64,000 nt of DNA, from the NCBI RefSeq assembly GCF_000143085.1, contig NC_014315.1, positions 310,001-374,000 of the forward strand, read 5' to 3'. The translations under genes and the position numbers were made by a program. The stretch is from Nitrosococcus watsonii C-113 (GTDB lineage Bacteria > Pseudomonadota > Gammaproteobacteria > Nitrosococcales > Nitrosococcaceae). Below the pieces are notes generated by a model. It saw only the letters and a list, made by a program, of their open reading frames with translations. It had not been told where the DNA came from and did no database searches. Below are positions 1 to 64,000 of this stretch, one piece after another (within the stretch, counting starts at the first letter, position 1; the number at the start of each line of letters is the position of its first letter).

Positions 1-336
1 TTGGTGAATAATAACTTCTCCCAGAAGATCAATTTCATCACCTTGGCTATTGGTTAACCCTTGTTCGGCCACGACTTTCCAACGGGCTTTAGCCTGTTGA
101 TAAAAAACGGCATCTGGTGCCGTAATCTCTATAGTGTCGTTATCTAGGTAGTGGGCCATATGAGTACCTGCTAGCCGGTAAAGAGGTAGGCCTTGTGGGT
201 CCATTAGCGTCGAGGTGAATTCCTCCATGAAGTAATCGGTGGTGCGTCTATTCAGATCGCCCCCAGGAGCATATGCGGATTCTTCCTGTAATAATTCCCA
301 GGCTGTCACAGTAGCGATAAGCGTTAGTATCACCAT
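1..336 (-). CDS. lptC: LptC, LPS export periplasmic/inner-membrane protein (3' end outside window)
   Basis: Translating the minus strand from an ATG at 336 gives a short hydrophobic N-terminal anchor followed by text typical of LptC (…MDPQGLPLYRLAGTHMAHY…, then …ITAPDAVFYQQAKARWKVV…). LptC is a bitopic protein that bridges the LptBFG extractor and periplasmic LptA. The frame is open to base 1, so the C-terminus is missing. It follows kdsC directly, as in other proteobacteria. The start is odd: in-frame codons before the ATG add IKLTRFWG, a basic flank that an inner-membrane anchor would normally have, but only ATT codons (358-363) could initiate there. Translation may be coupled to the kdsC stop at 356-358. 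Confidence 0.85.
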   Translation of the reverse strand, partial: MVILTLIATVTAWELLQEESAYAPGGDLNRRTTDYFMEEFTSTLMDPQGLPLYRLAGTHMAHYLDNDTIEITAPDAVFYQQAKARWKVVAEQGLTNSQGDEIDLLGEVIIHQ

Positions 337-355
337 TCCCCAAAAGCGGGTTAGT

Positions 356-877
356 TTAATAATATTTCTCCAGCTGGGCTTTAAGCGTTCCTTGAGCCTC
401 CATAATAAGCTCGCAGACATCACGCGCAGCACCTTTGCCACCGAGGTGGGGAGTAATCCAGTGAGCGTGTTGCTTGACGAGCGGATGAGCATCTTGGACC
501 GCGATGGCAAGCCCCACTCGCCGCATAATAGCCAAATCTACGACATCATCGCCCACATAGGCAGTCTCATGGGGTTGAAGGTTAAGCTGTTCAAGCAGAT
601 GTTCGTAGGCGGGGAGCTTAATCTTTTGTCCTTGGTACACCAAAGTAATTCCAAGGTTTTCCATGCGGTATTCGACTACACGGGAAGTTCGGCCCGTAAT
701 GATTCCAATTTTAACGCCTGTATGTTGTAGCATTTTCATGCCATGGCCATCACGAGAATGAAAAACTTTGTACTCCTGACCATTATCGTCAAGATAAAGG
801 CCGCCATCGGTGAGTACGCCATCCACATCGAAAAGAGCAAGTTTTATAGCCGAGGCTTTGGCAAATACCTCACGCAT
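356..877 (-). CDS. kdsC: 3-deoxy-D-manno-octulosonate 8-phosphate phosphatase KdsC
   Basis: This 173-residue HAD-superfamily phosphatase removes phosphate from Kdo-8-P, the step before CMP-Kdo activation for lipid A core assembly. Motif I is visible as FDVDGVLTDG near residue 16, motif II as IITGRTS, and motif III/IV as YVGDDVVDLAIM. Length matches the tetrameric C0-type KdsC family without a cap domain. It sits 20 bp downstream of kdsD and runs into lptC, the conserved kdsD-kdsC-lptC order, and is probably cotranscribed with them. Confidence 0.95.
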   Translation of the reverse strand: MREVFAKASAIKLALFDVDGVLTDGGLYLDDNGQEYKVFHSRDGHGMKMLQHTGVKIGIITGRTSRVVEYRMENLGITLVYQGQKIKLPAYEHLLEQLNLQPHETAYVGDDVVDLAIMRRVGLAIAVQDAHPLVKQHAHWITPHLGGKGAARDVCELIMEAQGTLKAQLEKYY

Positions 878-897
878 GGCGCTTATCCCATTATTTT

Positions 898-1893
898 TTA
901 CAAGACACCGGCTCGAAGTAAATCATGCATATTGAGAGCGCCGATTAAGCGTTGCTCAGTGTCTACTACAAGGAGGGCATTAATACGATAACGCTGCATT
1001 ATTTGCAATGCTTCAGCGGCGAGTAGATTGGGGCCTAGGGTTTTGCAATTAGCAGTCATAATTTCGGTAATCGGGGTAGCATGGACATCAATCCCTTGGT
1101 CAAGGGCGCGGCGCAAATCACCGTCGGTAAAGATTCCTACGGCATGGTTTTGCGCGTTGACGACAGCCGTCATTCCTAGCCCTTTACGGGTCATTTCTAG
1201 CAAAGCGGCGCTTAGCAGTACATTCTCTAGAATGGCTGGTATTTCTTCACCTTTGTGCATGATATCGCTAATGCGAAGCAAAAGACGTCGCCCCAGGCGG
1301 CCACCTGGGTGGGAACGGGCAAAGTCTTCCGCTGTGAACCCTCGGCTTTCCAACAAGGCAATAGCTAGAGCATCGCCCATGACCAGGGTTGCCGTGCTGC
1401 TGGCCGTCGGCGCCAGTCCGAGGGGGCAGGCTTCTTTTTCGACACTAATATCAATGTGGACGTCAGCAACCCTTCCTAGAGTCGACTGGGGTTGACCAGT
1501 CAGGGCAATCAGTGGAACGCTTAGGCGTTTGATAAGAGGGAGAATAGTACAGATTTCTTCGGTCTCTCCGGAATTTGAAAGTGCTAGTACCACATCCTTT
1601 TCGGTAATCATGCCCAGATCCCCGTGGCTGGCCTCACCAGGGTGGACAAAAAAAGCTGGCGTACCCGTACTGGCAAGAGTAGCGGCAATTTTGCCGCCAA
1701 TATGGCCTGATTTGCCCATTCCTAGAATAACGATACGGCCTTCGCAGGCCAGCATATATTTACAGGCGGCAGCAAAGTTTTCATTGATTCGAGTTCGTAG
1801 CGCTGCTACCGCCCGGGCCTCAGTGTCGATAACAGCGGCTCCTAGTTGAAGCAGCCGCTTATCCGTATCATCATTGTGGGCAATAGACATCAA
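898..1893 (-). CDS. kdsD: Arabinose-5-phosphate isomerase KdsD
   Basis: This 331-residue protein has an N-terminal SIS sugar isomerase domain (about 40-180, with GMGKSGHIG and the SGETEEI loop) and two C-terminal CBS motifs (about 210-325). It interconverts ribulose-5-P and arabinose-5-P, the first committed precursor of Kdo. Length and layout match KdsD of E. coli. It lies between mlaA and kdsC on the same strand. A second Met directly follows the first, so the exact start is uncertain by one codon. Confidence 0.95.
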   Translation of the reverse strand: MMSIAHNDDTDKRLLQLGAAVIDTEARAVAALRTRINENFAAACKYMLACEGRIVILGMGKSGHIGGKIAATLASTGTPAFFVHPGEASHGDLGMITEKDVVLALSNSGETEEICTILPLIKRLSVPLIALTGQPQSTLGRVADVHIDISVEKEACPLGLAPTASSTATLVMGDALAIALLESRGFTAEDFARSHPGGRLGRRLLLRISDIMHKGEEIPAILENVLLSAALLEMTRKGLGMTAVVNAQNHAVGIFTDGDLRRALDQGIDVHATPITEIMTANCKTLGPNLLAAEALQIMQRYRINALLVVDTEQRLIGALNMHDLLRAGVL

Positions 1894-2002
1894 GGGAGGT
1901 TATAGCTCTTGAGCGACAGCTAGGTTAACGTTAACGATAATCGTAGGTAGAAGCCGAGAATTTCCCCATTTCAAGGATCTAAAGCAGGCCCACCTATTCG
2001 AC

Positions 2003-2830
2003 TTAGCGGTCTGGAAAATAAGGAGGCAGCGGGGAAGAAGGCCCTGCAGGTTCCTCAGGTATTTCTTCTTCCTCACCGAATTCATCGTCGAATTCGAATT
2101 CCTCTTCGGGTATTTCTTCCTTAGGTATTTTGCCATCATATACTAGGAATTTACGGCGCTGCAGAAAGGCTTCCCGGGTATAGACATAAGGATCTAAAGC
2201 GGCTTCCTTTAGAATATCGGTTGCTTCAAGTAAATCCGCCCGGAGATCTACCGTTCGTATCCCTGCTAGCCCTAACCTTGTCCCAAAATTTCCCATATAG
2301 CTAACAGGCCAGGTTAGCGCATCAACGCCTAGTCCTACTCCATCTCGAATATTACTGGCTCCGAGGAGGGGTAAAACCAGATAAGGACCGGTATTGAACC
2401 CCCAGACTCCCAGTGTTTGCCCAAAATCTTCGTCGTGTTTAACCATCCCGCCCGAGGTGGCTACATCAAACAGTCCTCCAATACCCACAGTGCTATTGGC
2501 TAGGAAGCGGGCAAAATCTGTTAACCCTTGCTGGAATTTACCTTGCAAGATGCCGTTTAAGCCAACGATCAAGTCATTAAGATTGCTGAAAACGTTAGTA
2601 ATGCCTTTGTCAACAGGGGTGGGTACGACTTTATCATAACCCTTCGCAATGGGTTTCATAACATAGCGATCGGCAGCATCATTGAATTTGTAAATGGCGC
2701 GGTTAAAGCCTTCAAAAGGGTCATGGGAAGCATCATAGGTAGCGTTAGTTGCGCAGCCAGCTGATAAGCTGAGGAGTATTCCTAGTAGCGTGAGCTTGGC
2801 CCATAGTACCATTGCAGATGTATAGTTCAT
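2003..2830 (-). CDS. mlaA: MlaA/VacJ outer-membrane lipoprotein
   Basis: The protein begins MNYTSAMVLWAKLTLLG and has a lipoprotein signal ending LSAGC. The MlaA signature follows (DPFEGFNRAIYKFND, then VDKGITNVFSNLNDL). MlaA forms a channel in the outer membrane, with a porin, that removes mislocalised phospholipid from the outer leaflet and passes it to MlaC. The frame is open to 2881, but I chose the ATG at 2830: GAGG lies 7 nt upstream, and a promoter at 2892-2918 would start transcription near 2885. The C-terminus is very acidic (EEIPEEEFEFDDEFGEEEE). It is divergent from mlaFEDBC and leads into kdsD. Confidence 0.92.
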   Translation of the reverse strand: MNYTSAMVLWAKLTLLGILLSLSAGCATNATYDASHDPFEGFNRAIYKFNDAADRYVMKPIAKGYDKVVPTPVDKGITNVFSNLNDLIVGLNGILQGKFQQGLTDFARFLANSTVGIGGLFDVATSGGMVKHDEDFGQTLGVWGFNTGPYLVLPLLGASNIRDGVGLGVDALTWPVSYMGNFGTRLGLAGIRTVDLRADLLEATDILKEAALDPYVYTREAFLQRRKFLVYDGKIPKEEIPEEEFEFDDEFGEEEEIPEEPAGPSSPLPPYFPDR

Positions 2831-2891
2831 AACTCGCCTCAACTTAGCTTCAAATTGACTCTCTATGATTGATGCTTGCATTTATCGTCAT

Positions 2892-2918
2892 ATTCTAGGC
2901 TTAGATTAGAAGTGTCAA
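2892..2918 (-). promoter_or_regulatory. Predicted sigma-70 promoter for mlaA
   Basis: Reading the minus strand, TTGACA (2918-2913) is followed after 15 bp by TAGAAT (2897-2892). The -35 is consensus, the -10 has one mismatch, and the spacer is 2 bp short of ideal. Transcription would begin around 2885, leaving a leader of about 55 nt before the ATG at 2830. Confidence 0.5.
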
Positions 2919-3278
2919 GAAAAGCAGTTTGAGTACCTAGCTGTGCTTCTTGTTGATTTAGAAGATTATTCACCTTATATTCTTCGCGCTCTGAGCAGAA
3001 TTAATCATCGCATGCGGGGAAAAGGGGATCAACCCTTTAAAATATGGGATGGTTATGGGTTCCCATGGTGGCTTTCTCTAAGGGCATATTTAAAGTAGTA
3101 AGACAATGATATTTGACTTGGGAATGGACCTCAATGAAACTTAGAAGATTCTTATTAAGGATAAGGTCAGTAGGGAAATTTCATCCCCGTCATTATCTAA
3201 GGCTCGGTAATGGGCGGCGAGTCTAATGATCGTTGCGAGCCGCCATGAATAACCTTGAGAATTAACCGAAATCAGGAT
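2919..3278. other. Divergent intergenic region between mlaA and mlaF, no gene seen
   Basis: About 360 bp with no convincing coding frame. A 30-codon frame at 3134-3226 has no ribosome binding site and reads as low-complexity basic sequence. The region must hold the promoter for mlaF; I could not single out a good -35/-10 pair. The sequence just before 3279 contains AGGA, a plausible ribosome binding site for mlaF. Confidence 0.5.
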
Positions 3279-4163
3279 ATGAGTGCAGAACTGGATACCT
3301 CGCTAGTCAAGATCCGAGGTCTACATTTTTCCCACGGAAGTCGCGCTATTTTCAAGGGGATAGATATTGATATCCAGCGAGGTAAGGTGACCACCATTAT
3401 GGGGCCCAGCGGGACAGGTAAAACCACGCTCCTACGCTTGATTGGGGGGCAACTGTATCCTGATGGGGGGACAGTGGAAGTTGATGGCCATCAGGTTTCC
3501 GCCCTGTCCAGCGGGGAGCTTTACGCTTTGCGTCAACGTATAGGGATGTTGTTTCAAACGGGTGCTTTACTTACCGGTCTCTCGGTATTTGACAATGTCG
3601 CTTTCCCATTGCGAGAGCATACTCATTTATCTGAGGCTATGATCCATGATCTGGTGCTTATCAAGCTCCACGCCGTGGGGCTGCGTTGCGCCCGCCAACT
3701 CATGCCTAGCGAGCTTTCCGGGGGTATGGCTCGGCGGGTAGCATTAGCGCGGGCGATTGCATTAGATCCTATGATGATCATGTATGATGAGCCTTTTACG
3801 GGTCAAGATCCCATCTCCATGGGTACTCTGGTACAGCTTATTCGTTTACTCAATGATGCTCTTGGGTTAACGAGTATCATTGTTTCTCATGATGTCCAGG
3901 AGGCGACTTTTATATCGGATTATATTTACATCCTATCGGGGGGACGAGTGGTGGAGCATGGCACGCCTAGCAAGATTGATCGCTCTTGTTCCGCGGCTGT
4001 TAAGCAGTTTATGCGAGGCTTGCCTGATGGGCCAGTGCCATTTCACTACCCCGGCAGGGACTACGCTGAAGACCTATTGGATGTAGAGAAATCCGCCCCA
4101 GTCCGTTCTCTAGGGCGTTTAAAATATCTGTTGAGGCGGCATGCCTCACCGGAGGTATCGTGA
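3279..4163 (+). CDS. mlaF: MlaF, ATPase of the phospholipid ABC transporter
   Basis: This ABC ATPase energises the Mla inner-membrane complex MlaFEDB. It has Walker [10 protein letters not shown], a Q-loop (MLFQTGALL), the signature LSGGM(ARR), Walker B MIMYDEPF and the switch histidine VSHD. The [20 protein letters not shown] stretch is typical of MlaF. A TTG at 3255 would add eight residues, but the ATG at 3279 has AGGA a few bases upstream. Its stop overlaps the GTG start of mlaE by 4 nt, indicating coupled translation. The C-terminus carries about 25 residues past the usual end. Confidence 0.95.
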
Positions 4164-4942
4164 TTGAGGCCCTTCTCCGCCTAGGCCGTTGGGGGCTAGG
4201 AACTTTTGAACGTTTGGGTCGAGGCCACCTTTTTTTAGGACAACTCTTACTCAGTATTGCTGCCCTCTTACTACGTTTTCCCTTGCTAATTACCCAGGTG
4301 TATTCAGTAGGAGTCTTAACTCTGCCCATCATTGTGGTATCAGGAGCCTTTGTTGGTATGGTCTTAGGACTTCAAGGCTATAATACGCTTGTTGATTTTG
4401 GCGCCGAAGAATCACTGGGGGTGATTGTCTCGCTTTCCTTGGTTCGAGAGTTGGGGCCAGTGGTCAGTGCTTTGCTTTTTGCGGGGCGGGCGGGTTCCGC
4501 GCTCACTGCTGAAATTGGGCTTATGAAGGCAACGGAGCAGTTGTCAGGGATGGAGATGATGGCGGTTGATCCTGTGCGCCGAATAGCTGCTCCCCGCTTT
4601 TTTGCAGGTTGTTTTTCTATGCCGCTATTGGCGGCGATTTTCAGTGCTGTGGGGGTGTTGGGAGGATATTTCGTGGGAGTAGGGTTATTGGGCGTGGATG
4701 AAGGTGCTTTTTGGTCGCAGATGCAAGCCAGCACTGATTGGGAAGAAGACGTGCTCAACGGTGTTATTAAAAGTATTGTGTTTGGAATCGTAGTTACCTG
4801 GATAGCTGTTTTTGAGGGTTACGATACCGTCCCCACCTCTGACGGAGTCGGGCGCGCGACTACCCGCACCGTAGTTCATTCTGCTTTTGCGGTGCTAGCA
4901 TTAGATTTTGTACTCACCGCTCTAATGTTTGGAGCCGAATAG
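4160..4942 (+). CDS. mlaE: MlaE, permease of the phospholipid ABC transporter
   Basis: A 260-residue inner-membrane permease with an N-terminal interface helix and five or so hydrophobic segments. The MlaE family core is clear ([16 protein letters not shown], then [20 protein letters not shown]). It dimerises and binds MlaF and the MlaD hexamer. Start is GTG, overlapping the mlaF stop; mlaD follows after 3 bp. Confidence 0.95.
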
Positions 4943-4945
4943 GTA

Positions 4946-5413
4946 ATGAGACAGTCTCGAACGGTAGAATTGATTGTGGGCCTATTTGTGGCTGCTGGTT
5001 TGGCGGCATTTTTTATGTTGGCCATGCGGGTAAGTAATTTAAGCTTAATGGCGCAAAAAAACACTTATTCCGTAGTGGCGGAATTCCAGAATATTGGGGG
5101 CCTTAAAGTGCGCTCTCCGGTGACTTTGGCTGGGGTCACTATCGGCCGGGTGGTCTCTATCCAAATAGATCCCCAAACTTATGGAGCTCAGGTAAAAATG
5201 CATATTGAAGCTCAGTATAACTATCTGCCTGAGGATACTTCGGCCAGCATCTATACTTCTGGGTTGTTGGGCGAGCAATATATTGCCTTGGAGCCAGGAG
5301 GAGCTGAGGCCTATCTTAAAGAAGGTGGTGAAATCACGCTTACCCAATCCGCTCTGGTGCTTGAGGAGCTTATTGGTCAATTTCTCTATAGTAAGGCTGC
5401 TGGAGATTCTTAG
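4946..5413 (+). CDS. mlaD: MlaD, MCE-domain phospholipid-binding subunit
   Basis: A 155-residue protein with one N-terminal transmembrane helix (about 9-28) and a single MCE domain (about 38-117, starting YSVVAEFQNIGGLKVRSPV). MlaD forms a hexameric ring with a hydrophobic pore on MlaE that hands lipid to or from MlaC. The length is that of a one-MCE-domain MlaD. It lies 3 bp downstream of mlaE. Confidence 0.95.
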   Translation: MRQSRTVELIVGLFVAAGLAAFFMLAMRVSNLSLMAQKNTYSVVAEFQNIGGLKVRSPVTLAGVTIGRVVSIQIDPQTYGAQVKMHIEAQYNYLPEDTSASIYTSGLLGEQYIALEPGGAEAYLKEGGEITLTQSALVLEELIGQFLYSKAAGDS

Positions 5414-5473
5414 CCGTGCCAGGGTAAGCTGAGATGGGTCAAGGTTTATGTTCTCGTTGAGTGCAAATAGTGA

Positions 5474-5845
5474 ATGATTTTCCATATTGAATCCCAGCAG
5501 AAGGGGCATTTTCGGATGGTAGGTGAATTGACCTTCAACACTGTGCCGGAAGTAGCTGTAAAGGGGTTAGCGCTATTTAAGGGGGCCGGGAAGGATCTCC
5601 GCATTGATTTGCGGGAAGTTTCTCGTACTGATAGCGCCGGTCTTGCTTTGTTGATTGCTTGGCTGCGCTACGCCAAGAAGGAAAATAAAAACCTCCGGTT
5701 TTTAAATATTCCAGCTCAGATGCTAGCGCTTGCTCAGATCAGTAGTCTGGACCAAATACTTCCTTTGAGCGAGAAACAAGCGCTGGGCGGGCCATCATTA
5801 ACTTTAGGCCAAGCTAAAAAATTCATCTCTCCCTTGAACTCGTGA
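5474..5845 (+). CDS. mlaB: MlaB, STAS-domain regulator of the Mla transporter
   Basis: A STAS-domain protein of 123 residues (ELTFNTVPEV…; LRIDLREVSRTDSAGLALLIAWLRYA carries the DSAG loop). In E. coli MlaB binds MlaF and is needed for assembly and ATPase activity. Here the gene precedes mlaC, whereas the E. coli order is mlaFEDCB. No strong ribosome binding site precedes the ATG at 5474, so the start is supported mainly by domain position. Confidence 0.85.
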   Translation: MIFHIESQQKGHFRMVGELTFNTVPEVAVKGLALFKGAGKDLRIDLREVSRTDSAGLALLIAWLRYAKKENKNLRFLNIPAQMLALAQISSLDQILPLSEKQALGGPSLTLGQAKKFISPLNS

Positions 5846-5953
5846 TTTTTATGCGCCTATAGTTGCTGGGTATGGCAAAAGGACTGCGGACTATGTAAAT
5901 TTTCCCATACAGAGCCGGAAGTGCAAAAGGGATTATGGAGGAGAGAAAGATTA

Positions 5954-6613
5954 ATGTGGAGAAACGTGATGGATAAGTATCGTCGGCGGGATGTGGGTTT
6001 AGCTGCATTTTTGATATTAACGATTTTTGGCTTTAACTCCTCTTTCATCCAGGCTGATCCGCTACCTACCGCCTCAGCCCAGCAATTAGTGGAGAAAACC
6101 TCTGAACGCATGCTCCAGACCTTGCGGGAAAAAAGGGAAGAGCTGGAAGCTCATCCGGAGCAGATCTACGATTTGGTCAAAGAAATTCTTGTACCTCATT
6201 TTGATTTTCAACGTATTTCCCGGTTGGTGCTTGGAAAGTACTGGCGGCAAGCCTCAGTGGAGCAGCAGCAACGTTTTGTGGACGAGTTTCAAACCTTACT
6301 GGTTCGGACCTATTCTACAGCCTTGCTGAAATATAGTGACGAGAAGATTAATTATTTGCCATTGAGAGGGCCGAAAGAGGCTGAAAAGATTCCTGTTCGC
6401 ATGGAGATTGAACAGGCCAGGGGGGGATCGCCCATTTCTATGGAAGTGGATTTGTATGAAAAAGAAAAAAGCTGGAAGGTCTATAACATAAGAATTGGTG
6501 GCGTAAGCTTGGTAACTAACCATCGGACTAATTTTGCTAATGAGATACGTCATGGGGGACTTGATCAGCTCATTGATAAGTTAAAGGAAAAAAATCAAAA
6601 AACCGGCGGCTAA
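5954..6613 (+). CDS. mlaC: MlaC, periplasmic phospholipid shuttle
   Basis: MlaC carries phospholipid between MlaA in the outer membrane and MlaFEDB in the inner membrane. The family fingerprint is present (LVPHFDFQRISRLVLGKYWR, then QRFVDEFQTLLVRTYSTALL), and the N-terminus has a Sec-type signal peptide cleaved near IQADP. A GTG at 5921 would add 11 residues; I prefer the ATG at 5954 because GGAGGAG lies 10 nt before it. Another in-frame ATG at 5969 is possible. This is the last mla gene. Confidence 0.93.
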   Translation: MWRNVMDKYRRRDVGLAAFLILTIFGFNSSFIQADPLPTASAQQLVEKTSERMLQTLREKREELEAHPEQIYDLVKEILVPHFDFQRISRLVLGKYWRQASVEQQQRFVDEFQTLLVRTYSTALLKYSDEKINYLPLRGPKEAEKIPVRMEIEQARGGSPISMEVDLYEKEKSWKVYNIRIGGVSLVTNHRTNFANEIRHGGLDQLIDKLKEKNQKTGG

Positions 6614-6711
6614 TTTACTGAGTATGTTAAGAAATTTAAACTATGGGGGTGACATGTCTAGACCAAGGGGGTATTCTCTGGCCCCATTATGCTTGAATTG
6701 GGATAACCCAC

Positions 6712-6939
6712 ATGAATGCTAGCGAAATCAAACGCATGATAGAAACCGGCTTACCCGAAGCAGAAGTTGCCGTGCATAGTGAAGATGGCCATCATTTTGA
6801 GGCCCTCGTTGTGTATGAGGGTTTCAGAGGTAAGAGCTTACTTGAGCGGCACCGCATGGTGTATGAAGCCTTGGGCGACAGTTTCAAATCCGCTTTGCAC
6901 GCTTTAGCTATTCGTACCCGGCTTCCTGGAGAAAGCTAG
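6712..6939 (+). CDS. ibaG: BolA-family protein IbaG
   Basis: This 75-residue BolA-like protein (VAVHSEDGHHFEALVVYEGF…LLERHRMVYEALGD) has the conserved helix-turn beginning RHRMVY. IbaG partners monothiol glutaredoxins and takes part in iron-sulfur trafficking and acid response. Its position between mla and murA is the same in E. coli and many gammaproteobacteria, which supports the name over plain bolA. Confidence 0.93.
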   Translation: MNASEIKRMIETGLPEAEVAVHSEDGHHFEALVVYEGFRGKSLLERHRMVYEALGDSFKSALHALAIRTRLPGES

Positions 6940-8927
<1,988 letters not shown>

Positions 8928-8935
<8 letters not shown>

Positions 8936-10229
8936 GATGGCGCGCTTAGACATTGTCCAGGGAGATTTTTGGCCCTGCCTGGAGCGGCGTTTGGCTTGGG
9001 AAGGAGTTGCGGATGAAACGGTGGTAGCTACCGTGAGGGAGATTCTCAAGGCGATCCGCTGCCGGGGGGATGAGGCCCTGCTAGAGTATACCCAACGTTT
9101 TGATGGCCTAGAAATAGCCCGGGCTCCAGAGCTTGAAATCCCAATCTCTCGTTTACAGGCGGCGTTAGTAGGCATTTCCAGGGAGCAGCGGGAAGCACTC
9201 CAGGTGGCGGCTGAACGCATCACCGCCTATCACCGCCATCAAAAGCAGGAATCTTGGAGTTATACCGAGCCAGATGGTACTTTGCTTGGCCAGCAGGTGA
9301 GGCCCCTGGATCGGGTGGGGCTTTATGTGCCTGGTGGTAAGGCGGCTTATCCTTCTTCCGTATTGATGAATGCCCTCCCGGCAAAGGTGGCAGGTGTTTC
9401 CGAACTGATTATGGTGGTGCCAACACCCAAGGGCGAGATGAACGATCTTGTGCTAGGAGCAGCGGCTATTGCGGGCGTGGATCGGGTGTTTACCGTGGGT
9501 GGCGCGCAGGCGGTTGCTGCCTTGGCTTTTGGTACTGAAAGCGTACCCCGGGTGGATAAAATTGTCGGTCCGGGTAATATGTATGTGGCCACGGCTAAAA
9601 GTATGGTTTTTGGCCAAGTGGGAATCGACATGATTGCCGGGCCTTCCGAGATCTTGGTGCTCTGCGATGGGAGAACAGAGCCGGAGTGGATTGCTATGGA
9701 TTTATTCTCCCAGGCGGAGCATGATGAGACGGCCCAGGCCATTTTGCTCTCCCCCGACGGTGCTTTTTTGGATGAAGTCACGGAGGCCATAGCGCGGTTG
9801 CTACCTACCCTAGAGCGGCATGAGGTGATTGCGAATTCCCTGCGGTCTCGCGGTATCCTGATTAAGGTAGAGGATCTGGATCAAGCTTTAGAAGTTATCA
9901 ACTTTATCGCTCCTGAGCACTTAGAGCTTTCGGTGGAAGATCCGCAAGCGTTAGCTTCCCGGGTCCGTCATGCCGGGGCTATCTTTATGGGACGGTATAC
10001 TGCTGAAGCTATCGGCGATTACTGCGCCGGTCCTAACCATGTGCTGCCCACCTCACGCACTGCCCGCTTCAGCTCGCCCTTGGGCGTGTATGACTTTCAG
10101 AAGCGTTCCAGCTTGATTCAATGCTCGCCTCAGGGTAGCCAAACTTTGGGGCGCGTGGCTTCGGTGCTGGCGCGCGGCGAAGGGCTGACCGCCCATGCCC
10201 GCTCAGCGGAATACCGTTTAAAAGGGTAA
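8928..10229 (+). CDS. hisD: Histidinol dehydrogenase HisD
   Basis: Catalyses the last two oxidations of histidine biosynthesis with NAD and zinc. The 433-residue protein shows the family landmarks [30 protein letters not shown] and QAEHDE(TAQ), and the zinc-site region [13 protein letters not shown] lies 7 nt before the ATG at 8928; a second ATG at 8937 is less favoured. Two bases separate it from hisC. Confidence 0.97.
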
Positions 10230-10231
10230 CC

Positions 10232-11314
10232 ATGGCAAAAAACCGGGTTGCCCAATGGATTCGTCCAGAGATACAGCGACTCTCTGCCTATCGGGTCGCC
10301 GATGCAGCGGATTTAATCAAACTGGATGCCATGGAAAACCCCTATACTTGGTCGCCGGAATTAGTAGAGGCTTGGTTGGAGCGGTTGCGGCAAGTCAGCG
10401 TTAATCGTTATCCAGACCCGCAAGCTCGCACCCTCAAGCTCCGTCTCCGGCAGTATCTGGTTCTCCCGGAAGGTATGGAGATGGTTTTGGGGAATGGTTC
10501 CGATGAGTTGATCCAGATGGTGTTACTGGCCGTGGCGGGATCAGGGCGATCCGTGGTTGCCCCAGAACCCACTTTTGTCATGTACCGACAGATTGCTGCT
10601 CTGCTGGGGCTGCAATATCAGGGAGTAGCTTTGCGGGAGGATTTTTCTTTAGATTTGCCAGCAATGCTACAAGCTATTGGGGAGCGAGAGCCAGCAGTTG
10701 TTTTTATCGCCTATCCCAATAATCCCACCGGTAATCTTTTCTCCGCTAGGGACTTACAAGTCATTATTGAAGCTTCTCCTGGGCTTGTCATCGTGGATGA
10801 AGCCTATAGCGTGTTTGCAGGTAAAACCTTCATGCCCCGGTTAGAGGACTATGAGCACCTCTTAGTTATGCGAACGCTCTCTAAGATTGGCCTGGCGGGT
10901 CTCAGGCTGGGGATGCTGATGGGGAGTCCAGCTTGGATCAAGGAGCTAGAAAAAGTACGGTTACCCTATAATATTAATCAATTAACCCAAGTCAGCGCCG
11001 AATTTGCCTTGGAGCAGCCAGGGGGATTAGATGAGCAGGCCCGGCTCATCTGCGAGGCTCGGGCACAGTTGCAGAAGGCTTTGCAGCAGTTACCAGGAAT
11101 TCAAGTTTATCCTAGTGATGCAAATTTTATTCTTTTCCGTACTCCCACCCATCGGGCCGAGGCAATTTTCACTGCTATCAAGGAGCGGGGGGTCTTAATT
11201 AAGAACCTTTCCGGCCAGGGTGGTCTGCTAACGGATTGCCTCCGGGTGACCGTAGGCACGGCAGATGAAAATAACGCCTTTTTGGAGGCGCTAAAAGCTG
11301 AGCAAAATAGCTAA
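10232..11314 (+). CDS. hisC: Histidinol-phosphate aminotransferase HisC
   Basis: A fold-type I PLP aminotransferase of 360 residues that transaminates imidazole-acetol phosphate. The PLP lysine is in MRTLSKIGLAGLRLG, with YPNNPTGN and the DEAYSVF aspartate also present. It is the last gene of the murA-hisG-hisD-hisC unit and converges on the minus-strand epimerase-like gene with a 16 bp gap. A short GGGATCGTCCC hairpin lies there without a T tract. Confidence 0.95.
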   Translation: MAKNRVAQWIRPEIQRLSAYRVADAADLIKLDAMENPYTWSPELVEAWLERLRQVSVNRYPDPQARTLKLRLRQYLVLPEGMEMVLGNGSDELIQMVLLAVAGSGRSVVAPEPTFVMYRQIAALLGLQYQGVALREDFSLDLPAMLQAIGEREPAVVFIAYPNNPTGNLFSARDLQVIIEASPGLVIVDEAYSVFAGKTFMPRLEDYEHLLVMRTLSKIGLAGLRLGMLMGSPAWIKELEKVRLPYNINQLTQVSAEFALEQPGGLDEQARLICEARAQLQKALQQLPGIQVYPSDANFILFRTPTHRAEAIFTAIKERGVLIKNLSGQGGLLTDCLRVTVGTADENNAFLEALKAEQNS

Positions 11315-11330
11315 ACAGGGATCGTCCCGC

Positions 11331-12227
11331 TTATTTAGAAATCCCAAGCGCAGCGGGTAGCCCTGTGTCTAACGTTGGATAGCGCAGTTTTACGCCGAGT
11401 ACCGTTTTCATCTTCTGATTGTTTAAGCGGCGGGATTCATTTAAGTACTCCAGCAGCTTCGGGGAGAAAATCCGTTGCGCTTTAGCCAAGCTGACGCAGG
11501 GTGGGCGGGGCAAGCCCGCAGCATCGGCTAGACGGTAGAGATAGTCCGTCATGCTGGTAGGCTCATCATCGCTGACGTTGTAGATGCCCCCAGGTGTGTC
11601 GCTTTGGCCTGCACGCACGGCGATGATAGCCAGATCATCGGCATGAATGCGATTGCTCCATGGCGCTTGCTCTGGACAGACGACCGGATTACCCTGGCGC
11701 AGACGTTCCAATGGCAGGCGGCCGGAGCCATAGATGCCGGGTACGCGCAGGATGATAAGAGGCAGGCTGTGGCGGCGAGCAAAGCCCATGAGCTGTCGTT
11801 CAGCATCGGTCCGGCGGCGGGAGCGATTATTACCGGGATGGACTGGGCGAGACTCATCAACCCAAGCGCCGCCACAGTCGCCATAAACACCCGAGGTGGA
11901 AATATAGACGATGCGCTGGGGAGGCGCCTTTTCCATGACTTTGAGTAGGTGGCTCGTCCGGTTATCGGAAACTCCGGAAGGAGCGGGTGGGGCAAAATGA
12001 AACAAAAGAGCCGGCTTTTGAGGCATGCTGTGCAAAGTTTCCGGATGGTCTAGATCGCCAAAAATAGCGCGGCACCCTACTATGTCGCGAGGGGTTCGGA
12101 TTAGCGCGGTCACTTCGCTTCCATCGCGCTGCCACAAGGCTGCGACTCGCTGGCCTATGTTACCAAAGCCAACAATGAAGGCAGGAATTTTAGAAGGGGT
12201 GGCAGCCATTTGATGAAGAGCATCCAA
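11331..12227 (-). CDS. NAD-dependent epimerase/dehydratase-like protein (YeeZ type)
   Basis: An extended short-chain dehydrogenase fold protein of 298 residues. It starts with a nucleotide-binding GFGNIGQRVA motif and has ISTSGVYGDCGG followed by an RVPGIYGSGRLPLERLRQG stretch and a substrate loop RIHADDLA. These match SDR proteins of the YeeZ group, whose substrate is not established. The usual YxxxK catalytic pair is not clear (SGVYG, then RRRTDAERQL), so activity is uncertain. It lies 6 bp after the desaturase stop and is probably cotranscribed with it. A later Met at 12209 is possible. Confidence 0.75.
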   Translation of the reverse strand: MDALHQMAATPSKIPAFIVGFGNIGQRVAALWQRDGSEVTALIRTPRDIVGCRAIFGDLDHPETLHSMPQKPALLFHFAPPAPSGVSDNRTSHLLKVMEKAPPQRIVYISTSGVYGDCGGAWVDESRPVHPGNNRSRRRTDAERQLMGFARRHSLPLIILRVPGIYGSGRLPLERLRQGNPVVCPEQAPWSNRIHADDLAIIAVRAGQSDTPGGIYNVSDDEPTSMTDYLYRLADAAGLPRPPCVSLAKAQRIFSPKLLEYLNESRRLNNQKMKTVLGVKLRYPTLDTGLPAALGISK

Positions 12228-12233
12228 TAGTTT

Positions 12234-13403
12234 CTAAGCCTGCTGAAGGGAATAGCCGCGCAGGGAGAGGGCGAAATCCTGCAAGGCTTTGATGCCGGAG
12301 TCCTCAGCCTGACGGCACCACTCCTGCAGCGCGTCCAAGAGTGCCTCCTGGCTAGACCAGGCCTGGGACCAGAGGGCCTGAAGCTGCTGGCGGAAGCGAT
12401 AGACCGTCTCCAGGCGCTGATTGTCCTTGAGCATAGCGCTAAGCTCTTGGCGAGCCTTGGCGTCCACCAGGGCCTCATGGCGTAGCAGCCAGCGCCGAGC
12501 CCGCCGATAGAGCGCATTGCCCGAGAAATAAGCCGCCTCCTCCTTGAGCACCGGGGCTATGACCTCCCGCCCATAGGCGGTCAGCAGGTGGAAGCGATGG
12601 GCCACCACGGCCCTGAGCGTATCCACATCCACCCACTGCTTGCCGGGCTGGATAAGCAGCTTGGGGGCGACCTTTTTCACCCGGGCCAGCTTCAACGCCG
12701 CCAACACCCGAATATACAGCCAGCCGATATCCAACTCATACCATTTGGAAGAGAGCTTGGCGGAGCTGCCATAGGCGTGGTGGTTATTGTGCAACTCCTC
12801 CCCCCCAATCAATATTCCCCAAGGAACAAGGTTGGTGGAGGCATCGGCCACCTCATAGTTCCGATAGCCCCAGTGATGACCCAGCCCATTAATCACCCCC
12901 GCCGCAAAGAAGGGAATCCAGAGCATCTGAACCGCCCATATCACCAAACCCGCTACACCCCACAAACCCAGGTTGATGAACAGCATCAGCACAATCCCCG
13001 CGTAGCTATGTTTCGTGTAGAGGTTGCGCTCAAGCCAATCATCCGGGGTACCATGGCCGTAGCGCTCGGTCACCTCCGGGTCTCGGGCCGCCACCCGGTA
13101 GAGCGAGGCGCCTTGCCATAATACCTTGTGGATACCCACCTCCCGTGGACTGTGGGGGTCTTCGGCCGTTTCGCATTTGGCATGGTGTTTCCGGTGCACC
13201 GCCGCCCATTCCTTGGTCACGATCCCGGTGGTCAACCACAGCCAGAAACGAAAACAGTGGCTCACTGCCGGATGCAGTTCTAGCGCCCGGTGGGCCTGGT
13301 GGCGGTGAAGATAAACGGTCACACTGATGATGGTCAGGTGGGTGAGCACCAGCGTGACCACAACATAGCCCCAAAAACTCACTTCTAAAACTCCTGAAAA
13401 CAT
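12234..13403 (-). CDS. Membrane acyl desaturase (delta-9 type, three histidine boxes)
   Basis: A 389-residue integral membrane di-iron desaturase. Histidine boxes are YLHRHQAHRA (near 32), HRKHHAKCE (near 70) and LHNNHHAYG (near 210), with two pairs of hydrophobic segments between them. This is the stearoyl-CoA/acyl-lipid delta-9 family, which makes monounsaturated fatty acids with oxygen. A C-terminal extension of about 130 charged helical residues is long for the family. On the minus strand AGGAG lies within the first codons, 8 nt before a GTG at 13382, so translation could begin there. The ATG at 13403 has a GGAG 11 nt upstream. Confidence 0.85.
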   Translation of the reverse strand: MFSGVLEVSFWGYVVVTLVLTHLTIISVTVYLHRHQAHRALELHPAVSHCFRFWLWLTTGIVTKEWAAVHRKHHAKCETAEDPHSPREVGIHKVLWQGASLYRVAARDPEVTERYGHGTPDDWLERNLYTKHSYAGIVLMLFINLGLWGVAGLVIWAVQMLWIPFFAAGVINGLGHHWGYRNYEVADASTNLVPWGILIGGEELHNNHHAYGSSAKLSSKWYELDIGWLYIRVLAALKLARVKKVAPKLLIQPGKQWVDVDTLRAVVAHRFHLLTAYGREVIAPVLKEEAAYFSGNALYRRARRWLLRHEALVDAKARQELSAMLKDNQRLETVYRFRQQLQALWSQAWSSQEALLDALQEWCRQAEDSGIKALQDFALSLRGYSLQQA

Positions 13404-13697
13404 GAAATTTAATTCTCCGATTCGGCGTGAAAGTAATGATTGGACTGTTTTTGAGCAAGAAAAGTCAAAAATAATTCTAATTGTATTTTCAACGACACGG
13501 ATAAGGTAGGTCTTACACTATATTTTATAGGATGGCCACTCAAGTGCTTTTACATTTTCTAATATTTTTCCAGCTAGGGCGAAAAAATAGATCAAATTTT
13601 TATGACTGTGAAGAAAAATTAGCCATGTTATAAACCTCGCCTATAGGTTATTGTCCTATTCAATTTTTTATTATTTTATATTTTCACTGTTTAGCCC

Positions 13698-15245
13698 ATG
13701 AGTATTGAAATTCCTTCTGATCTTCATCTTAAGCTACGCAACCTCGTAGCAGACGATCTCCTTCAACTTGAGGAGTTGATGGAAAAAGTCTATGCGGATA
13801 TCGGCGGTGCTTGGCCCCGAGAATCGCTTTTATCTTTGTTTAAAGAATTCCCGGAGGGCCAGATTTGTATCGAAGGCAACGGCCGGGTTATTGCGGTTGC
13901 TTTGACTGTGCGCTGCAATTATGAGCGTTTCAGCCGGGTTCATACTTACCAGGATTTAATTGGGCGGCGGGAGCGCATCCGCCATAATCCAAAGGGCGAT
14001 GCCCTTTATGGCATGGATGTTTTTGTCGATCCGGATTACCGGGGTCTTCGGCTTGGCCGCCGCCTTTACGACGCCCGCAAGGAGTTATGCCGAAACTTAA
14101 ACTTACGTGCGATCTTAGCTGGTGGGCGCATCGTTAACTACCATCGCTACACGGAAAAATTAACGGCTACGGAATACATTGAAGCGGTGCGTCGGCGGGA
14201 AGTCCATGATCCCATTTTAAGTTTTCAACTTGCTAATGACTTCGAAGTCAAGCGGTTAATGAAAGATTATTTACCCGAGGATGAGAAATCCCGTGGTTTT
14301 GCCACCTTGCTGGAATGGAACAATATTCTCTATGAGCCTGAAGGACTCGCGGCGGAAGAAATTCGCAAATCCGTAGTGCGAATCGGTATTGTCCAATGGC
14401 AGATGCGACTCACCAATTCTTTTCAAGCCTGGTTGGATCAGGTGGAGTTTTTTGTCGATTCCATGGCGGATTATCAAGCGGATTTCGTGCTTTTTCCAGA
14501 GTTCTTCAATGCGCCCCTTATGGCCATGGGCGATCAGGAAGATCAGTTTAGTGCCATTCGGTTTCTGGCCCGGTACGCTACCCCCAGCTTGGAAGCCCTC
14601 TCCCATTTCGCCGTCACCTACAATATCAACATTATCGCTGGCAGTCTTCCGGTCTTGCAAGACGATACGCTTTATAACAATGCTTACTTGTGCAGCCGCG
14701 ATGGCACCGTGGATATGCAGCCCAAGATCCATATCACCCCCCACGAGCGCCGCGATTGGGTGATTCAAGGAGGAAATACCCTGCGGGTATTTGATACCGA
14801 CGCGGGACGCATTGGTATTTTAATTTGCTATGACGTGGAATTCCCGGAATTAGCGCGGTTTCTTGGAGAGGAAGGCATGGAAATTCTTTTCGTGCCTTTT
14901 TGGACCGATACCAAAAACGGCTTTTTGCGGGTACAGCGATGTTCCCAGGCGCGGGCCATCGAGAACGAATGCTATGTGGCTATTGGTGGCAGCGTTGGCA
15001 ACCTGCCCCAAGTAGAAAACGTTGATATTCAATATGCTCAATCAGCGATCTACTCACCTTCGGATTTTGCCTTTCCCCACGATGCCATCATCGCCGAAAG
15101 CACACCTAACACTGAAATGGCCTTGATAGCCGATTTAGATTTAGACAAATTAGTTCAGTTGCGGCACGAAGGCTCGGTCACCAATCGCAAGGATCGCCGC
15201 CCTGATCTCTATCAATTGCGCTGGCTGCCGAAAAATAAGAGTTGA
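13698..15245 (+). CDS. GNAT acetyltransferase / carbon-nitrogen hydrolase fusion
   Basis: A single 515-residue chain joins an N-terminal GNAT domain (about 10-190; acetyl-CoA loop near 111-125, PDYRGLRLGRRLYDAR) to a nitrilase-superfamily amidohydrolase (about 225-500). The catalytic triad is visible as Glu268 (LFPEFF), Lys343 (QPKIHITP) and Cys377 (LICYDVEFPE). The two-domain family is widespread in bacteria with unproven substrates. The gene stands alone after a 294 bp AT-rich gap with no other gene. Its stop codon overlaps the -35 element of the predicted Fur-controlled promoter at 15242. Confidence 0.88.
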   Translation: MSIEIPSDLHLKLRNLVADDLLQLEELMEKVYADIGGAWPRESLLSLFKEFPEGQICIEGNGRVIAVALTVRCNYERFSRVHTYQDLIGRRERIRHNPKGDALYGMDVFVDPDYRGLRLGRRLYDARKELCRNLNLRAILAGGRIVNYHRYTEKLTATEYIEAVRRREVHDPILSFQLANDFEVKRLMKDYLPEDEKSRGFATLLEWNNILYEPEGLAAEEIRKSVVRIGIVQWQMRLTNSFQAWLDQVEFFVDSMADYQADFVLFPEFFNAPLMAMGDQEDQFSAIRFLARYATPSLEALSHFAVTYNINIIAGSLPVLQDDTLYNNAYLCSRDGTVDMQPKIHITPHERRDWVIQGGNTLRVFDTDAGRIGILICYDVEFPELARFLGEEGMEILFVPFWTDTKNGFLRVQRCSQARAIENECYVAIGGSVGNLPQVENVDIQYAQSAIYSPSDFAFPHDAIIAESTPNTEMALIADLDLDKLVQLRHEGSVTNRKDRRPDLYQLRWLPKNKS

Positions 15246-15278
15246 CAAAGCTATTACTAATGATAATAATTATCATTA
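15242..15278 (+). promoter_or_regulatory. Near-consensus promoter overlapped by a perfect Fur box
   Basis: TTGACA (15242-15247) is followed after exactly 17 bp by AATAAT (15265-15270). Over the -10 lies TGATAAT-A-ATTATCA (15261-15275), an exact 7-1-7 inverted repeat identical to the core Fur-binding motif; the dyad extends to 15258-15278. Fur with iron would block this promoter. The transcript would start near 15277 on the plus strand, where no gene follows before the terminator at 15358. The adjacent minus-strand transporter genes end at 15498 and cannot be its target. Confidence 0.75.
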
Positions 15279-15392
15279 TAGTTGAATTTTGCTCGACCTC
15301 TAGTGCTTTTGAGCCAGCAAGCCACCTATTTGTGGCATTCTTCTCCACTTGGCGCTTGGCCCAGCTAGGTAACCTAGCTGGGCCGTTTTTTT
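15277..15392 (+). ncRNA. Candidate iron-regulated small RNA (RyhB/PrrF-like in logic)
   Basis: The stretch begins at the predicted start site of the Fur-box promoter and ends at an intrinsic terminator, giving a transcript of about 115 nt with no open frame or ribosome binding site. Size, promoter and terminator match the pattern of Fur-repressed sRNAs that spare iron when it is scarce. I see no clear sequence match to RyhB or PrrF, so the analogy is of layout only. The alternative is that the terminator simply serves the upstream GNAT-nitrilase gene. Confidence 0.5.
15358..15392 (+). terminator. Strong intrinsic terminator
   Basis: GGCCCAGCTAGG and CCTAGCTGGGCC form a perfect 12 bp stem around a TAA loop, followed by G and seven T. 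The T tract is on the plus-strand side only, so it terminates rightward transcription. Confidence 0.9.
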
Positions 15393-15497
15393 AACGGGCT
15401 TTCCCTCTCCGCGCTTAGCTGGCCACCTTCAGGAAAGTTTTGATGTTTAAGGTGCTCCTATGATGAGCATAGCCAGCACTTTTGGCTTCGTTCAGTG

Positions 15498-17171
15498 CTA
15501 CAGAGGGACCCGTGGCACCGCCGCTAGCAGTTTTTGTGTATAAGGGTGCGTGGGTGCTCGGCAGACTTGGTCGGTAGGGCCTTGTTCAACGATACGGCCA
15601 TCACGCATCACCGCAATTTGGTTGCTAAGATATTCTACTACGGCGATGTTATGGGTAATAAATAGCAGGGTGAGGTGGCGTTCCCGCTGCAATTCCAATA
15701 GCAGTTGCAGAATTTCGGCCTGTACCGATACATCCAGGGCGCTGGTGATTTCATCACAGACGATAAACCGGGGTTCTAGCACCAGCGCCCGAGCAATGGC
15801 GATACGTTGGCGCTGACCGCCGGAGAACTCGTGGGGGTAGCGCCATAAATAATCGGCCTTAAGCTGGACTCGCTCTAGCACGGTGCTGGCCCGCTCGAGG
15901 CGTTCCTCGCGGGAACTTCCGATGCCGTGGATTCCCATGGGCTCGGTCAAGGTTGCAGCGATGGAAAGGCGTGGATTGAGGGAGGACATAGGGTCCTGAA
16001 AGATGATTTGCAGCGCTTGCCGGTAGCGGCGCAGTTCCCTGGGCTTCAATGCCGTCAGATCGGTGCCCGCGTAATAGACTTGGCCGCCGGTAGGCTCTAC
16101 CAGGCGGAGTATGGCCCGTCCCAACGTGGTTTTGCCGCAGCCCGACTCGCCCACCAGTGCTAGAATTTGCCCTGCTGGAATAGCCATATCTACTCCATCC
16201 ACGGCCCGGACATGATCCACGACCCGCCGCAGTACCCCTTTACGGATGGGAAAATGCACCTCCAGGCCGCGTAGCTCCAGTAAGGGTGATTGCCCGCCCA
16301 TATCTGAGGGCTGCGGCGTGCCTTTGTTGCTCTTTCTCGCCGCGGCTTGTTGGCGCTTGAGATTCTCGGGCAGGGCAGCCAGGAGTTGGCGGGTGTAGGG
16401 GTGTTGAGGGCGGTGCAGGATCTCATCCAGGGGGCCAGACTCGACGATTTTCCCTAACCGCATCACCGCTAATCGGCGGGCCATCTGGGAGACTACTCCA
16501 AAGTCATGGGTAATGAACAGGATGCCCATATTTCGCCGTGCTTGCAGTTCGCGCATCAAGCGCAGAATTTCGGCCTGGACGGTAACGTCCAGGGCCGTAG
16601 TGGGTTCGTCGGCAATGAGCAGATCCGGCTCGCAGGCCATGGCCATGGCAATCATGACCCGCTGGCGCTGGCCGCCAGAGAGTCGATGGGGATATTCTTC
16701 AATGCGCAGTTCCGGGTTTAGAATTTGCACCTGGGCCAGGGCGGCCACGGCCCGCTCCCGCGCCTCGCTCTCTTCCATACCGGGGAAGTGGAGTTGTAAG
16801 GTTTCCATGATTTGCTCGCCCACCGTGAAAACGGGGTTGAGGGAGGTCATAGGCTCTTGGAAAATCATAGCGATGCGGGCGCCGCGGATGTTTTGCTTGC
16901 AGGTTTCTGGCAGGCGCAGCAGATCCACCGGCCCCTGGCGCTGTTTATCCCGTCGCCAATCGAGCAAGATGCGCCCTTCAGGATGGTGGCTGATATCCTT
17001 GGGTAATAACTGGATCACGGACAGGGCGGTGACTGATTTGCCACTACCCGATTCCCCGACCAAACAGAAGGTTTCCCCCCGCTCGATGGTAAAATTTATT
17101 CCATCTACCGCCTTAACGGTTTCATTACCGGCTTGGAGGTAAGTTTTCAGGTGTTCGACTTGGAGTAACAC
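15498..17171 (-). CDS. Peptide ABC transporter, fused double ATPase (YejF/DppD-DppF type)
   Basis: A 557-residue protein with two complete ABC domains. The first has [19 protein letters not shown] and [12 protein letters not shown]; the second has [19 protein letters not shown] and [12 protein letters not shown]. The oligopeptide-type tail (…[12 protein letters not shown]) follows each domain. Such fusions energise Yej and other family-5 peptide importers. In the second domain the usual Walker B DEP is DEI, as in several Dpp/Opp ATPases. It is the last gene of a four-gene minus-strand operon, 30 bp after the permease. Confidence 0.92.
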
Positions 17172-17201
17172 GGTACTTAGCTAGCTTTAGCATTCCAACA
17201 G

Positions 17202-18389
17202 TTATGATTTCTTCAGGTAGGGATCAAGGGCATCCCGGAGGGCCTCGCCAATCAAGTTATAAGCAAACACGGTCAAAAAGATAGCTCCTCCCGGGAAGGC
17301 CGCCATCCACCAGTTAAAGGTAGAGGATTTCACTGCCTGGTTGAGCATCTGCCCCCAGGAGGGATCGTCCACCAAGCCTAGCCCCAAAAAGCTCAGCACG
17401 GCTTCGGCGAGAATGGCGGAGGCTACGCCAAAACTGGCGGCCACCAAAATGGGGCCAATGCCATTAGGGAGCATATGCCGAAATAGAATAGAGCGCAGGG
17501 GTAGTCCACAAGCCAAGGCGGCCTGGACAAAATCCTGTTGCCGGAGACGGAGGAACTCGGCCCTTACATAGCGAGCGTAGCCTGACCAACTGGTCAGGCC
17601 AATGATCACCATGAGCAAGTATAGGCTGCGCTCAAAAAATGCAACGAAGGTAAGCAAGAGAAATAGGGTAGGGACTGCTTCGAAGATTTCCACCAGGCGC
17701 ATACCAATAATATCCATCACCCCGGAAAAATAGCCCATTAGACCGCCAATAAGAATCCCCAGGAGCAAAGCGATACTGGTGGCGACAAAGCCAATCCCAA
17801 GGGCGATGCGGGAGGCATGGACCATGCGGGATAAGACATCAGCGCCATTCTCCTCGGTCCCAAACCAGTGATCCGCCTGGGGCGAGGTTAGGGGCGGTTG
17901 CAGCCCGGTTTCGCCCCGGTCACGCTGATAGTCTTTAGGGGAATAAGGGATAGGGGCGTATATGACCCAATCATAGCCCCCGGCTGCCTCCTGCTGCCGA
18001 TACTGCTCATAGATAGCGAGCACTGGCGGCCGTATCAACGCGGCGCTCGTTACCCCGGCCAGGATCAATACGCTTCCCAGCCCCACCAACCAGGTGCGGA
18101 GCGAGGCCCGCGCCATGACTAGAATCAAGCCAGCGCAAAATAAAGCCAGTAAACTGGCATCGGCGGGAGTAAGGTAACGCAGCAGGGGACTGTCAAGTTG
18201 GCCGTCTTGACTGAGCAGCAGCGGATGGCTGCTGGCCAGAAACGGGGCGAATACGGCCAGCAAGCCCAACAGTCCGATCCAGGCCAATCCTAGTCGCGCC
18301 CCCCATTGGGCGAGTACCTGGCGCGCTACTTGGGCTGTATAGTTCTGGCTTTGCCGTGGCGGCGGCAGCGAAGAGGCGGGAGAACTCAT
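17202..18389 (-). CDS. Peptide ABC transporter permease (YejE type)
   Basis: A 395-residue permease with the DppC-like region HWFGTEENGADVLSRM and the EAA motif (…AALACGLPLRSILFRHMLPN). Between the first membrane helix and this core is an insertion of about 100 residues containing two extra hydrophobic segments. That makes it longer than E. coli YejE (about 340). It lies 3 bp after the partner permease, so the two are translated together. Confidence 0.88.
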   Translation of the reverse strand: MSSPASSLPPPRQSQNYTAQVARQVLAQWGARLGLAWIGLLGLLAVFAPFLASSHPLLLSQDGQLDSPLLRYLTPADASLLALFCAGLILVMARASLRTWLVGLGSVLILAGVTSAALIRPPVLAIYEQYRQQEAAGGYDWVIYAPIPYSPKDYQRDRGETGLQPPLTSPQADHWFGTEENGADVLSRMVHASRIALGIGFVATSIALLLGILIGGLMGYFSGVMDIIGMRLVEIFEAVPTLFLLLTFVAFFERSLYLLMVIIGLTSWSGYARYVRAEFLRLRQQDFVQAALACGLPLRSILFRHMLPNGIGPILVAASFGVASAILAEAVLSFLGLGLVDDPSWGQMLNQAVKSSTFNWWMAAFPGGAIFLTVFAYNLIGEALRDALDPYLKKS

Positions 18390-18392
18390 GCT

Positions 18393-19769
18393 TCAGTCAT
18401 AACTGACGCGAGGATCGGCAATCGCGTAACAAAGATCAGCGATGAGATAGCCGGCCAGGGTTAACAGACCACTGATAAGGGTAATAGACAGTACTAGTTC
18501 CCGGTCCCGGGTTTGGACGGCCTCTACCGCCAGTTTACCCATGCCTTCGATGGAAAAAATAGACTCTACAATGACTGAACCAGCCAGCAAACCAGGAAGC
18601 AGGGTAGCCGAAACGGTAATAAGGGGCAGGAGGCTGTTGCGGAAGACATGCTTCCAGAGCACCATGTTTTCGGCTAGTCCCTTGGCGCGGGCGGTGCGGG
18701 CATAGTCAGCCATGAGATTTTCCAGTACAGCGGTGCGGGTGAGTTTGGAAAGAAAGGCGAAACCGCTATAGGTCAGGCACAAGACTGGCAGCACCAGGTG
18801 CCAGAGCCGATCCAGCAAAAAACCGCGCGTAAACTCTCCGCTTCCCCATTGGGCACCGACAGCCAGGCCCAATCCGGCACCTAATAACCCGAGTAATCCC
18901 AGGCGCAGGCCAGCGTAATCCGTATAGCCGAGCCCGCCAATGCCCAGCGCGAGTAGCGCCCCGAGGGAAAGATTCATTCCCACGTGGGGGTGGGGCAGGC
19001 CAGTGCCCATCCAGAACCCCAGACCCATCCCCAGCCCGGCTAGCAGGCCAATCCGAAGCAGGCGGGGCGCTTGCGCCAGGCCGACGCCCGCGGCCGCGCC
19101 CGCCACGCCAGCGCCCAGTAGCAGAGCCACTTCCTTTAGGGAACCCCAGTGGGGTAGGAAGGGCATATCCAGGGCGGCGCGCGTGTTTAGGCCGGCCGTG
19201 GGAAACCAGTGCCAGTATTGATTGCTGGCGAAAAAGCCGATTAATAGCACTCCAGCCAGCATCACCGGGACGGACCATAGCCCTAACAACAGGGCGCTGG
19301 AGCCCATATCGAATAACTTGCCCCGCTCGGTAGCGGCGCGGACCCCAATGGCAATTGCCAAGGTATAGATAAGTGGCAGGGAAAGGAGGTTAAGCAGTAA
19401 GGTGATAGGCACCCGCTCCTCAATTAGCTCTAGTACCGGCCGGCCATAGCGGAAACTGGTGCCGAGATCGGAGCCCTTCCACAAGGAAAAGCTGCTAATG
19501 TTGTTTTCCTTATCAAAAGTAAACCCCGCGGGAGAGGCATTGTTCAACCACCGCAGATACTGGATGGCTGGCGGTGAATCCAGACCATACAGTTGATTGT
19601 AATAGTCTTCCAGCGCCTTTTTGGCCTGGGGCTCCAGATTTTGGCCCTCGATGAGGCTTTGGGCGCTGATGCCTCCAGGAGAGGCGGCCATGACGGTAAA
19701 TACCACCAGGGTGATTCCCAGCAGAGTCGGAATCATCAGGAGCAGGCGGCGGATGACATAGGTGGACAT
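18393..19769 (-). CDS. Peptide ABC transporter permease (YejB type) with extra membrane insert
   Basis: A 458-residue permease with the DppB/YejB N-terminus (YVIRRLLLMIPTLLGITLVVF), the EAA loop (…ARTARAKGLAENMVLWKHVFRNS) and the usual C-terminal helices. Residues about 210-310 are a Gly/Ala/Leu-rich insert (AGVAGAAAGVGLA…, LLALGIGGLGY…) with three or four hydrophobic segments that typical YejB (about 365 residues) does not have. Its stop lies 3 bp before the next permease start. Confidence 0.88.
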   Translation of the reverse strand: MSTYVIRRLLLMIPTLLGITLVVFTVMAASPGGISAQSLIEGQNLEPQAKKALEDYYNQLYGLDSPPAIQYLRWLNNASPAGFTFDKENNISSFSLWKGSDLGTSFRYGRPVLELIEERVPITLLLNLLSLPLIYTLAIAIGVRAATERGKLFDMGSSALLLGLWSVPVMLAGVLLIGFFASNQYWHWFPTAGLNTRAALDMPFLPHWGSLKEVALLLGAGVAGAAAGVGLAQAPRLLRIGLLAGLGMGLGFWMGTGLPHPHVGMNLSLGALLALGIGGLGYTDYAGLRLGLLGLLGAGLGLAVGAQWGSGEFTRGFLLDRLWHLVLPVLCLTYSGFAFLSKLTRTAVLENLMADYARTARAKGLAENMVLWKHVFRNSLLPLITVSATLLPGLLAGSVIVESIFSIEGMGKLAVEAVQTRDRELVLSITLISGLLTLAGYLIADLCYAIADPRVSYD

Positions 19770-19786
19770 CGCGGCAGCCCGTTCGC

Positions 19787-21646
19787 CTAGCGAGCGTACT
19801 TTTGCTCGGCCCCCGGAACGTACACCTCCACCGGAGTCATGCCCAGGTTCAGGCCCAAGGGGGTGACTTCCAGATTGCGCACCCGCTGGTCCACAAATAC
19901 CAATGATTTACGCCGCATTAGAAAAGTATAGGGTTGGTCTTCATATAAAATACGCTCGCAGGCCCGCCATAGGGGCATGCGCTCGCTTTCATTCACGGTT
20001 GCCCGCGCTTTCTCGATAAGCTGGTCCAGCTCTGGATTTTGGTAAGTAATAAAATTATCGCCGCCAGCTAGGGTTTGGCTGCTGTGGAACATTTGGTAGA
20101 TATCGATTTCGACTCCGCTCGTCCAGCCCAGCATAATGGCGTCGAAGTTCTTTTTGTTGATCCGATCCAGCATGACCGACCATTCGGTGGGCTTGGGCTC
20201 AAGCAAAATCCCGGCCCGGGCGTACAGATCCTTGAGAAACAGTACCAAGCGGCGAGTATCATCGGCATCCTGGAAAAACACCAACTCAAAGCGGAAAGGT
20301 TGGCCGCTGGCATCTTCCAGAACCCCGTCTCCGTCCCGGTCAGTGTAGCCCGCTTGCTCCAATAGAGACTTGGCTTTGGTTAGATCGAAGGGCCGGGGAG
20401 CGAGAGCGGGATCATGCTGGGGGCTGTCGGGATTGAACGGACTGACCGCCGGTTCCCCATGACCCAGCATGATCTGCTCGATCATGCTGGCGCGGTCAGT
20501 AAGAAAGGTCATGGCTTGGCGGACCCGCTGATCGGCAAAGCGGGTAGGCTTGCCGTTTCGCTCCTGGTTCCAGGCGATATAGCTATAGCCCGCGGCGGGG
20601 CTCCGATACTCAAAATGCTGGGTGCGCGCCGCCAACGCCTGATCTTCCAGCAGTTTTTGATACTCTAGCGGACGGGCGCTGTAGAGATCAATATCCCCAT
20701 TGCGGAAGGTAGTCAGGCGGGCGCTGTCATTAACGATAACCTTCCATAGTAGCTTGTCGAAAGGAGGCTGCACCGGTCCCCAGTAACGGGGGTTACGTTC
20801 CAACTCCACCAGACCCTGATCCGGAGTCCAGCCTTTAGGATCTGGGAGGCGGTAAGGACCCGAGCCCAGCAATAGGCCCTTGGACTGGTTAAAGCTTTCC
20901 GGTTGTTCCAAATAAGGTTCGTAAAAATGCTGGGGCAAGATGGCTAGGCCGCCGGCCAGAGCCAGGCTATTAAAGTAAGGCTCCTTAAATTTGAACTCCA
21001 CCTGGTAGGGATCAAGGGCGGCGACTCGCTCAATCTTTTCATAATAAGCCCGTTCCCGGGGCGCGGCAATGGCCGGATTCATGATAAAAGAGAAAGAGAA
21101 AGCCACGTCCTCGGCGGTAAGAGGCTGGCCATCGGAGAATGTGAGCCCTTTCCGCAGGCGGAAACGGAAAGTCAGCCCATCTTCGCTGATCTCCCAATCG
21201 CGGGCTAGCAAACCTTGCCATTCCAGAGTCTCTGGGTGACGCGTCAGCAGGGATTCCAACACGTAGCCCTGAACGTCAGCGGCATAGGCATCGGTGGAGA
21301 CCAGGGGCGTCAAGGTCTTCAGCCCCGCGCCAAAAGCTTGCACGAACCAGTCGCCAGGATGGTAATCAGGCTGCTGGGTAGCGGCGTAGGCGCGCTGGAA
21401 TGCCAGGGGAATAGTTTCTGCGTCTTGCTTCTCGGCGGGCGCCAAGGTAAGCCCGTTGCGGCCTGGGCTATGTAGCAGATCGCGCAGCCCGCGCAAATCC
21501 CGAGCCTGTTCGGTCAGAGTCTGCTCTATTTCGCTGAGCTTAAGCCATTGCCGATCAACCATGTACATGGCGAGCAGAATGAGCACAGCTAACAGGCTCA
21601 GGAATAGAAGCAGGAAAAAATCTTTGACCGTAAATCGTCGTGCCAT
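19787..21646 (-). CDS. Membrane-anchored family-5 peptide-binding protein (YejA-like)
   Basis: A solute-binding protein of 619 residues (SBP family 5: LLARDWEISEDGLTFRFRLR, LTAEDVAFSF, …LDQLIEKARAT). A long transmembrane helix (about 10-28) is followed by a coiled-coil-like stretch (LSEIEQTLTEQARDLRGLRD) in place of a cleavable signal with an Ala-X-Ala site or a lipobox. It is therefore likely tethered to the inner membrane. It is the first gene of the operon and lies 17 bp before the YejB-like permease. Confidence 0.88.
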   Translation of the reverse strand: MARRFTVKDFFLLLFLSLLAVLILLAMYMVDRQWLKLSEIEQTLTEQARDLRGLRDLLHSPGRNGLTLAPAEKQDAETIPLAFQRAYAATQQPDYHPGDWFVQAFGAGLKTLTPLVSTDAYAADVQGYVLESLLTRHPETLEWQGLLARDWEISEDGLTFRFRLRKGLTFSDGQPLTAEDVAFSFSFIMNPAIAAPRERAYYEKIERVAALDPYQVEFKFKEPYFNSLALAGGLAILPQHFYEPYLEQPESFNQSKGLLLGSGPYRLPDPKGWTPDQGLVELERNPRYWGPVQPPFDKLLWKVIVNDSARLTTFRNGDIDLYSARPLEYQKLLEDQALAARTQHFEYRSPAAGYSYIAWNQERNGKPTRFADQRVRQAMTFLTDRASMIEQIMLGHGEPAVSPFNPDSPQHDPALAPRPFDLTKAKSLLEQAGYTDRDGDGVLEDASGQPFRFELVFFQDADDTRRLVLFLKDLYARAGILLEPKPTEWSVMLDRINKKNFDAIMLGWTSGVEIDIYQMFHSSQTLAGGDNFITYQNPELDQLIEKARATVNESERMPLWRACERILYEDQPYTFLMRRKSLVFVDQRVRNLEVTPLGLNLGMTPVEVYVPGAEQKYAR

Positions 21647-21678
21647 GGGAGAATTCGAACGATAAGCCTCAAGTAGCC

Positions 21679-21721
21679 ATGAGGCAGTCTGAATACGATA
21701 TTGACACTATTGCTGCCTCAT
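21679..21721. repeat. Inverted repeat, 9 bp perfect arms
   Basis: ATGAGGCAG (21679-21687) and CTGCCTCAT (21713-21721) are perfect complements 25 bp apart. The site is close to the start of the peptide-binding protein gene and could be an operator for that operon. There is no T tract to suggest a terminator. Confidence 0.4.
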
Positions 21722-21799
21722 TGAATTTGAAAGTGTGTAATGATTAAAAGCCACCTAGCGCTCTCCTGCTCACGCTTTAGGCGAGAGGCTGCGCGTGCC

Positions 21800-21837
21800 C
21801 GTTTGGAAATTAATGAATACTAGCCTATTTCTAAACG
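21800..21837. repeat. Imperfect inverted repeat, 11 bp arms
   Basis: CGTTTGGAAAT (21800-21810) and ATTTCTAAACG (21827-21837) pair with a single mismatch across a 16 bp spacer. The role is unknown. It lies about 300 bp upstream of the predicted sigma-54 start site, farther than usual enhancer sites. Confidence 0.35.
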
Positions 21838-21995
21838 TGATTGTGGCCTAATGCCATAAGGATGGCAAGAAGAAATAGGCGAGGAAGAGTAGGGTTATGG
21901 TGGTCGCGGCAATCTTCAAAGCCAGCCCGAAATACTAGCATTATTCTTAAATAGAGCTGAAAGAAAGCGCCAAGCAGGGCCTTTTGGTTATTTGC

Positions 21996-22050
21996 CGAAG
22001 CCCTCTTCGCCAAGCCAGCCATTCTTCTAGCTATCCCGAAGTCTACTTCG
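21996..22050 (+). promoter_or_regulatory. Two tandem CGAAG-N4-CTTCG dyads, candidate enhancer sites
   Basis: CGAAG-CCCT-CTTCG (21996-22009) and CGAAG-TCTA-CTTCG (22037-22050) have the same arms and the same 4 bp spacer. Their centres are 41 bp apart, close to four helical turns, so they face the same side of DNA. Relative to the predicted start near 22119 they sit at about -116 and -75, the normal range for upstream activating sequences bound by sigma-54 activators. The natural candidate to bind them is the activator encoded at 30027-31439. Confidence 0.6.
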
Positions 22051-22093
22051 CATTTTCACTGGCAACGAGTCGATAAATGGGGACATTATAGCC

Positions 22094-22109
22094 GGGCATA
22101 CTCCTTGCT
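22094..22109 (+). promoter_or_regulatory. Sigma-54 (-24/-12) promoter
   Basis: GGGCATACTCCTTGCT matches the RpoN consensus TGGCACGNNNNTTGCW at the GG (22095-22096) and GC (22107-22108) invariant pairs. These are separated by exactly 10 bp, and the GGCA and TTGCT blocks are intact. The mismatches are the first base and two bases of the CACG block. The start site would be near 22119, about 50 nt before the ATG of the first cluster gene, which has a GGAG ribosome binding site. Confidence 0.7.
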
Positions 22110-22170
22110 ATTCATTTAATTGTGAGAACAACTCACTTTTAATCGAGATAGGCTAAAAAAGGAGAACGCC

Positions 22171-22845
22171 ATGCACGACATTGACCGCACCTTGGCTGAG
22201 TTTGAGCCTGAGATGGATGCCTATGAAACTGGACAGGAGGAATATGAATTTCAGGATGAGTATGAATTTGAGGGTCTGGATACTGAGGCCGTGTTCGATG
22301 AAGCAGAAGAAATGGAGCTCGCCGCCGAGCTGCTAGGGGTTACCGATGAGGCGGAGCTCGATCAATTCCTGGGCAACATATTTAAAAAAGTCGGGCGGAC
22401 TGTTGGCAAATTCGTGAAGAGCCCCGTGGGTAGAGCCTTAGGGGGGGCGCTTAAAGGAATTGCTAAAAAGGCCCTCCCTGTGGTGGGCGGCACCCTCGGC
22501 TCTTTTGTTCCCGGCGTTGGTACAGCGATTGGCACCACCCTGGGCAAGGCAGCCTCTAATATGTTTGAAGTCGAGCTTGAGGGACTCAGTCCTGAGGATC
22601 AGGAATTTGAGGTGGCAAAGCGCGTTGTGCAGCTTGCCGGCGCAGCCGCTAAGAATGCCGCCCTGGCCCCATCGAGCGCCAATCCCCAGGCAGTAGCGAA
22701 GATGGCGCTAACCGCCGCCGCCAAAAAGCACGCGCCGGGGTTGTTGCGGGGAGGGGCTGCTTCCTCCCCCACTGCAGCCGCAGGCAGAGGACGGAGCGGC
22801 CGTTGGATACGCCGTGGCCGCAAGATTGTCTTGCTTGGCGTGTGA
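22171..22845 (+). CDS. Unknown protein: acidic leader plus glycine-zipper hydrophobic region
   Basis: A 224-residue protein with three parts. Residues 9-62 are strongly acidic and aromatic (GQEEYEFQDEYEFEGL). Residues 68-128 are basic and Gly/Ala-rich with repeated small-residue spacing (SPVGRALGGALKGIAKK, VVGGTLGSFVPGVGTAIG), able to form a membrane-inserting helical hairpin. The tail is Ala-rich and ends in a basic RGRSGRWIRRGRKIVLLGV. There is no Sec signal. The middle resembles holin-like or bacteriocin-like glycine zippers; I know similar unannotated proteins in other proteobacteria but no function. It is first behind the sigma-54 promoter, with AAGGAG before the ATG, and 12 bp before the next gene. 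Confidence 0.75.
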   Translation: MHDIDRTLAEFEPEMDAYETGQEEYEFQDEYEFEGLDTEAVFDEAEEMELAAELLGVTDEAELDQFLGNIFKKVGRTVGKFVKSPVGRALGGALKGIAKKALPVVGGTLGSFVPGVGTAIGTTLGKAASNMFEVELEGLSPEDQEFEVAKRVVQLAGAAAKNAALAPSSANPQAVAKMALTAAAKKHAPGLLRGGAASSPTAAAGRGRSGRWIRRGRKIVLLGV

Positions 22846-22857
22846 GGCTACAAAGCC

Positions 22858-24171
22858 ATGAATTCCGCTGCTTCATGGATGCTGGCGCAGGAGGCGAAGG
22901 CACTGCTCGGCCGACTGGCGCGAATCAAGCCTTTTGCCTTGTACGAACCAATGGTGCCAGCAGCGGCGATATCGTTGCCCGCGCAAGCTGCCATTGAAAG
23001 CTATCTTGCCAATGGGCGCCGTGAACTGCGGGAACAAGTGCATACCTTTCTTGATTGGTTGCACGGATCGGGAGGTTGGCGGGCCACGCCTGCCGAGGCG
23101 CAGCGCCGGTTCACTTTGCTGCGGCTGAGGTTCAACGCGGTCCTGTCACAATTTGATATTTTCGCGGATGTGTTGACTCAGCGCAGCGAGCATGAGACCG
23201 GTATCTGGTTGTCCGGGCTCGATGTGGTGGCTGCGGATGCCCTGGCGTTGCCGGATTATTACCAAGCTCCCCCCGTGATTTGTTATTTGGATCGCGGCGC
23301 GGGCGCCGCTATTCGGCGCGCCCGCACCCGCTTGCCGGGTGGTGGTGATAATCCGGTGGCGATTATCCGCGTGCCCCGAGAACGCATGGTGGGCATCGGC
23401 GTTGCTTCTTCCTTGGTGCATGAAGTGGGACACCAAGCCGTTGCCTTACTCGATCTGGTGAAACCGCTACGGTTGGTGTTGCAGGGATTAGAGAAGGGCG
23501 GCCACCAGAAAAGTGGCGTTTGGTATTTCTGGGAACGCTGGATTTCGGAGGTGCTCGCGGACTTTTGGTCAATCGCACGGGTAGGGGTGGCGTCCACCCT
23601 AGGGCTAATAGGCGTGGTCAGCTTGCCCCAAGCTTTTGTGCACCGGGTGGGTTTGGATGATCCTCACCCGATCCCCTGGCTCCGGGTCAAGCTGAGCTGC
23701 GCCCTAGGAAAGGCTCTCTACCCCCATCCCCAGTGGGAAGAACTGAGCAAGCTCTGGGAATCTTTCTATCCTCTCGTTGGGTTGGAGGAAGAAAAGCGGT
23801 GGTTATTGACCCTGCTGGATAGAAGCATTCCGGATTTTCTTGAGGTCTTGCTCAACTATCGACCCCAGGCATTGGGCGGGGCCGCTCTTCCCGAGATCAT
23901 GGAGATTGGAGAACGTCAACCCAGGCATCTTACCAAGTATTACCAAGCCTGGCGCAAGTCACCAGCGCAAATGGGCAAAGCGCCGCCCTCCCTGGTATTT
24001 GCCGCGGTTGGCCAGGCCAAGATAGAGGGAAAGCTGGGTCCGGAAGAGGAAAGCCAGATTCTGGCCAAGCTCCTGACTCAATGGGCGCTGCGCAGCACCC
24101 TGGATAGCGCTGCGAGCTGCGCCGCCGCTCTGCCCAGGACACGGGCTGTCGCGCCGGCAACCTATAACTGA
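22858..24171 (+). CDS. Unknown protein with HEXXH-type metallopeptidase motif
   Basis: A 437-residue protein with HEVGH at 188-192 inside a helix (SSLVHEVGHQAVALLD). About 40 residues later comes WISEVLADFWSIA, in which Glu231 could be the third zinc ligand and Asp235 a supporting residue. That is the arrangement of gluzincin peptidases. I cannot assign a MEROPS family. There is no signal peptide or clear membrane anchor, so a cytosolic role such as processing one of the other cluster products is possible. It lies between the zipper protein and the orphan protein, 24 bp before the latter. Confidence 0.75.
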   Translation: MNSAASWMLAQEAKALLGRLARIKPFALYEPMVPAAAISLPAQAAIESYLANGRRELREQVHTFLDWLHGSGGWRATPAEAQRRFTLLRLRFNAVLSQFDIFADVLTQRSEHETGIWLSGLDVVAADALALPDYYQAPPVICYLDRGAGAAIRRARTRLPGGGDNPVAIIRVPRERMVGIGVASSLVHEVGHQAVALLDLVKPLRLVLQGLEKGGHQKSGVWYFWERWISEVLADFWSIARVGVASTLGLIGVVSLPQAFVHRVGLDDPHPIPWLRVKLSCALGKALYPHPQWEELSKLWESFYPLVGLEEEKRWLLTLLDRSIPDFLEVLLNYRPQALGGAALPEIMEIGERQPRHLTKYYQAWRKSPAQMGKAPPSLVFAAVGQAKIEGKLGPEEESQILAKLLTQWALRSTLDSAASCAAALPRTRAVAPATYN

Positions 24172-24195
24172 CTTTAATATATTAAGGAGATCGCC

Positions 24196-25857
24196 ATGGC
24201 TAATAATGAAATTACGGGTGATGTTACCTATACGCCCCAAGAAGCGCCTAAAGAGGCACGCAGAGGGACATTAAGAGGAACAATAAATATTAGCGGGGAT
24301 GCTGCAAGCATAATTCGGAATGCGGTGGAAGACTCTACTAAGGTCACCTTACAGCGAACCGCCGCCGCGCCGACTGAAGATCAACCCCTGTGGGTGGCGA
24401 TTCGCAACCGCACTCAAGCGATTGGCTTCAACCGTTATCATAATTTTATTGATAGGGTCTTATGCGAGGGAGAACAGGCCAGCGGTCAGGAAGGCTATGG
24501 ATCTCCTTCAGTTACAGATAACCGCGTGAGCCTCGCATCTCGGCCAACCATCCATGGGGTAGATGCCTACTCCCTACTCAAGTTGGCCACGGATGCTTTT
24601 CTCATTTTTGAGTGCGGTGTCAGGATTAGCAACGCTGAATCATTCAACGCTGCCGCCGAAAGCAACCGTTTAGAACAGCCTGTTACCATTGATAGCGTTC
24701 GGAATCAACTCAGTAACTTTTATCTTACCGGCGCCAATCAAAATGTATTACCTTATCTGGATCGTATTGTCAGGCAGATTGTCGGGCTTGATGCAACTCG
24801 GCAAGCAGAGCGCCTCCCTTACTGCGAAGCCATATTACAGCATCGGCTTACCTGCCCCAGCCTGCTGGAGCTGATTTGGTCCTATTGGCATGAAGAAGGC
24901 ATGCTGGTGCAGACTCTAAACGCCATTGCCTTGCGTTTCCAGAATCGGCGCGGTCAGGCACGGGACCCCTTGATAAGTTTGGAATTGGATCCCCTGCGCC
25001 CCCTGAACAATCTGCTGTGGGGTTTTGTTCAGGACGAATATAACCGACTGAGCGTACGGCGGCGCGCCTATGAATATGACCACCACTATGGATTTGCGCT
25101 GGTGGGCAAGGCCGTTAGCGATTTTCATCCCGTTGATAGCCGCTCCAAGTTTCTGGAAGCCTTCCACAACTTGCTTTACCGCACTGCCCTGTTCTACAAG
25201 GACGATGACGATACTACCATCATTGCCGATGCCTTTGCGCTGCTTAACGCCCTGCGGGAAGTGCATCTCATTCTGGCCGAAGGCGCCCATAACCAGTTCG
25301 GAGATCTGCCCTGGACAGCCCGCCGGGAAATGTTGATTATGCAGTGGTTGCTGGCTCGGCCAGAAATCAAGGAATTCCTGCGAGGGCGCTATATGGTGCC
25401 CTATCAGGAGCCCTGGATGGGGGCGGTGGATGCCATGAAACGGCTGCAAGGCTGGAGCGATGTCACCGTTACCCATTTCCACGAGCTGGCGATTTATGGT
25501 GAACAAATCTTGCTCTCCATCCGCTATGGAGACTGGATTGATGTCAATGACCAGCAGCAGGCGCGCAATTGGGCCCGCTATTGGCGACCGGAGATTCAGC
25601 GCTACATCCATGCGTATCTGGCCACGACCGGCGTGGACCTGTCGGTGGAGATGACCGATACTCGGCAAGCGGCGGAGCGTTTTCTCCAACCTTCGGTTCA
25701 TTTGCAAAAGCGCCTCGTGGCGCAACGGGGCAGGCATGCCTTGCCATCGGCAATGACGACCGCCAGAGTCCTGCCCTCCGAGGTTTTTGGCTATGCGGAG
25801 CTACCAGCGCCGGTTCATGGTCGTGGTCGCTTGCTCAAGCATAGAGCGGAGGATTAG
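24196..25857 (+). CDS. Unknown protein (553 residues)
   Basis: I do not recognise this protein. AAGGAG precedes the ATG by 6 nt and the frame is clearly coding. The first 60 residues are polar and low in complexity (DVTYTPQEAPKEARRGTLRG). The rest is mostly helical, with many aromatic residues and repeated Tyr/Trp/Arg-rich segments (FNRYHNFIDRVLCEG, ARNWARYWRPEIQRYIHAY). There is no signal peptide or transmembrane helix. It sits in the middle of the sigma-54 cluster, 3 bp before the TTG of the PLP enzyme, so it is probably translated with it. A structural or scaffold role is possible but unsupported. Confidence 0.7.
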   Translation: MANNEITGDVTYTPQEAPKEARRGTLRGTINISGDAASIIRNAVEDSTKVTLQRTAAAPTEDQPLWVAIRNRTQAIGFNRYHNFIDRVLCEGEQASGQEGYGSPSVTDNRVSLASRPTIHGVDAYSLLKLATDAFLIFECGVRISNAESFNAAAESNRLEQPVTIDSVRNQLSNFYLTGANQNVLPYLDRIVRQIVGLDATRQAERLPYCEAILQHRLTCPSLLELIWSYWHEEGMLVQTLNAIALRFQNRRGQARDPLISLELDPLRPLNNLLWGFVQDEYNRLSVRRRAYEYDHHYGFALVGKAVSDFHPVDSRSKFLEAFHNLLYRTALFYKDDDDTTIIADAFALLNALREVHLILAEGAHNQFGDLPWTARREMLIMQWLLARPEIKEFLRGRYMVPYQEPWMGAVDAMKRLQGWSDVTVTHFHELAIYGEQILLSIRYGDWIDVNDQQQARNWARYWRPEIQRYIHAYLATTGVDLSVEMTDTRQAAERFLQPSVHLQKRLVAQRGRHALPSAMTTARVLPSEVFGYAELPAPVHGRGRLLKHRAED

Positions 25858-25860
25858 CTT

Positions 25861-26979
25861 TTGAGCCGAGGGTCTTCTTCCATGCTTGACTTCACCTCTG
25901 TCCTCTATCTGGGACTGCGTCATTCCAGCGGGGTGCTGCGCCCGTGGACGCAGCTTACTTCCGGCAAGCCGGCGGCCCTGATTACGCCAGCAGCCCAGCA
26001 CCGCGTAGCTGGGGCGCTGGCTGAATTGCAGGGCTGCGAGGAGGCTACTATCGGCCCTTCCACCTTGCATCTGTTCTGGGATCTCTTTGGCATTCTGGCG
26101 AAGCAGGGCATGGCGATCTACCTGGATGGAGGCACCTATCCCATTGCCCGCTGGGGGGTAGAACGGGCGGCGGCGCGAGGTATTCCGGTGCGGCGTTTTC
26201 CTCACCGTAACCCGGAGGCTTTGCGGCGGCGCTTGAAGCAGGATAGCTCACGCGGTCTTAGGCCCCTTGTGGTCGCGGATGGCTTTTGCCCCGGTTGCGG
26301 CAAGCCAATCCCCCTTCACGCCTACTTAGAAAGCGCACGGGACTGGGGCGGCTATTTGCTCCTCGATGATACCCAGGCACTAGGCATTCTTGGCTATTCG
26401 CCCAGCTTTAGAGCACCCTACGGGCGGGAAGGAGGCGGATCGCTTCCTTGGCACCATGCCGCTGGGTCCGACGTGCTCCTGGTCAGCTCCCTAGCCAAGG
26501 GTTTTGGCGTGCCAATGGCGGTGCTGGCAGGCAGTCATGCCTTGATACGATGGTTTAAGGATAAGAGCGAGACCCGTACCCACTGTAGCCCGCCTTCAAT
26601 CGCCATCATCCATGCGGCCGAGCATGCTTTGAAGGTAAACAAAAGCTATGGGGATGGGCTGCGCCTACGTTTGGCGCGGCTCGTTCACTATTTCCGCAGC
26701 CGCCTGGCGCAGATCGGTTGGCCCACGGTAGGCGGATTGTTTCCCGTCCAAACCCTTATGCCTAAACCTACCCTTGATGCCAGGAAATTACACGAGCAAC
26801 TTCTCCGGCAAGGAATCCAAACAGTCCTTCACCGCGGTCGCAAGGAGCTTGGTGCATGTCTTAGCTTTCTGATTACCGCCCGCCACAGCCGGGGTGATAT
26901 CGACCGTGCGGCAAATGCCGTTGCGCGGTTTGCGGGGAAAAGAGACCCACAGGAGATTAGCCATGAATACTGCCTTTGA
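25861..26979 (+). CDS. PLP-dependent alpha-oxoamine synthase-like enzyme (KBL/BioF type)
   Basis: A fold-type I PLP protein of 372 residues related to 2-amino-3-ketobutyrate CoA ligase and 8-amino-7-oxononanoate synthase. LLLDDTQALGILG (Asp169/Asp170) corresponds to the DDAHxxG motif that contacts the PLP ring nitrogen, with the usual His replaced by Gln. SSLAKGFGVPMAVLAGS holds the likely PLP lysine, Lys213. CHCSPPS matches the SxPPP loop. The changed motif suggests an altered substrate. It could acylate an amino acid, but no biotin or threonine genes are nearby. The start is TTG at 25861 or ATG at 25882; the gene overlaps the next by 17 nt. Confidence 0.75.
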   Translation: MSRGSSSMLDFTSVLYLGLRHSSGVLRPWTQLTSGKPAALITPAAQHRVAGALAELQGCEEATIGPSTLHLFWDLFGILAKQGMAIYLDGGTYPIARWGVERAAARGIPVRRFPHRNPEALRRRLKQDSSRGLRPLVVADGFCPGCGKPIPLHAYLESARDWGGYLLLDDTQALGILGYSPSFRAPYGREGGGSLPWHHAAGSDVLLVSSLAKGFGVPMAVLAGSHALIRWFKDKSETRTHCSPPSIAIIHAAEHALKVNKSYGDGLRLRLARLVHYFRSRLAQIGWPTVGGLFPVQTLMPKPTLDARKLHEQLLRQGIQTVLHRGRKELGACLSFLITARHSRGDIDRAANAVARFAGKRDPQEISHEYCL

Positions 26980-29014
26980 TTTTGAAGAAGAGCCCCTGGA
27001 AGGGTTAATGGAATTCGGCCAGGAAATCTTTGATGCCGAACTCGCGGACCTTGAAGGGGAAGAAGAATTTTGGCGGGGCCGGCGTACTCCGGGCCATGTT
27101 TTAGCACGTCGCCAGCGCCCTCTACGCCTACGGCGGCCTCTTCCTTCACGGCCATCCAAAAGGTTTCCAGCACGGCCAGTAGCTACTCGCCCGCAACCGC
27201 CTAAGCGGCCTCCACCGCAGCCTCGATTTCCACATCGGCCAGCGATTATCAGGCGCAGAATAGTACCAGAGCCTGTGCCCTGCGTTTGCCCAGCCCATGG
27301 CACCGAGTTTATTCGTTGGGTGCAAAGTTCATTAAATCAAATTTTAGGCTCGCGCCTGCCAGTTAGTGGTGTTATGAATCGCGGCACGCGGGATGCGCTA
27401 CGTCAGTTTCAGAAACAGCAAGGCTTACCGGTGGATGGTATTGCCGGGCCACCCACGGAGCGCGCACTGCTTGACGCTCTAGGTGGTGGTGTTCGCGATG
27501 ACGCAGCCGGTATGGCCAAGCCGAGCGATGCTACTGAGTCGGCTGCGGATTCGGAACTGTTCGAGTATGACGCTGAAGAGCTTGAGGCGCCACTGGCGCG
27601 ACCAATGCTAGGACGCGGTTCACGTGGCGCGTCGGTGATCGAGCTACAGAAGCGCTTGAGCGCTCTTGGATTCAATCCGGGCGCCGCGGACGGGATCTTC
27701 GGCTCACGCACCGAATCCGCCGTGAGGGCGTTCCAGCATTCGCAGCGCATCACGGTAGATGGAATCGTCGGTCCTCAAACATGGAGCCGCTTGTACGGCC
27801 CTACACCGTCCCCAGTACCCTCGCCTCCTTCAGGCACGACCAGCGTCACTTGGAAGCTGCCTCCCGAGATACGAGCCGCTGGCGACGCGCAGACGGTGCG
27901 TTACGACTCACCGCCGCCCTGGGCCAACGGTGCCAACTGCACCCGCTACACAGACGGCGCTGCTGAGCTGCGGCGCTACATCAAGGCGACTTTCCCCGGT
28001 GTTAGGTTGATCGGTGGTTATAGCTGCCGTGCTAACTCGGCCACCCCCTCAGAAACTTCGGTACATGGGGTGGGGCGCGCGCTCGACATCATGATTCCTA
28101 CTGTTGGCGGGAGGGCAAATAGCGCAGTCGGCGATCCAATTGCCAATTGGCTGGTCCGAAACGCAACGGCGATCGGTGTCCAATACATCATCTGGAACCG
28201 CGTCCGCTGGAGCGGCAGCCGCACCCCACACGTGGCCGATTATGGTGGTCCCAACCCGCACATCGATCATATACACGTCGAGCTAAACCTCGATGGCGCG
28301 CGGCGCAGAACGGCGTGGTTTCAGGAGAGAGAGACCGTCACGGCATACTCTGAGCTTGCGGAAGAATTTGAATCCCTCTGGGAAAGCGAGATTAACCGAA
28401 GCAGTACCGACCATGTCCGCTGGATTCAACAATCACTCAACAAAATTATGGGATTGCGGCTAGCGGTAGATGGCATTTTGGGTCCAATGACCCGTAGTGC
28501 CGTCCGCAGTTTTCAAAGTCGCCATAGGCTGGCAGTAGATGGTATCGTTGGTCCACATACGGAACGCGCCTTAGTCGCCGCAGGTGCTGATTCACCGCCT
28601 TTCATTCCTGCGGCTGGGGGCGCGCAAGATATCGTCAACGTCCGAGGGATTCAAGTTGCGCGGCAGATTCAACCTCAGATAGCAGCATTGCTTGCAACCG
28701 CGGATGCAGATGGCATCCACCTAAGCGGTTCGGGTTATCGTTCATCCGCTCGACAGATTGGGCTTCGGCGCCAAAATTGTGGTCCCACCTATGACGATAT
28801 TTGGAAAAAGTCGCCTTCTCAATGTAGGCCACCTACGGCGATTCCAGGCCGCTCCCTGCATGAAAAGGGCTTGGCTATTGATTTTAGGTACAATGGCCAA
28901 GGTATCACCTCACGAAGTAGTCCTGGATTTATCTGGCTGTCACAAAATGCCGGCCAATTTGGATTAAAAAATCTACCCAGTGAGCCGTGGCACTGGTCAA
29001 CCACGGGGGCATGA
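26963..29014 (+). CDS. Peptidoglycan-binding protein with two M15-type peptidase domains
   Basis: A 683-residue protein starting at the ATG at 26963 (AGGAG 7 nt upstream, inside the preceding gene). In order: acidic leader (about 4-37), Arg/Pro-rich linker (40-105), PGBD1 (114-173), PGBD2 (215-278), an M15-like domain with SVHGVGRALDI (His368, Asp375) and HIDHIH (433-438), a second acidic patch (ELAEEFESLWESE), PGBD3 (482-539), then a VanY-like M15 domain with SLHEKGLAIDF (His633, Asp640) and EPWHW (His677). PGBD1 and PGBD3 are close copies, so the chain looks like a duplicated and fused unit. M15 enzymes cut D-Ala-D-Ala or L-Ala-D-Glu bonds in peptidoglycan. There is no signal peptide despite a wall substrate. 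Confidence 0.85.
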   Translation: MNTAFDFEEEPLEGLMEFGQEIFDAELADLEGEEEFWRGRRTPGHVLARRQRPLRLRRPLPSRPSKRFPARPVATRPQPPKRPPPQPRFPHRPAIIRRRIVPEPVPCVCPAHGTEFIRWVQSSLNQILGSRLPVSGVMNRGTRDALRQFQKQQGLPVDGIAGPPTERALLDALGGGVRDDAAGMAKPSDATESAADSELFEYDAEELEAPLARPMLGRGSRGASVIELQKRLSALGFNPGAADGIFGSRTESAVRAFQHSQRITVDGIVGPQTWSRLYGPTPSPVPSPPSGTTSVTWKLPPEIRAAGDAQTVRYDSPPPWANGANCTRYTDGAAELRRYIKATFPGVRLIGGYSCRANSATPSETSVHGVGRALDIMIPTVGGRANSAVGDPIANWLVRNATAIGVQYIIWNRVRWSGSRTPHVADYGGPNPHIDHIHVELNLDGARRRTAWFQERETVTAYSELAEEFESLWESEINRSSTDHVRWIQQSLNKIMGLRLAVDGILGPMTRSAVRSFQSRHRLAVDGIVGPHTERALVAAGADSPPFIPAAGGAQDIVNVRGIQVARQIQPQIAALLATADADGIHLSGSGYRSSARQIGLRRQNCGPTYDDIWKKSPSQCRPPTAIPGRSLHEKGLAIDFRYNGQGITSRSSPGFIWLSQNAGQFGLKNLPSEPWHWSTTGA

Positions 29015-29182
29015 TCATCCCTCTTGCCGATCATCCTTCCAAAGGGGGAAGGAACAATTCCTTGGGCATTAGGAATCCCCTTTGCTGTCTGCAGACGAAG
29101 GCCGGACAGCGCCAGCGTGCCCGTTCTGCTTTAATGATGGCAAGGGCTGAATAGTGTAATATAGGCATAGGGATCTACCGTC

Positions 29183-29992
29183 ATGATCATCGACTGCCAT
29201 TGCCACGCCGGTAAAGGCGATGGTCTAACTGGCCCTTGGGATACCCGGGCTTCGCTGAAAAAATATCTGCGCCGGGCGGCCCAAGCGGGCATTAAGCAAA
29301 CAGTGCTTTTAGCCGCTTTTCACTCGGATTATGAGGCGGCCAACCGGGAAGTGGCCCGAATCGTGGCTAGCCGTCCGCATCGCTTTTATGGCTTTGCCAT
29401 GGTCCATTCCCTGCGGGATCGTGGGCGCATTTACACTTTAGTCAAGTTGGCCGTCGAGCGCTATGGCTTTGTGGGCATTAAGGTGCACCGTCATGACGGG
29501 CGGATTACCCGTGAGATCTGTGAAACGGCGCAAGCGTTTGCCCTCCCGGTGCTCTATGACGTGATGGGTGAGATTTCGGTATGCGAACTGCTTGCCCGAG
29601 AATATCCCAATGTCGCGTTTATTATCCCCCACCTGGGCAGCTTTGCCGATGATTGGCGGGCCCAGCTCGCCCTGATTGACCACCTGGCGCGTTACCCCAA
29701 TATCTATACTGATACCTCCGGGGCACGCCGGTTTGATCTCCTGGAAGAAGCGGTACGGCGAGCCGGAGCGGAGAAAATTCTGTTTGGCTCCGACGGTCCG
29801 TGGTTGCATCCTGGGCTTGAATTGGCCAAAGTTCGCGCTTTGAGTTTGCCGTTGCCCAAGGAGCAATGGGTGCTAGGTGGTAATTTTTTGCGTCTCATCG
29901 CTCGCGTGCGAGCAGAGCCAAGGGGAGCCCCTCTTGTCTCGACTCATCCGCCGTTGCTCCAAGCGGAAGGATTATCCGATCCCTGGCTATAG
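29183..29992 (+). CDS. Amidohydrolase-2 family metal-dependent hydrolase
   Basis: A TIM-barrel protein of 269 residues of the COG2159 kind. The N-terminal metal motif is DCHCHAG, the middle shows GIKVHRHDG and IIPHLGSF, and the end has KILFGSDGPWLHP with the conserved Asp. Relatives hydrolyse or decarboxylate ring acids; the substrate here is unknown. It is 168 bp after the peptidoglycan-binding gene on the same strand and converges on the sigma-54 activator gene. It may be read through from the sigma-54 promoter or have its own. Confidence 0.8.
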   Translation: MIIDCHCHAGKGDGLTGPWDTRASLKKYLRRAAQAGIKQTVLLAAFHSDYEAANREVARIVASRPHRFYGFAMVHSLRDRGRIYTLVKLAVERYGFVGIKVHRHDGRITREICETAQAFALPVLYDVMGEISVCELLAREYPNVAFIIPHLGSFADDWRAQLALIDHLARYPNIYTDTSGARRFDLLEEAVRRAGAEKILFGSDGPWLHPGLELAKVRALSLPLPKEQWVLGGNFLRLIARVRAEPRGAPLVSTHPPLLQAEGLSDPWL

Positions 29993-29993
29993 A

Positions 29994-30052
29994 AACTTTC
30001 CGAAGAAAGTTACCGGGCCCTTCCTTTCAAGGGGGGGAAATTTTTTGCCCGG
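29994..30052 (+). terminator. Possible terminator between convergent genes
   Basis: AACTTTC-CGAA-GAAAGTT (29994-30011) forms a tetraloop hairpin. CCGGGC (30013-30018) then pairs with GCCCGG (30047-30052) around an inner CCCTT/AAGGG stem and a run of six T. It follows the amidohydrolase stop by a few bases and overlaps the end of the activator gene. Confidence 0.4.
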
Positions 30053-31439
30053 ACACTAAGCTGTCCGGGGTTAGACGATGATTAGCCCGGCGAAGCTGCA
30101 AGGCTCGATCAGTGATGCACAGTTTGCGGGCCGCCCGTTGGAGATTGCCCTCCTCGTCTCGTAATGCGACGCGGATGGCGGTTTCTGTGGCAATGCGGCT
30201 GATCTCCTTGAGCCCTACGCCTAGATCAAGAGCGTGATGAATGGCCTGTTCAAAATGGACATCGTACCAATCACCTTGTTCCGATTCTTCAGTAGGCCTT
30301 TCATCCTGGGGGAGAGCGCCTAAAGTGATGGGACCCGGTCCCACATGACGGGAACCTAGAAGTACCGCCAGTTGTTTGAGTTCGCGAATATTGCCGGGAT
30401 AATTGCGTCGCAAAAGATGTTGGCGTACGGGTTCGTCCAGTTCTATGGGCGCTTTATCAGGCCGCAGTTCGTTTAAAAAATGGTGTGTCAGGGGGAGGAT
30501 GTCCTCCTTGCGTTCTCGTAGTGGGGGCAGCCGGCACACCCAGGCGGCAATGCGATAATATAAGTCAGAACGGAATTTGCCCTGTTCCACTGCCTGGGCC
30601 AGATCCTTGTTAGTCGCGCATACTAGGCGAAAATCGGTATGTTGCCAGGAGCTTCCTCCTACCCGTTTGTAAGTGCGTTCTTGGATCACGCGTAGCAATT
30701 GAACTTGAAGACCCAGGGGTAGTTCCCCGATTTCGTCCAGGAATAAGGTTCCTTCACTCGCTAGGGCAAAGGCTCCATCGCGAGGAGAGATGGCCCCAGT
30801 AAAGGCTCCCCGCTCATGGCCAAAGAACTCGCTGCCGGCAAGTTCGGGCACAATGGTACCGCAATCCAAAACTACTAGCTCCTTTTTCTTTTCCCGTGGA
30901 TTTAGCGTGTGAATTAAGCGTGCTATTAACTCCTTTCCCGTTCCAGTCTCGCCCATGAGCAATACCGAGGCATCCGTAAAATGGGCTGCCTCAATGACTT
31001 GGCGTAATACGGAGCGCCAAGCTAGGCTCCGCCCAAGCAGGTTTTTTTGGACTAACGGGCTCTCCAAAATCTGGTCTACCGCCGCCCACCGTCTGAGGCG
31101 AGAAATAATTTGAGTGAGAGGCTCCGTAGAATGTTGCCAGCAAAAAACATCCGCGGCCCCCGCACGGAGCAAACGCCAAGCGTGACTATCCGCCATGGCA
31201 ATGGGTGAAACAGCAATGGCCAGTACCTGTTCTTGACCGCGGTGGCTAACTTTACTTAGGAGTTCGCAAAGCTGTGGGGTAAATTTCTTGAAGAAAAGCA
31301 CGCCTGTCCCCTTCGGGGCTTCAAGATTAAGTGTTCGCGATCGAATGCCCGCTTGCATCAATGCTTCAACTAACGCGGTTGGAATTTGGTTATCGTTTTG
31401 CGCTAACGAATGAACCCATACAGACATATCCCAAGCCAT
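30027..31439 (-). CDS. Sigma-54-dependent transcriptional activator with degenerate receiver-like domain
   Basis: A 470-residue bacterial enhancer-binding protein. The AAA+ domain (about 135-370) has Walker A GETGTGKE (163-170), the sigma-54-contacting GAFTGA (211-216), Walker B TLFLDEIGE and arginine-finger region FRSDLYYRI. The C-terminus has a Fis-type helix-turn-helix (GNLQRAARKLCITDRALQLR). Residues 1-125 resemble a receiver domain in outline (ending AWRLLRAGAADVFCW…LTQIISRLRRW) but lack an evident phospho-accepting Asp and the late Lys. Control is therefore probably not by simple phosphorylation. Its closeness to the RpoN promoter and paired dyads upstream of 22171 suggests it controls that cluster. 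Confidence 0.9.
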   Translation of the reverse strand: MAWDMSVWVHSLAQNDNQIPTALVEALMQAGIRSRTLNLEAPKGTGVLFFKKFTPQLCELLSKVSHRGQEQVLAIAVSPIAMADSHAWRLLRAGAADVFCWQHSTEPLTQIISRLRRWAAVDQILESPLVQKNLLGRSLAWRSVLRQVIEAAHFTDASVLLMGETGTGKELIARLIHTLNPREKKKELVVLDCGTIVPELAGSEFFGHERGAFTGAISPRDGAFALASEGTLFLDEIGELPLGLQVQLLRVIQERTYKRVGGSSWQHTDFRLVCATNKDLAQAVEQGKFRSDLYYRIAAWVCRLPPLRERKEDILPLTHHFLNELRPDKAPIELDEPVRQHLLRRNYPGNIRELKQLAVLLGSRHVGPGPITLGALPQDERPTEESEQGDWYDVHFEQAIHHALDLGVGLKEISRIATETAIRVALRDEEGNLQRAARKLCITDRALQLRRANHRLTPDSLVSGQKISPP

Positions 31440-31781
31440 GCTGCTTCTCCTGCCTGCTTATCCAGGAAAATATTATAAGCGATAATGTTCCCGTCCTACG
31501 GAGAGTAGGGGAAGCAATAGCTTAGCGCTGTAATATTTTCCCGCTGCTTAGAGAGTAGTATTTCTATAGCGGGTAAGAAAAAAATATCCTAGCGACCCTC
31601 CCCAGGATGGGTACCGTGCCTAGCATCCTTGCGTAGGGCTTGTTGAGTTTTTAGCGACAATAGTTAAACTGAGCGCAGCCTGCGGGGGCTAACTTATTGA
31701 TGTGGCTCTTCGACTTTGCTGGGGGTATTTAACTTGCGTGTTTGAAGGATATGCTGTTGATGTTCGAAGAGGGGCGCCTAC
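31440..31781. other. Intergenic region upstream of the sigma-54 activator, no gene seen
   Basis: No coding frame is credible here. CTCTTCGA (31706-31713) and TCGAAGAG (31764-31771) form a perfect 8 bp inverted repeat; each arm contains the CTTCG/CGAAG element seen in the dyads at 21996-22050, but with wide spacing. Short hairpins with a shared GAGAGTAG motif occur near 31500 and 31550. Promoters for the activator are expected near 31440-31520 but none stands out. Confidence 0.4.
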
Positions 31782-31824
31782 AAAAACCCCCGCCTGCTGC
31801 CAGTACAGCAGGCGGGGGTTTTTT
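31782..31824 (-). terminator. Strong bidirectional intrinsic terminator
   Basis: AAAACCCCCGCCTGCTG (31783-31799) and its exact complement (31806-31822) form a 17 bp stem with a 6 nt loop. The A tract on one side and T tract on the other make it work in both directions. It lies 27 bp past the stop of the RNA-binding protein gene. Confidence 0.92.
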
Positions 31825-31850
31825 ATTCTAGCTCGGTTAAAAACGTCTCG

Positions 31851-32156
31851 TTAGAAGCGTCTTTGACGGTCACCGAAGCCATCATTGCGGCGAAAGCCTC
31901 CGTTGTTGCTTTCGTTGCGGGGGCGCGCTTCGTTAACCACGATTTGCCGTCCCTTGATATCAGAATCATGCATCTCTTTAATAGCTGTTTCAGCGTCTTC
32001 TTTGCTCGCCATTTCGACAAAACCGAACCCTTTGGAACGGTTCGAAAATTTATCTACGATTACCTTAGCTGAGGAAACCTCACCATAGTTTTCAAAGGCT
32101 GCTCTTAGATCTTCATCCGTTACTTGATAGGAGAGATTTCCAACGTAAATATTCAC
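31851..32156 (-). CDS. RRM-domain RNA-binding protein (cold-inducible glycine-rich type)
   Basis: A 101-residue protein of one RNA recognition motif (RNP2 IYVGNLSY near residue 3, RNP1 KGFGFVEM near 44) and a short Gly/Arg/Asn tail (NNGGFRRNDGFGDRQRRF). It belongs to the Rbp family common in cyanobacteria and many proteobacteria, which binds single-stranded RNA. The family start MNIYVGNLSY maps to a GTG at 32156, with GCAGGAA upstream; the longer open frame to 32363 is probably leader. The 257 bp up to the kelch gene hold no other gene. Confidence 0.9.
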   Translation of the reverse strand: MNIYVGNLSYQVTDEDLRAAFENYGEVSSAKVIVDKFSNRSKGFGFVEMASKEDAETAIKEMHDSDIKGRQIVVNEARPRNESNNGGFRRNDGFGDRQRRF

Positions 32157-32413
32157 TATAAAATGTTCCTGCAAGTCAAAAATCGTGCCATTTATCATGA
32201 ATGCCATCGAAATCCTGACTAATGGCACGTAAATCAAGATTTGATGTGGGCAAGTAAAGTACTCCATTCGTCTCAAGCCCATAAACATATAGTAGTCTAA
32301 GATGGGAGGGTTGACAAAATAAATTTTATTATGAGTAGGAAATTTTCCTATGGATTTTAGCAAAAACCTATAGGAACCACTTATCTAATTGGGCGGAGGG
32401 TAGCTGGTGGGAA

Positions 32414-33400
32414 TCAAGACGTGGTTTTATCTAGGATCGTAAGGAATGAGCCGAAGCTAAGGGCAGGTGGTGGGCCTGGCGTTTCTAGCAGGCGATAGAC
32501 CCGGCCCCGGTTGATGCTGGCAGCCGCCTGTTCTGAGCCCCCCAGAATATACAAATGAGAGCCGGTGCTGATAGCGGGCATCCCGTGGAGCGCCATGGGC
32601 AAGGGAGGACCGGGTTGCCATTTTCCGGATAGATTTCCCAAGATTTCCGAGTTGCTCAAGGTTGTTCGTCCAGTCATGATGACCTCGCCGCCAAAAACAT
32701 AGATTTTCCCTTGATGAACCGCTGCGCCATGTCCGCCCCGGGCGGTATTCAAGGGGGGGCCTTCTTGCCAAGTATCGGTTGCGGGATCATAAATTTCCAC
32801 TGAGCGTAGTTCACCGACACCCTGATAACGGCCGCCAATGGCGGCGATCTTATCTTTGAAAACCACGCTGCGGATATGCTCCCGGCGCTGCTTCATCGCC
32901 TTTAGGAAAGTCCAGACGTCTCGTTGGGGGTCATAGCGGAGTAATCTTCCGCTGGGGCCTTTGCCGCCTACGACATAGATAAAATCCCCCATTGAGACGG
33001 CACCTCCCGCGTAACGAGGTTCAGGCAGGGGGGTTAAAGTTCGCCAACGATTGTTGGGGGGATCGTAGACCCAAGCAGTTGCCATTGGGGACCAGTCTGG
33101 ATCGCCGCCCCCAAAAACATAGATTTTCCCCTGATGGGCTGTGGCCATGAGGTGATGGCGAGGGGCTGGCAGTGGCGCCAGTTGCTCCCAGCTATCAGTG
33201 GTAGCATCATATACTTCAAACTGGCGCTGACCACCTAAGCCTCCTGGTGCATATATTTTACCATCCAGATAGGCTGCTGCCATTTCCGAACGGTGGGTGG
33301 GCATGGGATGTAGTTGTTGCCATTGCTCTGAGGCGGAATAGGCTAGAAATGATAGGCTCAGCAAGAGAAGTGAGCTTAGGTGAATTTTATTAAATCTCAT
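32414..33400 (-). CDS. Secreted kelch-repeat protein
   Basis: A protein of about 328 residues with a Sec signal peptide (MRFNKIHLSSLLLLSLSFLAYSA) followed by six kelch repeats, each with the GKIYVFGG-type strand and downstream W (…DSWEQL, …NRWRTL, …DVWTFL, …DTWQEG). It should fold as a beta-propeller in the periplasm or outside the cell. The ligand is unknown. Overall it resembles the NanM/galactose-oxidase-like propeller group, but sialic acid genes are absent. A Met nine codons earlier is possible; the one at 33400 fits the signal peptide best. Confidence 0.85.
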   Translation of the reverse strand: MRFNKIHLSSLLLLSLSFLAYSASEQWQQLHPMPTHRSEMAAAYLDGKIYAPGGLGGQRQFEVYDATTDSWEQLAPLPAPRHHLMATAHQGKIYVFGGGDPDWSPMATAWVYDPPNNRWRTLTPLPEPRYAGGAVSMGDFIYVVGGKGPSGRLLRYDPQRDVWTFLKAMKQRREHIRSVVFKDKIAAIGGRYQGVGELRSVEIYDPATDTWQEGPPLNTARGGHGAAVHQGKIYVFGGEVIMTGRTTLSNSEILGNLSGKWQPGPPLPMALHGMPAISTGSHLYILGGSEQAAASINRGRVYRLLETPGPPPALSFGSFLTILDKTTS

Positions 33401-33774
33401 TTGGGCGCACCAATTGTGTGGATACATTTTTTAGTACATCAGTTTTGTATTCAAAACACCGCTGTAATCATGTGCGTGTGGCCCCGTTATTCTCATCTAT
33501 CTTGATGAGTACTTGGACAGAACTTTAAGCGGTGGGCATCTGATGAGCAATAGGCCACTCCTGAATAATATATAGTCAGTTTATAGGAGCTTGGCCATAT
33601 TGATTTAGGTTTGTCTTTGCTAACGAGTGCTCTCCCAGTTTAGGGATACGAGGAGGGTATATTTGCATTATCCATCAGGCTTTCTAGGTAGGATGGCTGT
33701 CGGCTCCCCTAGAATGGCTGCCTTAAGGGCCACTACCCAGCTGCAGCATTGAATGCGAGTAAGGACTTCATTGA
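33401..33774. other. Intergenic region, nothing recognised
   Basis: Around 370 bp with stops in all frames, no tRNA-like fold and no strong hairpin with a T tract. It separates two minus-strand genes and probably holds the kelch gene promoter. Confidence 0.4.
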
Positions 33775-34539
33775 TCAGGTTTTTTGCATTCTCATTTCAA
33801 CCAGGGGATAAATCATGTTGTTCCAAACCGCGCCGAGGGCTTGGCTTTTTTTTAGCCCTTCCCTAATTTTGGGCCAGTCTGGGTGGGTTGGATTGAGCGC
33901 CCCGTAAGCGCTGAACATGGATTTTAGCAGGGCATTGTTTTTCCTCCGGATCGCCCATTTCCGCCATAGCCATCCACCGGTTACCCCTATCCAGATCAGT
34001 GGTCCCATGGGTGAAGCCGGAGAGACGGCTGCAAATATAATGAACCAGGCGGCAATTTTAAGTAGCAATAAGGCTACCCTCCAGGCTTCGGCCAATACCC
34101 TAAGGCCGGTTTTGCCTGATTTGCTGGATTGATAACGGCTGAAGGGCATGGTGCGGGCGCGGATGGTATCCAGCGCCGCCAGATAATCCCCATAGACTAA
34201 AGTGTTCAATATCAGCCAGTCTAGTTCCCGGCAATGGAGCCAAGGAGCCCGCAAATAGCGTCTAGCGGCCTGGTGTAGCTCCTCTTGGACGAAATTTAAA
34301 CTGCGCCAATCCGATTCTCGGTCATTTAGGGTGCGGTGATGCCAGCTAGTAAGGGAGTTTGAAGGAATTGCGGGGACCTTTTCGGCGTTTTTCCACCCAA
34401 TGGAGCGAAAGATATCCTCGATAATCGCTTGGGCCTCGGTTTGAAGCTGTTTCTTGGCAGAGTCATTTAGATGGCGTTTATCGGCCTCTATGGATGCCTG
34501 CTGAGCGGCTTGGGTAAGGAGTTCTGTTTTGGTGACCAT
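33775..34539 (-). CDS. Unknown membrane protein
   Basis: A 254-residue protein I do not recognise. The N-terminal 60 residues are charged and helical (TQAAQQASIEADKRHLNDSAKKQLQ, given here in part as residues 9-33). Two hydrophobic helices lie at about 154-172 (VALLLLKIAAWFIIFAAV) and 178-193, followed by a basic WLWRKWAIRRKN. It is probably an inner-membrane hairpin with cytosolic ends. It stands alone between non-coding gaps. Confidence 0.65.
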   Translation of the reverse strand: MVTKTELLTQAAQQASIEADKRHLNDSAKKQLQTEAQAIIEDIFRSIGWKNAEKVPAIPSNSLTSWHHRTLNDRESDWRSLNFVQEELHQAARRYLRAPWLHCRELDWLILNTLVYGDYLAALDTIRARTMPFSRYQSSKSGKTGLRVLAEAWRVALLLLKIAAWFIIFAAVSPASPMGPLIWIGVTGGWLWRKWAIRRKNNALLKSMFSAYGALNPTHPDWPKIREGLKKSQALGAVWNNMIYPLVEMRMQKT

Positions 34540-34711
34540 TGAAGTTTATCCCTTGGAGGGGGGTTGTCGCTAATCAACGAGGATCTTGTCATTATATTGG
34601 GATATTTTCTCTCAGGATGAAAAAGTTTTCCATGTGATAGTGGTAGTGACTTGGTGGCCGGGACCAAATAGCTTTAATGTGGGGATAGTTACTCTAGGTG
34701 CGCGATTATTG

Positions 34712-34755
34712 TAAGAAGACCGGTAGGAGAGGAGCTGATACCCTCCTGCCGGTCT
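34712..34755 (-). terminator. Possible terminator after the PPC-domain protein
   Basis: On the minus strand AGACCGGCAGGAG and CTCCTACCGGTCT pair with one G-U position around a loop of about 14 nt, then TCTTAC. The T tract is weak. It lies some 50-90 bp past the stop at 34806, so it may end that transcript. Confidence 0.45.
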
Positions 34756-34805
34756 ATTTGAAAGAAGTTACAATTTCTCTTGGGTGCTGAGTGGGACAGT
34801 CCTTG

Positions 34806-36104
34806 TTAGGGATTGCCCGCCTCATTCATTGATGATGGAAGCTTAGTGCTGGTGACAGTGAAGTTGTATTGATGCCAGGGTGACTCAACCAGTAATGTTC
34901 TCTCATTGGGGTTAGGACAATCCTTGAGGGGCATGGCAGGATCAATGGAGCAGACATATTGCGCGCCGCCGCCTTCCTCAGCCAGCGCCGGGGCTACACC
35001 AATTTGTATAAAATACTTGCCTGGATCACGGATACCCAGATAATATTTTTGCTCCATGTCGGTCCGTCCAGTGAGTAGCATTCGTTCATTTTCATCGTAT
35101 ACGGTGACTTGCCAAGTGCTGTCTTCGCAGTCTTGGCTAGCGCAAAATTCTATACTAAGAATTTCATTGCCCGCCGTGTCATAGACAAACCAGTCTTCCT
35201 CGAAATTAAAACCTACCGATCCAAAGATAAGGGGGCCAGATATTAAGCCCTCCATGGTGACATTGGATGCGAGGGGAGTGGCAAAGGTTAATGGATTGGC
35301 TTCATCGCGGGAGTCATTGGGTTCCACTTCCGCATCAAAAAAGTTGACATCAAGGGGTTCTGTGGTGACTTGAGAATCTCCCAGAAAAGCAGCCAGACGA
35401 TACTCGTGGGGCAAGTGTTCATAGATCAGGTCTGCTTCGCCACTTTGGTCCGAAGATCTCGTCTCTTCCTGAGCCTGCTTCAAGGATTTCACCACCACAT
35501 AATAGGTACCCGCGCGGGATAGGATCGTCTGCAATAGGCTTTCTGGCCCGACATCAAACCCAGTATAGACTTCCGAGAAAATATTACCCCCGCTATCCCG
35601 AATGGAGAGATTCCATCCAGTAATATCGTTTAAGCCGGGAACATTAAAATTAACGGTGAGCATTTGATTGGATTCGGTCGTGGTAATACGGAACCAGTCC
35701 ACATCTTCTGGGCTATAAAGCTGGCCTGCGTATTCAACGCCGAACTCCATGGCGTCGGCACCCATGGCATGGTTGTTGGGTTCGGTTTCGCCAAAGCCGC
35801 TGCTGTCTAGAAAACTGGATAAAGTCACGCCGCAACTTTTCGGATCAGCGGCGCATCCCGCTTTGGTTTCAGCAATGATTTCATCATTGTTTGCTGGGGC
35901 TGTTTCGCTGGTATCAGCCTCCGGTTCCGGGCTTGCGGTATTGCTAAAGTCCTGAGCGCTTTCTTGGCTGGTATTATTGCTGCTGATATTATTGTTATTA
36001 TTTGAATCCAGGTCGGGGAAGATATTTAAGCCAGTCGCCCCGAGGGTTGGCGCAAGCAGTAAACCTAAAAGAATAAAACAGTGACGGGCTAAATTTTTTA
36101 CCAT
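34806..36104 (-). CDS. Secreted protein with two pre-peptidase C-terminal (PPC)-like domains
   Basis: A 432-residue exported protein with a signal peptide (FILLGLLLAPTLGATG) and a low-complexity Asn/Ser/Glu/Pro segment (LDSNNNNNISSNN…). Two beta-sandwich domains follow, each opened by a PPC-type signature: ETEPNNHAMGADAMEF…DVDWFRI near 106, and EVEPNDSRDEANPLTF…EEDWFVY near 262. PPC domains usually accompany secreted proteases but there is no protease domain here. Six or more Cys may form disulfides. Confidence 0.75.
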   Translation of the reverse strand: MVKNLARHCFILLGLLLAPTLGATGLNIFPDLDSNNNNNISSNNTSQESAQDFSNTASPEPEADTSETAPANNDEIIAETKAGCAADPKSCGVTLSSFLDSSGFGETEPNNHAMGADAMEFGVEYAGQLYSPEDVDWFRITTTESNQMLTVNFNVPGLNDITGWNLSIRDSGGNIFSEVYTGFDVGPESLLQTILSRAGTYYVVVKSLKQAQEETRSSDQSGEADLIYEHLPHEYRLAAFLGDSQVTTEPLDVNFFDAEVEPNDSRDEANPLTFATPLASNVTMEGLISGPLIFGSVGFNFEEDWFVYDTAGNEILSIEFCASQDCEDSTWQVTVYDENERMLLTGRTDMEQKYYLGIRDPGKYFIQIGVAPALAEEGGGAQYVCSIDPAMPLKDCPNPNERTLLVESPWHQYNFTVTSTKLPSSMNEAGNP

Positions 36105-36279
36105 GATTATTGCTTCCTAAATATTCTGAGCCCAATGTAATCTAAGCCCCGGCGCATAGTACGGCCTTTGAAAAGGCCCGCGGGGCTTTCTAACGACAGG
36201 CCATACTTCGCTGGGGATTAAACGCCTAAGCCAAGATAGCGGTAGGTTATTTGAAATTCTTGAGCCTTAAAGCAAAATT

Positions 36280-37092
36280 ATGCTAATGAGTTATCCAAAT
36301 ATTGACCCAGTCGCCTTTTCCTTGGGTCCGCTCAAGGTCCATTGGTATGGCATCATGTATTTAATTGGCTTTTTGGGTGCCTGGTGGCTAGGTCGTTTTC
36401 GAGCCAAGCGTCCTGCTTCCGGTTGGCGACCGGAGCAGGTGGATGATCTGATTTTCTATGGTGCCCTGGGGGTTATTCTTGGTGGCCGGCTGGGATATGC
36501 TCTGTTCTACGATTTTGATCATATCCTGGCGGATCCTTTTGCTATCTTTAAAATTTGGCAAGGAGGGATGTCTTTCCACGGGGGGCTGCTCGGCGTTCTG
36601 GTCGCCATGGCGGTCTATGCCCGTAAAGCGGGCAAAGGGTTCTTTCAGGTGACGGATTTTGTCGCCCCCCTGGTTCCTATTGGGTTAGGCGCGGGCCGCA
36701 TTGGCAATTTCATCAATGGGGAGTTGTGGGGTAAGGTGACGGAATTGCCCTGGGGCATGGTGTTCCCTGATCCCAGGGCTGGCGGTCTGCCCCGGCACCC
36801 CTCGCAACTGTACGAGGCAGCTCTGGAAGGAGTGGCCCTTTTTCTTATTTTGTGGTTTTTCTCCCGCCGGCCCCGCCCCACCATGGCGGTCTCGGGCCTG
36901 TTTCTATTTTGCTACGGGCTGTTTCGCTTTGCGGTGGAGTTTGTGCGCGTGCCGGATGCCCATCTGGGTTATTTGGCCCTGGATTGGCTGACCATGGGAC
37001 AAATCCTAAGTCTGCCCATGGTTTTTATCGGCATGATTTTACTGGGATGGGCTTATCGGAAGCGTTCTTCTACCCATTCGATAAAATCTTAG
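36280..37092 (+). CDS. lgt: Prolipoprotein diacylglyceryl transferase Lgt
   Basis: A multi-spanning inner-membrane enzyme of 270 residues that attaches diacylglycerol to the lipobox Cys. The Lgt signature [13 protein letters not shown] and the motif HPSQLYEA with the essential region [11 protein letters not shown] are present. An alternative ATG at 36286 gives [15 protein letters not shown]. It starts the lgt-thyA-folA unit, 24 bp before thyA, as in many gammaproteobacteria. Confidence 0.96.
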
Positions 37093-37116
37093 CGGCCGCT
37101 AGTTACCCTTTTAGCA

Positions 37117-37911
37117 ATGAAACCGTACCTGGATCTTATCCAAAAGATACTTGCTACCGGCGTTGAGCAAGATGATCGGACTGGCACCGGAACGTGGTCT
37201 ATTTTCGGGCATCAGATGCGGTTTGACCTGCGACAGGGTTTTCCGCTGGTTACGACCAGAAAGCTTCATGTTCGCTCTATTTTTATTGAGTTACTATGGT
37301 TTCTCCGGGGTGAGACCAATGTGAAATATCTCCATGATCATGGAGTGACAATTTGGGATGAATGGGCCGATGAACAGGGGGAGCTAGGGCCTATCTACGG
37401 TTATCAATGGCGCTCGTGGCCTCTGCCTGATGGGGGATATTTAGACCAGATGGCGAAAGTGTCAACACAGATACGGCATTATCCCCATAGCCGACGCCAT
37501 ATCGTGGTGGCTTATAATCCGGCTTGCGTGGATGAAATGGCGCTGCCTCCCTGCCATGCGTTGTTTCAATTTTATGTAGCCCAGGGTCGTTTGTCTTGCC
37601 AACTTTATCAGCGCAGTGCCGATGTTTTCCTTGGAACTCCTTTCAACATTGCCTCCTATGCCTTGTTGACTCATCTGATGGCTCAACAATGCGGTTTAGG
37701 GGTGGGGGAATTCATTTGGACGGGAGGGGATGTTCATCTGTACCGGAATCACCTGGAAGCAGCGCGTTTGCAGCTCACTCGGGAACCGCTTCCGCTTCCT
37801 CGGCTCCAAATCAAGCGTCGACCTTCTTCTTTGTTTGAATATCAATACGATGATCTGGAGATTGTGGATTATCAAAGCTATCCCGCTATAAAGGCGGCCG
37901 TTTCAGTATAA
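37117..37911 (+). CDS. thyA: Thymidylate synthase ThyA
   Basis: The 264-residue folate-dependent enzyme that methylates dUMP to dTMP. The catalytic Cys is in [13 protein letters not shown], with [22 protein letters not shown] (shown in part at residues 166-185) and the C-terminal [10 protein letters not shown]. Length equals the E. coli enzyme. It is 9 bp before folA, which recycles the dihydrofolate this reaction makes. Confidence 0.97.
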
Positions 37912-37920
37912 AGCGAAAGG

Positions 37921-38418
37921 ATGGTTATTGCCTTCATTGTCGCCATGGACGAGCATCGTTTGATTGGGGCTAATCGTCGTCTGCCTTGGCATTTACCGGC
38001 GGATCTCAAATATTTTCGCCGCATGACCATGGGTAGACCAATGCTCATGGGGCGGAGCACTCACGAAGCCATTGGACGTCCCCTGCCCCGGCGACATAAT
38101 ATTGTCGTGACCCATAACTCTGGCTATAAAGCGCCGGGATGCACCGTGGTCCATACTGTGGAAGCGGGCTTGCAGGCAGCGGGGGAAGCCGAGGAGATAA
38201 TGGTGATTGGTGGGGCTTCCCTTTATCAGCAATTATTACCCCAGGCGCAACGCATCTACCTCACACTGGTGGGAGGGCATTTCCAAGGTGATACCTGGTT
38301 TCCAGTCTTTGATTCTGGCGCCTGGGTTGAGGTTTGGCGGGAGGATCATAATCCCGATCCTCAAAATCCCTATCCTTATAGTTTTATTCGTCTTGAGCGG
38401 AAGAAGGATAAAAATTAA
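37921..38418 (+). CDS. folA: Dihydrofolate reductase FolA
   Basis: A 165-residue reductase (AFIVAMDEHRLIGANRRLPW at the N-terminus, then MGRPMLMGRSTHEAIGRPLP, and VIGGASLYQQLLP binding NADPH). The usual active-site Asp27 position is occupied in LPADLKYF. It is coupled with thyA and converges on radC with a 17 bp gap. Confidence 0.95.
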   Translation: MVIAFIVAMDEHRLIGANRRLPWHLPADLKYFRRMTMGRPMLMGRSTHEAIGRPLPRRHNIVVTHNSGYKAPGCTVVHTVEAGLQAAGEAEEIMVIGGASLYQQLLPQAQRIYLTLVGGHFQGDTWFPVFDSGAWVEVWREDHNPDPQNPYPYSFIRLERKKDKN

Positions 38419-38435
38419 GAGGTAAAATAGTCTTT

Positions 38436-39110
38436 TTAGATGAGCCCCCGCTCGGCAAAGGAAAAGGTTTCGCCATCTCCCACAATAATATGATCGAGAA
38501 CCCGAATATCCACCAACGCCAACGCTTCCTTAAGACGTTGTGTGATGCACTCATCGGCTCGACTGGGTTCGGCTATCCCGGAGGGATGATTGTGAGCTAG
38601 AATGGCAGCTGCGGCGTTATGGGCAAGGGCGCGCTTGAGCACTTCGCGAGGATGTACACTAGCGCCATCAATAGTGCCTCGGAAAAGCTCTTCGAAGGCT
38701 AGTACTCGGTGCTGGTTGTCAAGAAAAAGACAAGAGAAGACTTCAAAAGGATAAGCTCGCAAGCGTGCCATGAGGTAGCGTTGGGTAGTTTGAGGATCGG
38801 TCAGAACGTCGCCCCGCTTGAGCGTGGCTTCCAGGTGGCGGCGTCCCATTTCCAGGCAGGCTTGCAGTTGCGTATACTTGGCTATTCCCAGCCCTGGAGC
38901 ATGGCAGAACTGTTTAAGGTCAGCCTCAAGCAATGCTCGGAGGCTACCAAAGCTTTCCAGGAGCTCCCGTGCCAAGTCAACGGCGGTTTTCCCGGCGACC
39001 CCGGTGCGGAGAAAAATAGCTAAAAGTTCGGCATCGGATAAGGCATTTGGGCCTCGTTGAAGGAGTTTCTCGCGGGGCCTTTCGTGGATGGGCCAGTCGG
39101 TAATTGCCAT
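38436..39110 (-). CDS. radC: RadC/YeeS-family JAB-domain protein
   Basis: A 224-residue protein with an N-terminal helix-hairpin-helix part ([18 protein letters not shown]-like) and a C-terminal JAMM/MPN+ metal site ([14 protein letters not shown] followed by DECITQRL). The name RadC is historical; a direct role in repair is disputed. It is often near coaBC, which is absent here. Confidence 0.93.
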
Positions 39111-39308
39111 GGATAGGGCGGTTCCAATAATTGTTGGCGCGGCTTTTTATATCAGTCTATATAAATTAACGGAATTAGTTTGTGTCCTGGTTCACTATTG
39201 CTGCGCGCATTGGCTAGATTTAAGCAGGGGCTGGAACTTCCAGGCAGGGCATAGTATCGTGAAGGCTGCGTTTAAAAATTTTGACGGGAGAAAGCGATAA
39301 GCATTTTC

Positions 39309-40652
39309 ATGGCTAAGAAGCTTTATATTAAGACTCATGGCTGTCAGATGAATGAATACGACTCTAGCCGAATGGCGGATGTATTGCGGGAATCACACGG
39401 GCTAGAGCTGACTTCTGATCCTGAACAAGCGGAAGTGCTGTTACTTAATACCTGCTCCGTGCGGGAGAAAGCCCAAGAAAAAGTCTTTTCCCAGTTAGGC
39501 CGATGGCGGCAGCTAAAGCAATCGCGCCCTGAATTGATTATTGGGGTGGGTGGCTGTGTTGCTAGTCAAGAGGGTGAAACGATTCGCGTCCGGGCACCCT
39601 ATGTGGATCTAGTGTTTGGACCCCAGACAATACACCGGTTACCGGCGATGCTAGCCCAAGCAAGAACACGTTCACAACCGGTAGTTGATCTTTCTTTTCC
39701 CGAAATTGAGAAATTCGACAAATTGCCCGAGCCCCGTGCCGAGGGTCCAACTGCTTTTGTCTCCGTGATGGAGGGATGCAGCAAGTACTGCTCCTTTTGT
39801 GTTGTGCCTTATACCCGGGGCGAGGAGATCAGCCGCCCCCTTGACGATGTCGTTGCCGAGATCGTGGGTCTAGCGGAGCAGGGTGTGCGGGAAATCACCC
39901 TTTTGGGTCAAAATGTAAATGCTTACCGAGGAGCCATGGGAGAAGGGGATGTTGCTGACCTTGCCTTGTTGATCAATTATGTGGCCTCCATTGAAGGCAT
40001 TGAACGCATCCGTTTTACGACTTCACACCCAGTAGAGTTCTCCGATAGCCTCATCCAGGCTTTTGCCGAAGTGCCCGAGCTAGCAAGCCATTTGCACTTA
40101 CCGGTGCAGAGCGGTTCGGATCGCATGCTGGGTTTAATGAAGCGGGGTCACACAGTGCTGGAGTATAAAGCGAAGTTGCGAAAATTGCGCCAGGTACGCC
40201 CTGATATCAGTATTTCAAGCGATTTCATCGTTGGCTTGCCCGGTGAGACTGAAGCTGATTTCCAGGCTACGCTAGCCTTAGTGGATGAGGTAGGTTTCGA
40301 TCATTCTTTCAGTTTTGTGTATAGTCCACGGCCAGGAACACCAGCGGCCAGTCTTCCCGATCACACACCGATAGCCGTCAAGAAAGAGCGGCTTGCAATC
40401 CTGCAAGAGCGCCTCCGAGCTTTGGAAATTGCTATTAGTCAAGGGATGGTGGGTACCGTACAACAAGTGCTTGTTGAACGCCCTTCAAAAAAAGATCCCA
40501 CCATGCTGGCGGGGCGTACGGCTAATAACCGGGTAGTAAATTTTTCTGCTCCTCAAGTTATGGTAGGTCAGTTTGTCAATATTAAAATCACAGAGGCCCT
40601 GCCCAACTCGCTGCGGGGTATCGTTCTTGATGATGAAAGACAGTGTGCTTAA
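39309..40652 (+). CDS. miaB: tRNA-2-methylthio-N6-dimethylallyladenosine synthase MiaB
   Basis: A radical-SAM methylthiotransferase of 447 residues that modifies A37 of tRNAs reading UNN codons. The N-terminal cluster domain begins [15 protein letters not shown]. The radical SAM motif is [15 protein letters not shown] (near residue 157), and a TRAM domain ends the protein. The 198 bp before it separates it from the divergent radC and shows no other gene. Confidence 0.96.
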
Positions 40653-40931
40653 TTAGCAATAAGAGTTAATCCGTCATGTATTGCGGCGACCCTATGCCCC
40701 TATCCAGAGCCCAAAGTTGAAAAACGGGCTAAAATGAGCCAATATCTTAGATAATTCGAGTTATATTGGATTGAGTAAGTCTATAAGCGTAGCACTGAAA
40801 CATTTTTATGCTAGTGTTTTCTAATTCCTGTTTTTTCTTGCATTTCAGTTTTGTCCGCGCCTTTGTTCCATCTCCGAGTTCGGCGCAAGGAATCAGGAAT
40901 TTATAAGTATAGCGTTTGGGCTATTAGCATA

Positions 40932-41927
40932 CCCTTGAACGAACACCCTCCTTCTGATCGTTCCGAGAGCAGCGATTTCGTCCTAGAACCGGCGGATAAT
41001 CAGCGGTTAGCCAATCTTTGTGGGCAGATGGATGAGCATCTGCGCCAGATAGAAAGAGGGCTGGGGGTAGAAATCAATAATCGGGGCAATTTTTTTCAGG
41101 TGCTTGGTAACAGCCCTTCGGTAGAGGCCGCTGGTGAAGTGATAAGGCGCCTTTATGATGATGCCGATGAATCTCCGGTGACCCCTGCCCAGGTCCACCT
41201 TCTTTTGCGGGAAGCTGGAAACCAGGAAAATTTCCCTTTGGAAGAGCAGGAAGAAATCGTGATTCGGACCCGCCGAGGCGTGGTTAAAGGCCGCAACTCG
41301 CGACAAATTCGCTATTTACGCAATATTCTCACCCATGATATTAGCTTCGGTATCGGTCCAGCAGGGACGGGGAAAACCTATCTTGCTGTCGCTTGTGCCG
41401 TGGAAGCTTTAGAAAAAGATCAGGTGCGGCGCGTGCTTTTAGTGCGGCCTGCCGTAGAAGCCGGCGAGCGTTTAGGATTCCTGCCAGGCGATCTAGCCCA
41501 GAAAATCGATCCCTATCTGCGCCCTCTCTACGATGCCCTTTATGAAATGTTGGGCTTTGAGCGGGTTGCTAAGCTTATTGAGCGCCATGTGATTGAGGTG
41601 GCTCCTCTAGCGTATATGCGTGGCCGTACTTTAAACGAATCCTTTATCATTTTAGATGAGGCTCAAAATACGACAATCGAGCAGATGAAAATGTTTCTCA
41701 CTCGTTTAGGGTATGGCTCAACGGCTGTTGTGACGGGCGATATCACCCAAATAGATCTGCCTAAAGGTCAGCCTTCAGGCTTGCGCCATGTCATTGAAGT
41801 ATTGAAGGAAGTCAAAGGAATTAGCTTTAATTTTTTTCAGCCGCGGGATGTGGTGCGGCACCCACTGGTGCAACGGGTGGTGCAAGCCTATGAGCGTTTT
41901 GGCCGTAGTAGTGGGGTAGAGTCATGA
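40932..41927 (+). CDS. ybeZ: PhoH-like ATPase (YbeZ)
   Basis: A PhoH-family P-loop ATPase with Walker A GPAGTGKT and Walker B SFIILDEAQN, and the DPYLRPLYDALYE segment. It works near YbeY in 16S rRNA maturation and ribosome quality control. There is no ATG near the expected N-terminus: the choices are TTG at 40932 (giving NEHPPSDRSESSDFVLEPAD, close to family length) or TTG at 40851, and neither has a clear ribosome binding site. The stop overlaps ybeY by 4 nt. The gap back to miaB (about 280 bp) has no gene. Confidence 0.9.
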   Translation, partial: PLNEHPPSDRSESSDFVLEPADNQRLANLCGQMDEHLRQIERGLGVEINNRGNFFQVLGNSPSVEAAGEVIRRLYDDADESPVTPAQVHLLLREAGNQENFPLEEQEEIVIRTRRGVVKGRNSRQIRYLRNILTHDISFGIGPAGTGKTYLAVACAVEALEKDQVRRVLLVRPAVEAGERLGFLPGDLAQKIDPYLRPLYDALYEMLGFERVAKLIERHVIEVAPLAYMRGRTLNESFIILDEAQNTTIEQMKMFLTRLGYGSTAVVTGDITQIDLPKGQPSGLRHVIEVLKEVKGISFNFFQPRDVVRHPLVQRVVQAYERFGRSSGVES

Positions 41928-42385
41928 GTATTGCCGTCCAAATTCAATATGCCGTGCCCAGGATCAACGCGCCCCTGCAAGCTGATTTTCAGCGCTGGGT
42001 GGAAGCAGCGCTGCTAAACCAGTCAAAAGCGGGGGAAGTCACTATCCGTGTTACCGATGAAAATGAGGCAGCGGAGCTTAACCGGCGCTACCGCCGCAAG
42101 GAAGGGGCAACCAATATCTTGTCTTTTCCTTTTGAGATTCCCTCCTGCGTGCCTTTTGATATTCCCTTGTTAGGAGATTTGATCATTTGTGCCCCGGTGG
42201 TTGCGCGCGAAGCCTTAGAACAGGCCAAGAAAGAGCAGGACCACTGGGCCCACCTAGTGGTCCATGGAGTGCTTCACTTACTAGGTTTTGATCACCAGCA
42301 AGAGGTGGAAGCGCAGCAGATGGAGGCCCTGGAAGTGACTATACTTGAATCATTAGGTTATTCCGATCCCTACGAGAGTATATAA
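41924..42385 (+). CDS. ybeY: Endoribonuclease/rRNA maturation factor YbeY
   Basis: A 153-residue metalloprotein with the zinc motif HGVLHLLGFDH (H3xH5xH) and the RYRRKEGATNILSFPFE signature. It trims the 3' end of 16S rRNA. The ATG overlaps the phoH-like stop (GTCATGAG), indicating coupling, and corC follows 9 bp later. Confidence 0.95.
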   Translation: MSIAVQIQYAVPRINAPLQADFQRWVEAALLNQSKAGEVTIRVTDENEAAELNRRYRRKEGATNILSFPFEIPSCVPFDIPLLGDLIICAPVVAREALEQAKKEQDHWAHLVVHGVLHLLGFDHQQEVEAQQMEALEVTILESLGYSDPYESI

Positions 42386-42394
42386 CGAGGACTT

Positions 42395-43270
42395 ATGAAC
42401 GAAGGCCGACCTAGTCATAATTTAGTATCCCGTTCTTGGCGAGAACGTCTGGGGCAGGTACTGCTGGGCGAACCCCAAGATCGAGAAAAAATTATCGAGA
42501 TTTTACGTAATGCTTCCCAGCGCCGCCTCCTTGATCCGGAAACTCTGAGTATGATTGAAGGCGCTTTAGTGGTGGGGGAGATGCAGGTGCGCGATATTAT
42601 GGTGCCGCGGTCGCAGATGGTAGTCGTGGAGCGGGATGCGCCGCCGGAAGATACTCTGGAGGTGATTACTCGATCCGCCCATTCCCGGTTTCCGGTGATA
42701 GGTGAGAGCCGGGATGGCATTGTCGGAATCCTATTGGCGAAGGATATGCTTCTCTATTGCCGGCAGCGAGAAGCGCGGACCTTCAATATTCGCGATATTC
42801 TGCGTCCAGTAGTATTTATTCCAGAGAGCAAGCGTCTGAATGTTTTGCTAAGGGAATTTCGTGCGAGCCGTAATCACATGGCGATCGTTGTGGATGAATA
42901 TGGGGGAACGGCAGGGCTGGTGACCATCGAAGATGTCTTAGAGCAAATCGTAGGCGAGATTGAAGATGAACATGATGTTGCTGAAGACGCCTTCATCTTT
43001 CGCCGCAGGGAAGATAATTATACGGTTAAAGCACTCACTCCCATCGAAGATTTTAATGAGTATTTTGGGACCGATTTTAGTGATGAGGAATTCGATACCA
43101 TTGGCGGTTTGGTGCTAAATGGATTCGGGCGAATGCCTGAACGGGGGGAAACTATTGTTATTGGCAGCTTTGAATTTAAGGTTTTGCGCGCCGATAGTCG
43201 GCGCCTCCATTTACTAGAATTGCGCCTGAAAACCAACGGCGTTGGAAACCCGGTGGCAGCGGGGGCTTGA
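42395..43270 (+). CDS. corC: CorC/YbeX CBS-pair and CorC_HlyC protein
   Basis: A 291-residue cytosolic protein with two CBS motifs (VRDIMVPRSQMVVVER near residue 65, then MAIVVDEYGGTAGLVTIED) and a C-terminal transporter-associated domain (FNEYFGTDFSDEEFDTIGG). It is linked to magnesium efflux and, by gene order, to ribosome maturation. It lies between ybeY and lnt, the conserved order. Confidence 0.94.
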   Translation: MNEGRPSHNLVSRSWRERLGQVLLGEPQDREKIIEILRNASQRRLLDPETLSMIEGALVVGEMQVRDIMVPRSQMVVVERDAPPEDTLEVITRSAHSRFPVIGESRDGIVGILLAKDMLLYCRQREARTFNIRDILRPVVFIPESKRLNVLLREFRASRNHMAIVVDEYGGTAGLVTIEDVLEQIVGEIEDEHDVAEDAFIFRRREDNYTVKALTPIEDFNEYFGTDFSDEEFDTIGGLVLNGFGRMPERGETIVIGSFEFKVLRADSRRLHLLELRLKTNGVGNPVAAGA

Positions 43271-43350
43271 TTCCTTTATAGTAGCCTACACAAGGTGTTT
43301 TGCTGAGTTTCTGCTAGCGGCGCTGGTTAGGGATTGGTAGGAGAGGTCTC

Positions 43351-44916
43351 ATGGGTTACACGCCTGAGCAGAAGCCATTTTATGAAAGGGTGTGCCAGAA
43401 AAAATACTTTTTCTCTAGCTCGGCAGGAGCAAACACCTGGTGTGGTGACGCCTTAGCCTTGGTAGCGGGGCTTCTCGGTCCCCTTGCCTTTTCTCCTTAT
43501 GATGCCTACCCTTTAGCGGTTATTTCTCCCGCCTTGTTGTTTGCCGTATGCCGGAATTTGTCCGCTCGGCGGGCCTTCTGGCGTGGCTGGTTATTTGGAG
43601 TAGGATGGTTTGGCGCGGGCGTTTCCTGGATTTATGTTGCGATTCATGATTTTGGCTATGCCAGCGTACCGTTAGCGTTGGCGTTGACTGCAACGTTTGT
43701 GGCTTTTTTGGGTCTTTTTCCGGCGTTATTGACAGGAGGCGTTACTTTTTGGTTTCCCCAGGAAAATAGAGCTAAATATCTTTTGGTATGGCCAGCAGCC
43801 TGGGTGATGATAGAGTGGTTTCGAGGCTGGTTTCTGACGGGTTTCCCATGGCTAAACCTTGGCTACAGTCAAATAGAAAGCCCCCTTCGGGGGTTGGCGC
43901 CTATTTTTGGGGTTTATGGTGTTTCCTTGGCGGTAGCTTTTAGCGCAGGGCTGATCGTGGCTGCTTGGCGTTGGGCTCTGCGGGCGCGCCTGATAGCCCT
44001 TGGTGGCTTGGGAACTCTATGGGCTTCGGCACTACTGCTCTCCTTGGTGCCTTGGACGATGCCGGTAGGCAAGCCGCTACAGGTAAGCTTGATCCAGGGA
44101 AATATTCCTCAGGCTATTAAATGGCAGCCGGAGCAAATAAGGTCCACTTTAGAACGGTACTGGCAGTTGACTGCTAAACATTGGGAGAGCGATCTGATCG
44201 TTTGGCCGGAGAGCGCGCTTACTGTACTTTATCACCAGGTGGCTGATGGTTACCTGGCTGCCCTTGCTGCCGAGGCTCGGGCCTATAATACAGATTTGCT
44301 CATTGGCTTGCCGGTTTTCCATCAGGAAACAGGAAAATATTATAATAGCATGCTAAGCCTCGGTTCCCAGCAGGCATTCTATTATAAGCGGCATTTAGTC
44401 CCTTTCGGCGAATATATACCTTTTGAAGAATATCTTAGAGGACTCATCCACTTTTTCGATTTACCCATGTCCTCTTTCAGTGCTGGCCCCAAGGGGCAGC
44501 CCTTGCTGCAGGCGGCTGGCTACCCGGTAGCCACCTCCATTTGTTACGAAGATGCTTTTGGAGAAGAAATCATTGCAGCGTTGCCCGAAGCTAATTTATT
44601 GGTGAATGCTACCAATAATGCCTGGTATGGGGATTCCTTGGCGCCTCACCAGCATCTACAGATTTCCCGGATGCGCGCCCTGGAGACAGGGCGGGACCTA
44701 GCCCGAGCTACTACCAATGGTATCTCCGCTATTGTTGATGCTCAGGGTGCTTTGCTAGCCACTACTCCTCAGTTCCAAATGGCGGTACTCACAGGTAGCG
44801 TTCAACCCCGCGCCGGCGCGACGCCCTATATCCTCTGGGGTAATGGCGCTGTCCTAGGGTTATGTTTATGCTTATTTGCCATTGGAAGTTATTACCAGCG
44901 TAGCAAAGGAAGCTAG
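43351..44916 (+). CDS. lnt: Apolipoprotein N-acyltransferase Lnt
   Basis: A 521-residue protein with about six N-terminal membrane helices and a nitrilase-fold periplasmic domain. The triad is visible as Glu in LIVWPESAL, Lys in YYKRHLVPFGEYIP and Cys in TSICYEDAFG. It adds the third acyl chain to lipoproteins, acting after Lgt encoded at 36280. An N-terminal cytosolic stretch of about 30 residues precedes the first helix. The end lies 7 bp before trkH. Confidence 0.95.
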   Translation: MGYTPEQKPFYERVCQKKYFFSSSAGANTWCGDALALVAGLLGPLAFSPYDAYPLAVISPALLFAVCRNLSARRAFWRGWLFGVGWFGAGVSWIYVAIHDFGYASVPLALALTATFVAFLGLFPALLTGGVTFWFPQENRAKYLLVWPAAWVMIEWFRGWFLTGFPWLNLGYSQIESPLRGLAPIFGVYGVSLAVAFSAGLIVAAWRWALRARLIALGGLGTLWASALLLSLVPWTMPVGKPLQVSLIQGNIPQAIKWQPEQIRSTLERYWQLTAKHWESDLIVWPESALTVLYHQVADGYLAALAAEARAYNTDLLIGLPVFHQETGKYYNSMLSLGSQQAFYYKRHLVPFGEYIPFEEYLRGLIHFFDLPMSSFSAGPKGQPLLQAAGYPVATSICYEDAFGEEIIAALPEANLLVNATNNAWYGDSLAPHQHLQISRMRALETGRDLARATTNGISAIVDAQGALLATTPQFQMAVLTGSVQPRAGATPYILWGNGAVLGLCLCLFAIGSYYQRSKGS

Positions 44917-44923
44917 AGGCATT

Positions 44924-46375
44924 ATGCAGTTTGCCGTGGTTCAGCGGATTTTAGGGTTGTTGTTGGCCCTATTTAGTACCGCTATGCTTCCGCCAGTCAT
45001 AGTGTCCCTGTTTTACCAAGATGGCGCGGGGGCTGAGTTTCTAAGCGCCTTTGTTTTGATACTAGGTATTGGTTTGCTGTGTTGGCTACCGGTACGTAAT
45101 TATCGGCAGGAGCTGCGGCTGCGTGATGGGTTTATAGTAGTAGTTATGTTCTGGGTGGTTTTAAGCCTTTCTGGAGCTTTACCCCTTTTTTTAACCGCTG
45201 AGCCTCGTTTGCCTTTTACTGATGCTGTCTTTGAGTCCGTTTCTGGCCTGACGACTACCGGAGCTACGGTAATTATCGGGCTCGACAACCTGCCTAAATC
45301 GGTGTTGTTTTATCGGCAAGAATTACAGTGGCTAGGGGGTATGGGCATTGTGGTTTTAGCGGTAGCTATTTTGCCCATGCTGGGTATTGGTGGCATGCAG
45401 CTTTATCGGGCGGAAATTCCGGGCCCCATGAAAACGACCAAGCTTACTCCCCGTATTGCAGAGACGGCTAAAGCCCTGTGGTTGATTTACTTAGGTTTGA
45501 CGATAGCTTGCGCAACCGCTTATTGGATGGCAGGTATGACCTTGTTCGATGCCGTTGGTCACAGTTTTTCAACAATTGCTATTGGCGGTTTTTCTACCCA
45601 TGATGCCAGCATGGGCTATTTTAATAGTCCACTTATTGAGATGATCGCGGTATTTTTTATGCTGCTTGCTGGCGTCAATTTTTCCCTCCATTTTCTTGCC
45701 TGGCGTCATCGGACGGTAGGCCATTACTGGCAAGATGAGGAATTTCGGACTTATCTATCGGTGCTTGCTGGAGTCGCAGCATTAACTTCCAGTTATCTCT
45801 GGCTAGCACATCGTTTCGACAGTCCACTTTTGGCCCTCCAGCACGGTATTTTTCATGCAGTCTCTATTGGTACTACCACCGGATTTACTTCTAGTGACTA
45901 TTATGGCTGGCCCGGTTTTCTTCCTATTCTGCTATTGATGACCAGTTATATCGGTGGGTGTGCCGCTTCTACCGCTGGTGGTATGAAAGTTATTCGGATT
46001 TTATTGCTTTATAAGCAAGGGGCGCGGGAGATAAAGCGGTTGATTCACCCAAGCGCCATTATACCCATCAAAATTGGAAGCAAAAGCTTACCGGATAGGA
46101 TCGTGGAGGGGGTAGGCGGGTTTATGGCGGTCTATGTGGCCTGTTTTATCGTGATGTATTTGCTGTTGCTAGCGACAGGGTTAGATATGATTACCTCATT
46201 TTCGGCGGTGACCGCATGTCTCAATAATTTAGGCCCTGGATTGGGTCAAGTGGGCGCTCATTACGAGGTTATTAATGCCGCCTCTAAATGGGTGTTGTGT
46301 TTTGCGATGCTGTTGGGCCGCTTAGAAATTTTTACCCTACTGGTTATTCTGAGCCCAACCTTTTGGCGTCGATAA
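44924..46375 (+). CDS. trkH: Trk potassium uptake permease TrkH
   Basis: A 483-residue ion channel-like permease with repeated M-P-M units and selectivity-filter segments (SVSGLTTTGATV, STIAIGGFSTHD, SIGTTTGFTSSDY, ACLNNLGPGLG). It imports K+ with the TrkA regulator, which is not in the window. I chose the ATG at 44924 (MQFAVVQRILG) with AAAGGAAGC and GAGG upstream; the longer frame to 44876 would overlap lnt. Confidence 0.94.
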   Translation: MQFAVVQRILGLLLALFSTAMLPPVIVSLFYQDGAGAEFLSAFVLILGIGLLCWLPVRNYRQELRLRDGFIVVVMFWVVLSLSGALPLFLTAEPRLPFTDAVFESVSGLTTTGATVIIGLDNLPKSVLFYRQELQWLGGMGIVVLAVAILPMLGIGGMQLYRAEIPGPMKTTKLTPRIAETAKALWLIYLGLTIACATAYWMAGMTLFDAVGHSFSTIAIGGFSTHDASMGYFNSPLIEMIAVFFMLLAGVNFSLHFLAWRHRTVGHYWQDEEFRTYLSVLAGVAALTSSYLWLAHRFDSPLLALQHGIFHAVSIGTTTGFTSSDYYGWPGFLPILLLMTSYIGGCAASTAGGMKVIRILLLYKQGAREIKRLIHPSAIIPIKIGSKSLPDRIVEGVGGFMAVYVACFIVMYLLLLATGLDMITSFSAVTACLNNLGPGLGQVGAHYEVINAASKWVLCFAMLLGRLEIFTLLVILSPTFWRR

Positions 46376-46506
46376 TATTGAAGGAAAAATAAATAGGTAA
46401 CTACTATTAAAGGGAAAATTCTAGCTTTAAGACTGGAGCTTGCCGTGTAAAGGATGAACCGGTAAAATTTAAAGGTTTATAGAACGAAAATTTGAGAGCA
46501 TTCCCT

Positions 46507-46713
46507 ATGAGGCAGGATATTCATCCCAAGTACAGCGAAATTACGGTGACTTGTAGCTGCGGTAATAGTTTTAGTACCCGCTCGACTGCAGGTAAGGATT
46601 TTCATATAGAAGTTTGTTCTGCTTGCCACCCCTTCTATACTGGTAAGCAGAAGCTATTGGACACTGCGGGTCGGGTAGATAAATTCCGCCAGAGGTACAA
46701 TTTAAAATCTTAG
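46507..46713 (+). CDS. rpmE: Ribosomal protein L31 (zinc-binding form)
   Basis: A 68-residue large-subunit protein ([20 protein letters not shown]). Cys residues in CSCGN and [13 protein letters not shown] make the C+ zinc ribbon, so this is the RpmE1 type, not the zinc-free paralog. The ATG at 46507 has GAGAG upstream; a TTG at 46492 is less likely. The flanking gaps of 131 and 148 bp show no further gene. Confidence 0.95.
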
Positions 46714-46861
46714 TAGCCTCATCCCCTATACCGGTTTGTTTAATCCGCCGCGATATCTAGGTGAGCGGCATTATTTAGGTTAATCTCTATTTTTAAAGAG
46801 TTCGGGTAGGCGAGTCCGGGGTTCATTTAAATGTCTTTATGCTCACTAAAATAGGTATGAT

Positions 46862-48178
46862 ATGCCTCTTCACTTGTTAAATCAGCCAGAGTCACTAGCT
46901 CCTAGTGGGGAATTGGAAACGCCTTCTGGAGAACTGGCGAAGGAAACAGAGCAAAAGCCAGCACAGGATTTAATGGCGACTGCCTTAGGCTATCATGCGG
47001 AGCCGCGGCCTGGAAAATTGGAGATCAGTATTACCAAGCCTTGCGCGACACAGCAGCAGTTGAGTTTAGCCTATAGCCCTGGAGTTTCTGTACCGGTGGG
47101 AGCTATCATAGCTGATCCTGAAGCTGTTTATCGTTATACCGCTAAGGGTAATCTGGTTGCAGTAATCACCGATGGCAGTGCTGTATTAGGGTTGGGAAAT
47201 ACGGGGCCTTTGGCCAGCAAGCCCGTGATGGAAGGCAAAGCGGTTTTGTTTAAGTCTTTCGCCGGGCTGGACGCTATCGATATTGAGGTAGAGGCAGAGT
47301 CTCCCGAGGCATTCGTGGATACAGTGGCCCGTATCTCGCCAACTTTCGGTGGAATCAATCTGGAAGATATTGCTGCACCTCACTGTTTTATGATTGAGCA
47401 AGCTCTTATTGAGCGCCTGGATATTCCGGTTCTGCATGATGACCAGCATGGTACGGCCATCACAATTGCAGCGGCGCTTCAAAATGCCCTCGAATTGCAA
47501 GGAAAAGTTTTATCAGAGATCCGTATCGTTTGTGTAGGTGCTGGGGCAGCTGGGATCGCAACACTTCGGCTGCTAGTTACCCTAGGCTTGGACCAGGAAA
47601 ACATTTTGCTCGTTGATCGCCAAGGGGTCATTCGTGAAGAGAGCCAAGCGCCACATTCTTATTGCCGTCCTTTTATCTCTTCCTCACCAAGGGGTACCCT
47701 TGCAGAAGCAATAGAGGGGGCGGATGTCTTTATTGGCGTAGCGGCTCCTAATCTGTTGACTGTGGAGATGCTAAAATCCATGGCTTCACGTCCTATTGTC
47801 TTTGCGCTTTCTAACCCGGATCCGGAGATAGATCCACGTTTAGCCCATGCCACTCGTGATGATTTAATTTTGGCTACGGGTCGCACTGACTATCCTAACC
47901 AGGTGAATAATGTCTTAATTTTTCCTTTTCTGTTTCGCGCTGCCCTTAATGTTCGTGCCAGATGTATTAATGATGCAATGAAGCTCGCGGCAGTGCGAGC
48001 ATTGGTTGAGCTGGCAAAGGAACCCGTTCCGGAACAAGTACTTGAAGCTTATGGCGAAAAAAAACTTGCTTTCGGAGCTAATTACATTCTCCCCAAGCCG
48101 CTGGATCCCCGTTTAAGAGAGTTTGTGACGATGGCTATTACTCAGGCAGCCATTGAATCGGGGATAGCACGAATTTAA
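46862..48178 (+). CDS. maeB: NADP-dependent malic enzyme (MaeB type without phosphotransacetylase domain)
   Basis: A 438-residue malic enzyme that oxidatively decarboxylates malate to pyruvate. Landmarks are SLAYSPGVSVPV, AVITDGSAVLGLGNTGP, metal site VLHDDQHGTA, and the NAD(P) fold VCVGAGAAGIATLRLL. E. coli MaeB carries a C-terminal phosphotransacetylase-like domain; this protein stops without it. About 35 N-terminal residues are extra and low in complexity (APSGELETPSGELAKE). The stop codon overlaps that of the opposite gene (TTAA at 48175-48178). Confidence 0.93.
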   Translation: MPLHLLNQPESLAPSGELETPSGELAKETEQKPAQDLMATALGYHAEPRPGKLEISITKPCATQQQLSLAYSPGVSVPVGAIIADPEAVYRYTAKGNLVAVITDGSAVLGLGNTGPLASKPVMEGKAVLFKSFAGLDAIDIEVEAESPEAFVDTVARISPTFGGINLEDIAAPHCFMIEQALIERLDIPVLHDDQHGTAITIAAALQNALELQGKVLSEIRIVCVGAGAAGIATLRLLVTLGLDQENILLVDRQGVIREESQAPHSYCRPFISSSPRGTLAEAIEGADVFIGVAAPNLLTVEMLKSMASRPIVFALSNPDPEIDPRLAHATRDDLILATGRTDYPNQVNNVLIFPFLFRAALNVRARCINDAMKLAAVRALVELAKEPVPEQVLEAYGEKKLAFGANYILPKPLDPRLREFVTMAITQAAIESGIARI

Positions 48179-48789
48179 TCCGCAGCTTGGGTCTTTGCCT
48201 TCAGTAAAGATTGTACTTTCTTGCGCCCTGCCCGGCGCATGGGTTTTCCATCTATAGGGCTGAGCGGAGCGTGGCGAGTAGCTGCCGGAGGAAATACAGT
48301 TAGTTCTACGGCAACTTCTCCCGCTATGAAACGATAAACCGGGAAATTTTGAAATAGTTTAGAGGAAAAGGACAGTTGCTTAGATTTTAATTGGAAGGGA
48401 ATTCCTGCTTCCGTGAGAAATAATGCAACTTCTTCCTCAGTATCGGCGAAGAGATGGAGGTTAATGTCGGAGTATTCAAAAGCCAGTCCGCTGAGCACTG
48501 AGCCAACGAGGTGTGGATTAAAGCGGGAAAAAAAATCCATTGCTTCTAATGCTGTTTGACGTAACCTTTCCACGGTAGCAGGTTGGGATTGTGATTTGAA
48601 TAAGCGTAAATAGGCACCCACTGCTTGCTCTATTTCTTGGTTAGTAGGCAAATTTTTGGTATCTGCAGCACCTAAAAAGGTGGCTGCCTTGCGTTTAGCT
48701 TGGTAGTAATTTTTAATTCCATGTTCGACCATAAACCGAGCCGCCTCTGTAGCGATATATTCCCTCATTTGCTGATCTTTTTTAGGCAT
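48175..48789 (-). CDS. Unknown protein with nucleotidyltransferase-like core
   Basis: A 204-residue protein. The N-terminal 70 residues form a helical region (IATEAARFMVEHGIKNYYQA). The centre reads HLVGSVLSGLAFEYSDINLHLFADT, which resembles the GSxLxG…DIDL core of minimal nucleotidyltransferases, though the second acidic residue is Asn in DIN. Activity may therefore be lost. The tail is basic (KPMRRAGRKKVQSLLKAK). It converges on maeB, with the two stop codons sharing bases. Confidence 0.7.
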   Translation of the reverse strand: MPKKDQQMREYIATEAARFMVEHGIKNYYQAKRKAATFLGAADTKNLPTNQEIEQAVGAYLRLFKSQSQPATVERLRQTALEAMDFFSRFNPHLVGSVLSGLAFEYSDINLHLFADTEEEVALFLTEAGIPFQLKSKQLSFSSKLFQNFPVYRFIAGEVAVELTVFPPAATRHAPLSPIDGKPMRRAGRKKVQSLLKAKTQAAD

Positions 48790-48813
48790 AAATTTTAATC
48801 CCCTGACTCCTGC

Positions 48814-51312
48814 TTAAAATAACTGTTCGGCAACGGGGGCATCTATTTTTGCGTTGCCGCCGCTGTTGCCCTCGCTATTTGAGCTAGCGTATCTGGTAGG
48901 GGCGTGTCCAGCAATAAAGGTTTCAAAAATAGCATCAGGAGCATTAGAGTCTGCAAGTAAACCTGTTTCTGGATCAATACGTACTGTTACCATGCCTGCA
49001 GGTGGAATAAAAGATTTTTCTGGCGTACCATCGAGTACGTTGCCCATATAGTTGATCCACATTGGAAGCGCTACCCGGGCGCCTGTTTCGAAACTTCCTA
49101 ATGATTCAGGCTGATCAAAACCTACCCAGCAGACAGCAACGAGTTCGGAGTTAAAGCCAGAGAACCAAGCATCGTGTTGATCATTAGTTGTTCCTGTTTT
49201 GCCCGCTAGATCATTTCTCTCCAGCTTTTTAGCGCGCCGTCCCGTACCATAACGAATAACATCACGCAGCATGCTATTCATAAGATAGGCATTTTGTGCT
49301 GTGATTACCCGAGGGGCTGGACTGAATTGAGTAGATTCGATATTTTGTAGGGTAGCAGTGAGGGTTGGAGTATACGCTTGTGTTTGCTTCGACTTTATTT
49401 TTTCGCAGTGTTGGCAAACTTGGGTTGGGTACGCTCGAAAAATAATTTTTCCACTAGCATTCTCAATTCGCTTAATTAGATAAGGCTCGATGAGATAGCC
49501 CCCGTTGGCGAAAACGGCAAAACCACGGGCCATCTCTAGCGGAGAAGCGCTGCCGCTACCTAGGGCCAAGGATAAACTTTGGGGTAATTGTTCGGGTTTA
49601 AAACCGAAATGTTGTATATATTCGATGGCATAGTCAATGCCTATGGCCCGCAGCAATCGAATAGAGACCAAGTTTCTGGAATGGATCAAGGCTGTTCTAA
49701 GACGCGTAGGACCATGAAAACGTCCGCTATAATTTTCCGGTCGCCAGGCATTTTTTGGCCCGCCAGGCTCGTCCAAGACTATAGGGGAGTCATTAATAAT
49801 ACTTGCGGCAGTATAGCCTTTATTGAGGGCAGCGGAATAAAGAAATGGTTTGAAACTAGATCCTGGCTGCCGTTGAGATTGGGTAGCCCGATTAAATTTA
49901 CTTTCATAAAAATCAAAGCCCCCACTAAGCGCGGTGATGCTTCCATTGTAAGGAGACAGTGACACAATGGCGCCTTCCACGCGGGGTCTTTGTGCTAGCT
50001 GCCACCCCCCCTTGGGTAGTGATTCTACCCAAATAAGATCCCCTGCTTTGAGAATATCAGTGGCCTGCTTTGGTTTTTCTCCGACTGTGTTAACGTCGAG
50101 GTAGGGTTGGGCCCAAGATAATCCCTCCCAGGTGAGCATAGTCTCACCGTCAGTTTTTGTGTAAATCCGGCTAGTTCGTTCGTCGATCGCTAGAACCAAG
50201 GCTGGCACGAGGCCATTGGCTAATCTACGCTGCGAGAGAATCTGCTGATAGAATCTCTCGTCGGCATCTACCGGTAATTCGATATGCTGTTCTGGTCCGC
50301 GAAAACCATGTCGTCGATCATAGTCAAGAAGAGCCTTTTGTAAGGCGTCATTTGCAGCCTTCTGATGCTCTGCTTTGATTGTGGTATAAACATTATACCC
50401 GCTCGTATAAATATCAGAGCCATACTTTTCAAGCATTTGGCTTCGCGCCATTTCTGCTACGAAAGGGGCATCTAGCTCGATAGGTAATTCATGAAACTTT
50501 GCTGTAATGGGCCGATCTATTGCGTCCTGGTAGGTTTCATGATCTATATACCCAACTTCACGCATACGCCGGAGTACATAATTTCTCCGTAGCAGAGCTC
50601 GTTTCTGGTTTGCTACCGGATTATAGCGGGAGGGTGCTTTCGGTAAACCAGCGATCATAGCGAGCTGCGGCAACTCAAGTTTATCCAGAGTCGTGCCGTA
50701 ATATACTTGGGCAGCAGCCGCAACGCCATAAGCACGATTGCCAAGATAAATTTTGTTTAAATAGAGCTCGATGATGTCCTGTTTACTAAGTTCTCGTTCG
50801 ATCTGAAGGGCAAGCAGTATTTCATTGAGTTTACGTAAGTAAGTTTTTTCTCTGCTTAAGAAAAAATTACGGGCAACTTGCATAGTAATAGTGCTGCCGC
50901 CTTGGACTTTTTTGCCTGTTTTTACCAGATATAAGGCGGCGCGGAGGATACCTTGATAATCAACACCCGGGTGCTCATAGAAACGATCATCTTCTGCTGC
51001 CAATGTAGCTTTGACCAGGAGATCTGGAAATTGTTCAAAAGCTAGCGGAATACGGCGTTTTTCTCCATATTGAGCAATAAGCTTTTGATCGTGGGAATAA
51101 ATTCTGAGGGGAACTTGGAGATGAATATTCTTGAGAGATTCGGTAGAAGGTAGCTGAGGTAAAAGATAAAAGTAAGTTCCTACAATAACAATGATACCAA
51201 GTGTTGTGGTGGTAAGCAACAAGATCACGATCCAGCGTAGTAAGCGAAGGAGATATGCCATGAAAATTAATAGGTAAGTATGTGGTTTATACCTAAGTAG
51301 CAGAGTATACAT
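48814..51312 (-). CDS. mrcA: Penicillin-binding protein 1A (bifunctional transglycosylase/transpeptidase)
   Basis: An 832-residue class A PBP with one N-terminal transmembrane helix, a GT51 glycosyltransferase domain (EDDRFYEHPGVDYQGILRA, GGSTITMQVARN), an OB-like insert, and a transpeptidase domain (SxxK in QPGSSFKPF, SRN in HSRNLVSIRLL, KTG in LAGKTGTTNDQHDAWFSG). It polymerises and cross-links peptidoglycan. A more natural start may be the Met at 51261 (MAYLLRLLRWIVILLL), which puts the anchor at the N-terminus. It is divergent from pilM, the usual mrcA-pilMNOPQ arrangement. Confidence 0.95.
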   Translation of the reverse strand: MYTLLLRYKPHTYLLIFMAYLLRLLRWIVILLLTTTTLGIIVIVGTYFYLLPQLPSTESLKNIHLQVPLRIYSHDQKLIAQYGEKRRIPLAFEQFPDLLVKATLAAEDDRFYEHPGVDYQGILRAALYLVKTGKKVQGGSTITMQVARNFFLSREKTYLRKLNEILLALQIERELSKQDIIELYLNKIYLGNRAYGVAAAAQVYYGTTLDKLELPQLAMIAGLPKAPSRYNPVANQKRALLRRNYVLRRMREVGYIDHETYQDAIDRPITAKFHELPIELDAPFVAEMARSQMLEKYGSDIYTSGYNVYTTIKAEHQKAANDALQKALLDYDRRHGFRGPEQHIELPVDADERFYQQILSQRRLANGLVPALVLAIDERTSRIYTKTDGETMLTWEGLSWAQPYLDVNTVGEKPKQATDILKAGDLIWVESLPKGGWQLAQRPRVEGAIVSLSPYNGSITALSGGFDFYESKFNRATQSQRQPGSSFKPFLYSAALNKGYTAASIINDSPIVLDEPGGPKNAWRPENYSGRFHGPTRLRTALIHSRNLVSIRLLRAIGIDYAIEYIQHFGFKPEQLPQSLSLALGSGSASPLEMARGFAVFANGGYLIEPYLIKRIENASGKIIFRAYPTQVCQHCEKIKSKQTQAYTPTLTATLQNIESTQFSPAPRVITAQNAYLMNSMLRDVIRYGTGRRAKKLERNDLAGKTGTTNDQHDAWFSGFNSELVAVCWVGFDQPESLGSFETGARVALPMWINYMGNVLDGTPEKSFIPPAGMVTVRIDPETGLLADSNAPDAIFETFIAGHAPTRYASSNSEGNSGGNAKIDAPVAEQLF

Positions 51313-51466
51313 AGTATAAAACGTATACCCAACTTAAGCTACAACCTTGATGCGGTATTTGAATTCAGCACAAAAAAATATGTGAACGCAGTCCGGTAAT
51401 TTAGCAAGGATTTTCGTGGAATTCAGGTGAAGTAAAAGAATTGTTTCTGGATAGAGAAAGTATTGA

Positions 51467-52596
<1,130 letters not shown>

Positions 52597-52597
<1 letters not shown>

Positions 52598-53172
52598 TGG
52601 CCCGTATCAACCTACTGCCCTGGCGAGAAGCTCAGCGCAAGGAACGTGAAAAACAGTTTCATCTTACTTTAGGACTCGCCACTATTCTTGCGGTCGGCAC
52701 GGTTTTTTATATTAACTCCTATGTTAACGGTCTAATAGAAAGTCAAGCTCAGCGTAATGAATATTTGCAAGGGCAGATAGCTATTGTAGATAAACAAATA
52801 CGCAAGATTAAGGACCTGGAAAAAGAGAAAAAGAAACTTCTTGCACGCATGGAAATAATCCAGCAGCTTCAGAGTAGCCGTCCTCAAATTGTCCATGTTT
52901 TCGATAAGATAGTACGAGCTCTGCCCGATGGTATTTATCTAGAGAGCATAAAACGCCAAGAACATACTAATATGCTAAATGGTGTGGCAACATCAAACGC
53001 GCGTGTTTCTGTCCTCATGCGTAATTTAGATGCTTCTCCAGTATTTAAAAATCCTAGGTTAGATGTCATCCAGAGAACGGGTAATAAACAACGATCAACA
53101 CGTAAATTTACGCTTCGTGTAGATGAAAATCCGCAACTTTCGGATAGCAATGAAGACATGGGAGCGCCGTAA
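52597..53172 (+). CDS. pilN: Type IV pilus assembly protein PilN
   Basis: A 191-residue bitopic protein. The N-terminus MARINLLPWREAQRKER is the exact PilM-binding motif (INLLPWRE). It is followed by one membrane helix, a coiled coil and a ferredoxin-like periplasmic domain. It forms heterodimers with PilO. It overlaps pilM and pilO by 1 nt each. Confidence 0.95.
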
Positions 53173-53780
53173 TGAATTTGTCAAAATTTAATGAGCTTGA
53201 TTTCAGCGAGATAGGCGATTGGCCGGCTGTGGCGAAGGCCATTGCAGTGCTATTGATTTTTGCTGCCGTGGTAGGCGGAGGTTATTGGTTTTTTACTAAG
53301 GATAAACTTTTGCAGCTCGAGGAGTTTGAGAAAAAGGAACCAGAATTAAAAACCACCTTTGAAGTTAAACAAGCAAAGGCAGAAAATTTAGAATCCTATA
53401 AAAAACAAATGGAAGAGATACAACTTTCTTTTGGCAGCATGTTACGGCAGTTACCTAGTAAAACAGAAGTCGCTGATCTGTTAGTCGATATTTCTCAAAC
53501 AGGGTTATCCAGTGGGTTGGAGTTCGAATTTTTTAAGCCGGGTTCCGAATTACCCGCGGATTTTTATGCTGAACTGCCCATTCAGATTCGGGTTATTGGT
53601 AATTACCACCAGTTTGGAGAGTTTGTGAGCAAGGTGGCGGCTCTTCCCCGCATTGTGACTTTACATAATTTTGCTATCGAAAACCAGGATAAGGAGTCGG
53701 GAAAGCTGGCTATGGATATTACTGCCAAGACTTACCGTTACTTTAGCGAAGATGAAAATACGACCGCAACAAGGAATTGA
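53172..53780 (+). CDS. pilO: Type IV pilus assembly protein PilO
   Basis: A 202-residue bitopic protein with a short cytosolic part, one membrane helix (VAKAIAVLLIFAAVVGGGYWF), coiled coil (53-75) and a C-terminal domain (…LPIQIRVIGNYHQFGEFVSKVAALPRIVTL, given by residues 134-163). It pairs with PilN beneath the PilQ secretin. Confidence 0.95.
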   Translation: MNLSKFNELDFSEIGDWPAVAKAIAVLLIFAAVVGGGYWFFTKDKLLQLEEFEKKEPELKTTFEVKQAKAENLESYKKQMEEIQLSFGSMLRQLPSKTEVADLLVDISQTGLSSGLEFEFFKPGSELPADFYAELPIQIRVIGNYHQFGEFVSKVAALPRIVTLHNFAIENQDKESGKLAMDITAKTYRYFSEDENTTATRN

Positions 53781-53794
53781 AGGCGAAGAAAATA

Positions 53795-54373
53795 ATGAGC
53801 TATACGAAGCATATTAAAAGATGGACGATATCGAATCGTCAGATAGGAATTGTAAGTTTGCTTGGTATTTTCTCTGTAATATTATCAGGCTGTAATGATG
53901 AAGAGATGATCGATCTGAAGCAATATGTGCAGCAGGTGAAATCTCGTCCTCGGGGGATTATTGAATCCTTACCAGAAATAAGGCCCCATGAAACTTTTAC
54001 CTATCAAGCAGCGGAACTTCGCAACCCCTTTGTCTCCGCCGTCGTGGATCTTCCACCGGAAGCCATTGTACAGGCTAGTCCCAAGCTTAAGAATACCCTT
54101 AAACCTAACCTAAAGCGGCATAAAGAAGCGTTGGAGGAATATGCTATTGATTCTCTCAGGATGGTAGGCATGCTTGAACAGGGGATGGAAATTTGGGCCA
54201 TTATACGCGCCTCCGATGGAATTTTATACCGTATCAAAAGAGGCAATCATATAGGCCAAAACTATGGAAAAGTTACGCATATTAATGAAGAAAAAATTGA
54301 ATTCACCGAGATTGTTCCTGATGAACAAGGTGGTTGGTTAACACGCCAAAATATACTGGCATTAGCGGAATAA
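53795..54373 (+). CDS. pilP: Type IV pilus lipoprotein PilP
   Basis: A lipoprotein with a signal ending ILSGC followed by the PilP core (AAELRNPF…, then LRMVGMLEQGMEIWAIIRASDG). It links PilN/PilO to the PilQ secretin. I prefer the ATG at 53795, preceded by GAAGG and GAAG. A TTG at 53777 overlapping the pilO stop would add six residues. pilQ starts 16 bp later. Confidence 0.93.
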   Translation: MSYTKHIKRWTISNRQIGIVSLLGIFSVILSGCNDEEMIDLKQYVQQVKSRPRGIIESLPEIRPHETFTYQAAELRNPFVSAVVDLPPEAIVQASPKLKNTLKPNLKRHKEALEEYAIDSLRMVGMLEQGMEIWAIIRASDGILYRIKRGNHIGQNYGKVTHINEEKIEFTEIVPDEQGGWLTRQNILALAE

Positions 54374-54389
54374 TGATAAGGGGAAGCCA

Positions 54390-56489
54390 ATGAAGCTGGC
54401 GCATAAAATCGTTCCATATAATTCGAAGAAAGCGTACAAAGAACGCTGCTTTCTGCCTACCTTAATAGGGTTGCTACTTTTGTGCTGGTTGCCCTGTATA
54501 ACTTTTGCTGCTACTAAATTGCAGGGTATTGAATACTCATCTCTACCCGGTAAGAGTGTTCAACTTCGGTTGGAGTTCTCGGCGCCTGTTGCTAAGCCTA
54601 CATTTTTTGCAATTGATGATCCTGCTCGCATCGTATTAGATTTCCCAGGGGTCAAAATTGGTACGGCGCGCCAGTCCCAGGTTATTGGGGCGGGGATGAC
54701 GCGCAGTGTCACTATGGTGGAGGCAGCTGATCGCACCCGGGTTGTTGTTAATCTAATCCAGAGTGTACCTTTTGAAACTCGCGTAGATAAAAATTTTGTT
54801 TATGTTACCGTGAATGGTTCTCCTGCTGGCGCCTCGACTGAAGAGAGTGGTGCTGCTCATACTGGACGGCATTTAATCAAAAATATCGACTTTCGGCGAG
54901 GCGAGGCAGGTGAAGGCCGGGTTATTGTCTCCCTCTCAGATACCCAGGCCCCAGTGGATATTCGAGAGGAAGGGAAACGTATTATTGTTGATTTTATGAA
55001 TACAACGCTACCCAATGAGCTTGAGCGCCGCCTCGATGTTGTGGACTTTGCAACGCCGGTTAAATTCATCGATACTTCTACCAAGAATCAAAACGTCCGT
55101 ATGGTGATTGCTCCGGCGGATGTTGAACATGAGTATCTTTCTTATCAGTCTGACGATATGCTGGTTGTCGAGCTTAAACCGCTTACTAAAAAGGAAAAGG
55201 AGTTAGCTAGGAAAAAAGAATTCGGCTATGTGGGCGAAAAACTATCCTTGAATTTCCAGAGTATTGAAGTTCGATCCGTGCTGCAGTTGATTGCCGATTT
55301 TACGGGCCTTAACCTGGTGGCAAGCGATACGGTACAAGGGAGTGTGACGCTGCGGCTTAAAAATGTACCCTGGGATCAAGCCCTGGATATTATTTTGAAA
55401 ACCAAAGGACTGGCTATGCGCCGTATGGGTAATGTTGTTTTGGTCGCACCGAGCGAAGAGATTGCCGCCCGTGAAAAGCTGGAACTGGAGACCAGAAAAC
55501 AGGTGGAAGAACTAGCACCCCTAGGCTCTGAGTTTATTCAGGTTAACTTTGCCAAGGCCAGCAATCTTGCTGCGCTTATTCAGTCTGAGGAAAACTCCCT
55601 TTTGTCAGCACGAGGCCATGCGACGTTTGATGAACGGACCAATACTCTATTGGTTATGGATACGGCAGATAGGCTTGCTGCGCTTCGAAAGCTGGTTGCT
55701 AGCTTGGATATTCCGGTACGGCAGGTACTGATTGAATCTCGCGTGGTTATTGCAAGTAGTGATTTTAGTAGAGAATTAGGCGTTCGTTTTGGTTTGAGTA
55801 AACAAGATAAGGTTGGCGGGGCTTTTGATCAGGTCACGACTTCAGGTTCGTTGAATGGTACGACTCAGATTATCAATCAGGAAACCCTGGAGCTTCAAGA
55901 TCGACTAAATGTTAATTTTCCGGTGACTAAGAAGGACGCAGCAAAGATTGCCCTTGCTTTGACGAATCTGCCTCTAGGCGCTTTACTGGAATTAGAGCTC
56001 TCCGCGCTTCAGGCGGAAGGACGTGGCGAAGTAATTTCCAACCCGCGGGTGATTACCTCTAATCAAAAAGAAGCCATAATTGAACAGGGTACCGAAATTC
56101 CCTATCAGCGGGCTTCCTCTAGCGGGGCTACCTCTGTATCTTTTAAAAAGGCGGTACTCAGCTTAAAGGTGACTCCTCAAATTACTCCTGATGACAGGAT
56201 CATTATGGATCTCGGTGTCACTAAGGATAGCGTAGGCAAAGTGTTTGCCGGGGTGCCCAGTATTAATACCCGTGAGGTTTCCACTCAGGTGTTGGTAAAT
56301 AACGGCCAAACCGTTGTGCTCGGCGGAATTTACGAGCAAGAGAAAAATCGAGCGGTCCGGCGGATACCTTTTCTTGGGGATTTACCCTATGCGGGAATCC
56401 TGTTTCGCGATAAAACAGAGTTTAACAACAAAAGAGAGCTTCTTATATTTGTGACTCCCAAGATTATCAAGGAGGGAGCAAGATTGTAA
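54390..56489 (+). CDS. pilQ: Type IV pilus secretin PilQ
   Basis: A 699-residue outer-membrane secretin with a signal peptide, AMIN domains (about 45-260) that bind peptidoglycan, an STN/N0 domain (LNFQSIEVRSVLQLIADFTG), N1, and the C-terminal secretin channel (…EVISNPRVITSNQKEAIIEQG, VPSINTREVSTQVLVNNGQT). It forms the gate through which the pilus fibre passes. It is the last pil gene before a terminator. Confidence 0.96.
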   Translation: MKLAHKIVPYNSKKAYKERCFLPTLIGLLLLCWLPCITFAATKLQGIEYSSLPGKSVQLRLEFSAPVAKPTFFAIDDPARIVLDFPGVKIGTARQSQVIGAGMTRSVTMVEAADRTRVVVNLIQSVPFETRVDKNFVYVTVNGSPAGASTEESGAAHTGRHLIKNIDFRRGEAGEGRVIVSLSDTQAPVDIREEGKRIIVDFMNTTLPNELERRLDVVDFATPVKFIDTSTKNQNVRMVIAPADVEHEYLSYQSDDMLVVELKPLTKKEKELARKKEFGYVGEKLSLNFQSIEVRSVLQLIADFTGLNLVASDTVQGSVTLRLKNVPWDQALDIILKTKGLAMRRMGNVVLVAPSEEIAAREKLELETRKQVEELAPLGSEFIQVNFAKASNLAALIQSEENSLLSARGHATFDERTNTLLVMDTADRLAALRKLVASLDIPVRQVLIESRVVIASSDFSRELGVRFGLSKQDKVGGAFDQVTTSGSLNGTTQIINQETLELQDRLNVNFPVTKKDAAKIALALTNLPLGALLELELSALQAEGRGEVISNPRVITSNQKEAIIEQGTEIPYQRASSSGATSVSFKKAVLSLKVTPQITPDDRIIMDLGVTKDSVGKVFAGVPSINTREVSTQVLVNNGQTVVLGGIYEQEKNRAVRRIPFLGDLPYAGILFRDKTEFNNKRELLIFVTPKIIKEGARL

Positions 56490-56516
56490 TTTGCTGGAAA
56501 TTTTGATGTTTAAATG

Positions 56517-56550
56517 AAAAAGCCGGATTTTTGTAAAAATCCGGCTTTTT
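56517..56550 (+). terminator. Intrinsic terminator after pilQ
   Basis: AAAAAGCCGGATTTTT (56517-56532) and its exact complement (56535-56550) make a 16 bp stem with five T at the end. The A/T ends would let it act in both directions. It lies 28 bp past the pilQ stop and separates the pil operon from aroKB. Confidence 0.9.
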
Positions 56551-56817
56551 CGTTTTTACCGTTGCTACGGTACAATGACTAACTCGGTTGTTATGTTTTT
56601 TACTAAAAAAGCGCTTAGGGTGGGGAGCGTTAGTTTCTCTACAAAATATCCCGATAAATTTTTGCCTTGGGCTCGGTATCGCTTTATACGAGCAGCCTAT
56701 TTCACAGGCATATGGTTATTTCCATGGAAAGAGGGACGGTTCCTGCGAGCGGTGGCGCCGCGCCGGAAGGTAAACCCCTCTAAACAGGGGTGAAAAGAAG
56801 GGCTTTATTAAACGGTC
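56551..56817. other. Leader/intergenic region upstream of aroK
   Basis: Between the pilQ terminator and aroK. A 72-codon frame (56575-56793) lacks a ribosome binding site and family resemblance. ACCCCT-CTAAAC-AGGGGT (56774-56791) is a compact hairpin 26 nt before the aroK ATG and could sit in the mRNA leader. I see no clear -35/-10. Confidence 0.4.
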
Positions 56818-57387
56818 ATGTTTAATTTTAATATTTTCCTAGTGGGTCCCATGGGGTCCGGTAAAACGACCATTGGCCGGTATCTAGCTAGGATAACGGG
56901 TAAAAAATTCTATGATAGCGATCGTGAGATTGAATCCCGTACCGGAGTCAGCATTCCCGTTATTTTTGAGATTGAGGGGGAAAGCGGTTTTCGCCAACGC
57001 GAATGCAAGATTATTGCTGAGCTTGTCCAGCTCAGCAATATTGTCTTGGCGACCGGAGGAGGGGCTGTGCTTGCCGCCGAGAATCGGCGGGAATTATCTC
57101 AGCGGGGAACCGTCGTTTATTTATATGCGTCGCCAAGGCAACTGTATCGCCGCACCTCCCATGATAATAATCGCCCTTTATTGCAGACAGAAAAGCCGTT
57201 AGAACGCTTGAAGAGCTTGCTTAAGGAACGTGATCCCCTCTATCGGGAAGTAGCGGATGTTATCATTAAGACCGGTAAGCAGCCTGTTAAGGCAGTTGCT
57301 AATGAGGTACTCCGGCAACTTAAACGGTATGAAAGCGGTGCTCCCCAGAGAAAACCTTTCATGCACGTTAAAAGTAAAGGGGCTTGA
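56818..57387 (+). CDS. aroK: Shikimate kinase AroK
   Basis: A 189-residue kinase with Walker [10 protein letters not shown], the shikimate-binding DSDREIE and TGGGAVL motifs and the lid Arg (NNRPLL). It phosphorylates shikimate in chorismate synthesis. The pilQ-aroK-aroB order is widely conserved. It has a short basic C-terminal extension. aroB starts 46 bp after its stop. Confidence 0.95.
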
Positions 57388-57433
57388 TAAAACTAGCTTT
57401 AGCTTTTTTATGGCTATGGAGCTTAGTCGTTTT

Positions 57434-58516
57434 ATGATTACAGTACAAGTCGATCTTCAAGAGCGCAGTTATCCTATCTATATTGGTAGCGGCCTGCTAA
57501 AAGAAAATTCCCTTTTGGCAAAACATATCGTGGGATCTGAAGTCATGGTGGTCACTAATGAGACAGTGGCTCCCTTGTATTTAGAAAAGCTCTTGAAGAG
57601 CCTCAACGATTATCGATGTGCCGAAATTATTTTACCTGATGGCGAGCAGCATAAGACTTTGGCAGTGCTGCAGCAAATCTTTGATGATCTGCTTAAAATA
57701 CCCTTCTCCCGGCATTGCACGGTGATCGCACTGGGTGGGGGAGTGATCGGTGATATGGCGGGTTTTGCCGCTGCTTGTTATCAGCGGGGAGTTGCTTATA
57801 TTCAGATTCCTACCACCCTGTTAGCGCAGGTAGATTCCTCTGTTGGGGGAAAAACGGCGGTGAATCATCCTCTGGGCAAAAATATGATCGGAGCCTTTTA
57901 CCAACCTCGTTGCGTTTTGGCGGATACGGATACCCTCGATACCCTTGATGAGCGGCAGCTGCGGGCGGGATTGGCTGAAGTCATAAAATACGGCCTCATC
58001 AGGGACATCGAATTCTTTACCTGGTTAGAGGAACATGTCAGTCAGGTGTTAGCGCGAGAGCCTTCGGCATTGATCCATGCCCTTGAACGATCTTGCCGTA
58101 ATAAAGCCGAGATAGTCGCGGCGGATGAACGGGAATCAGGGGTGCGGGCGATTCTCAATCTAGGCCATACTTTTGGCCATGCCATTGAAACAGGGCTGGG
58201 CTATGGTAGCTGGTTACATGGCGAGGCCGTTGCGGCGGGGATGGCGATGGCGGCGGATTTATCGCGGCGGTTGGGATGGCTATCGGCCGCGGACGTAGGC
58301 CGAGTGCTCAATTTATTGGAGCAGGCGGGGCTTCCCCGGCATCCTCCCCAAGCCATCGATAAGGCTCGTTTCCTGGAATTGATGGCGGTAGATAAAAAAG
58401 TCATTGATGGATGCTTGCGCCTGGTCTTACTAAGACAGCTAGGGCAAGCTGTTGTGACCGATAGTTTTGATTCTGATTTGCTCGAAGCCACGATAGCTAA
58501 GGCCCCGTTTGATTAA
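57434..58516 (+). CDS. aroB: 3-dehydroquinate synthase AroB
   Basis: An NAD-dependent cyclase of 360 residues that makes 3-dehydroquinate from DAHP. Signatures are [35 protein letters not shown] and the zinc His in [11 protein letters not shown] and [11 protein letters not shown]. In-frame ATGs occur at 57410, 57416 and 57434; the last gives the family-like [15 protein letters not shown] and has GGAG 13 nt upstream. The longer frame from 57257 overlaps aroK and is not real. Confidence 0.95.
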
Positions 58517-58607
58517 AACTTGCTTGACCCTCCTATAAAAACAGGCTCCTTGGAGATAACTTATAAGTCCGCCTTACGCTCACCGGGTGCTTAGTTAGGC
58601 AGAGTTA

Positions 58608-59216
58608 TTAATCGGGAAAGATACGGGTTCCCATATTAACGACGTTTTTCAGAGCTATTTGCGGGTAATTATCAGCGGTAATGCAATAACAAGGAACGGT
58701 AATAGAGTGAAGAAAATGAGGGAAAGCGGCGTCAACGATTCCCCGGGTGACAAGGGAATGGACGCTAATAACCGGTTCGGATAGCTGCACTTTTTTGATC
58801 AAGACTAGCCGGCTGGCTTTTAGCTTGCCGCTAAGCCAAACTGCCAGACTGTCAGAGGTCACCTCCCAATTCTTTGGAATCTCGGGCTGGTCTAATAATT
58901 CGGTTGCGGGCAGCCAGATGGGGGTTTGCCGCCGGCTTAGTATTGCTTTAATTTCTTTACGGCTAGCGGCGAGACAAAGCCTGGGTTCCAGGCCCTGCAG
59001 TAAATAACCGAACTGCTCCATGGCAAGTAAGGCCATGGCATGGGCGCAGGGATCGGATATTTCCCAACGGTTTTGAGCGTGACGTACTTGGTCAGCGAAG
59101 GGTCCGCCGCCTGGTACAATCACGGCTTTTCCTGCCTCCAAGGTGGCGAGCTGATGAAGCCAGCCAGGGAGGCAGTGGCTTTCATAGAGGCTGCCGCCAA
59201 GTTTAATCACCCACAT
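58608..59216 (-). CDS. Amino acid kinase-family protein, MfnE-like (methanofuran-type cofactor)
   Basis: A small kinase of 202 residues in the aspartokinase/uridylate kinase fold, with VIKLGGSLYES at the N-terminus, IVPGGGPFADQVR, and the ATP site TSDSLAVWLSGKLKASRLVL. This compact version matches the archaeal MfnE family, which phosphorylates aminomethylfuran-methyl phosphate in methanofuran synthesis, and its relatives in H4MPT-using bacteria. Its ATG abuts the pabB stop (TAAATG). Assignment rests on family shape plus the neighbours pabB, mfnF-like and mfnD-like. Confidence 0.75.
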   Translation of the reverse strand: MWVIKLGGSLYESHCLPGWLHQLATLEAGKAVIVPGGGPFADQVRHAQNRWEISDPCAHAMALLAMEQFGYLLQGLEPRLCLAASRKEIKAILSRRQTPIWLPATELLDQPEIPKNWEVTSDSLAVWLSGKLKASRLVLIKKVQLSEPVISVHSLVTRGIVDAAFPHFLHSITVPCYCITADNYPQIALKNVVNMGTRIFPD

Positions 59217-60632
59217 TTATGGAACGCTATTAGATGCTGGAGTAGTATATTCACCCAAAGCCCGTAAAATAGCTGCCGCTTTATCTAGGGTTTCCTGGTA
59301 TTCAACTTCTGCCACCGAGTCGGCAACGATTCCTCCGCCTGCCCAGAAGCGCAAATAGTTTTGGTTGTAAACCAGGGTGCGGATAGCAATGCTGGTATCC
59401 ATATTGCCATCAAAACCAATGTAGCCCAAGCTACCGCAATAGACTCCACGGCGGTGGGGTTCTAATTCCTCGATGATTTCCATGGCGCGTACTTTGGGAG
59501 CACCAGTAACAGACCCCCCAGGAAAGCAAGCCTGGAGTAAATCAATGGAGTCTTGTCCAGGGGTAAGCCGGCCGCGTATGGTGCTTACTAGGTGGTGGAC
59601 GGTAGCAAAGGACTCGATGGCACAGAGTCTGGGAACATGGATTGCGCCTGGGAGGCATACCCGGCCTAGATCGTTGCGCAGAAGATCAACGATCATCACA
59701 TTTTCCGCCCGATCTTTAGGGCTGTTTTGAAGTTCCAGGGCAAGCTTCCGATCCGCTATCGGATCGGGATTTCGGGGCCGGGTGCCCTTGATAGGATGAC
59801 TTTCCACTCCGCCTGCGTTGGTGCGTAAGAATCGTTCTGGCGAGGTGCTTAGCACGGCCCCTTCGGGGATAGTGAAGTAGGCGCTGAAGGGAGCAGCATT
59901 GAGCAGGCGTAAGCGACGATAGAGCGCCCAGGGATCGCCTTGGGCAAGGGCCTCAAAACGTTGTGCCAAGTTGACCTGATAGCAATCTCCCTCGCGAATA
60001 TAATGTTGGATACTTGTAAACGCCTGTTGATAGTCCTTCTGCTTCAGATTGGACTCGATTGGTTCCCATAAGCGAAAAGTCGTTTGCGATGGTGGTGAGT
60101 CATGACACTGGCTAAGATGGGATTGTAGGGCTTCCCATCGTCCCCAAGTACGATAATCATAGCCCTGCCCTACTAACAGGCTGCGCTGCTGACGGTGGTC
60201 AACGACAATAACCCAATCATAAAGTCCAATCGCCATCTCTGGCATGCCTTCGATATCAAGTGCAAGGGTGGGTAACTGCTCTATACGCCGTCCTAGATCA
60301 TAGCCAAAATAACCCATGGCGCCACCAGTTAAAGGGAGTTCGGGAAAAATAGAGGAGGTATTGCGAGTGTAGCGGCGAAGTTCGGACTGCAACAGGGTAA
60401 AGGGGTTTTCAAAGCTTGAAAAACTCTCATGGCGTTTGCGGATGGTGGTCTCAGATCCCCAGCAGCTGAAAGTCATGAAGGGATCTGCCGCAAGGATGTC
60501 GAACCGCCCCGATTGATTGGCAGGCCAGCCACTGTCCAAAAATATGGCCCAGGGTTCCTGTCGGATTGCCTCGAAAAGGGGAGTCGAATCTTCGGAATAG
60601 GGCAGTTCCGCGTAGCGGGGTGAGTGCTTCAT
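59217..60632 (-). CDS. pabB: Aminodeoxychorismate synthase component I, PabB
   Basis: A 471-residue chorismate-using enzyme. PIKGTRPR holds the Lys characteristic of PabB, in place of the PIAGTRPR of anthranilate synthase. The active-site region DRAENVMIVDLLRNDLGRVC and GSVTGAPKVRAMEIIEELE (residues 386-404) are intact. It makes aminodeoxychorismate for p-aminobenzoate, a precursor of folate and also of H4MPT. Its place inside a putative H4MPT/methanofuran cluster suggests supply for that route. Confidence 0.93.
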   Translation of the reverse strand: MKHSPRYAELPYSEDSTPLFEAIRQEPWAIFLDSGWPANQSGRFDILAADPFMTFSCWGSETTIRKRHESFSSFENPFTLLQSELRRYTRNTSSIFPELPLTGGAMGYFGYDLGRRIEQLPTLALDIEGMPEMAIGLYDWVIVVDHRQQRSLLVGQGYDYRTWGRWEALQSHLSQCHDSPPSQTTFRLWEPIESNLKQKDYQQAFTSIQHYIREGDCYQVNLAQRFEALAQGDPWALYRRLRLLNAAPFSAYFTIPEGAVLSTSPERFLRTNAGGVESHPIKGTRPRNPDPIADRKLALELQNSPKDRAENVMIVDLLRNDLGRVCLPGAIHVPRLCAIESFATVHHLVSTIRGRLTPGQDSIDLLQACFPGGSVTGAPKVRAMEIIEELEPHRRGVYCGSLGYIGFDGNMDTSIAIRTLVYNQNYLRFWAGGGIVADSVAEVEYQETLDKAAAILRALGEYTTPASNSVP

Positions 60633-60638
60633 TTTAAG

Positions 60639-61700
60639 CTAGTGGATTTTATCTCGCAGTTGCTCCCAGGCAAGCCGGGCAAGGGCAGCGGCTGGGGCGT
60701 GATCAGCACTCATGGGAATGCGCGGGCGAATATCTAAGGCTTCGGAAAAATCGGCATAGGGCCGGCGAAGCCGCCGGGCACATTCAGCAACGAGGAAACG
60801 CCCTATCCCCGCGCCGATTAGGGGAGCCTCTGGGGAAATATCTACTCGCGAAAGTACCTGAAAAACCGCGTCAGTAAGCTGCTGGCATTGTTGCTCGGCA
60901 AAATAGGCTGCTAGTCCTTGCCAGGTTTGCAGCGGCCAATGCTTGCTATCCGCCCCCACCATTCGAGCTAGGCGTCGGGCACAATCTCGTGGCTGTTTGC
61001 CCCGATTATCAGCGCTTGGATGAAGATCGTCACTTGGGGAGAGTCGGCCCAATAGATGGTAAACATCAGCCGTGGTTGCAAACCATTCCGCCGCTAGCCG
61101 TACCCACTGTCCCTCTAGGGGAGCCCGTCGTGCCAAGGCTATGAGGGGGGTGCGGGTTACCCCACTATAAAGTAACTCACCGCTTGCGAGGCGCTCCTGA
61201 TCATTTCTGCCTCGAGGGCATGGAATGCTATTCTTACAGGGAATAAGGTCACTCGTAGTGCTGCCAATGTCCAGGAACAGCCCCTCCTTCCAGTGGCGCG
61301 CGGCTAGCTGGCTAGTGGCGAGATAGTTAGCGGAGGCGATAGCCTCAGTATATTTTGCTGCCTGTTCCAGGGAAATAAATCCCTGGGTTCCAGCAAACAC
61401 ATATATCGGTATATTCTGAAAGTGCTGGGAAGCGTACTCCAGTATTTTGATAACCCCCTCATCCCGGTCGTTAAACAAATCGGCCAGTTCTCCTGTCATG
61501 GTAATTGCGGCTAAACAATCCTTGTTTTTAAGTTCAAGCTGCATCTGACTAAAAGCTTGTTGTAACTTTTCTAGGCCCTGCCATAAGGGGCAGGGTAGCT
61601 GGAGGCAGGCTGCAATTCGGCCTTGAGAATCAGCCAGCGCGGCTTTGAGATGGGCGCCGCCGATGTCCCAGCCGCTAATGGCGAGTGGCTTGGATGGCAT
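60639..61700 (-). CDS. MfnF-like protein (COG1548, H4MPT-linked C1 pathway family)
   Basis: A protein of about 353 residues with an actin/hydantoinase-like ATPase fold: SGWDIGGAHLKAALADSQGR, ITMTGELADLFNDRDEGV and FLDIGSTTSDLIPC. This is the COG1548 family found almost only in methanogens and H4MPT-using bacteria. The archaeal member MfnF joins the furan and tyramine-glutamate parts of methanofuran. The start at 61700 is set by GGAGG six nt upstream; a Met six codons earlier is less likely. It overlaps the ATP-grasp gene by 26 nt and is 6 bp before pabB. Confidence 0.82.
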   Translation of the reverse strand: MPSKPLAISGWDIGGAHLKAALADSQGRIAACLQLPCPLWQGLEKLQQAFSQMQLELKNKDCLAAITMTGELADLFNDRDEGVIKILEYASQHFQNIPIYVFAGTQGFISLEQAAKYTEAIASANYLATSQLAARHWKEGLFLDIGSTTSDLIPCKNSIPCPRGRNDQERLASGELLYSGVTRTPLIALARRAPLEGQWVRLAAEWFATTADVYHLLGRLSPSDDLHPSADNRGKQPRDCARRLARMVGADSKHWPLQTWQGLAAYFAEQQCQQLTDAVFQVLSRVDISPEAPLIGAGIGRFLVAECARRLRRPYADFSEALDIRPRIPMSADHAPAAALARLAWEQLRDKIH

Positions 61701-62715
61701 CTCCTTCCTCCGTTGCAACGGTCACCTTTTGACAGGGGCGAGGCGGTAATTCCACGGCTTTCATCCCTTTATTAAGCAGAGTAAGCAGCCAGGTAGCCGG
61801 ATTTATTTCGTAAACTTCCCGCAGCCCTATATAGCTTGTTGTTAAGCGAGGATTGATTTCCATGATTATGGGTTGTGGACTCAGGACTAGATCTACACCA
61901 ATGAAACCCCATAAACCAGGGAGGGCCGTGGCAATTATATCGGCAATTTCCTGGAAGGAGGGGGAATGGGCATCTTGGGAGTTTACCCCATTTACCGTAA
62001 TCCCGGTCAGGTGGATTGCCCCTCCGGTAACCCGAAGCCATTGGCGATTCCCGCATAATAAGTGGGCTTCACCATCAGCACAAAGCAGACAAAGACTGGC
62101 GGCCATTCCTCGAATATAGGGTTGGACGATTTGCTTTTCCCAAACCCCCAGCGCTCTTTGCTGTTTCCAGGCATGCAGTGTGGCTGCATTTTCAAAATAT
62201 AAAAGATCAGTACATCCCGCGCCATCATCTGGCTTGCAGATCAAGGCGCTCTCCGTGAAAGTATCAGGTTGCCAGTCCTTGAGCCAAACCGTGGGTACAG
62301 TGGCCAGTCCCGCCGCCGCTAAATGTCTGGCTGTCCGGGTTTTGCTGGTTACAATAGCGGTAGCCTCGGGGCGGCAGCCGAGTAAACGTTTGCCCGCCTT
62401 GAGCACCCAGGACTGGATCTCAGCCAATAAGCTATCGCTCTCGGGGGCAATGGGCAAGACCCCATCGACATCGTCTAAGGAAATGAGCCAGCAACGGCGA
62501 AAATCATTCAAGTTGCGAATATAATGGCAGCGGTGAACGTAAGGGGGCGTATCTAGGCGAAAATCTCGGAGAATCACGGACTGTACGCCTTGCGTTCTTG
62601 CTAAATCATAAAGTAAGGCTTGCAGTATGGCATCGCCTTCCCTGGCCAAGTGGCTGGGTAAGGATTCTGTACAGAACGCGCCGCTGGTAATATGTTCGTA
62701 GACGAGGATTTTCAT
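61675..62715 (-). CDS. ATP-grasp ligase, MfnD-like (H4MPT/methanofuran cluster)
   Basis: A 346-residue ATP-grasp protein with the N-terminus KILVYEHITSGAF, ATP loop LICKPDDGAGCTDLLYF and metal site FIGVDLVLSPQPIIMEINPR. The family accompanies C1-cofactor genes in methylotrophs and planctomycetes. The archaeal MfnD ligates glutamate to tyramine. The substrate here is inferred. It starts the minus-strand unit and is divergent from the HisA-like gene with a 49 bp gap. Confidence 0.8.
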   Translation of the reverse strand: MKILVYEHITSGAFCTESLPSHLAREGDAILQALLYDLARTQGVQSVILRDFRLDTPPYVHRCHYIRNLNDFRRCWLISLDDVDGVLPIAPESDSLLAEIQSWVLKAGKRLLGCRPEATAIVTSKTRTARHLAAAGLATVPTVWLKDWQPDTFTESALICKPDDGAGCTDLLYFENAATLHAWKQQRALGVWEKQIVQPYIRGMAASLCLLCADGEAHLLCGNRQWLRVTGGAIHLTGITVNGVNSQDAHSPSFQEIADIIATALPGLWGFIGVDLVLSPQPIIMEINPRLTTSYIGLREVYEINPATWLLTLLNKGMKAVELPPRPCQKVTVATEEGDAIQATRH

Positions 62716-62764
62716 TGTTCAGTGCCATTTTGAGTGGATATTTATTGTAAGAAGGATTTATAAA

Positions 62765-63472
62765 ATGCAGCTCCTTCCGGTGCTTGATTTATGGGGTGGG
62801 GTCGTCGTTCATGCTAGGGGCGGGCAACGGGATGACTACTTGCCTTTAGCTTCCCCCTTAGCGCCCAATTCTTCGCCTTTACAGGTAGTGGCCGGATTGC
62901 TGCAATGGTGCCGCTTCCAGCAATTATATATTGCTGATTTAAACGCTATTATGGGGGATGGCAATAATCATTTCATGATAGCCGCTATTGCGCAAAGTTA
63001 TCCTGATTTAGAATTATGGGTAGATGGGGGAACCGCCTGCCATGAAGCGGTCGCCCAGTTATTTGCGCTCGGGGTTGCCCGGCCCGTGGTAGGAACGGAA
63101 ACCCTGCCTGATTTGGAAGCCTGGCAAGCGTTGCAAAGCGCGTGGCCGGAACGGCTAGCACTCTCTCTGGACCACCGGCGGGGAGCATTTCTTGGCCCCG
63201 CAGGATTGGATCGGCAACCAGAATTGTGGCCGGGGACCGTCATTGCCATGAGTCTGGATCAAGTAGGAAGCCAGCAAGGGCCGGATTGGCCCCTATTGGA
63301 ACGGTTAAGGCAAAGATCTCTCCGCAAGGGAATGTCTTTGTTGGCAGCAGGGGGAGTCCGTTGCTTGGAGGATTTGAAGCAGCTCGCAGCATGGGGGGTC
63401 GAAGGGGTATTGTTGGCGAGCGCCTTGCATGATGGTAGCTTAAGTCCCGCGGAATTGCGGCAAATGTTATAA
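62765..63472 (+). CDS. HisA/HisF-related TIM-barrel protein (C1-cofactor cluster type)
   Basis: A 235-residue beta/alpha-barrel resembling HisA, with LLPVLDLWGGVVVHARGGQR, LYIADLNAIMGDG and LAAGGVRCLEDLKQLAAWG. It is not the histidine enzyme: the family acidic positions lie in a different context (LDLWGG, LSLDHRRG), and the other his genes are 50 kb away. HisA-like proteins of this kind accompany H4MPT genes in C1 bacteria, with unproven function. Confidence 0.78.
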   Translation: MQLLPVLDLWGGVVVHARGGQRDDYLPLASPLAPNSSPLQVVAGLLQWCRFQQLYIADLNAIMGDGNNHFMIAAIAQSYPDLELWVDGGTACHEAVAQLFALGVARPVVGTETLPDLEAWQALQSAWPERLALSLDHRRGAFLGPAGLDRQPELWPGTVIAMSLDQVGSQQGPDWPLLERLRQRSLRKGMSLLAAGGVRCLEDLKQLAAWGVEGVLLASALHDGSLSPAELRQML

Positions 63473-63592
63473 GCACCTGTTTAATCTCACTTAAGGTAAC
63501 AGTGGTTCTTTTATTTCCGCAAAGGGAGATGTGGATGGACGAGGTAGAGGGGACAGCTGCCTCATCTATACCCCGGTGCTTACTTAGGAGTT

Positions 63593-64000
63593 CTATAATA
63601 TGTTTTGCGTTTCCGGTGGCGGAGGGGTTTCTTCCTTCATGGACAGATCGTCATAGTAAAAACGTTTGAAACGCTTTATTACAGCTAATGATATCTGATC
63701 TTCGGTACGAACGGCAGATGTGACTTCCATTCCAGCATTGCGCAAGACTGTTGCATATGCATTTATTGTATTCTCGGCTTTGCTTGAATCTCCAGCAAAC
63801 CCAGCGGGTAGTAAGCCGAGCAAATTCACATTGTAAGATGCATCATCTTTGATTTCAGCATCAGGAATTATTTCAACGTATATCCCCATAAGCTGTTCGT
63901 TGCTTTTTTTTACTTTACTTCTAAGTTTGTCCTTGGGGTCTGCGGCTCTAATTCGATTATTAAATGTTGTGGGCAGGGCTGGGCGAGAATACCTAGCTGC
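63593..64000 (-). CDS. Unknown protein, N-terminus beyond the window
   Basis: An open minus-strand frame of 136 codons runs to the window edge without a stop. An ATG at 63889 gives 98 residues, but the frame continues upstream (…AADPKDKLRSKVKKSNEQL then MGIYVEIIPDAEIKDDASYN), so the gene may be longer. There is no AGGAG before that ATG. The C-terminus is proline-rich (EETPPPPETQNIL). I do not recognise the family. The 120 bp between it and the HisA-like gene holds nothing evident. Confidence 0.55.
   Translation of the reverse strand, partial: AARYSRPALPTTFNNRIRAADPKDKLRSKVKKSNEQLMGIYVEIIPDAEIKDDASYNVNLLGLLPAGFAGDSSKAENTINAYATVLRNAGMEVTSAVRTEDQISLAVIKRFKRFYYDDLSMKEETPPPPETQNIL

What the first reader, a model, noticed from the sequence alone, without database searches (positions are those of the whole stretch)
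22171..29014. Undescribed five-gene cluster: glycine-zipper protein, HEXXH protein, orphan, PLP enzyme and a double-M15 peptidoglycan hydrolase
Five plus-strand genes are packed with gaps of 12, 24 and 3 bp and one overlap, behind a single predicted promoter. The set joins a potential membrane-inserting protein, a putative protease, an acyl-amino-acid-type PLP enzyme and a wall-cutting enzyme. None has a Sec signal. The first and last products share an acidic, Glu/Phe-rich leader. This could be a system that makes and matures a peptide or particle and acts on cell walls (own or foreign), released by lysis or a non-Sec route. Composition is from the sequence; the joint function is inference.
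Basis: partly seen in the sequence, partly recalled or inferred. Interest (0 to 1): 0.85.

Follow-up and report, generated by a model that had tools for sequence, protein, structure and literature searches.

The report
Unnamed mobile effector operon, swappable enzymes
A gene set that recurs in the same order in many unrelated bacteria carries its own genetic switch, three undescribed core proteins and a slot in which different wall-, protein- or lipid-cutting enzymes, many with a similar acidic front end, are swapped in and out, which looks like an undescribed way of deploying enzymes outside the cell.

Summary
The five genes are real and belong to a larger unit (22094-31439): sigma54-type promoter, G1 (glycine zipper), G2 (HEXXH), G3 (orphan), PLP enzyme, leader-bearing wall hydrolase ("cargo"), amidohydrolase, convergent sigma54 activator. 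A scan with G3 gave 168 relatives; the best 80 were fetched. Of 60 loci with enough flank, G1 is in 60, G2 60, activator 57, PLP 52, amidohydrolase 49. Separate searches with G2 (398 genomes) and G1 (396) hit the same four genomes, the window's own and three others. Hosts span Proteobacteria, Acidobacteria, Nitrospira, Chloroflexi, Actinobacteria, Myxococcota and more. The slot after PLP is polymorphic (amidases, M15, M74, M23, muramidases, trypsin-like proteases, lipase, GIY-YIG-like). By a simple rule 36 of 92 slot proteins carry an acidic-aromatic leader (flanking genes 14 of 580); eight contain a G1 module. Window G2 and G3 reach no family cut-off and have no clear PDB match; G2 has an M48-type zinc site. 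My reading: a mobile, sigma54-switched effector operon, working like polymorphic toxins but with an undescribed core, no systematic immunity gene, unknown export. Recurrence, order, leader, swapping and promoter are shown; export, processing and targets are inferred. The particle idea is unsupported.

The parts
22094..22109 (+). sigma54-type -24/-12 promoter element (GGGCATACTCCTTGCT, GG-N10-GC)
   Evidence: score 9.9 of 11.5, below 10 (first position and the sixth and seventh differ from the recalled consensus); elements scoring >=9.5 precede the first G1 in 50 of 67 loci vs 45 of 624 control genes, >=10 in 41 of 67 vs 8 of 624
22171..22845 (+). G1: acidic leader, glycine-zipper core with net charge +10 (residues 69-130), conserved C-terminal GRWxRRGxxIVLxG tail
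   Evidence: (tail pattern in 112 of 119 members)
22858..24171 (+). G2: HEXXH(188-192)...E231xxAD235 protein with an M48-type zinc site, no Pfam family
   Evidence: H188, E189, H192, E231, D235 in 76 of 77 rows; the other is cut there
24196..25857 (+). G3: all-helical orphan core protein; 10 of 47 relatives carry a carboxypeptidase-regulatory-like domain
25882..26979 (+).
   Evidence: catalytic Lys motif in 60 of 60
26963..29014 (+). cargo: leader-bearing peptidoglycan hydrolase (leader 26963-27076, then RGRR and Pro/Arg-rich linker)
27623..27793 (+). PG_binding_1 domain (best of three stretches)
   Evidence: residues 244-300 of the 706-aa frame
28652..28999 (+). VanY (M15) domain of the cargo
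   Evidence: residues 587-702 of the 706-aa frame, E 1.2e-11
29183..29992 (+). AMH: amidohydrolase_2 family enzyme, part of the conserved unit
   Evidence: in 49 of 60 loci with enough flank
30027..31439 (-). S54: sigma54 activator (AAA+, GAFTGA), convergent, part of the conserved unit
   Evidence: in 57 of 60 loci with enough flank

Best explanation
The region is one copy of a horizontally moved, sigma54-switched effector operon. Its own AAA+ activator turns on a -24/-12 promoter in front of G1. G1, G2 and G3 are a constant core. The slot behind the PLP gene holds interchangeable enzymes ('cargos'), many marked by an acidic aromatic leader, an RxR step and a Pro/Arg-rich linker. Inferred working: G3 is the helical hub that gathers leader-bearing proteins; G2, a zincin with an M48-type site, cuts or unfolds at the leader; the G1 glycine-zipper proteins (acidic mask, cationic membrane-active core) help the enzymes out of the producer or into another cell; the enzymes then act on peptidoglycan, proteins, lipids or nucleic acid, most likely of competitors. 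PLP enzyme and amidohydrolase are proposed to make or remove a small molecule that tunes or modifies the process. In the window the carried effector is a PG-binding M15-type wall hydrolase.
For: Conserved unit: family counts in 81 loci, fixed order, G1 60, G2 60, S54 57, PLP 52, AMH 49 of 60 loci with enough flank. Separate searches: G2 in 4 of 398 and G1 in 4 of 396 sampled genomes of the phylum, the same four (the window's own and three others), next to G3; the three others also have AMH and S54, two of three PLP. Switch: promoter enrichment, GA[FY]TGA in 61 of 65 activators. Cargo polymorphism: of 86 scanned, PG_binding_1 41, Trypsin_2 10, Amidase_2 8, OmpA 8, M74 5, VanY 3, M23 2, GIY-YIG 2, single GH25, muramidase, papain, LCAT and others (examples 58, 59, 91). 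Leader: 36 of 92 cargos and 71 of 117 G1 vs 14 of 580 flanking genes, 6 of 80 G3, 2 of 64 S54 and none of 198 G2, PLP, AMH and M20; acidic-then-RxR-then-basic layout in 24 of 92 vs 5 of 598, four of these five lying inside the operon of their locus. One system: eight cargos contain a G1 module, five over at least 179 of its 182 positions, three over 154-157. Swapping: Nitrosomonas-type cargos L066 and L053 are 56-66% identical in their first three 60-residue blocks and 58-75% in the G1 module but 21-30% in the C-terminal blocks and 25% between PG-binding and G1. Transfer: the G3 tree mixes phyla (15 label changes, least possible 9) and puts the window beside Nitrosomonas halophila (support 83) in a four-row set (96) with an alphaproteobacterium on a long branch; G3 is not found in the three other genomes of the genus.
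Against: No export machine or membrane channel is encoded and no experiment shows export. Immunity genes, expected for toxins, are not systematic: 36 of 54 loci leave no gap of 250 bp or more between G3 and AMH (though 14 of the other 18 have a small ORF in the gap). The leader tests are home-made and catch only 36, 24 or 23 of 92 cargos; some of the 92 are misread frames. The window's own promoter scores just under 10. G2's M48 likeness rests on the motif and a middling structural score (Z 7.8 and 7.0, rmsd 5.4 and 5.0 A). The tree tool warns that several label changes are no proof of transfer and that long branches meet near the window's group. Why a PLP enzyme and an amidohydrolase belong is unexplained; they were not found in 8 and 11 of the 60 loci, and three actinobacterial loci lack PLP, AMH and S54.
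Confidence: 0.5

Rival explanations
1. Self-lysis cassette: G1 acts like a holin, the wall hydrolases like endolysins, and the switched-on cell opens itself, releasing enzymes to its surroundings.
For: The window's cargo matches endolysin families and G1 weakly an endolysin and tape-measure family in PHROGs; G1 has a glycine-zipper, cationic core; no Sec-like starts; no immunity genes as a rule.
Against: Cargos also include protease, lipase-like and GIY-YIG-like proteins, some without a recognised wall-cutting domain; G2, G3 and the leader have no evident role in lysis; no phage record holds a G3 relative.
Confidence: 0.2
2. Peptide-maturation system: G1 is the precursor of a cationic membrane-active peptide, freed from its acidic leader by G2 and tailored by the PLP enzyme and amidohydrolase; wall hydrolases assist its release.
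For: G1 charge layout (leader median -0.29 per residue, 49-residue core +5, tail +5 in the 87 of 119 members that could be parsed); several G1 copies in many loci (119 in 70 loci).
Against: The G1 protein is conserved down to its C-terminal tail, unlike a throw-away precursor; it occurs as a module inside 499-794 aa enzymes; cargos share the leader style.
Confidence: 0.13
3. Envelope repair or remodelling operon under sigma54 control, acting on the producer's own wall, with no antagonism.
For: Wall-binding and wall-cutting domains are the commonest; no systematic immunity genes; the activator's AAA+ part matches RtcR/PspF-like models.
Against: Cargo variability and module swapping and sporadic distribution (4 of 398 genomes, the window's included) are unlike housekeeping; proteases, lipase and GIY-YIG-like domains do not fit.
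Confidence: 0.1
4. The cargos are loaded by a known machine (contractile injection system, T6SS or other) encoded elsewhere.
For: OmpA, PG-binding and zincin domains occur in PVC-type effectors in the survey PMC3482391 (passages and section 36 seen); G120 and G386 have T6SS VipA, G304 a gp19-type tube protein.
Against: The window's genome has no match to gp19 or VipA; neither is shared by the four genomes; hosts include both proteobacteria and actinobacteria. Other machines were not searched.
Confidence: 0.06
5. Unrelated neighbours by chance.
For: None found.
Against: G1, G2 and G3 together in 60 of 60 loci with enough flank; same four genomes in separate searches.
Confidence: 0.01

Closest known systems
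[quoted passage not shown] 2012, PMC3482391)
   Same: Constant front part with swapped C-terminal enzyme domains; PG-binding, OmpA and zincin-type domains also occur there (passages).
   Different: Undescribed G1-G2-G3 core, acidic/RxR/Pro-Arg leader, own sigma54 switch; no systematic immunity gene, no recognised trafficking domain. 'sigma54' and 'Nitrosomonas' do not occur in the part of that paper held for reading (300,000 of 357,715 characters); 'GIY-YIG' occurs once in the whole, not in the held part.
Holin-endolysin lysis cassettes
   Same: Membrane-active small protein next to wall hydrolases with PG_binding_1; PHROG endolysin matches.
   Different: Cargos are not only lysins; extra conserved core, regulator, PLP enzyme and amidohydrolase; no G3 in phage records.
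Contractile injection systems with diverse effectors (eCIS/PVC, T6SS)
   Same: Diverse effectors tied to one delivery system.
   Different: No conserved apparatus genes beyond the six families among the recurrent neighbours and no gp19 or VipA match in the window's genome.
M48 metalloproteases (BepA; for G2)
   Same: HEXXH plus ExxAD motif (family motif recalled); the two BepA entries are the only zincins among the rows listed.
   Different: No M48 match in Pfam for 37 members and none in the PDB sequence search; fold match middling.
Alpha-oxoamine synthases (BioF/Kbl; for the PLP enzyme)
   Same: Fold family and catalytic lysine motif.
   Different: Far below every subfamily cut-off; DDTQ in place of the usual DDAH motif (the usual form is recalled).
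Glycine-zipper contact-dependent bacteriocins (Cdz; recalled, not tested)
   Same: Glycine-zipper proteins made for antagonism.
   Different: Not compared here; no ABC exporter among the recurrent families of the unit.

Membership tests
Polymorphic toxin system | constant N-terminal part with interchangeable C-terminal enzyme domains | tested here: met
Polymorphic toxin system | cognate immunity gene next to the toxin | tested here: not met
   36 of 54 loci have no gap >=250 bp between G3 and AMH; 14 of the other 18 have a small ORF there, not examined; 168 bp between cargo and AMH in the window. Immunity genes of 140 aa or more would be counted as cargo
Polymorphic toxin system | recognised trafficking domain or secretion signal | tested here: inconclusive
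   none seen in Pfam scans; the leader is a candidate signal
Contractile injection system (eCIS, T6SS) | tube/sheath genes in the unit or host | tested here: not met
   window genome 0 matches to PF06841 and PF05591; other sheath and tube families not searched
M48 zincins (G2) | HEXXH and downstream ExxAD | tested here: met
   H188, E189, H192, E231, D235 in 76 of 77 rows, the other cut there; Ala of ExxAD in 70, Ser 5, Pro 1
M48 zincins (G2) | sequence-profile match to the family | tested here: not met
   no M48 family in Pfam for 37 members
M48 zincins (G2) | fold | tested here: inconclusive
   BepA 6sar Z 7.8 (rmsd 5.4, 167 aligned) and 6ait Z 7.0 (rmsd 5.0, 167 aligned); Foldseek none at E <= 0.001
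Alpha-oxoamine synthase | PLP fold with catalytic lysine | tested here: met
   Pfam and NCBIfam matches and lysine motif in 60 of 60
Alpha-oxoamine synthase | membership of a named subfamily (bioF, Kbl, SPT, CqsA-like) | tested here: not met
   all NCBIfam scores far below cut-off
sigma54 enhancer-binding proteins | AAA+ domain with GAFTGA | tested here: met
   (GA[FY]TGA 61 of 65, GAFTGS 1, other letters 3)
sigma54 enhancer-binding proteins | controls the -24/-12 promoter of this operon | not testable with these tools
   promoter element enriched; binding and activation need experiments
Phage lysis cassette | phage relatives or phage neighbourhood | tested here: inconclusive
   G3: no match in 50,697 phage records; G2, G3 no PHROG; but cargo matches PHROG endolysins and G1 weakly
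GIY-YIG nuclease (some cargos, not the window's) | curated family match | tested here: inconclusive
   2 of 86 members at E <= 0.001, L014 below gathering score; home-built profile recruits 22 loci; L045, L066, L075 no Pfam GIY-YIG match at 0.01
any family | export of the cargo, cleavage of the leader | not testable with these tools
   needs experiments

The most novel reading that the evidence does not exclude
G1-G2-G3 is a previously undescribed protein-export or delivery apparatus of both diderm and monoderm bacteria that recognises an acidic-aromatic/RxR leader, is switched by a dedicated sigma54 activator in most hosts, and delivers exchangeable effector enzymes without any membrane channel of a known type, the glycine-zipper protein itself being the carrier.
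Probability: 0.25. Interest if true: 0.95.

Novelty: categorically new. Interest (0 to 1): 0.82.

Why it matters
Two core proteins well conserved across phyla (47% or more identity to the window for G3 and 49% or more for G2 in non-redundant sets drawn from the best 80 loci; about 43-50% in the three genomes found separately) have no family name, yet in every locus with enough flank they travel with each other and with G1, and mostly with a regulator and a rotating set of enzymes. If this is a delivery system it would be a new class, present in nitrifiers, methanotrophs and soil bacteria, with leader, core and switch defined well enough to test. If it is a lysis or peptide system it would still be a widespread undescribed one. 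The swappable slot is also a source of new wall-cutting enzymes.

Tried and rejected
Contractile-injection idea (my first lead): tested in four genomes with two markers, not met in the window's host. Phage origin: no G3 match among phage records, no viral-library match at E <= 0.001; weak G1 and clear cargo PHROG rows exist. Defence system: PADLOC gave AAA+-part matches to RtcR/PspF-like regulators (and one weak row) for the activator and nothing for the other six proteins. Fold of G3: no PDB match at E <= 0.001, best VIA Z 3.0 with rmsd 9.4 and 6.3 A; this does not show a new fold. Fold of G2 by Foldseek: none at E <= 0.001. G2-G3 fusion suspected in Myxococcus (L072): rejected, the long frame was an artefact; G2 lies separately upstream. 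Empty-site comparison in other Nitrosococcus-genus genomes: the flanking genes are far apart in the three relatives, so no clean empty site. The activator has only AAA+-range relatives there (best 42-45% identity). RNA elements: no Rfam match in the window at gathering scores; no tRNA.

Literature: ten full-text searches, most asking for several terms at once and so narrow, showed no paper describing the set; the library lacks most subscription papers. Seen: PMC3482391 (search listing, passages, section 36) and PMC12419801 (search listing, passages). No other paper was opened.

Limits of the counts: the neighbourhood set is the best 80 of 168 relatives found with G3, plus the window; it is redundant (24 of 80 tree rows are Oxalobacteraceae). 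ORFs were called by a simple script, so some 'cargo' and 'flank' entries are misread frames (G3 of L038 was lost that way). Of 92 cargo-slot ORFs, three under 200 aa and three others that I judged doubtful were left out, so 86 went to the Pfam tally. The G3 profile used 47 of 80 members (48 after the redundancy cut, L072 dropped as misread), the G2 profile 37 of 77 (39, L003 and L010 dropped as cut), the G1 profile 51 of 119 (60, nine dropped). A first motif pattern for G2 missed 26 of 77 rows because it was too strict; the aligned columns were then counted. The -24/-12 consensus, its weights and the leader rules are my own or recalled.

Full report
What is there. The five ORFs are as described, with small corrections to two starts. 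G1 (224 aa) has an acidic leader and a glycine-zipper core; G2 (437 aa) holds HEVGH; G3 (553 aa) reaches no family cut-off in Pfam or NCBIfam; the PLP protein is alpha-oxoamine-synthase-like; the last protein has three PG_binding_1 stretches and a VanY domain over the cut-off.

Recurrence. A scan of genome contigs with G3 gave 168 relatives; the best 80 were fetched. Clustering of all ORFs of these 80 loci and the window gives families present in: G3 80, G2 77, G1 70 (119 members), activator 65, PLP 60, amidohydrolase 55 of 81 loci; the next most frequent family is in 17. Of the 60 loci with at least 3.5 kb before and 7.5 kb after G3, G1 is found in 60, G2 in 60, the activator in 57, PLP in 52, the amidohydrolase in 49. 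The order is nearly fixed: G1 (one to three copies), G2, G3, PLP, variable genes, amidohydrolase, and the activator, usually convergent. To avoid the bias of seeding with G3, I searched samples of the window's phylum with G2 (4 of 398 genomes) and G1 (4 of 396): the same four genomes, the window's own and three others, at the same loci. The three others have G1, G2, G3, amidohydrolase and activator in this order, and two of three PLP.

Spread. Of 59 genomes of relatives only the window's own has G3; three other genomes of the genus lack a match. The G3 tree of 80 rows needs 15 phylum changes where 9 is the least possible (shuffled mean 22.7); the window sits beside Nitrosomonas halophila (support 83) in a four-row set (96) that includes an alphaproteobacterium, and two methanotrophs lie within Nitrosomonas. 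The tool warns that this is no proof of transfer and that two long branches meet in the window's set. Paired identities of the parts correlate across loci (r 0.72 to 0.94), as expected of parts inherited together. Four plasmid records carry G3, no phage record does. The host is probably Nitrosococcus watsonii, judged from contig sizes that I recall; no tool names it.

Switch. A sigma54 -24/-12 element scoring 10 or more of 11.5 lies before the first G1 in 41 of 67 loci, against 8 of 624 control genes; at 9.5 or more 50 of 67 against 45 of 624. The window's element (22094-22109) scores 9.9. The activators keep GA[FY]TGA in 61 of 65; three have other letters there and one GAFTGS. The activator was not found in three actinobacterial loci.

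The slot. Between PLP and the amidohydrolase lie different enzymes. Of 86 scanned, PG_binding_1 is in 41, trypsin-like 10, amidase 8, OmpA 8, M74 5, VanY 3, M23 2, GIY-YIG 2, and single hits to GH25, muramidase, papain, LCAT, M35, M10, beta-lactamase2 and others (single proteins). A home-built profile finds a GIY-YIG-like domain in 22 loci, while L045, L066 and L075 have no curated GIY-YIG match, so this label is provisional. An acidic-aromatic leader is found by a simple rule in 36 of 92 cargos, 71 of 117 G1, 14 of 580 flanking genes, 6 of 80 G3 and 2 of 64 activators; an acidic stretch, then RxR, then a basic Pro/Arg-rich stretch in 24 of 92 cargos, 4 of 118 G1 and 5 of 598 flanking genes, four of these five lying inside the operon of their locus (L017, L058, L073, L078). 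A stricter motif (hydrophobic-x-hydrophobic ... P-hydrophobic) is in 23 of 92 against 5 of 591, two of the five again in the cargo position. None of the 36 leader-bearing cargos has a Sec-like hydrophobic start by the hydropathy rule.

Parts belong together physically. Eight of the 92 cargos contain a G1 module, five over at least 179 of 182 profile positions and three (L053, L060, L062) over 154-157, without the tail. Their layout is leader, PG-binding, GIY-YIG-like or other domain, G1, then a variable end. L066 and L053 stay 56-66% identical in front and 58-75% in the G1 blocks while the middle and the end fall to 21-30%; the end is an amidase in L053 and L060, another sequence in L031, L035, L064 and L066, and missing in L062 and L075. 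This is the pattern of polymorphic toxins, but immunity genes are not systematic.

Core proteins. G2's conserved residues include both histidines and the glutamate of HEXXH, and E231 and D235 of an ExxAD motif, in 76 of 77 rows, the other being cut there: the M48-type zinc site (family motif recalled). Its AlphaFold model is confident (pLDDT 88.8); Foldseek finds nothing at E <= 0.001; in the second look the only zincins listed are two BepA structures, Z 7.8 (rmsd 5.4 A, 167 residues) and 7.0 (rmsd 5.0 A, 167 residues), tied with helical bundles that match its first 107 residues. G3's model is all-helical (pLDDT 74.7, pTM 0.76) without any clear match; ten of 47 relatives carry a carboxypeptidase-regulatory-like domain, a fold usual outside the cytosol (recalled). 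G1 keeps a GRWxRRGxxIVLxG-type tail in 112 of 119 members; of 87 members that could be parsed the leader is negative in 85, the core positive in 86, the tail positive in 83.

Mechanism and certainty. Shown: a conserved, probably mobile, sigma54-linked unit with a constant core and an exchangeable, often leader-bearing enzyme. Inferred: export or delivery, leader recognition by G3, cutting by G2, membrane role of G1, antagonism as purpose, role of PLP enzyme and amidohydrolase. I give the whole chain 0.5, self-lysis 0.2, peptide maturation 0.13, own-envelope remodelling 0.1, a known secretion machine 0.06.

Novelty. Ten paper searches showed no description (listed under Tried and rejected). The nearest described kind is the polymorphic toxin system (PMC3482391), whose immunity feature is not met here. 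I rate it categorically new as a set of parts, while its way of working may prove to be a variant of effector delivery.

Noticed in passing
L045:13374-14024, L034, L057, L068, L078 and others ('post' G1 copies); some cargos of L027, L012: Extra G1 copies behind the PLP gene and some cargos start with a CxCxxC-type cysteine motif instead of the usual MHDIDR leader. Meaning unknown.
   Followed up: no
L025 and L081 (actinobacteria): Two actinobacterial loci keep an activator with an intact GAFTGA motif although sigma54 is generally thought absent from that phylum (recalled); in three other actinobacterial loci it was not found.
   Followed up: partly
L021, L023, L035, L053, L060, L068, L079: An M20-type peptidase-like gene (family f13, 7 loci) sits between the cargo position and the amidohydrolase; its label is from sequence look and recall, no scan was run.
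   Followed up: no
G304 locus L086: The G2 relative has one in-frame TGA by the tool's count.
   Followed up: no
window 19787-21646 and 32414-33427: The genes flanking the unit are conserved in the three other genomes of the genus but lie far apart there, so the unit sits at a rearranged junction.
   Followed up: partly
L038: In Massilia atriviolacea the G3 region was read by my ORF caller as a long minus-strand frame, although tblastn sees G3 on the + strand; probably an artefact of GC-rich DNA.
   Followed up: partly
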